Shown here: positions 1 to 27,005 of the stretch, piece after piece
Layout of the letters: each line of letters starts with the position of its first letter
How positions within the stretch are numbered: position 1 is the stretch's first letter
NCBI GenBank assembly: GCA_002695185.1
Contig: NZOF01000173.1
Span: forward strand, 1-27,005
Length of the DNA stretch: 27,005 bases
From: Erythrobacter sp.
GTDB taxonomy: Bacteria > Pseudomonadota > Alphaproteobacteria > Sphingomonadales > Sphingomonadaceae
Direction: 5' to 3'
The notes under the pieces: model-generated
What the model was told of the DNA's origin: nothing
The model's database searches: none
What the model saw: the letters and a program-made list of their open reading frames with translations, nothing else
Made by a program: the position numbers and the translations under genes

Positions 1-1479
1 CAGATCTTCCGCCATGCGCTTGGTCAGCGTGGTGACCAGCGTGCGATAGCCCATCTTGGCGGTCTTCTTGCATTCCTCGATGCAATCCTGAACCTGATCC
101 TCGACCGGCTTGATCTCCACCGGCGGGTCGATCAGCCCGGTGGGGCGAATGACCTGTTCGGCGAAGACGCCGCCGGTCTGCTCCATCTCCCACGTGCCGG
201 GCGTGGCCGATACGCAGAAGGTCTGCGGGCGCATCGCGTCCCATTCGTTGAAACGAAGCGGGCGGTTGTCGATGCAGCTGGGCAGCCGGAAGCCGTGTTC
301 GGCCAGCGTGATCTTGCGCCGGTGGTCCCCTTTGGACATGGCGCCGATCTGCGGCACGGTCTGGTGGCTTTCATCGACGAACAGCAGTGCGTTTTCGGGC
401 AGATATTCGAACAGCGTCGGCGGCGGTTCGCCGGGCAGACGGCCGGTCAGGAAGCGGCTGTAATTCTCGATCCCCGCGCAGGAACCGGTGGCGGCAATCA
501 TTTCCAGATCGAAATTGGTGCGCTGTTCCAGCCGCTGCGCTTCCAGCAGCTGGCCTTCGGCGTGCAGTTCCTTCAGCCGTTCGGACAGCTCGAACTTGAT
601 GGCCTCGCTGGCCTGCTTCATGGTCGGCCCGGGCGTGACATAATGCGAATTGGCATAGACGCGCACCTTTTCCAGACTGGCGCCTTTCTTGCCGGTCAGC
701 GGGTCGAATTCGCTGATTTCCTCGATCTCGTCACCGAAGAAGCTGATGCGCCACGCCACGTCTTCATAATGGCTCGGAAAGATTTCCAGATTGTCGCCCC
801 GCACGCGGAAATTGCCGCGGGCAAAGGCGGCATCGTTGCGCTTGTATTGCAGGGCCACCAGCTTGCGGATCAGTTCGCGCTGGTCGACCGTGTCGCCCGT
901 CTTGATGTCGAAGATCATCGCCGAATAGGTTTCGACCGATCCGATACCGTAAAGGCAAGATACCGAGGCCACGATGATCACATCGTCCCGTTCCAGCAGG
1001 GCGCGCGTGGCCGAATGGCGCATCCGGTCGATCGCCTCGTTTACGCTGGATTCCTTCTCGATATAGGTATCGCTGCGCGGCACATAGGCTTCGGGCTGGT
1101 AGTAATCGTAATAGCTGACGAAATATTCGACCGCGTTTTCGGGGAAGAAGCTCTTGAATTCGCCATAGAGCTGCGCCGCCAGGATCTTGTTCGGGGCCAG
1201 GATCAGGGCGGGGCGCTGCAATTCCTCGATCACCTTGGCCATGGTGAAGGTCTTGCCCGAACCGGTGACGCCCAGCAGTACCTGCGTCTGTTCGTCATCG
1301 CGCGCCGATGCGGTCAGTTCGGCAATCGCGGTGGGCTGGTCGCCGCTGGGGGTATATTCGCTGACGAGCTTGAACGCCTTGCCCGGCATCGATTTTTCGG
1401 GACGCGCGGGTTTGTGCGGGACGAAATCGCCGGTGGTATCCGGTTCTTCCAGTCCTCTGCGAATTACAAGTTCTGCCAT
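1..1479 (-). CDS. uvrB: UvrABC excinuclease subunit B (partial, C-terminus outside window)
   Basis: UvrB is the damage-verification helicase of nucleotide excision repair. It is loaded by UvrA and recruits UvrC for incision. The reading frame starts with MAELVIRRG at 1479 and stays open to position 1, giving 493 residues of a protein that is usually about 670-750. Visible motifs in order: Walker A GVTGSGKT (residues 70-77), the [21 protein letters not shown] segment leading into the DNA-clamping beta-hairpin (about 111-132), the DESH box (369-372), and a C-terminal [13 protein letters not shown] where the helicase C domain begins. The N-terminal 40 residues are a short extension often seen in sphingomonads. 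I found no clear alphaproteobacterial SOS box upstream. The call is secure; only the missing 3' end is unseen. Confidence 0.98.
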
Positions 1480-1579
1480 GGGCGCACATATGGGGAACAA
1501 GGGGCAAGCCTGCAACGGCTGTTGCGCGGCCGGGCGATGTTGCTAGCGTCGGGGCCGAATTACTCAGAGGATATTTGCC

Positions 1580-2131
1580 ATGTTTCGTATCGTTACCTCC
1601 GCCTGTGCCGCTCTTGCGCTGGCGGCCTGTTCTTCCGGCAGCGAGGAAGTCGATGCCGACGGTGACGGCACGGTATCTACCGAGGAAGCGAAGCAGGCGG
1701 CTGAAAAGGTGCGCCCGATGGAGCCGGGCGAATACAAGATGCAGATGGAACTGGTCGATCTGACCGATCCCACCATGAGCGCGGAAGAAATCGCGCAGGC
1801 CAAGCAGTTCTTCTCCTCGATGAGCGGGATGGCCCCGCCGCGCTGCCTCACCCAGGAAGAAGCCAATGAAGGCATGGCCGGTATCGCCCAGGGTCTGCAG
1901 GACGGCAATTGCACCGTCCAGAGCATGACTGCGGACAAGGACGGCATGCGCGGCGAGATGACCTGCAAGGGCCAGAACGGCGAAGCGAAAGTGAACCTCG
2001 ATACCACGTCCACCGGCACCTCGTCGGAGATGACCATGCGCGTCGTGGAGCCGACCGCAGACGGCAAGGAAAAGTCCACCACGATGAAAATCGGCATGAC
2101 CCGCACGGGTGATTGCCCGGCCGACGGCTGA
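1580..2131 (+). CDS. DUF3617-type lipoprotein with an EF-hand-like loop
   Basis: This is a 183-residue secreted protein of unknown function. The N-terminus MFRIVTSACAALALAACSS is a lipoprotein signal with lipobox LAAC, so it is probably membrane-anchored in the periplasm. Just after the lipid anchor, DADGDGTVSTEE (about residues 26-37) matches the 12-residue EF-hand calcium loop, with acidic residues at 1, 3 and 5, Ser at 9 and Glu at 12. The rest, with paired cysteines in PPRCLTQEE, NCTVQSM and MTCKG and a final GDCPADG, resembles the DUF3617 family common in sphingomonads. A ribosome site AGAGGA lies about 8 bases before ATG 1580. The gene is divergent from uvrB and followed by a hydrolase on the same strand. 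The family assignment is by pattern; the calcium role is inferred. Confidence 0.8.
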   Translation: MFRIVTSACAALALAACSSGSEEVDADGDGTVSTEEAKQAAEKVRPMEPGEYKMQMELVDLTDPTMSAEEIAQAKQFFSSMSGMAPPRCLTQEEANEGMAGIAQGLQDGNCTVQSMTADKDGMRGEMTCKGQNGEAKVNLDTTSTGTSSEMTMRVVEPTADGKEKSTTMKIGMTRTGDCPADG

Positions 2132-2156
2132 TCTGTTCAGGAACCCGCCATCGTGA

Positions 2157-2930
2157 GTGCGCATTATGCCCACGATGGCGACCTTACCTTTTTACGAACA
2201 ACGCGCGGAATGGGGCCGGCGGCTGGCATTGGCGGCCGAACCGTGCGCGGAGGATGCGCAGGCGCCCGGCCTCCGGCTGTTTTTCCGGGAGTGGCTCTAT
2301 CCGTTCCTTCCGATCAAGAGGGTGTTCGGGCCCAAACTCGGAATAAAACCGGCCGTCAGACCGCAGACTGTCATGCTCCTGCCCGGCTTCGGCGCGCACC
2401 CGATCCGCATGCGCTGGATGGCGCGGCAGCTCGAAAAAGCGGGTCACGAAGCCAAGCGCTGGGGGCTGGGATACAATCTCGGCGCCACCAAATGGCGGTT
2501 TAAACGAGTCGAGAAGCGCTTGAAAAAGCTCTATAAACGCCAGCGCGAACCGGTCACGCTGGTCGGTTGGAGCCTGGGCGGCGTGATGGCCCGCGAACTC
2601 GCAAAGCGCCATCCGAACAAGGTCGCCAAGGTCATCACCATGGGCTCCCCCTTCTCGGGCAGCCCCCGCGCCAATAACGGCTGGCGCGCCTACCAGGCCA
2701 TCGCCGGCCACCGCGTCGACGAACCTGAAATCGACACCGTCGTTTCCGAAAAACCTCCTGTAGAAACAGTAGCTTTCTGGAGCCCATGCGATGGAATAGT
2801 CGCCCCCAAATGCGCGTGCGGTAAAGCTGACGAGCGTGATCGCGCCGTTGCCTTGCGCTGTACTCACATGGGTTTTGTAATGACGAATGAAGCAATGGCG
2901 GCGCTTCTTTCGGAACTGGACCGCATCTGA
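2157..2930 (+). CDS. alpha/beta hydrolase (lipase/esterase-like)
   Basis: This is a 257-residue cytoplasmic-looking protein with the alpha/beta-hydrolase fold. VMLLPGFGAHP (about residues 72-82) is the oxyanion-loop strand. GWSLGG carries the nucleophile Ser139. SPCDGIVAP supplies Asp212 and CTHMGF supplies His237, so a full Ser-Asp-His triad can be traced. There is no signal peptide. The basic stretch KRVEKRLKKLYKRQRE (about 116-131) is notable and could favour contact with anionic lipid or nucleic acid. The start is uncertain: GTG 2157, ATG 2166 and ATG 2175 are all in frame, and none has a strong ribosome site. The substrate cannot be told from sequence. It lies 64 bases before the ATP-grasp gene and may or may not be cotranscribed with it. 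Confidence 0.85.
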   Translation: MRIMPTMATLPFYEQRAEWGRRLALAAEPCAEDAQAPGLRLFFREWLYPFLPIKRVFGPKLGIKPAVRPQTVMLLPGFGAHPIRMRWMARQLEKAGHEAKRWGLGYNLGATKWRFKRVEKRLKKLYKRQREPVTLVGWSLGGVMARELAKRHPNKVAKVITMGSPFSGSPRANNGWRAYQAIAGHRVDEPEIDTVVSEKPPVETVAFWSPCDGIVAPKCACGKADERDRAVALRCTHMGFVMTNEAMAALLSELDRI

Positions 2931-2994
2931 ACCCTTATACTTGGATAAGGCCGCAGACATTCTGTCATGTGGATCGCTAACATCCAGGGGGCAC

Positions 2995-4422
2995 ATGAGC
3001 GGCGGAGCCGAATTCTTCAATGAGATGCGTGAACCCGATGGGTCGGTAAGGTCCGCCTATTCCGACTATTGCAAATGGTACGACGGGCAGGACCCCAAGC
3101 TGTTGCGCCGCAAGCACTCGGAAGCGGAAACCAACTTTCGCAAGACCGGCATCACCTTCAACGTCTACGGCGAGGACGAGGCCGAAGAGCGCCTGATCCC
3201 TTTCGACATGGTGCCGCGCATCATCGACGCCGCCGAATGGCGCCGGTTATCCCGCGGGATCGAGCAGCGCGTCTCTGCACTCAACGCGTTCATGCACGAT
3301 CTCTACCACCGTCAGGAGATCGTCCGGGCAGGGCGCTTACCTCAGCGCCTTCTCCGCAATAACGAGGCCTGGCTCTCCAACATGGTAGGCTTCACGCCGC
3401 CGGGCGGGGTGTACACGCACATCACCGGGATCGATCTGGTGCGCACCGGCCCGGACGAATTCTACGTGCTCGAAGACAATGCCCGCACCCCGTCGGGCGT
3501 GAGCTATATGCTTGAAAATCGTGAAACGATGATGGCCATGTTCCCCGAGCTTTTCCTGCGCTGCGCGGTGGAAAGCGTATCGGATTACCCGCGCCGTCTC
3601 GCGAAAAGTCTTGCGGCCTGCGCGCCAAGTTGTGCCAGCGACAAGCCGGTCGTGGCGGTACTGACCCCGGGTATCTACAATTCGGCCTATTTCGAACATG
3701 CTTTCCTGGCGGACCAGATGGGCGCCGAACTTGTGGAAGGCAGCGATTTACGCGTCGTGGACGGTCGTGTCGCAATGCGGACGACTAGCGGATACAAGGC
3801 GGTCGACGTCATTTATCGCCGCGTGGACGACGAATTTCTTGATCCGCTTACATTCAATCCGGACAGCGTACTTGGTGTGCCGGGTATCATGGATGTGTAT
3901 CGCGCGGGAAGAATCACGATTGCCAACGCTCCTGGCACCGGCGTGTGCGACGACAAGGCGATCTACTCCTTCATGCCGGAAATCGTCGAGTTCTATACTG
4001 GCGAGAAACCTCTCTTGCCGAATGTCGAAACGTGGCGCTGTGCAGATGACGACAGCCTGAAATACGTGCTCGACAATTTGGCGGAACTGGTGGTCAAGGA
4101 AGTGCATGGCTCCGGCGGCTACGGCATGCTGGTCGGCCCTGCCGCGACGAAAAAGGAAATTGAAGAGTTTCGCGCCAAGGTCGTGGCAAATCCAAGCAAT
4201 TACATCGCCCAGCCTACGCTATCGCTTTCTACCTGTCCCATCTTCACCAAGAAGGGCCTTGCACCTCGTCATGTAGATCTGCGGCCCTTCGTGCTGATGT
4301 CGCCTAACAAGATCGACATAACCCCCGGCGGACTGACGCGTGTGGCGCTAAAAGATGGATCGCTGGTGGTAAACTCAAGCCAGGGAGGCGGCACCAAGGA
4401 TACATGGGTGTTGAAGGACTGA
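2995..4422 (+). CDS. circularly permuted ATP-grasp type 2 protein (DUF404/DUF407)
   Basis: This 475-residue protein belongs to the circularly permuted ATP-grasp family that accompanies alpha-E proteins. Family members are thought to form amide or peptide bonds using ATP, but the substrate is unknown. Seen motifs: YCKWYDG near the N-terminus, LEDNARTPSGVSYMLENRE with Glu160-Asp161-Asn162, the nucleotide-binding VVKEVHGSGGYGMLVG with Lys368 and its glycine loop, DLRPFVLM, and the terminal GGTKDTWVL typical of the family. I chose ATG 2995 because AGGGGG ends about 5 bases upstream and the length then matches the family; the frame is open back to 2887, but that part overlaps the hydrolase. It is the first gene of a four-gene set, 18 bases from the next. 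Confidence 0.93.
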   Translation: MSGGAEFFNEMREPDGSVRSAYSDYCKWYDGQDPKLLRRKHSEAETNFRKTGITFNVYGEDEAEERLIPFDMVPRIIDAAEWRRLSRGIEQRVSALNAFMHDLYHRQEIVRAGRLPQRLLRNNEAWLSNMVGFTPPGGVYTHITGIDLVRTGPDEFYVLEDNARTPSGVSYMLENRETMMAMFPELFLRCAVESVSDYPRRLAKSLAACAPSCASDKPVVAVLTPGIYNSAYFEHAFLADQMGAELVEGSDLRVVDGRVAMRTTSGYKAVDVIYRRVDDEFLDPLTFNPDSVLGVPGIMDVYRAGRITIANAPGTGVCDDKAIYSFMPEIVEFYTGEKPLLPNVETWRCADDDSLKYVLDNLAELVVKEVHGSGGYGMLVGPAATKKEIEEFRAKVVANPSNYIAQPTLSLSTCPIFTKKGLAPRHVDLRPFVLMSPNKIDITPGGLTRVALKDGSLVVNSSQGGGTKDTWVLKD

Positions 4423-4440
4423 TATGCCGGGAGAAACGAC

Positions 4441-5385
4441 ATGTTAGGACGCACTGCCAACGGTCTCTTCTGGATGTTCCGCTATCTCGAGCGGGCCGAG
4501 AACACTGCCCGCCTGCTCGATGCCGGCCTGCGAATGGCTCTTACCCGCGATCTGGTGACAGCCGAAGAAGAGTGGCGATCTGTCATTGCCACCTCTGGCC
4601 AACGCAAGACGTATGAAGCCAAGCATGCGAGCTATACTGGTATGCAGGCATGGAACTTCCTGCTGCGCGAAAATGGAAACCCGGCCAGCATCTTGTCCAT
4701 GTTTGGCCTGGTCCGGCAGAATGCGCGTTTGTCTCGCAATGCTATCAGTGGCGAGCTGTGGGAAGCAATCAACGAAAACTGGCTCATGATTGATGAGCAA
4801 TTGGCAAAGCCGGTGGGCGAAAATCGTGTGCTGGAGACCGTCGCGACAATTCGGCGGGCTGGCACCTTGGCGCGCGGAGCGTTGCAAGGTTCCATGCTGC
4901 GCGAAGAAGGGTATCACTTCGCTCTGACCGGCATGTTCATAGAGCGCGCAGATGCCATCGCGCGCATTCTGGACATCAAATATTATCTCTTGCTGCCCTC
5001 GCTATCTTATGTCGGATCAAGCCTCGATACCGGCCAGTGGGATACCGTACTCCGTTCGGTATCGGGTGACCGCGCCTATCGATGGCTCAATGCAGCCCAG
5101 GTCGATGCGCGCAGTATCTGCGAATTCCTGATCCTCGACGATCGGTTTCCCCGCAGCCTCGCGTTCTGTCACTCGGAGCTTCGAGCAAATCTGGCCGCCC
5201 TCGCGAGAATCCACGGAACCGAAGGGCAAAGCAACGCCCTGATGCGCGATGCCGACATGCGTCTGACCAATCTGAGTATCGACGAGATATTCGATCAGGG
5301 ATTGCATGAATTTCTCGTCGATTTCACTTCCTCGAATGCTGCGATCGGTAATGCCATCGCTGCGGATTACAGGTTCCTTTCCTGA
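4441..5385 (+). CDS. alpha-E domain-containing protein (DUF403)
   Basis: This 314-residue, mostly helical protein opens with MLGRTANGLFWMFRYLERAENTARLLD, the hallmark of the alpha-E family. A repeat-like conserved block follows at about residues 155-180 (GYHFALTGMFIERADAIARILDIKYYLLLPS), and YRWLNAAQVDARSICEFLILDDRFPRSLAFC continues the family pattern. No biochemical activity is established. Alpha-E genes nearly always sit beside the circularly permuted ATP-grasp and are thought to act with it, perhaps as the acceptor-binding or second catalytic part. It starts 18 bases after the ATP-grasp stop, with GGGAGAAACGAC before the ATG. It ends by overlapping the next start at TGATG, so translation is probably coupled. 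Confidence 0.93.
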   Translation: MLGRTANGLFWMFRYLERAENTARLLDAGLRMALTRDLVTAEEEWRSVIATSGQRKTYEAKHASYTGMQAWNFLLRENGNPASILSMFGLVRQNARLSRNAISGELWEAINENWLMIDEQLAKPVGENRVLETVATIRRAGTLARGALQGSMLREEGYHFALTGMFIERADAIARILDIKYYLLLPSLSYVGSSLDTGQWDTVLRSVSGDRAYRWLNAAQVDARSICEFLILDDRFPRSLAFCHSELRANLAALARIHGTEGQSNALMRDADMRLTNLSIDEIFDQGLHEFLVDFTSSNAAIGNAIAADYRFLS

Positions 5386-6200
5386 TGCGCCTCTCGATCA
5401 AACACACCACCCGATATCATTTCGACAATCCGGTCGTTCATGCTTTGCAGCGACTGCGTTTGACCCCGAAAGAGACGCAAGGGCAGGAGATCCTTGACTG
5501 GTCGATGGAGTATGAGAACGCCCACGAGGAACTCACTTACGAAGACCAGCATCATAATACGACCACGCTGGTCGGGGTTGAGCCGGGTACGCGCGAAGTG
5601 AAAATCACCTGCAGTGGCCGTGTGGATACGCATGACCATGCAGGCGTAATCGGCAGGCATGCTGGCCACCTACCCTTATGGAGTTTCTTGTCGCAAACTC
5701 GCCTTACTCGGCCGGGTCCGGGAATGAAGAAGCTGATCGACGACCTGCGCAAGTTCGAAGGCGCTCCTCTGGACATGCTCCATGAACTGTCTCGTGCAAC
5801 GCTGGACCGGGTCGAATATCAAATCGGCACTACGAATTGGAATACGACTGCCGAAGAGAGCTATGCGGCAAGGTCGGGCGTTTGTCAGGATCACGCCCAC
5901 ATTTTCATCGGTGCCGCCCGCGCGCTCGATGTACCGGCGCGATATATATCGGGCTATCTCATGATGAATGATCGCATCGATCAGGAGGCAACCCATGCTT
6001 GGGCCGAAGCTTTCGTCGAGGGACTTGGCTGGGTCGGCTTCGACATTTCGAATGGCATAAGCCCCGACGAACGGTATGTGCGGGTGGCGACAGGGCGCGA
6101 CTATCGCGATGCATCCCCTGTCACGGGCATCAGTTTCGGTAATACGACCCAGGTGCTCGAAGTGGATGTCCAAGTCGAGCAGCAGCAGATTCAGCAGTAA
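5385..6200 (+). CDS. transglutaminase-like cysteine protease family protein
   Basis: This 271-residue protein has an N-terminal beta domain (about residues 1-80, starting MRLSIKHTTRYHFDNPV, the Bact_transglu_N type) followed by a transglutaminase-like core. The catalytic triad is visible: Cys167 in SGVCQDHAH, His204 in THAWAEAF, and Asp220 in GWVGFDISNG. Proteins of this type are probably peptidases or amidotransferases. In this neighbourhood they have been proposed to make, attach or remove a peptide or amide modification together with the ATP-grasp and alpha-E proteins. There is no signal peptide, so it should act in the cytoplasm. Its ATG shares one base with the alpha-E stop, and Anbu follows 13 bases after its own stop. 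Confidence 0.94.
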   Translation: MRLSIKHTTRYHFDNPVVHALQRLRLTPKETQGQEILDWSMEYENAHEELTYEDQHHNTTTLVGVEPGTREVKITCSGRVDTHDHAGVIGRHAGHLPLWSFLSQTRLTRPGPGMKKLIDDLRKFEGAPLDMLHELSRATLDRVEYQIGTTNWNTTAEESYAARSGVCQDHAHIFIGAARALDVPARYISGYLMMNDRIDQEATHAWAEAFVEGLGWVGFDISNGISPDERYVRVATGRDYRDASPVTGISFGNTTQVLEVDVQVEQQQIQQ

Positions 6201-6213
6201 ACGGAAGTACCAA

Positions 6214-6963
6214 ATGACCTATTGTGTGGGAATGAAGCTCGACAAAGGGCTCGTCCTGATGAGCGACACACGGACAAACTCGGGTGTCGATAACATCTCG
6301 GTCTTCCGCAAGATGTTTACGTGGCAGGTACCCGGAGACCGGATCATCACTTTGATGACCGCCGGAAATCTGGCGACAACCCAAGCTGTTATCAGTCAGC
6401 TGGAAGAGCGCACTAAGGAACCAGACGAGCGCGACAATATCCTGCTGAAATCACCAACCATGTTTCAGGTGGCCACTGAGATCGGCAATCTGATGCGTGA
6501 CATCATAGGCCAGCGACAGGAGGCCAATGGTTCTCGCGGAAGAGGACGCTTCACATCCTCCATTATCGTCGCAGGTCAGATCAAGGGCATGGAGCCCAGA
6601 TTGTTCATGGTCTATCCGGAAGGCAATTTCATCGAGGCCAGTCTTGATACGCCCTTTTTCCAGATCGGCGAAACCAAGTACGGGCGCCCGATAATTATTC
6701 GTGGTTATGACCGGAAGATGAGCCTCGAAGATGGGGTGAAATTGCTGATGGTCAGTTTTGATTCCACGTTGAAAGCTAACCTCTCGGTAGGTCTACCGCT
6801 CGACCTTCAGGTGATTACGAGGGACAGCTACGAAGCGATCCACGAACATCGAATTTCTCAGGATGACAGTTATTTCCAGGTGATCTCTGCCGGCTGGGGG
6901 GATGCGCTCAAGAACGCGTTTCATTCCCTGCCGGATTATACTTTCTATCGCGGAGACGACTAG
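6214..6963 (+). CDS. Anbu, proteasome-like Ntn-hydrolase
   Basis: This 249-residue protein starts MTYCVGMKLDKGLVLMSDTR, the Anbu (ancestral beta-subunit) signature. Removing Met1 exposes Thr2 as the N-terminal nucleophile. Asp18 and Lys33 fall at the positions equivalent to proteasomal Asp17 and the general-base lysine. Known Anbu proteins assemble into open, washer-like rings, and peptidase activity has been hard to show. I chose ATG 6214 because cleavage must expose this Thr and GGAAG lies 7 bases upstream; the frame extends upstream to 6076 but that part overlaps the transglutaminase gene. It closes the ATP-grasp/alpha-E/transglutaminase cassette, the classic Anbu context. The likely role is hydrolysis of a product or tagged protein made by its neighbours; this is inference. 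Confidence 0.95.
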   Translation: MTYCVGMKLDKGLVLMSDTRTNSGVDNISVFRKMFTWQVPGDRIITLMTAGNLATTQAVISQLEERTKEPDERDNILLKSPTMFQVATEIGNLMRDIIGQRQEANGSRGRGRFTSSIIVAGQIKGMEPRLFMVYPEGNFIEASLDTPFFQIGETKYGRPIIIRGYDRKMSLEDGVKLLMVSFDSTLKANLSVGLPLDLQVITRDSYEAIHEHRISQDDSYFQVISAGWGDALKNAFHSLPDYTFYRGDD

Positions 6964-7011
6964 GAAAGTATCGCTCACCTGGGGTCTTGGCCAAGGCCCT
7001 GTACTTGCGTA

Positions 7012-7040
7012 TTGGGTCACACAAGACGCAGATACATAAT
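7012..7040 (+). promoter_or_regulatory. candidate promoter for the LuxR-type regulator
   Basis: TTGGGT (7012-7017) and CATAAT (7035-7040) are separated by exactly 17 bases, an acceptable sigma-70-type pair with a good -10 and a partial -35. It would start transcription near 7047 and give a leader of about 80 bases before ATG 7128. It is read from sequence only. Confidence 0.4.
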
Positions 7041-7074
7041 AAATTCCTTCTAATTCAGCATGTTTTGGGCTCTA

Positions 7075-7090
7075 TCCGTAAAATTACGGA
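7075..7090. promoter_or_regulatory. palindromic operator candidate TCCGTAA-AA-TTACGGA
   Basis: This is a perfect inverted repeat with 7-base arms and a 2-base centre, 37 bases before the start of the LuxR-type regulator. It lies just downstream of the candidate start of transcription. Such dyads suit dimeric LuxR-type helix-turn-helix proteins, so autoregulation is plausible. Two copies of TGCGCA follow at 7092-7097 and 7109-7114. Confidence 0.45.
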
Positions 7091-7127
7091 CTGCGCAATT
7101 TCCCTGAGTGCGCATAGGGTGTAAACC

Positions 7128-7760
7128 ATGAAGCAGCGAACAATCCTCCACATCGTCGACGGGTCGAGTAGTTCGCGCGCAGAGCAGGCCCGAATGGGTC
7201 ACGAGCTGGGGTATCATTGCGAAATCTACGCTGATGTAGGTGAACTGATGTCCTTTCCACCGCGTAAAGGAGTGGTTCTCGCCCGGGACGACAAATCCTC
7301 TCAGGGGGTTATCAAGGTTCTGAGAGCGGTAAGCATTGCCGAAGACTGGATCCCCGTGATCGGAACTTCGATTGACCCTGATCCGGGTGATGTCGTTGCT
7401 GCTATCAAGGCAGGGGCGATGGATTACCTGCGCCTTCCCCTGGATCGTCAACGATTGAGAGATGCGGTCGACCAGATAGCGAGCGAAGCACACGCCTATG
7501 CTGATGCTCGGCGCAAAATGATCGAAGCCCGCAACCGGATCGCCAGTCTCTCACCACGGGAACGCGAAGTGCTGGATTGGCTGGCTGAAGGGCGCAGCAA
7601 CAAAATGATCGCGCTAGAATTAAGCATCAGCCCTCGCACGGTTGAGATTCACCGCGCAAACATGATGAGCAAACTCGGCGCGCAGCACGCGGCTGAGGCT
7701 GTCCGTCTTCGCTTGGAAGCACACTTGGAGGACGATCCGGTCGTGACGGTTGTCGCGTAA
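7128..7760 (+). CDS. LuxR/FixJ-type response regulator with degenerate receiver
   Basis: This 210-residue protein has an N-terminal receiver-like domain (about 5-120) and a C-terminal LuxR-type helix-turn-helix (about 138-196). The latter is textbook: LSPREREVLDWLAEGRSNKMIA, then SPRTVEIHRANMMSKL. The receiver is not. The first acidic pocket has only Asp11 (VDGSS rather than VDDE). The phosphorylation strand reads VVLARDD, so the usual Asp falls on Arg53 or is shifted to Asp54. The conserved lysine of the KP motif is Leu103 (YLRLPL). It may therefore work without phosphorylation, or through a different signal. It lies 164 bases after anbu with its own candidate promoter and palindrome. Whether it regulates the Anbu cassette is a guess from position. 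Confidence 0.88.
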   Translation: MKQRTILHIVDGSSSSRAEQARMGHELGYHCEIYADVGELMSFPPRKGVVLARDDKSSQGVIKVLRAVSIAEDWIPVIGTSIDPDPGDVVAAIKAGAMDYLRLPLDRQRLRDAVDQIASEAHAYADARRKMIEARNRIASLSPREREVLDWLAEGRSNKMIALELSISPRTVEIHRANMMSKLGAQHAAEAVRLRLEAHLEDDPVVTVVA

Positions 7761-7766
7761 GCGGGA

Positions 7767-8438
7767 TCAGCGGCAGAAGCTGCCGTTGCCATGTTCGAGA
7801 TGGAAATGGTCTTCGTGAGCACTGTTGTAGTCCGGCCCCAATACGGTGCCAAACCTTTTGCAGGCGCTGCGATGCACCGTTCTCAGAAACTCCTGCTCGT
7901 CGCGACTGGCGTTCCAGCCGGATTTCACAGTGATCCGCCGACCATCGGCGAGCACGAAAGCGCCTATATCGATGGCTTCGGCACGCGAATGGGCTGAGCG
8001 TCGGGCGGTTCCCGCCACATTGCGGCAGGAGTAGCTGCCCATGGTCTCTATTTTCGCAATCGGGCTACCAAGTATCTGCCGCGCGGCACGATCGACACCG
8101 TAGCGTGCCCAGGCTGCGAAACTGTTCGCGAGAGGACAGGCGAGCGGCCCGAGGTTGGTAACGGTCAGCGGACCCAAATCTCCTCCGACGCGATCCAGCT
8201 TTACACTATCGAGTGTGGAACATCCCGCACCGTACATCCGGTCAGGCAAGGGGGCGAACTGAGCGCCGGATTGTCCCAGTTGCTGCAGGCAAAGCCGCGC
8301 TTCCGGTCGCTCCCAATTAACAGAACCACGACCCGCCACAGGTCCGGGACTTGCAGGCTGGCGAGTATCAGGCGTGGCGCTGCAACCAGCCACAAAAATG
8401 GATGCGATCAATGTTAGCAGGGGTGCGATCCGGCGCAT
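7767..8438 (-). CDS. extensin-like family lipoprotein
   Basis: This 223-residue protein has a lipoprotein signal (MRRIAPLLTLIASIFVAGC, lipid Cys19) and an extensin-like C-terminal domain, a bacterial family related in fold to LAS-type peptidoglycan metallopeptidases. Key residues visible: SAHSRAEAIDIGAF with His and Asp, and SAHEDHFHLE near the end with the HxH pair. Six mature-region cysteines could form disulfides in the periplasm. Cell-wall turnover is the likely role, but activity is unproven for the family. I prefer ATG 8438 over ATG 8444 because AAGG lies 7 bases before the former and only 1 base before the latter. It is convergent with the LuxR-type gene, 6 bases apart. Confidence 0.88.
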   Translation of the reverse strand: MRRIAPLLTLIASIFVAGCSATPDTRQPASPGPVAGRGSVNWERPEARLCLQQLGQSGAQFAPLPDRMYGAGCSTLDSVKLDRVGGDLGPLTVTNLGPLACPLANSFAAWARYGVDRAARQILGSPIAKIETMGSYSCRNVAGTARRSAHSRAEAIDIGAFVLADGRRITVKSGWNASRDEQEFLRTVHRSACKRFGTVLGPDYNSAHEDHFHLEHGNGSFCR

Positions 8439-8500
8439 TGTCATACCTTATGCCTATACGCTGAACCTATCTAGAACGTCGAACTATAGGGTTTTTAGCG

Positions 8501-9982
8501 CTAGAGGGCAGTCTGCGCTTCACGTGCACTATAGGTGGCCTTGCTGACAAGCCAAGTTGCCAGCCACGCCGCGATGAAGCCGGGCACGATCTCGTAAAGG
8601 CCGCCGTCGAACCCAGGAAGTTGGCTGTTCCAGCCAAGTGCGATCCATGCGGCAACCGTGCCCGCGCCCGCCACGAGCCCTGCTACGGCACCGGCACCGG
8701 TCATGCGATCCCATACCAGAGACAGGATTATGAGGGGACCAAATGCCGCTCCGAAGCCAGCCCATGCATTCGACACGAGGCCGAGGACCTCGCTGTCTGG
8801 ATCGCTGGCGATCCAGATCGCAGCAAGGGCAACCAACGCTACGCACACCCGCCCGACATTGACACTCTCGCGCTCACTGGCGTGCTTGCGGAAGAAGAGC
8901 TTGTAAAAGTCTTCCGTAAGCGAGGATGATGCCACCAGAAGTTGTGAGCTGATCGTCGACATGATGGCTGCAAGCAGCGCAGCCAACAGGAAGCCCGTAA
9001 CGATAGGGTGGAAGAGCAGGTTCGCAAGGACGATGAATATCGTCTCGGGATTGTCGACTACGATGCCGTTGCGTTCGGTATAGGCTCGTCCTGCTATGCC
9101 GATACCGATCGATCCGAGCAGCGCGACGCCCATCCAGCTCATCCCGATGTTACGTGCCGTCTTGACCTTTTCTACTGTGTCGATCGCCATAAAGCGCACG
9201 ATGATATGCGGCTGCCCGAAGTATCCCAGGCCCCACGTTATTGCGCTGATAAAGCCGAGCAGGGTCAGGCCCTGCGTCAAACTGAGGAACCCTTCGACCG
9301 GAACGTCAGTTAACGAACCGCCGCTTTCTCCGCCGGCCCCGAACATGACCACAAGCGGCATGAGCACGAGAGCGACCACCATGATGCATCCTTGGACGAA
9401 ATCGGTCAGGCTTACTGCCAGGAACCCCCCAACCATCGTATATGCAAGCACGACGAGGGCAGTGATCCAGATCCCGGCCATATAGTCGCTCAAACCGACA
9501 TCGGGGATGATCCCGGCAAAACTGGTTTCGAACAGAAGGCCCCCACCTACCAGGCCCGCGGCGGTGTATACGGCGAAGAACACCACTACGATCAGGGCCG
9601 ATATCACCCGTAGCGCCGTGGCTTTTTCCGGGAACCGGTTGGCGAGGAATTCCGGGATAGTCAGGGCATTACCGAGTTCCTCGGTCTGTTTGCGGAGGCG
9701 AGGGGCAACAACGATCCAGTTGGCCAGAGCACCGACAAAGAGGCCGATGCCGATCCACGCTTCTACTAAACCCGCGGCGAACAGCGCGCCGGGCAGTCCG
9801 AGCAGCAACCATCCGCTCATATCCGAGGCGCCTGCAGACAAAGCGGCAACTGCAGGATGGAGGTTGCGGCCAGCCAGCAGATAACCTTCACTGGTATCCG
9901 TAGAGCGCTTCCAGGCCCACAGGCCGATCGCAATCATCAAAACGAAATAAAGGGTGAGGGAGATAAGTGTACCAGTCTGCAT
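8501..9982 (-). CDS. putP: sodium/proline symporter-like transporter (SSS family)
   Basis: This 493-residue integral membrane protein of the solute:sodium symporter family imports proline or a similar solute using the sodium gradient. The first helix LISLTLYFVLMIAIGLWAW is followed by the conserved SEGYLLAGRNLHPAVAALSAGASDMSGWLLLGLPG (about residues 26-60), which carries the sodium and substrate residues in PutP. About 13 membrane segments can be traced. I chose ATG 9982 (MQTGTLISL) because it starts just before helix 1 as in PutP; an upstream GTG at 10021 would add 13 residues with no better ribosome site. It is divergent from the ZIP-like gene, with about 100 bases between. The proline specificity is by family resemblance. 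Confidence 0.9.
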   Translation of the reverse strand: MQTGTLISLTLYFVLMIAIGLWAWKRSTDTSEGYLLAGRNLHPAVAALSAGASDMSGWLLLGLPGALFAAGLVEAWIGIGLFVGALANWIVVAPRLRKQTEELGNALTIPEFLANRFPEKATALRVISALIVVVFFAVYTAAGLVGGGLLFETSFAGIIPDVGLSDYMAGIWITALVVLAYTMVGGFLAVSLTDFVQGCIMVVALVLMPLVVMFGAGGESGGSLTDVPVEGFLSLTQGLTLLGFISAITWGLGYFGQPHIIVRFMAIDTVEKVKTARNIGMSWMGVALLGSIGIGIAGRAYTERNGIVVDNPETIFIVLANLLFHPIVTGFLLAALLAAIMSTISSQLLVASSSLTEDFYKLFFRKHASERESVNVGRVCVALVALAAIWIASDPDSEVLGLVSNAWAGFGAAFGPLIILSLVWDRMTGAGAVAGLVAGAGTVAAWIALGWNSQLPGFDGGLYEIVPGFIAAWLATWLVSKATYSAREAQTAL

Positions 9983-10085
9983 GAAACCGGTCGTAACAAA
10001 TGCAACGGGGCTTGGCCACACTAGGAAGGACCACTCCCGCTCACCTACTTGCTATAGCTTATTTTTCTTGGAAAGGTCGGGGCTT

Positions 10086-10841
10086 ATGGAGCAGCCAGTA
10101 CTCACCTTTGCCATGGCTATCGCTTTCTGCGCCGTACACCTATTTGTCGGTCGACTGAAATGGTTGGCGCGAACGCCTCGTAGCAAGTGGCTCTCTTTCG
10201 CCGGGGGCGTGGCGGTGGGATATGTCTTCATGCATATCTTGCCGGAACTCGGATCGCATGCTGCGACTTTTGAGCGGGCTACCGGCTTCGATGCGGTGAT
10301 GGCCGAAAGTCTCGTAAATACCTTGGCGCTTGTTGGGCTGGTGCTGTTCTACGGTCTGGAGCGAGCCCTTTCCATCTCCCGCGATGCCAGGCAGCAGGAG
10401 GAGGGCAGGGATCGACCGCACCATCCGGTATTTTGGCTGCATCTCAGCGCTAGCGCCTTGCTTGTTGCCCTCATCACCTATCTCCTCAACCATCGTGAAG
10501 ACACCACCGGCGTTGGCTTGATGTTATATTTCATTGCCATGATACTACACTTTTTCACGGCTGATTTCGGCTCCCGGACCGAGCATCCAGAGCTTTACGA
10601 TTCAAGGGGCCGGTGGGTGCTGGCCGGGGCCACGCTAGGAGGCTGGTCGCTTGGCCTGCTGCTTGAATTGCCTGAGGTCATTATCGGTTGCCTCTTCGCT
10701 TTTGTAGCGGGCGGCATTGTCCTTCTCGTGCTCAAGGAAGAATTGCCCGCGGAGAGGCGTAGTTTCTTCCTGCCTTTTCTCGCAGGGGCTTCTTCGTATG
10801 CTGCCCTGGTTTTAGCAGAGACGGCGGTGGTCATCTCATAA
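10086..10841 (+). CDS. ZIP-like integral membrane protein
   Basis: This 251-residue protein has about eight hydrophobic segments (near residues 4-22, 33-53, 77-97, 118-137, 144-164, 178-197, 198-220 and 228-250). The layout recalls ZIP metal transporters, as do GYVFMHILPELGSH in helix 2 and FVAGGIVLLVLKEELP near the end. However, the usual metal-binding histidines of ZIP helices 4 and 5 (HNxPEG, HExPHE) are not seen: the matching places read ILHFFTADFG and LLELPEVIIG. It may therefore be a non-canonical or non-transporting relative. ATG 10086 was chosen because AAAGG lies 9 bases upstream and helix 1 follows directly; the frame runs open upstream into the putP promoter region. The substrate is unknown. 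Confidence 0.7.
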   Translation: MEQPVLTFAMAIAFCAVHLFVGRLKWLARTPRSKWLSFAGGVAVGYVFMHILPELGSHAATFERATGFDAVMAESLVNTLALVGLVLFYGLERALSISRDARQQEEGRDRPHHPVFWLHLSASALLVALITYLLNHREDTTGVGLMLYFIAMILHFFTADFGSRTEHPELYDSRGRWVLAGATLGGWSLGLLLELPEVIIGCLFAFVAGGIVLLVLKEELPAERRSFFLPFLAGASSYAALVLAETAVVIS

Positions 10842-10941
10842 CAACATAAGTGATCTTGCGTCTCATCTTACTTTCAACTCAAGTCATCCGTGACAAGTTT
10901 GCAACATGCATCGGGGCAAGTTGTTTTGCATGTAATTCCGC

Positions 10942-10966
10942 GGAACCCAAGTCGTTCTCACTCGTC
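10942..10966 (+). promoter_or_regulatory. EcfG-like promoter candidate for the outer-membrane protein
   Basis: GGAAC (10942-10946), 16 bases, then CGTC (10963-10966) differs by one base from the GGAAC-N16/17-CGTT pattern recognised by the alphaproteobacterial general-stress sigma factor EcfG. It lies 32 bases before ATG 10998, a suitable distance. It is a short motif and may be chance. Confidence 0.3.
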
Positions 10967-10997
10967 CGATTGCCGAACAAGTGAAAAGGATTACTCA

Positions 10998-11849
10998 ATG
11001 AAATCGCACCTCTATCTTGCATCTATCCTGGCTGTTGCAGCCGCTTCGCCAGTTGTCGCGCAGTCGGACAACGCCGGCATGGATAGCGACTATTTCTCCG
11101 GACCTTATGTTTCCGCATCGGTGAATGGCGACTTCGTCAATGATGGCGCCAGCGAGCGCATTGTCTTCGATCCTAACGGTGGTACCGATTTTCAGACGAA
11201 CCTTCCTACTGTAACTGGCGGAAACGCGTTCTCACCCGGATATTGCGCAGGCGAAGCGCTGGGTAGCCAGAGGGCGCAAGGTTGTGGCGACGACGATTCA
11301 GCTATCAGTGGTTCGATACGAGCTGGATTCGATACGCGCGTAGGTAACTTTGCGGTCGCTGGCTTACTGGTCGAAGGCACGCTCGGCGGCCCGACCGATT
11401 ATACCACCGGTTTCAGCACCACACCTGCAAGCTATACCTTTGGCCGTGAAGTCGAAGGTTCGGCTGCTCTGCGTGGCCGGCTTGGTATTTCCCCAGGCGA
11501 TGGCCGTGGGCTTCTCTATGCAACAGGCGGTGTTGTTTACGGAAAGATTGACCACGACTTTGCGACGACCAACACTGCGAATGCTTTCGAAGTCGTTGAC
11601 GGTGATGATTGGCAGTTCGGCGGTCAGATCGGTATGGGTGGTGAATTGATGATCACCGACAACCTTTCGTTCGGTGTTGAATACCTTCACACTCGTTACG
11701 ACGATGACGATTCCTATGTGGCAGTGACGCAGGGGACTGCTCCTGCTACAAACCCGTTCGTACTGCAGGGTGGATCCAGCAACGTTCGTTTGAGCAATAC
11801 TGATCTCAATATCGACTCTTTCCGGGCGACCGTGGGTTTTCACTTCTAA
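10998..11849 (+). CDS. outer-membrane beta-barrel protein (Omp25/OmpA-barrel-like)
   Basis: This 283-residue protein has a clear Sec signal (MKSHLYLASILAVAAASPVVA, cleavage before QSD). It then alternates short polar/aromatic strands typical of an eight-stranded barrel: YFSGPYVSASVNGDF, AISGSIRAGFDTRVGNFAVAGLLVEG, GSAALRGRLGISP, LLYATGGVVYGKIDHDF, QFGGQIGMGGELMITDNLSFGVEYLHTRYDD, and a last strand ending FRATVGFHF with the terminal Phe needed for barrel assembly. Two cysteines (GYCAGE, QGCGDDD) probably bridge an outer loop. AAAAGGA lies 7 bases before ATG 10998, fixing the start, although the frame is open to 10890. A strong terminator follows. Its role could be structural or adhesive; this is unknown. 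Confidence 0.88.
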   Translation: MKSHLYLASILAVAAASPVVAQSDNAGMDSDYFSGPYVSASVNGDFVNDGASERIVFDPNGGTDFQTNLPTVTGGNAFSPGYCAGEALGSQRAQGCGDDDSAISGSIRAGFDTRVGNFAVAGLLVEGTLGGPTDYTTGFSTTPASYTFGREVEGSAALRGRLGISPGDGRGLLYATGGVVYGKIDHDFATTNTANAFEVVDGDDWQFGGQIGMGGELMITDNLSFGVEYLHTRYDDDDSYVAVTQGTAPATNPFVLQGGSSNVRLSNTDLNIDSFRATVGFHF

Positions 11850-11867
11850 GGCCTACACGGATACAAG

Positions 11868-11902
11868 AAAGGGCCGCTTCCTTACGGAAGCGGCCCTTTT
11901 TT
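11868..11902 (+). terminator. Rho-independent terminator, probably bidirectional
   Basis: GGGCCGCTTCC (11871-11881), loop TTAC, and GGAAGCGGCCC (11886-11896) form a perfect 11-bp stem followed by six T. AAA before the stem extends it, and on the minus strand the matching AAGAAA run gives a weaker U-tract. It therefore probably ends both the outer-membrane gene and typA, which converge here. Confidence 0.95.
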
Positions 11903-11930
11903 GTCGGTGTAATCTTTTGTCGGTGTGATC
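11899..11930. repeat. 16-bp tandem duplication beside the terminator
   Basis: TTTTGTCGGTGTAATC (11899-11914) is followed at once by TTTTGTCGGTGTGATC (11915-11930), identical at 15 of 16 positions. It starts inside the T-tract of the terminator and ends just before the typA stop. It looks like a slippage duplication without evident function. Confidence 0.85.
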
Positions 11931-11935
11931 TAAAT

Positions 11936-13756
<1,821 letters not shown>

Positions 13757-13931
13757 AATGAGTGCTTTCGTAAGGATGCCGTAACGGCGGGCACTTGCGG
13801 GCCGGCCAATTCGTGGGCGCACCTAGCCGAAATGGTGCAATGCGGCAAGCACCCATACCCGATGGGATGTGTTGCCGTCCGGGCACATCACGCTTGGGAG
13901 TAGCCAATAAATGCGCTAGACGCTGGACGGT

Positions 13932-13959
13932 CGAAGAACAGAAAAAAATTAATTCTTCG
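13932..13959. promoter_or_regulatory. inverted repeat CGAAGAA-N14-TTCTTCG upstream of the TonB receptor
   Basis: Two perfect 7-base arms at 13932-13938 and 13953-13959 flank an A/T-rich 14-base centre. They sit 68 bases before the receptor start in the 270-base typA/receptor divergent region. It could be an operator or a leader hairpin. I see nothing else definite in this stretch apart from the ribosome site near 14011-14017. Confidence 0.35.
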
Positions 13960-14026
13960 GAGTCCGCGCGCTTTTTGGGGAAGGCGGGCAGGCAAATGAC
14001 ATCAGGTTTTGAGAGGAAGCCGCTAC

Positions 14027-16735
14027 ATGAAATTTAAGGCCTATGGTCGCACGGCGACTATTCGTTCCGCCTTTCTGGTTGGTACAGCCGCCATTGTTCT
14101 TCCGACGTCCGCCTTCGCGCAGGACGCTGATCAGGAGCAGGCGGCTCAGTACGATAATGCGGAAGAACAGGCAGCCAGCCCTGACCCCAATGTAATCATC
14201 GTTACTGCAACCAAGCGCGAGCAGACACTCCAAGAGGTGCCGGTCGCAGTCAGCGTTACCACTGCCGAAACAATCGAGCGCGCTCAAATTCGCGACATCG
14301 CAGATCTCGCGACTGTTGTTCCATCGCTCCAGGTAAGCCAACTGCAAAGCGCATTCGCGACAAGCTATTCGGTTCGTGGGTTCGGTACGGACGGTAACAA
14401 TATCGGGCTCGAACCGTCAGTCGCCATGTTCGTGGATGGCGTTTACCGCAGTCGCGCTGTCGCGCAAATTTCGGATCTTCCCGATATCCAGCGCGTGGAA
14501 GTGCTGCGTGGCCCTCAATCCACTCTGTTCGGAAAGAACGCGAGTGCCGGTGTCATCTCGATTGTCACCAAGCGTCCGGAATTTGAATTTTCTGGTTCTG
14601 TCGAGGCAAGCTATGGCAATTACGATGCGAAGGTCGTGAAAGGCTATGTTACGGGCCCGATCAGCGATTCCATCGCATTCAGCGCTGGCGCCGGTTACAA
14701 CAATCGGGACGGGTTTCTGACCAACGGTTTTAATGGTGAAGACGTCAATGACCGCAACCGGTGGTTCGCTCGCGGACAGCTTCTTTTCGATAACGGCGGA
14801 CCGCTACAGGCCCGGATTATTGCGGATTACGACAAGATCGAAGAGCGCTGCTGCGGGGTCGTAAATGTCGCTCCGTCGCTAGAGACCGGTATCATCACTT
14901 CTCCCTTGATCGGGGGGCAGATAAACGATTTCCGCGACAATCCAGACGGCGACCTGATTTTTACTGACGTTGACCCGCTGAACGACATCAAAAATTACGG
15001 TATCTCGGGCCAGCTCGATTATGAATTCGGCGATGTCGTTCTCACATCGATAACGTCATATCGCGAAACTCATCTAGCTGCCGATCAGGATGTGGATTTC
15101 ACCAGCGCATCGCTCTCTTCGGGAGCAAATATCGGTGATGCCGACATCGACACATTCACGCAGGAACTCCGGGTGTCCTCGGATTTCGATGGACCGTTCA
15201 ACTTCCTTCTCGGCGGGTACTATTTCGATGAGACCGTCGACACGTCCGACCAGATCATCTTCGGCGATGATTTCCGCACCTATGCTGATTTGCTCATTCG
15301 CGGACTGACTGGGGGAACGCAGAGCGTGCCCTCTTTGGAAGCGACACTCAGCGCTCTGAACGGCACTGATTATACAGGCCAGTTCTTTGCTGACGGTCAG
15401 GGCTTTTTCAATTCGATAACGCAAGACAATGAAGCGTATTCGTTCTTCGGAAACGTCGATTTCGATTTCACTGACGAGCTCGTTCTGACTCTTGGCGCCA
15501 ACTACACCAAAGACAAGAAGCAGATCGTCACTGACTCCCGCAGTGAAGATGTGTTCTCGGGGATCGATCTTGTCGGCTCAGGGAATCGCGCCATTTTCGC
15601 TCAGGGTCTCGCTGGACAGGTGGGTGACATATTGATGCTTGGCCGTCCGGCCTCTCCGGCCGAAATCGGTGCCTTTGCAGCTGCCAACCCTGCAGCGTTT
15701 GGGCAGGTGGCGGCAGGAGTGCAGGCATTTGCCGATGCAAATGATACCAATCCGGCGGTCAATACGCTTCTCGGACTTCGGCCCTTGCAATTCCTTCCGC
15801 CGTTCCAGAACTGTCCGAATGCAGTCGAAAGCTGCAGCACAAATGACGATGACTGGAGCTGGAACGTGCGCCTGGCCTATGAGGTCACGCCGACACTCAA
15901 CGTCTATGCTAGCTGGGCAACGGGCTACAAGGCACCGAGCTTCAATCTGTCGCGCGACAGTCGACCGGTTCCGTCCGATTTTGCGGCTCTACAGCAACAA
16001 GGTCTCGCGGTTACCAATCTGCGTCCGGGCACACGCTTCGCCGACGCTGAAAACTCGGAAGTGTACGAAGTCGGCATCAAGGGCAATTGGGGCTTGGCCG
16101 CTGCCAATCTGACCGTTTTCCAGCAGAGCATCGACGATTTCCAGGCCAACACATTCACCGGCTCGTCGTTCGTCCTCAGCAATGCGGGTAAACAGGAAAC
16201 CTTCGGGATTGAGTTCGACGGCTATGTCCGGCCAACCGAGGCTTTGACCCTCAATCTCGCCATGACGTATCTCGACGCGCAGTATGACAGCTTCGTCGAT
16301 TCACCGGTGGGCGATTTGTCTGGTGTTGCCGTGGCCGGCGTTCCGGAACTGGCCGCCGTATTCGGGGCGACTTACGATCAAGAAGTCAACGATGCAGGGG
16401 ATCGCATCATCCTGCGTGGTGATTTCTCCTATCAGTCCCAAGTGCAGGTCTTGAACGGCCTGACGAACTTCATCGTGACCGATCCTGCTACTGCGGAACG
16501 TGATTTCACCCAGGCGCGTGCCGTAGCGCAGCAGTACACGCGCGAGGTCAACAGCCTGAACGCCTCACTAACCTATGCGATGGCGATGGGGCTCGAGGTG
16601 TCGGTGTGGGGACGCAACCTGCTTGACGATCGCTACATCACGACGATCTTCCCGTCGGTGGCGCAGGGCCAGTCAATCTCTGGCTACCCGAACCAGCCCC
16701 GCACTTATGGTGTGGCTGCGAAGTTCAAGTTCTGA
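14027..16735 (+). CDS. TonB-dependent receptor
   Basis: This 902-residue outer-membrane receptor would take up a large or scarce ligand using TonB energy. It has a signal peptide (cleavage after Ala31 in SAFAQ), an acidic linker, a TonB-box-like NVIIVTATKREQ (about 55-66), and a plug domain with EVPVAVSV, DIADLATVVPSL and VEVLRGPQSTLFGKNASAGVISIVTKRP. The long barrel ends KFKF, with the terminal Phe. FGKNASAGVISIVT and GLEPSVAMFVDGVYRS are typical of the large sphingomonad receptor group annotated for siderophores or plant-derived compounds. GAGAGGA lies about 9 bases before ATG 14027. No transport or catabolic genes flank it, so the ligand is not predictable. A terminator follows. Confidence 0.95.
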   Translation: MKFKAYGRTATIRSAFLVGTAAIVLPTSAFAQDADQEQAAQYDNAEEQAASPDPNVIIVTATKREQTLQEVPVAVSVTTAETIERAQIRDIADLATVVPSLQVSQLQSAFATSYSVRGFGTDGNNIGLEPSVAMFVDGVYRSRAVAQISDLPDIQRVEVLRGPQSTLFGKNASAGVISIVTKRPEFEFSGSVEASYGNYDAKVVKGYVTGPISDSIAFSAGAGYNNRDGFLTNGFNGEDVNDRNRWFARGQLLFDNGGPLQARIIADYDKIEERCCGVVNVAPSLETGIITSPLIGGQINDFRDNPDGDLIFTDVDPLNDIKNYGISGQLDYEFGDVVLTSITSYRETHLAADQDVDFTSASLSSGANIGDADIDTFTQELRVSSDFDGPFNFLLGGYYFDETVDTSDQIIFGDDFRTYADLLIRGLTGGTQSVPSLEATLSALNGTDYTGQFFADGQGFFNSITQDNEAYSFFGNVDFDFTDELVLTLGANYTKDKKQIVTDSRSEDVFSGIDLVGSGNRAIFAQGLAGQVGDILMLGRPASPAEIGAFAAANPAAFGQVAAGVQAFADANDTNPAVNTLLGLRPLQFLPPFQNCPNAVESCSTNDDDWSWNVRLAYEVTPTLNVYASWATGYKAPSFNLSRDSRPVPSDFAALQQQGLAVTNLRPGTRFADAENSEVYEVGIKGNWGLAAANLTVFQQSIDDFQANTFTGSSFVLSNAGKQETFGIEFDGYVRPTEALTLNLAMTYLDAQYDSFVDSPVGDLSGVAVAGVPELAAVFGATYDQEVNDAGDRIILRGDFSYQSQVQVLNGLTNFIVTDPATAERDFTQARAVAQQYTREVNSLNASLTYAMAMGLEVSVWGRNLLDDRYITTIFPSVAQGQSISGYPNQPRTYGVAAKFKF

Positions 16736-16760
16736 TCAAGCTTGCACAATGCGAATAGGG

Positions 16761-16784
16761 AAGGGGGCTTTCGGGCCCCCTTTC
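16761..16784 (+). terminator. Rho-independent terminator after the TonB receptor
   Basis: AAGGGGGC (16761-16768), a six-base loop, and GCCCCCTT (16775-16782) form an 8-bp GC-rich stem followed by a short T run (TTTCT). It lies 26 bases after the receptor stop. Confidence 0.85.
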
Positions 16785-16823
16785 TCATATGGTCGAAGGG
16801 TTATTGGGCTTATGATTCTGCTC

Positions 16824-19331
16824 TCAGAGGGCACGCAGTATTTGAGCTGGTTTGCTGCGTAAGAGCGGGATTGAGCCGCCGACCGCAAACGCAAGCACCA
16901 CAGCAAGACCAAGGCCGAGTACCGCAAAGACCTGCCCCCAATCGGGCAACCAGTCGAACTCGAAGAGCTGCGTTACGACCAGCCAGGCGGTCACCGTTCC
17001 AAGCCCCAGCGCAACCAAGGCCAATGCACCTGCAAGCAGTGCATACTCTGCCAGTTGCATGGCCAGGACCTGCCTCCTGTCGGCGCCCAAAACGCGCAGA
17101 ACCACGGTGTCGTAAGTGCGTGAGGCGCGGGCAGCTGCAATGGCGCCTAATAGCACGGCGAGACCCGCGAGCACCGCGACGCTAGCCGCCGCCAGGGTAG
17201 CGATACCGACCTGCTCGAGGATTGTGCGGGCCTGCTGGAGTACACCTCCTACCTCGATTACTGAGGTAGAGGGAAATTCCCGCACGAGGTCCTGCAGGAG
17301 CGGACCGGTTGGAGTTCCGTCAGAAAGCTCGATAGTGGCTGCAAGATTGTGCGGCGTACCCCGCAAAGCATTGGGGCTCAGCACGAAGACATAATTAAAA
17401 CCCAGACTCTCCCAATCGATGCTACGCATATTGGCGATACGTGTTTCTATTTCCGCCCCCAAGACGCCGAAGGTCAGCTTGTCGCCGATCTTCAATCCAG
17501 CAGCTTCGGCGAAATCCCTGTCGACAGAGACGAGGGGCTCGCCAGTATACATCGGCCCCCACCAGGAACCTTCGGTGATTTCATTCCCGTCGGGAACCTC
17601 GTCCGCATAGGTGAGGCCACGTTCTCCGCGGAGAGCCCAAGCGCCGTCGGGAATCTCGTCAAGATCAGAGGTGCGGGTCATCGCGCCATCGGATCCAAAG
17701 GCGAGCACCGCGCCGCGAAGCGCTGGCACTGCGCGTACGCTAGCCCCGCTATCTGTCCTTCCTACCAAATCGCGGAAATTTGCTTCGCGGTCACGGGGAA
17801 CATCCAGCACGAAATAGTCGGGCGCTCGCTCGGGAACGCGGCTCTGAATGTTGCCGTCAATAGAACTCTGGATCGCGGCCAACAAAACGAAGGCCGCAAG
17901 GCCAAAACCCAAGGCAGTCACCAGCGAGCCAGTGCTCGAACCGGGTCGGTGGATGTTCGCCAGGGCAGCTCGCGCGATTGGGCTGCTCGGACGAGGCAGA
18001 GCGGCTGCGCCTTTGCGGATGAGCCATCCCAGGAGAGCAAGCAGACCGAGCACGATCGCCGCGCCCAACAGAAACCCACCGGCAAGTAGGGGTCTGCTTG
18101 AGGTAAGCAGAGCCAAGGCCACGATGGTAGCCAGCCCTCCGACCACCACGATCAGGACGGATCGGTCGCGGGCGAGTGGAGCTACCCGGGCACGCATCAA
18201 GGCCATCGCTGGAAAATGCCGCGCCCGCATCAAAGGGGGTGCGGCGAATACCAGCGCGACTAAAAAGCCATAGGCTGCTGCGAGCATTAGCGCCCCTACG
18301 TCGATCACCAGTCCGGCATTTACTGGCAACAACCCTTCAAGCGCTCGGGCGAGCAGGGGCACCACCGCTACACCGACGACAAGCCCGGCAAGGCTGCCCA
18401 CCGCCGAGGCGGCGAAAATTTGGAGAGCATAGATCCGCGCGATGTCCCGGCTATCGGCACCGAGAACCTTCAGCGTAGCAATGGATTGCCGCCGTGCATC
18501 GAGATAGGACGTCACGCCGCCCCCGATGCCTATACCAGCGATGACCAGAGCGGCCAGGCCCACAAGCGTGAGAAATTCGCTCATCCGCTCGATAAAGCGG
18601 TCCGTACCCGGCGCGCCATTCTCGGCAGTATCGATGTCGAAGCCGGCGTCAGGAAAACGATCTTCCAAGTCATTTTCGATGGCTTCTAGATCACCGCCTT
18701 CCGAGAGAGCGACACGGGTTTTGCTCTGGTACATAGCCCCAGGCTCGAGAAGGCCTGCGCGGAGGGGAAGGTCTTCGGCGACGATAATCGTGGGGCCGAG
18801 CTGAAACCCTTCGCCAAGTCGGTCGGGCTCGTCGTCGATAATGCCTGCCGCCGTCAGGGTTTGCGTACCGACGACGAAAGTATCGCCAGGTCCGACACCC
18901 AGTCTGTCGGCCGCGCCGGACGCGAGGTACGCCTGATTGCGGGTAGGAGCGCTGGCCTGGCCCTGATCTTTCAGCACAAGCGTGCCATAGAGTGGGTAGG
19001 AGTCATCTACCGCTTTAAGTTCGATTGGTGCGGCTAGGTCGCCCTTGCGCGCCATAGCTTGCATCCGGGTTCCGGCGGATACGGTGCCGAGCTCTTCCAA
19101 AGCGGCGCGTTCGTCGGAAGTGAGCGACCGTTGCCAGAGTTCGATCTGGAGATCCCCACCCAGAAACGTCTGCCCATTGGCCTCCAACTCACCTTCGATT
19201 GCGGCAGTAAGAGACCCGATCGCAGCCAGTGCTGCGGTGCCAAGGAAAATGCACACCAGCAAGAGACGTAGCCCCTTGAAACGCGCATTGAGATCGCGCC
19301 GGGCGATCTTCCATGCGGTGGCCCAACTCAT
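16824..19331 (-). CDS. ybbP: ABC exporter permease, YbbP/FtsX type
   Basis: This 835-residue permease has the layout of E. coli YbbP: an N-terminal membrane helix (about 20-45), a large periplasmic domain with ANGQTFLGGDLQIELWQRSL, then helices from about 245 to 485 in FtsX-like blocks. A second periplasmic domain (about 490-720) and three final helices ending in IPLLRSKPAQILRAL complete it. It pairs with the ATPase encoded directly upstream; its ATG overlaps that gene's TGA (ATGA). Exporters of this type act on lipids, lipoproteins or peptides at the inner membrane, but the YbbAP substrate is not firmly known. Location beside a tesA-like gene repeats the E. coli ybbA-ybbP/tesA arrangement. 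Confidence 0.92.
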   Translation of the reverse strand: MSWATAWKIARRDLNARFKGLRLLLVCIFLGTAALAAIGSLTAAIEGELEANGQTFLGGDLQIELWQRSLTSDERAALEELGTVSAGTRMQAMARKGDLAAPIELKAVDDSYPLYGTLVLKDQGQASAPTRNQAYLASGAADRLGVGPGDTFVVGTQTLTAAGIIDDEPDRLGEGFQLGPTIIVAEDLPLRAGLLEPGAMYQSKTRVALSEGGDLEAIENDLEDRFPDAGFDIDTAENGAPGTDRFIERMSEFLTLVGLAALVIAGIGIGGGVTSYLDARRQSIATLKVLGADSRDIARIYALQIFAASAVGSLAGLVVGVAVVPLLARALEGLLPVNAGLVIDVGALMLAAAYGFLVALVFAAPPLMRARHFPAMALMRARVAPLARDRSVLIVVVGGLATIVALALLTSSRPLLAGGFLLGAAIVLGLLALLGWLIRKGAAALPRPSSPIARAALANIHRPGSSTGSLVTALGFGLAAFVLLAAIQSSIDGNIQSRVPERAPDYFVLDVPRDREANFRDLVGRTDSGASVRAVPALRGAVLAFGSDGAMTRTSDLDEIPDGAWALRGERGLTYADEVPDGNEITEGSWWGPMYTGEPLVSVDRDFAEAAGLKIGDKLTFGVLGAEIETRIANMRSIDWESLGFNYVFVLSPNALRGTPHNLAATIELSDGTPTGPLLQDLVREFPSTSVIEVGGVLQQARTILEQVGIATLAAASVAVLAGLAVLLGAIAAARASRTYDTVVLRVLGADRRQVLAMQLAEYALLAGALALVALGLGTVTAWLVVTQLFEFDWLPDWGQVFAVLGLGLAVVLAFAVGGSIPLLRSKPAQILRAL

Positions 19332-20017
19332 GCTGCCGTATCGCTTGCAATCTTGCCGTCACCGAGGGTCAGGACCCGGCCGCAATGTTCAGCCAGTTCG
19401 GGATCGTGAGTGATCACTAACAGGGTGGCTCCAGTCTCCAAGCGTCGCCGAAACAGGAGGTCGACAACTTCATGGCCGGTCGCCGCATCGAGATTGCCAG
19501 TAGGCTCGTCGGCAAAAATGAGAGCGGGCCGCGGGGCTATGGCGCGGGCAATCGCGACGCGCTGCTGCTCGCCGCCCGATAGCTGCTGGGGATAGTGGTC
19601 CAGACGATGGCCAAGGCCGACCGCATCGAGTTCGGCACGTGCTCGTACTTCCGCGTCTTTATCGCCAGCAAGCTCCATCGGTGTTGCGACATTTTCCAAT
19701 GCCGTCATTGTGGGTAAAAGATGGAAAGCCTGCAGCACGATGCCGATGCGACCGCGGCGAGCGCGGGCAAGTTCGTCTTCCCCCATAGCGGCGAAATCCT
19801 GGCCCGCGACCAGGAGTGTCCCCGAAGTTGCGCGCTCCAGCCCGGATAGCACAGCCATGAGCGAGCTCTTGCCCGATCCTGAAGGACCAAGAAGGGCCAC
19901 CGTCTCTCCGGCACCCACCGTCAGGTCCAGACCCTTTAGAATTTCTACCGGCGCTGCTGTGGAGCCGAGGGTGAGGCGCAGGTCACGGGCGCAAATCGCA
20001 TCTTGAGAAGTCGTCAC
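19328..20017 (-). CDS. ybbA: ABC transporter ATP-binding protein, YbbA type
   Basis: This is the ATPase partner of the YbbP-like permease and belongs to the LolD/MacB-like class. From GTG 20017 it is 229 residues: Walker A GPSGSGKSS (44-52), Q-loop VLQAFHLLPTM, signature LSGGEQQRVAIARA, Walker B ALIFADEPTGNLD, and switch His in VITHDPEL. The frame is open upstream to a TTG at 20077, but that start would overlap the divergent tesA-like gene and add 20 residues absent from the family. MTTSQDAICARDLRL is therefore preferred, although its ribosome site is weak. It overlaps the permease by 4 bases, so translation is coupled. The tesA-like gene starts 47 bases away in the other direction. Confidence 0.92.
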   Translation of the reverse strand: MTTSQDAICARDLRLTLGSTAAPVEILKGLDLTVGAGETVALLGPSGSGKSSLMAVLSGLERATSGTLLVAGQDFAAMGEDELARARRGRIGIVLQAFHLLPTMTALENVATPMELAGDKDAEVRARAELDAVGLGHRLDHYPQQLSGGEQQRVAIARAIAPRPALIFADEPTGNLDAATGHEVVDLLFRRRLETGATLLVITHDPELAEHCGRVLTLGDGKIASDTAA

Positions 20018-20064
20018 CCGGCTGCGATGGCAGAAGGCCACTGCCCGCACAAGGAACTCCGCCG

Positions 20065-20763
20065 ATGCGCCCTGCAAGTTTGTCGATCGTCCTATCCGCT
20101 TTCACATTGGTTGCCTGCTCGAACGAAGTCGAAGAGCAACCCTCGACCGAGCAGACAAGCGAGGACGTAGCGCCTCAAGACATCATAGTTCAGGGTGATG
20201 AGCGCCGTATTCTCGCATTCGGTGACAGCTTGTTCGCCGGCTACAATCTTGCCGAGCATCAAGGCTATCCAGAACGGCTCGAGCGCGCCCTGCGCAAAGA
20301 AGGTGTGAACGCGCGTGTGATTGATGCTGGGGTGTCCGGTGATACCAGTGCCGCGGGTAGGCAGAGACTGGCATTCGTGCTCGATCAGCAAGCGGAAAAG
20401 CCGGATCTCGTTATGCTGGAACTGGGCGGCAACGACATGCTCCGCGGCATAGATCCGGCGGACACACGCGCCAATTTCGAGGCGATGCTTGAGGAATTGC
20501 AAAGCCGAGACATCCCCGTCCTGTTGATGGGTATGCGCGCTCCGCCCAATTACGGACCGGATTATCAGCAGCGTTTCGATGCGATCTATGGAGAGCTGGC
20601 AGCCGATTACGATGCAGAGCTGGTGCCGTTCTGGCTCGAGAGTATCTACGAGGAACCATCACTCTTCCAGTCGGACCGCATTCATCCGACTGAGAAGGGC
20701 GTCGACATGTTGGTAGCTGACACGGTCGACGATGTAAAAACCGCGCTTCCGGTCGAGAATTAA
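20065..20763 (+). CDS. tesA: TesA-like GDSL/SGNH arylesterase, predicted lipoprotein
   Basis: This 232-residue SGNH hydrolase corresponds to E. coli TesA (thioesterase I / lysophospholipase / arylesterase). The four family blocks are complete: FGDSL with nucleophile Ser55, GVSGDTSAAG with Gly92, GGND with Asn123, and DRIHP with Asp204 and His207. Unlike the plain secreted E. coli enzyme, this one has a lipobox, LVACS, with lipid Cys18, then an acidic linker of about 30 residues. It should therefore be anchored in the periplasm. AAGGA lies about 9 bases before ATG 20065. It is divergent from ybbAP and ends tail-to-tail with recF, sharing four bases. Confidence 0.94.
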   Translation: MRPASLSIVLSAFTLVACSNEVEEQPSTEQTSEDVAPQDIIVQGDERRILAFGDSLFAGYNLAEHQGYPERLERALRKEGVNARVIDAGVSGDTSAAGRQRLAFVLDQQAEKPDLVMLELGGNDMLRGIDPADTRANFEAMLEELQSRDIPVLLMGMRAPPNYGPDYQQRFDAIYGELAADYDAELVPFWLESIYEEPSLFQSDRIHPTEKGVDMLVADTVDDVKTALPVEN

Positions 20764-21842
20764 AGGCGGTCGACCTGACCGCCCGTGACCCGCCAGACAG
20801 CGGCGCGGTCCGCGATGCTATCGAACGGTGCAATTTCCGTTCCGGTCATCCAGACCTGCGCGCCGCTGGCCTCTAGCTGGTCGAACAAGGCAGCACGGCG
20901 CAGTGGATCGAGATGGGCAGCGACTTCATCGAGCAGCAACAGGCCGGTGCGTCCTTGAGCAGCCAAGGCAGCATGAGCCAGGGTAATGGCGACGAGCATG
21001 GCCTTCTGCTCGCCCGTCGAGCTTTGCGCCGCGGCGACCCGTTTGGCTGCATGTACGACTTCCAGCTCGTCACGATGCGGCCCAACCAGCGTTCGCTGCG
21101 CAGAACGATCGCGCTGGCGGCCATCGAATAACGCCTGAGACAAGGCCTCGGCATTGTCTGCTCCTCCAGGAGCATAGGTCAGGGCGGGGCGCGCGAAGGG
21201 CTCGCTCGGCATATGAGCGATGCGAGCCATAAGTGTTTCCACCAGAGCTGCACGTCCGGCGATCAAGCGCCCACCATGTTCGACCATCTGGGCTTCGATC
21301 GCATCGAGCCAAGCGCTTTCAGGCGGACGGTCGTCCGATAGTAAGCGGTTGCGTTCGCGCAGCGCCCCTTCGTAACGCGCAGCATGAACGGCATGTGCAG
21401 GGTCTAGAGCCAACGCCATCCGATCCACGAAGCGCCTTCTATCGGCAGCAGGGCCGGTAAAGAGCCCGTCCATTGCTGGAGTAAGCCAAGTTAGTGCAAG
21501 CCACTCGCCAAGCGCGGTTGCAGTCGCTTCGGCGCCATTAATTCGCACCTTCCGGCGCCCAGGTTGCTGACTCTCAGAATAGGTGGCGAGGCGAACAGGA
21601 TCGCTGTCATTGAGAGCCGAAAGGCTCGCCCCGACGCCGAAACCATCGGTGGAATTATGCTGCACTATTTCTGCCAGCGGAGCGCGGCGCAAACCTCTGC
21701 CCGGCGATAGCAGTGAGATAGCCTCTAGAACATTAGTCTTACCGGCGCCATTTTCGCCCACAAGCAGGTTGAACCGTGCGGTGCCTGTCAGTTCAGTGGC
21801 CGAATGATTACGGAAATGAGTGAGGGAGATCCGGTCCAGCAT
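20760..21842 (-). CDS. recF: DNA replication and repair protein RecF
   Basis: RecF is an SMC-like ATPase that loads RecA at gaps with RecO and RecR. The 360-residue protein begins MLDRISLTHFRNHS, with Walker A GENGAGKT (29-36). It has the RecF pattern LEAISLLSPGRGLR and LTWLTPAMDGLFTGPAADRRRFVDR, then the signature STGEQKAMLVAITLAHA and Walker B LLLLDEVAAHLD. ATG 21842 is the family start; an upstream in-frame start at 21878 has no support. The gene is not next to dnaA or dnaN here, as is common in alphaproteobacteria. It overlaps the tesA-like gene by 4 bases at a shared TTAA. Confidence 0.97.
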   Translation of the reverse strand: MLDRISLTHFRNHSATELTGTARFNLLVGENGAGKTNVLEAISLLSPGRGLRRAPLAEIVQHNSTDGFGVGASLSALNDSDPVRLATYSESQQPGRRKVRINGAEATATALGEWLALTWLTPAMDGLFTGPAADRRRFVDRMALALDPAHAVHAARYEGALRERNRLLSDDRPPESAWLDAIEAQMVEHGGRLIAGRAALVETLMARIAHMPSEPFARPALTYAPGGADNAEALSQALFDGRQRDRSAQRTLVGPHRDELEVVHAAKRVAAAQSSTGEQKAMLVAITLAHAALAAQGRTGLLLLDEVAAHLDPLRRAALFDQLEASGAQVWMTGTEIAPFDSIADRAAVWRVTGGQVDRL

Positions 21843-21994
21843 GGGCGGATTAGGCCGTAACGCGCAGCCTCGTCCCAAGCCAGCTTAAACGCAGATCTAA
21901 CTGTTGGGGAATTTCACCAATCTTTCGGATTGATGAACAGATCAAGTTCGCGTGGTTAAGATAGAAATGGCTCAATTCCGCCATTCTTCGAGTT

Positions 21995-22010
21995 TGGCAC
22001 ACCCGTTGCA
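21995..22010 (+). promoter_or_regulatory. sigma-54 (RpoN) -24/-12 promoter
   Basis: TGGCAC (21995-22000), five bases, then TTGCA (22006-22010) matches the RpoN consensus TGGCACG-N4-TTGCW at all positions but one, with correct GG-to-GC spacing. Transcription would begin near 22021, about 50 bases before the first micropeptide gene. Sigma-54 control fits a PspC-containing unit, because the E. coli psp operon also uses sigma-54 with the activator PspF. An enhancer site should lie upstream in 21843-21990. I see only short dyads there (TTGG-N9-CCAA near 21904 and CAATC-N5-GATTG near 21919) and cannot assign them. Confidence 0.75.
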
Positions 22011-22071
22011 ATCAATTTGGTGTCAGCCGGATGGTCCGGTGACAAGCCAAAGTTCAAGGGAAAAACAAACA

Positions 22072-22191
22072 ATGTTCAACATCGACTTCGCCAACAACAA
22101 GGCAATCGCAGCAGTCTTCGCTTTCGGCGCTTCGGCCATGATGATGGCTTACGCAATCATCCCCGCCAGCCCCTCCGGTCTGCTCGTCTGA
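22072..22191 (+). CDS. 39-residue membrane micropeptide, copy 1
   Basis: A short gene encodes 39 residues: MFNIDFANNKAIA, then a hydrophobic helix rich in Ala and Met (about 12-30), then IIPASPSGLLV. AAGGGA lies about 11 bases before the ATG. It is paralogous to the next gene: both are exactly 39 residues, begin MF(N/D)I, share an Ala-rich single membrane helix, and end YAI-hydrophobic-PASP-x-G-x-L-x. Conservation between two tandem copies argues that both are translated. I do not recognise the family. Position behind a sigma-54 promoter and before pspC suggests a membrane-stress role, perhaps PspB-like in placement but not in sequence. Confidence 0.75.
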   Translation: MFNIDFANNKAIAAVFAFGASAMMMAYAIIPASPSGLLV

Positions 22192-22227
22192 TCTGTTTCA
22201 ACTCGCTAAAAAAAGGAAATATCTAAA

Positions 22228-22347
22228 ATGTTCGACATCGAAAAATCCGGCGGAAAGCTCCTCGCAGCCGCGTTCTCTCTCGCTCTCTCCGCCGCCATGT
22301 TGGCCTATGCCATCGTCCCCGCCTCACCCAATGGAGTTCTCGCATGA
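22228..22347 (+). CDS. 39-residue membrane micropeptide, copy 2
   Basis: This second 39-residue gene starts MFDIEKSGGKLLAA, has one membrane helix (about 11-31), and ends with VPASPNGVLA. The ribosome site AAAAAAAGGAAAT precedes the ATG by about 10 bases and is strong. Its stop overlaps the pspC start at ATGA, so it is translationally coupled to pspC and belongs to the same operon. About half of its residues match copy 1, mainly at both ends, while the DNA has diverged. This points to an old duplication kept under selection. It is below the usual length cut-off for gene finders, so it is easily missed. Confidence 0.78.
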   Translation: MFDIEKSGGKLLAAAFSLALSAAMLAYAIVPASPNGVLA

Positions 22348-22565
22348 GCCAGCTGAAATTCCGCGATGAAGACAATGCAGTCACTCCGAGCAAGAAGTTT
22401 CGCCTCGATCGTCAGAACGGCAAACTAATGGGCGTCTGCGCCGGGATCGGCCGGTATTTCGGAGTGGATACGACGATGGTCCGCGTCGGTTTCGTACTTG
22501 GTACGCTGCTCGGCTTCGGAAGCTTCATCCTCATCTATCTCGGCATTGCACTGGTTGCCGACTAA
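22344..22565 (+). CDS. pspC: PspC domain protein (phage-shock type)
   Basis: This 73-residue protein is a compact PspC domain: FRLDRQNGKLMGVCAGIGRYFGVDTTMVRVGFVLGTLLGFGSFILIYLGIALVAD. KLMGVCAGIGRYF(G) followed by a V-D-x-x-x-V-R helix and one or two membrane segments is diagnostic. In enterobacteria PspC senses inner-membrane stress with PspB and frees PspF from PspA. No pspA, pspB or pspF is visible in this window, so partners must lie elsewhere or be replaced by the micropeptides. Its start overlaps the stop of micropeptide copy 2 by four bases. Confidence 0.92.
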   Translation: MSQLKFRDEDNAVTPSKKFRLDRQNGKLMGVCAGIGRYFGVDTTMVRVGFVLGTLLGFGSFILIYLGIALVAD

Positions 22566-22567
22566 AC

Positions 22568-22595
22568 TGGGACGCGGGGGAACGACCGCGTCCCA
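22568..22595. terminator. hairpin between pspC and the convergent SDR gene
   Basis: TGGGACGCGG (22568-22577), an eight-base loop, and CCGCGTCCCA (22586-22595) form a perfect 10-bp stem directly after the pspC stop and 2 bases from the SDR stop. There is no strong T run on either side, so it may terminate weakly or protect the 3' ends. Confidence 0.6.
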
Positions 22596-22597
22596 AT

Positions 22598-23380
22598 TCA
22601 CATGGCCGAGATACCGCCATCGAGCTTGAGCTCTGCGCCGGTCATGAACTTGCTCTCGTCACTGGCGAGATAGACCACGGCATTCGCGATATCGTCCGGC
22701 TCCCCAACTTTGCGGAGCGGTATTTGGCGGGCAAGCTTGTCCAGCAGTACTTTCTTGTCGAGGCTGTGCGCCTTGGCAGTACCGTCCAGGATCGGAGTGT
22801 CGACGAAGGTCGGGTGGACCGAGTTACACCGAATATCCATATTGTTCTTCGCGCAGTGCAAAGCGATCGACTTCGACAGCATCCAGACTGCCGCCTTGCT
22901 AGAGTTGTAGGCAGGCATGGTATCACTGGCGATAAGCCCGGCGATGCTGGAAATGTTCACGATCGAACCGGGCGCGTGATCGCGCATCAGCGGCAGGGCC
23001 TTCTGGCAGCCGTGAAAAATCGAATCCACATTGACTGCAAAGCAGCGCTTCCAATCATCGAATTCGCAATTCTCGATATTTCCGGCAACGCCGATGCCGG
23101 CGTTGTTGATGAGGACGTTCAATCCGCCAAGGTGTTCGCGTGCGGCTTCTACAGCAGCCTCCCACGCCTGCGGATCCGTCACATCGTGTTCGATCGAAAA
23201 AGCAGTCCCTTCGCCCAACTCCTTGTTTATGAGTTTGGCGCTTTCCGCTGCCCCATCACCATTGAGATCGGTGCAGAGTACACGCGAGCCTTCTTCGGCA
23301 AGTCTGCGGGCATGCGCGCGGCCGAGACCTTGGGCGGCACCTGTAACTAGCGCCAGCTTACCTTCGCAGCGACCCGCCAT
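22598..23380 (-). CDS. short-chain dehydrogenase/reductase
   Basis: This 260-residue classical SDR oxidises or reduces an alcohol/ketone with NAD(P). It has TGAAQGLG (13-20) for the cofactor, NNAG, a catalytic triad Ser145, Tyr158 and Lys162 (ISSIAG, YNSSK), and a C-terminal FMTGAELKLDGG. Asp at the end of the second strand (VLCTDLNGD) suggests NAD rather than NADP. It resembles the steroid/cyclic-alcohol dehydrogenase group common in sphingomonads, but the substrate is open. ATG 23380 is preferred because AGGAG lies 7 bases upstream; a GTG at 23386 would leave only one base. It is the last gene of the lemA transcript, 2 bases after the Nudix gene. Confidence 0.92.
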   Translation of the reverse strand: MAGRCEGKLALVTGAAQGLGRAHARRLAEEGSRVLCTDLNGDGAAESAKLINKELGEGTAFSIEHDVTDPQAWEAAVEAAREHLGGLNVLINNAGIGVAGNIENCEFDDWKRCFAVNVDSIFHGCQKALPLMRDHAPGSIVNISSIAGLIASDTMPAYNSSKAAVWMLSKSIALHCAKNNMDIRCNSVHPTFVDTPILDGTAKAHSLDKKVLLDKLARQIPLRKVGEPDDIANAVVYLASDESKFMTGAELKLDGGISAM

Positions 23381-23382
23381 AC

Positions 23383-23928
23383 TCACTCTCCTTCAATGAT
23401 TTCCTGTCCGAGCAGAAGGAGCATACGTACGTCCGTGCCGCAACCTTCACGGCGTTTGGAAGTCAGAAAAGCCGGCAGATCGGTTCTCGCCACCCGGTGT
23501 ACGGTGATATTTTCGCCTTCAACACCGCCACCCTCGTGGATTTTCGTCAGGCCCCGGGCGCGGACAAGAGTAAAATTTTCGCTGACCATGCCGGGCGAGG
23601 AGTAGAATTCACCCATGTTTTCCAAGCTGGCAGCGCGGTAACCGGTTTCTTCTTCCAGTTCCCGTCCTGCAGCGTCCAGCGCATCTTCATCTTCGCCACC
23701 GTCATCGTCGCCGATCAGCCCTGCAGGAAGCTCGATGCAATTACGCCCAAGCGGCACGCGATATTGTTCGACGAGCAGGACATGGTCGCCTTCATCTATC
23801 GCGAGAATGACAGCAGCACGAATGCCGCGGCTGCGCGAAACATATTCCCAGCGGCCGCGGGTCTTGGTAGTAATGTATTTACCCTGCCAGACGATCTCTT
23901 CTGGTTTGTCGTGATCGGTAGCGCCCAC
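23383..23928 (-). CDS. Nudix hydrolase, ADP-ribose pyrophosphatase-like
   Basis: This 181-residue protein resembles the ADP-ribose pyrophosphatase group, which cleaves ADP-ribose or similar nucleoside diphosphates. AAVILAIDEGDHVLLVEQYRVPLG and ELPAG precede a Nudix box around residues 70-97 whose catalytic core REL-E-EETGY (89-97) is intact. The first half of the box holds an acidic insertion (GDDDGGEDED), so the usual leading Gly is displaced. GEFYSSPGMVSE matches the substrate loop of the family. The start is GTG 23928, two bases after the TPM gene stop; there is no in-frame ATG nearby. Linkage with lemA/TPM genes is probably only transcriptional. Confidence 0.88.
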   Translation of the reverse strand: MGATDHDKPEEIVWQGKYITTKTRGRWEYVSRSRGIRAAVILAIDEGDHVLLVEQYRVPLGRNCIELPAGLIGDDDGGEDEDALDAAGRELEEETGYRAASLENMGEFYSSPGMVSENFTLVRARGLTKIHEGGGVEGENITVHRVARTDLPAFLTSKRREGCGTDVRMLLLLGQEIIEGE

Positions 23929-23930
23929 GG

Positions 23931-24605
23931 TTAGAGCTCGATAAGCCGGTCGGGCAATTCGTTCTCGTCATCATCTGCACGCGGGAAGTTTTCCGCTAGC
24001 ACCTTGCCGACATCTCTCACGCCTGCAGCGAGACCTTCGGCGAGGCGGCCGCGGCTGACTTCGGCCAGCATGTCTGCCATCGCCTCTCCCCAGATCTCAG
24101 CGTGGACCATCTCGGCAATAGGCTCATCCGCCACGATTTCGGCGCGATGCTCGCGCATGGAAAGATAAAGCAGGACGCCGGTGCGGCCGTGGGTTCGGCG
24201 TTCCGCCCCGACCTTGAAGTGTCGGACAGCGGCATCGCGGACGCGGTCGGCGGTAACGGGCCCGGGAATGAGCTTGAACTTGAGCGGTTGCCATAGCTGA
24301 AGCGCCAGCATTAGAAGGAATGTCACGAGACCGACAAGGAGAAGGACGGTGAGAACCTGACCCTGCGACCATTCGCTCGACCAGCCACCGGCGAAGCTGT
24401 CGACCACCGAAAGCACAGTTTCCGGTATCATCGCAAAGAGGCTCATCGCAGTGAAGCTTGCACCTACCGCCCACCATAGCGCGACATCGGTGTAACCGTC
24501 CGAGCGATCGGCAAGGACAGTCACGATCTCGCCACTGGTCGTCAACTCGGCTTGCGCGACAGAATCACTGACTATCGTGTGCTGTTTTTCATTCAGATAG
24601 CCCAT
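23931..24605 (-). CDS. TPM domain membrane protein, cytoplasmic/split type
   Basis: This 224-residue protein belongs to the TPM (YgcG-like) family but lacks a signal peptide. The first TPM half (SVAQAELTTSGEIVTVLADRSDGY, about 15-38) is cut from the second half (RRTHGRTGVLLYLSMREHRAEIVADEPIAEMV, about 136-167) by two membrane helices (about 41-65 and 84-106). Related proteins occur next to a secreted TPM protein and LemA. The function is unknown; some secreted TPM proteins have been linked to phosphatase activity or photosystem repair. Its ATG overlaps the previous stop (TAATG), and the Nudix gene starts 2 bases after its own stop. Confidence 0.87.
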   Translation of the reverse strand: MGYLNEKQHTIVSDSVAQAELTTSGEIVTVLADRSDGYTDVALWWAVGASFTAMSLFAMIPETVLSVVDSFAGGWSSEWSQGQVLTVLLLVGLVTFLLMLALQLWQPLKFKLIPGPVTADRVRDAAVRHFKVGAERRTHGRTGVLLYLSMREHRAEIVADEPIAEMVHAEIWGEAMADMLAEVSRGRLAEGLAAGVRDVGKVLAENFPRADDDENELPDRLIEL

Positions 24606-25438
24606 TACCAGCCCCCCGAGGCGCCACCGCCCCCGAAACTTCCGCCGCCTCCGCCGAAGCCGCCTCCACCAAAGCCTCCGCCGCCGAAGCCGCCTCCGCC
24701 CCAGCCGCCGCCACTGCGATCACCGAAACCACGAGCAACGGCCTTTCCAGCCTCCCAGAGCATGATGTCGCGAGCCGCGTTGCCCCAAGGACCGCCGCGA
24801 TAGCGCCGGCGTTTTCCTCGACCACGCAGCATGGGCAGAATGAAGAAGAAAAAGATGAATCCTAACCAAATCAGCGTTCCTATCGGGAAACCCCCGCTAC
24901 GGCTTTCGCGCTGCGTCTGTGCCTGCTGCGCTACCTGCGCCGCTTCCTCGGGAGGAAGTTGCAACTGATTGATGATCTGATCGGCGCCCCATTCGATGCC
25001 GGCGGAATAATCGCCTTCGCGAAAATAGGGCTTCATGCCTTCAACATACTCATAGGCCAGACCGTCCGGGATGATGCCTTCCAAGCCGTAGCCAACCTCT
25101 ACGCGCATCTGGCGTTCGTTCGGCGCAACCAGAAGAATGATCCCATCGTTCCGATCCGCATCTCCCAACTGCCAGTATCGGCCGATCTGATAGCCGTAAT
25201 CGGCGATATCGTACCCCTGCAAATCCGGCACCGTTGCCACCACGAACTCCCGCTGGTTTGCTTCCTCGAAGGCTTCCAGCTTGCGGGTAAGCTCGGCTTC
25301 GGTCGCATCGTCGATGATATTGGCTTCATCGACGACTGGCGCGGTTCCCCGCTCGGGAAAGGAGGGCTGGGCGGCGGCTGGCCAGGCGAACCCCGTCGCA
25401 GCCACCACCATTACCAGTAACCTGGTCAGAAGATTCAT
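24605..25438 (-). CDS. secreted TPM domain protein with glycine-rich tail (YgcG-like)
   Basis: This 277-residue protein has a signal peptide (MNLLTRLLVMVVAATGFAWPAAA, then QPS). A TPM domain follows at about 35-160, with VVDEANIID, FVVATVPDLQGYDIADYGYQIGRYWQLGDADRNDGIILLVAPNERQMRVEVGYGLEG and a terminal IINQL. A single membrane helix lies at about 188-206, then a basic patch GRGKRRRYR, and a C-terminal tail of GGGGF repeats (about 243-277). The TPM domain would lie in the periplasm, held by the helix. The order LemA, secreted TPM, second TPM is a recurring bacterial cluster. The role is unproven; envelope maintenance is the usual suggestion. Confidence 0.93.
   Translation of the reverse strand: MNLLTRLLVMVVAATGFAWPAAAQPSFPERGTAPVVDEANIIDDATEAELTRKLEAFEEANQREFVVATVPDLQGYDIADYGYQIGRYWQLGDADRNDGIILLVAPNERQMRVEVGYGLEGIIPDGLAYEYVEGMKPYFREGDYSAGIEWGADQIINQLQLPPEEAAQVAQQAQTQRESRSGGFPIGTLIWLGFIFFFFILPMLRGRGKRRRYRGGPWGNAARDIMLWEAGKAVARGFGDRSGGGWGGGGFGGGGFGGGGFGGGGGSFGGGGASGGW
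24608..24712 (-). repeat. glycine-rich coding repeat (GGGGF units)
   Basis: The 3' end of the secreted TPM gene is built of short repeated codon blocks encoding Gly-Gly-Gly-Gly-Phe. On plus this appears as runs of CCGCC, CCTCC and GAAGCC. The repeat is prone to slippage and length change between strains. It also generates a proline-rich plus-strand shadow frame that is not a gene. Confidence 0.85.
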
Positions 25439-25465
25439 AATTTGCGCTCCTCCCCCGCGCGTAGA

Positions 25466-26080
25466 TCAGTCTGCGCTGCTGCGCATGTCGAGCTGCGGCG
25501 CAGCTTCGGCCCCTTCGGTCACGGCCTCATAAGGGACCATCGGCTCTGCACCGTGAATGATGTTCGCGCCGATCGTGTCCGGGAAGGTACGGATGGTCGT
25601 GTTATACTGGCGCACAGCTTCGTTGTAATCCTTCACCGACACGGCGATGCGGTTTTCGGTGCCTTCGAGCTGCGTCATGAAACGACCGAAGTTTTCCTGG
25701 CTACGCAGTTCGGGATACCGTTCGACCGAGACGAGCAGACGGCTCAACGCACCGCCGAGATTCTGCTGAGCCTGCTGGAATTGCTGCATTTTGGCCGGAT
25801 CGTTCAGATCGTCACCCTCAAGCTGAATCTCGGGGCGGGTGGCCGATGCGCGGGCCTGGATCACTTCGTTGAGCGTCTGGCGCTCTTCCTCTGCCGAAGA
25901 CATTACCACCTGCTCCAGATTGGGGATCAGGTTCGCGCGGCGCTGGAAGTCGGCTTCGACGTTTGCCCATTTTGCCTTGGCGTTTTCTTCGGCCGTGGGG
26001 ACCGAATTGATGCCACAGGCGGACACAGCCAAGGCGGCGGCGCCGAGCAAGGCGGAGCGGAAAGCGGTCAAGCGGTTCAT
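25466..26080 (-). CDS. lemA: LemA family protein
   Basis: This 204-residue LemA-type protein is of unknown molecular function. It has an N-terminal signal with a lipobox (AVSAC, Cys22) instead of the plain membrane helix of many LemA proteins. The family core follows: AKWANVEADFQRRANLIPNLEQVV, ARASATRPEIQ, NLGGALSRLLVSVERYPELRSQENF, and LEGTENRIAVSVKDYNEAVRQYNTTIRTFP. The core is helical and probably periplasmic. It is the first gene of the lemA-TPM-TPM-Nudix-SDR transcript, 27 bases before the secreted TPM gene. Confidence 0.93.
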   Translation of the reverse strand: MNRLTAFRSALLGAAALAVSACGINSVPTAEENAKAKWANVEADFQRRANLIPNLEQVVMSSAEEERQTLNEVIQARASATRPEIQLEGDDLNDPAKMQQFQQAQQNLGGALSRLLVSVERYPELRSQENFGRFMTQLEGTENRIAVSVKDYNEAVRQYNTTIRTFPDTIGANIIHGAEPMVPYEAVTEGAEAAPQLDMRSSAD

Positions 26081-26122
26081 GTCGGTATTCCCCTAAAGCA
26101 ACATGTGCAAATGTGTCTTAGG

Positions 26123-26150
26123 TAGATAGCACGGTGGCTGTGGCTTTCAA
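26123..26150 (-). promoter_or_regulatory. candidate promoter of the lemA operon
   Basis: On the minus strand TTGAAA (26150-26145) and TATCTA (26128-26123) are spaced by 16 bases, with a good -35 and a moderate -10. They lie about 43 bases before the lemA start. This is the only reasonable pair I see in the 157-base lemA/mscL gap. Confidence 0.4.
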
Positions 26151-26237
26151 GTTAAGCGAGGGGTTGAGAGCGCGAATTTCCCGTGCCAGAAACTCGGTTC
26201 GGGACTGCAGCCAAGCTACAGGGAAGATGCCACGTTC

Positions 26238-26720
26238 ATGCTGAAAGATTTCAAGGCCTTTATCGCAAAGGGTAATGTGATCGACCTTGCTGTTGCCGTC
26301 ATTATCGGGGGAGCCTTCAGCACGATCGTCAAATCTTTGACCGACGAAATCATCATGCCGATCGTGGGCGCGATCTTCGGAGGCGCGGATTTCAGCCGTT
26401 ATTTCATCCTTCTCGATACGCCGGAAGGATATGATGGTCCCCTGGACGATTACGCTGCGCTGCAGGAAGCCGGGGCGGCGATGATCGGCTATGGCAGCTT
26501 CATCACGGCGGTAATCAACTTTTTGATCCTGGCTTTCATCATCTTCCTGCTGGTCCGCTATGCCAAGAAAGTCATCGCGGAATTCGAGGAAAAACCGGAA
26601 GAAGTGATTACCCCGCCGGGCCCGACCGAGATCGATCTGCTCAAGGAAATTCGCGACGAATTGCGCAATTCCAGAGCGGGCCGTCTGACGGACGATGCGA
26701 AGGACCCGGGGAATGGCTGA
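26238..26720 (+). CDS. mscL: large-conductance mechanosensitive channel MscL
   Basis: MscL is a pentameric pressure-release channel in the inner membrane that opens on hypo-osmotic shock. The 160-residue protein begins MLKDFKAFIAKGNVIDLAVAVIIGGAFSTIVKSLTDEIIMPIVG, the conserved N-terminal helix and first membrane helix with the pore constriction. The second helix is YGSFITAVINFLILAFIIFLLVRYAKK. The C-terminal cytoplasmic helix contains PPGPTEIDLLKEIRDELRN. The periplasmic loop (about 52-85, with FILLDTPEGYDGPLDDYAALQEAGAAM) is extended and acidic, and the tail beyond the bundle helix is longer than in the 136-residue E. coli protein. GGGAAG lies about 11 bases before the ATG. It is divergent from lemA. 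Confidence 0.97.
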   Translation: MLKDFKAFIAKGNVIDLAVAVIIGGAFSTIVKSLTDEIIMPIVGAIFGGADFSRYFILLDTPEGYDGPLDDYAALQEAGAAMIGYGSFITAVINFLILAFIIFLLVRYAKKVIAEFEEKPEEVITPPGPTEIDLLKEIRDELRNSRAGRLTDDAKDPGNG

Positions 26721-26789
26721 TCATTCCATTTTGTGCGGGAAGTCACTTTAAATTCATCGGCTTTGCCCTATATGGGATCTGCCGGTTTC

Positions 26790-27005
26790 GGCCGGCTATG
26801 GCGATAAATTGTGCTGTGCAATAGGTACAACGGACCCGGGGGCAGTACCCGGCGGCTCCACCAAAATCCGCGGAATTCCGCGGTTTCTGACGGGGCCGAA
26901 CTAGGATCGACGTGTGCTGAAAGACAGTGTTTTCGCCCGGGCTGAGTAACCCGTAAAACTGTTCACAACACACAAGTGCCAACGATAACGAAGCACTCGC
27001 TCTCG
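26790..27005 (+). ncRNA. ssrA: tmRNA, circularly permuted two-piece type (partial; 5' end approximate)
   Basis: tmRNA rescues stalled ribosomes and adds a degradation tag. The permuted order is clear: the acceptor piece ends with a T arm (CCGGG 26836-26840, 7-base loop, CCCGG 26848-26852), then CGGCTCC and ACCA ending at 26863. A 28-base spacer follows, and the coding piece begins GGGGCCGAACTAGGATCGACG at 26892. CGGCTCC pairs with GGGGCCG to make the acceptor stem across the break. The tag frame starts at GCC 26978 and reads A-N-D-N-E-A-L-A-L before the window ends. The 5' end of the acceptor piece is not fixed; a TATAT-containing -10 lies near 26768-26773. The two-piece form is typical of alphaproteobacteria. 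Confidence 0.93.
26864..26891 (+). other. tmRNA intervening spacer removed by processing
   Basis: The 28 bases between the acceptor CCA and the first G of the coding piece contain the perfect palindrome CCGCGGAATTCCGCGG (26868-26883) flanked by AAAT and TTT. The hairpin would present both ends for RNase processing (RNase P at the 5' end of the coding piece, exonucleolytic trimming at CCA), as in other permuted tmRNAs. Confidence 0.8.

Follow-up and report, generated by a model that had tools for sequence, protein, structure and literature searches.

The window analysed here, a stretch of 27,005 nucleotides, carries on its plus strand a sigma-54 (RpoN) -24/-12 element, TTGGCACACCCGTTGCA, at positions 21994-22010, which scores 21.3 of a possible 21.8 against the consensus and is followed by three closely spaced genes. 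The first, an ATG frame at 22072-22191 (MFNI...YAIIPASPSGLLV), encodes peptide 1, a predicted single-pass membrane protein of 39 aa with a predicted helix at residues 3-32. The second, an ATG frame at 22228-22347 (MFDI...YAIVPASPNGVLA), encodes peptide 2, a paralogous predicted single-pass membrane protein, also of 39 aa; both belong to the unnamed family described by profile A1 below. The third gene, at 22344-22565, encodes a short PspC-domain protein of 73 aa without a C-terminal tail, and its ATG overlaps the stop codon of peptide 2 (ATGA). The unit lacks pspA and pspB, pspC is its last gene, and the next long frame lies on the minus strand. The flanking minus-strand frames were named by eye as recF-like (20760-21878) and SDR-like (22598-23386). 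A LemA gene and two TPM-domain genes, also on the minus strand (23931-26080), make up an ordinary-looking cluster near the psp unit. A preliminary description of this DNA had reported an RpoN site, two 39-residue frames and a coupled pspC, all of which lie where it placed them, and the promoter score bears out its claim of a sigma-54 promoter. It had overlooked a further plus-strand element, CTGTTGGGGAATTTCACCAA, at 21901-21920, which we found as part of a de novo motif; this predicted PspF-binding upstream activating element lies 93 bp before the sigma-54 element begins.

Searching with the window's PspC protein, we collected at least 80 pspC loci from Qipengyuania, Erythrobacter, Parasphingorhabdus, Sphingorhabdus, Blastomonas, Croceibacterium, Novosphingobium and other genera. 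We sorted them into 50 loci with a sigma-54 site near pspC and no intervening pspA, 25 loci of the pspABC type and 5 of neither class (L054, L055, L061, L069 and L071), in which no sigma-54 site at the cut-off lies in place upstream of pspC. On a single strand, the background density of sigma-54-like sites is 0.041 per 500 bases. With the window counted, micropeptides lie between the sigma-54 site and pspC in 51 of 51 pspC-type loci, two in 37 loci and one in 14, and the first peptide starts 67-83 bases after the promoter element. All 88 peptides are 37-47 aa long. The homologous small frames beside pspC that the preliminary description expected in relatives are present in all 51. Among the Qipengyuania and Erythrobacter members, in-frame pN/pS was 0.46 for peptide 1 (55 pairs) and 0.39 for peptide 2 (21 pairs), compared with 1.26-1.62 in the two other frames; pspC gave 0.11 (6 pairs). 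Hence, the frames clearly evolve as coding sequence, and the earlier suggestion of selection on both paralogous micropeptides holds, with no excess of non-synonymous changes.

Neither window peptide matched a model in Pfam or NCBIfam, and the 47 micropeptides from which profile A1 was built returned only noise-level rows from these databases, none of them pointing to PspG or PspD. We took as noise the Pfam family PhrC_PhrF (2 of 47 members, best E 0.024), four weak NCBIfam rows and a PADLOC row at E 0.043. The window's PspC matches PF04024 with 62.8 bits (cut-off 25), in agreement with the earlier remark that only pspC is recognisable. A protein search scored 7983 candidates and found 529 relatives at E <= 0.01. 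Many of the best 120 of these 529 are unnamed, and the names that occur are mostly hypothetical protein or enoyl-CoA hydratase; one relative among the matches listed is called recombination protein F. Three micropeptides (P0004, P0011 and P0030) bear such seemingly misassigned names, recombination protein F or enoyl-CoA hydratase, which we take to have been wrongly carried over, and the family gives reason to correct some database names. Within open-licence PubMed Central we saw no literature on such peptides, which does not show that none exists, and none that combined PspC with Sphingomonadales or small proteins with Sphingomonas and ribosome profiling. Sphingomonads go unmentioned in the main texts of two Psp surveys (PMC11237479 and PMC9239133).

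The de novo motif, AAGTTGGTGAAATTTCCCAA, is a 20-bp near-palindrome. All 50 micropeptide-pspC promoters searched (L016, with too little upstream DNA, was left out) carry it 92-93 bp before the sigma-54 element, the weakest copies being those of L025 and L042. We applied its matrix to the 25 pspABC promoters, none of which had been used in training, scanning 150 bases on both strands against 100 dinucleotide shuffles each. The matrix beat the shuffles in 24 of 25 promoters (p <= 0.02), at 90-106 bases from the sigma-54 element; the sole failure was L066, from a Lysobacterales MAG. At E. coli K-12 pspA it picked TTGTTAGTGTAATTCGCTAA, 83 bases before the element, with 16.3 bits (0 of 200 mononucleotide shuffles were as good), and at pspG a 12.2-bit site 70 bases before the element (1 of 200 shuffles as good). 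The site picked at pspA is presumably the experimentally mapped one. Since the same matrix matches pspABC promoters as well as E. coli pspA and pspG, the upstream element is very probably a PspF operator, with PspF as its predicted binder, and the putative operator motif appears to hold from E. coli to Sphingomonadales. When 20 pspABC promoters (200 bases upstream) were searched for a motif by themselves, the search settled on coding sequence of pspF instead of an operator and was discarded. A joint scan for operator and sigma-54 site gave 83 matches in 971,935 bases, including 49 of the 50 training promoters, and is not independent evidence; one match fell at L069.

In the genomes of 25 relatives, rpoN is present in all 25 and pspF over the cut-off in 24. 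The one lacking pspF over the cut-off, G003, is a perhaps incomplete MAG that has the operon and only one PspC. The absence of rpoN, named in the preliminary description as a finding that would speak against its proposal, was encountered in none of the relatives searched. We are highly confident that the unit is under the control of sigma-54 and PspF. The same description had favoured a separate envelope-stress system differing from pspABC, and this idea finds no support: the predicted PspF operator at near-same spacing is common to pspABC promoters, pspF occurs in 24 of 25 of the same genomes, and similar small membrane ORFs lead 20 of the 25 pspABC operons.

These pspABC leaders are small hydrophobic frames between the promoter and pspA, and 18 of the 20 have alanine as last residue. 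Their resemblance to the micropeptides is one of build. Three pspABC loci (L063, L066 and L067) have no small leader frame, L079 has an unlike one, and L057, which lies in the same genome as L092, has a longer leader protein. Two of the loci (L072:6432-7428 and L070:6397-7360) have three more small frames downstream of pspABC, each starting with a hydrophobic stretch and showing a repeated coiled-coil-like pattern such as LEDRVxVLERIVTDRGYD.

Profile A1 matched all 25 relatives' genomes at E <= 0.01, some of them with more copies than the pspC unit explains. Thirteen extra places were found, one of which is the pspABC leader of L092. The other twelve are non-psp places, and the 4.5 kb read at each contains no psp gene. 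A sigma-54 site lies 80-93 bases before the first profile match in 10 of these 12, and 9 of the 10 also have the element at 92-93 bp, the exception being L085 (5.2 bits). At L088, two good tandem micropeptides have no recognisable sigma-54 site or operator upstream, and the match at L093 is probably false.

We then used A1 alone, with no promoter or pspC criterion, on 147 genomes of the order (E <= 0.001). Matches occurred in 35 genomes and none in the other 112. All 35 matching genomes have pspF, and none of the 14 genomes without pspF has a match. In a sample of 289 genomes of the class, three matched at E <= 1e-4, two from the same order and one inside a 553-residue frame. As new material we took all 36 clusters in the 31 matching genomes not examined before, a test that is independent in selection but not in ancestry, some genomes being close relatives of training ones. 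A sigma-54 site is present in 35 of 36 clusters, 70-105 bases before the first profile match, and is accompanied by the element at >= 8 bits in 31; of the remaining five clusters, four have their best element match still at 93, but below 8 bits. Downstream lies pspC without pspA in 25 clusters and pspA in 7, which places 32 of 36 upstream of one or the other; in the remaining 4, the DNA read contains no psp gene. One of these, L129, lacks a promoter as well and is probably a false match. The co-occurrence of the peptides with short PspC and RpoN sites, which the preliminary description had proposed to test across Sphingomonadales, was thus found again, with sigma-54 sites at 35 and short pspC at 25 of 36 clusters.

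These results bear on two other readings of the small frames. Short frames are common, and these were filed without a family, as one would expect of chance frames in a long psp leader transcript. This reading is contradicted by the frame-specific pN/pS, the 529 relatives and the sigma-54 sites at 35 of 36 clusters, and we give it hardly any credence. The frames could instead be cis-acting leader peptides whose translation controls the downstream psp gene, as might be suggested by their position between promoter and psp gene in 51 of 51 pspC-type and 20 of 25 pspABC-type loci and by the overlap of peptide 2 with pspC (ATGA). However, the same promoter precedes clusters for which the DNA read shows no psp gene (10, plus 3 of the 4 profile-only ones), the constraint acts on amino acids, and the region contains no Rfam match and no terminator-like site. 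We consider such a leader function improbable.

The peptides do not accompany every Psp response. Of the 98 pspF-bearing genomes without an A1 match we read 20, chosen mostly among the higher-scoring genomes and not at random, and 17 of these 20 have no family-like leader before pspA (two of the 17 have an unlike GTG frame). Two of the other three have a membrane leader of 69-74 residues and one (L149) a 169-residue protein. On these counts we rejected the idea of a leader common to all psp operons. Since 112 of 147 genomes have no match and 17 of 20 no such leader, the peptides are not needed for the Psp response as such. A different type of pspA was seen at L130-L139, L141-L144, L146 and L147, where some 300-530 bases separate the promoter from pspA and no leader resembles the family; L140 has a short leader.

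The PspC encoded by the unit differs from that of pspABC operons. The window copy scores 54.7 bits against the PspC equivalog model (TIGR02978), below the cut-off of 104, and has 44 residues from GV (of GVC) to its end, compared with 106-109 in pspABC-type PspC. All 51 unit-type PspC proteins end with the PspC domain (43 with 44-46 residues from GV to the end, 8 judged by eye), while all 22 pspABC-type PspC proteins measured continue for about 62 residues further (21 by pattern, L027 by eye; L066, L067 and L079 were left out of the count). Short PspC is also present in 25 of 25 pspC-type profile-only clusters, 23 with 44-45 residues from GVC and two with GVS by eye. In a study of E. coli PspC (PMC3068692), PspA was contacted by only one of three fragments, residues 40-119, and the leucine zipper was required. 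As the tail that contacts PspA in enterobacteria is missing, the short PspC would most plausibly act as an effector only, without signalling to PspA, and a natural PspC of this kind may separate the effector from the signalling role. The preliminary description had cast the micropeptides as small partners of this PspC. Their association with short pspC is confirmed by the 51 loci and the 25 profile-only clusters, but an exclusive partnership is too narrow a view, because the peptides also occur in pspA leaders and in clusters without a psp gene.

With fewer than 50 aa and one predicted helix, the micropeptides have the size and predicted build of small membrane proteins. An AlphaFold2 model of a micropeptide consists of one helix, residues 3-32, with a mean pLDDT of 74 and the best values at residues 11-30. 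None of the 88 peptides has K or R after the hydrophobic core; 58 have K or R before the helix, and 30 have none there either. TonB-type domains are periplasmic in known TonB proteins. In two loci, L092:1774-2280 (minus strand) and L149:343-849, the first gene of the psp operon encodes a 169-residue protein with a hydrophobic N-terminal helix and a TonB_2-type domain (22.0 and 23.5 bits, cut-off 22). Taking the lack of K/R after the helix in 88 of 88 peptides together with the TonB-type domain behind the helix in these two leaders, we infer that the micropeptides are oriented with the N-terminus inside and the C-terminus outside, the positive-inside rule being weak for the 30 of 88. All 88 peptides end in A, I or V, although they are related and hence not 88 independent cases; among 323 long frames at the same loci, 18% do so. 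A small-xxx-small-xxx-small pattern is found in 75 of 84 distinct peptides, compared with 59.2 +/- 4.0 in shuffles. A packing face of four residues was not found: four small residues in register occur less often than in shuffles (2 vs 23.4).

The frames could also be signal-peptide-like precursors that signal peptidase would cleave between AxA and I/V-x-P, releasing a short periplasmic peptide. AYA or ATA does precede the tail in many Erythrobacteraceae members, and the two longer leaders place a TonB-type domain behind an N-terminal hydrophobic helix. However, AxA is not kept family-wide (there are SASVGPA, LSVGPAE and FAPPA types) and the tail sequence varies, which makes release of a peptide very improbable in our judgement.

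Overall, we propose, with a probability of about 0.6, that the locus is a second, pspA-less unit of the Psp regulon, making inner-membrane micropeptides and a tail-less PspC as effectors. PspF set free by membrane damage would occupy 21901-21920 and act upon sigma-54 RNA polymerase at 21994-22010. This would lead to the joint production of two micropeptides, likely single-pass inner-membrane proteins, and a C-terminally cut PspC as small Psp effectors. The peptides might pack against each other or against PspC by helix faces of small residues and so limit leak. That the peptides are inner-membrane effectors, rather than regulators, leaders or secreted peptides, seems to us somewhat better than an even bet; the data do not discriminate between these roles.

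Alternatively, the micropeptides could be feedback regulators that bind PspB, PspC, PspA or a membrane protease such as FtsH and adjust how strong the response is or how long it lasts. Their place at the head of psp operons, before pspC or pspA, would fit this role, and the tail-less PspC could compete with full PspC for PspB. However, the tandem copies and the extra stand-alone clusters look more like effector dosage, and the alignment has few conserved positions and no conserved charged one; feedback regulation is a possibility that we hold to be unlikely, though worth keeping in mind. A more speculative extension of the effector reading, which we regard as doubtful, is that, in these Sphingomonadales, the Psp response has been reorganised around large numbers of single-helix micropeptides, which several promoter copies in some genomes, with up to three peptides each, would deliver to the inner membrane when PspF is activated. 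The non-polar periplasmic C-terminus might then be a tag for a protease or a PDZ-type sensor, so that the peptides plug or stiffen the bilayer and report its repair, with the tail-less PspC as a scaffold.

Many small membrane proteins have no known function. This family comes with a likely regulator, as its promoters tie the micropeptides to the well-studied Psp response, and each unit, with its one to three very small genes and a switch of familiar type, lends itself to a direct test. To our knowledge, the effector step of that response, how the inner membrane is protected, is still open, and the peptides probably form a small-protein arm, so far overlooked, of the way bacteria respond to membrane damage.

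Among the closest known systems, the enterobacterial Psp regulon (PspF, pspABCDE and pspG) shares with the window unit the sigma-54 promoter and the upstream element. Like E. coli pspG, the window unit is a second unit apart from pspABC. Unlike the enterobacterial regulon, it has no pspA or pspB and contains 39-aa single-helix peptides and a tail-less PspC, and some sphingomonad genomes hold several such units. Its PspC shares the PspC domain with known PspC (TIGR02978; PF04024) but has lost the roughly 62 residues that follow it. E. coli PspG is a small PspF-controlled inner-membrane effector with two predicted helices (PMC2763126); the micropeptides are likewise small and predicted to be PspF-linked but have one predicted helix. 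Other small membrane proteins are comparable by description. E. coli YohP is a stress-induced small membrane protein whose production raises PspA and PspC (PMC12719787). It resembles the micropeptides in having fewer than 50 residues, one membrane helix and a stress context, whereas the micropeptide genes themselves carry a psp-type promoter. The Lia system of Firmicutes (LiaI and partners; PMC11237479) also places a small membrane protein beside envelope-stress genes, but in other bacteria and with another gene set.
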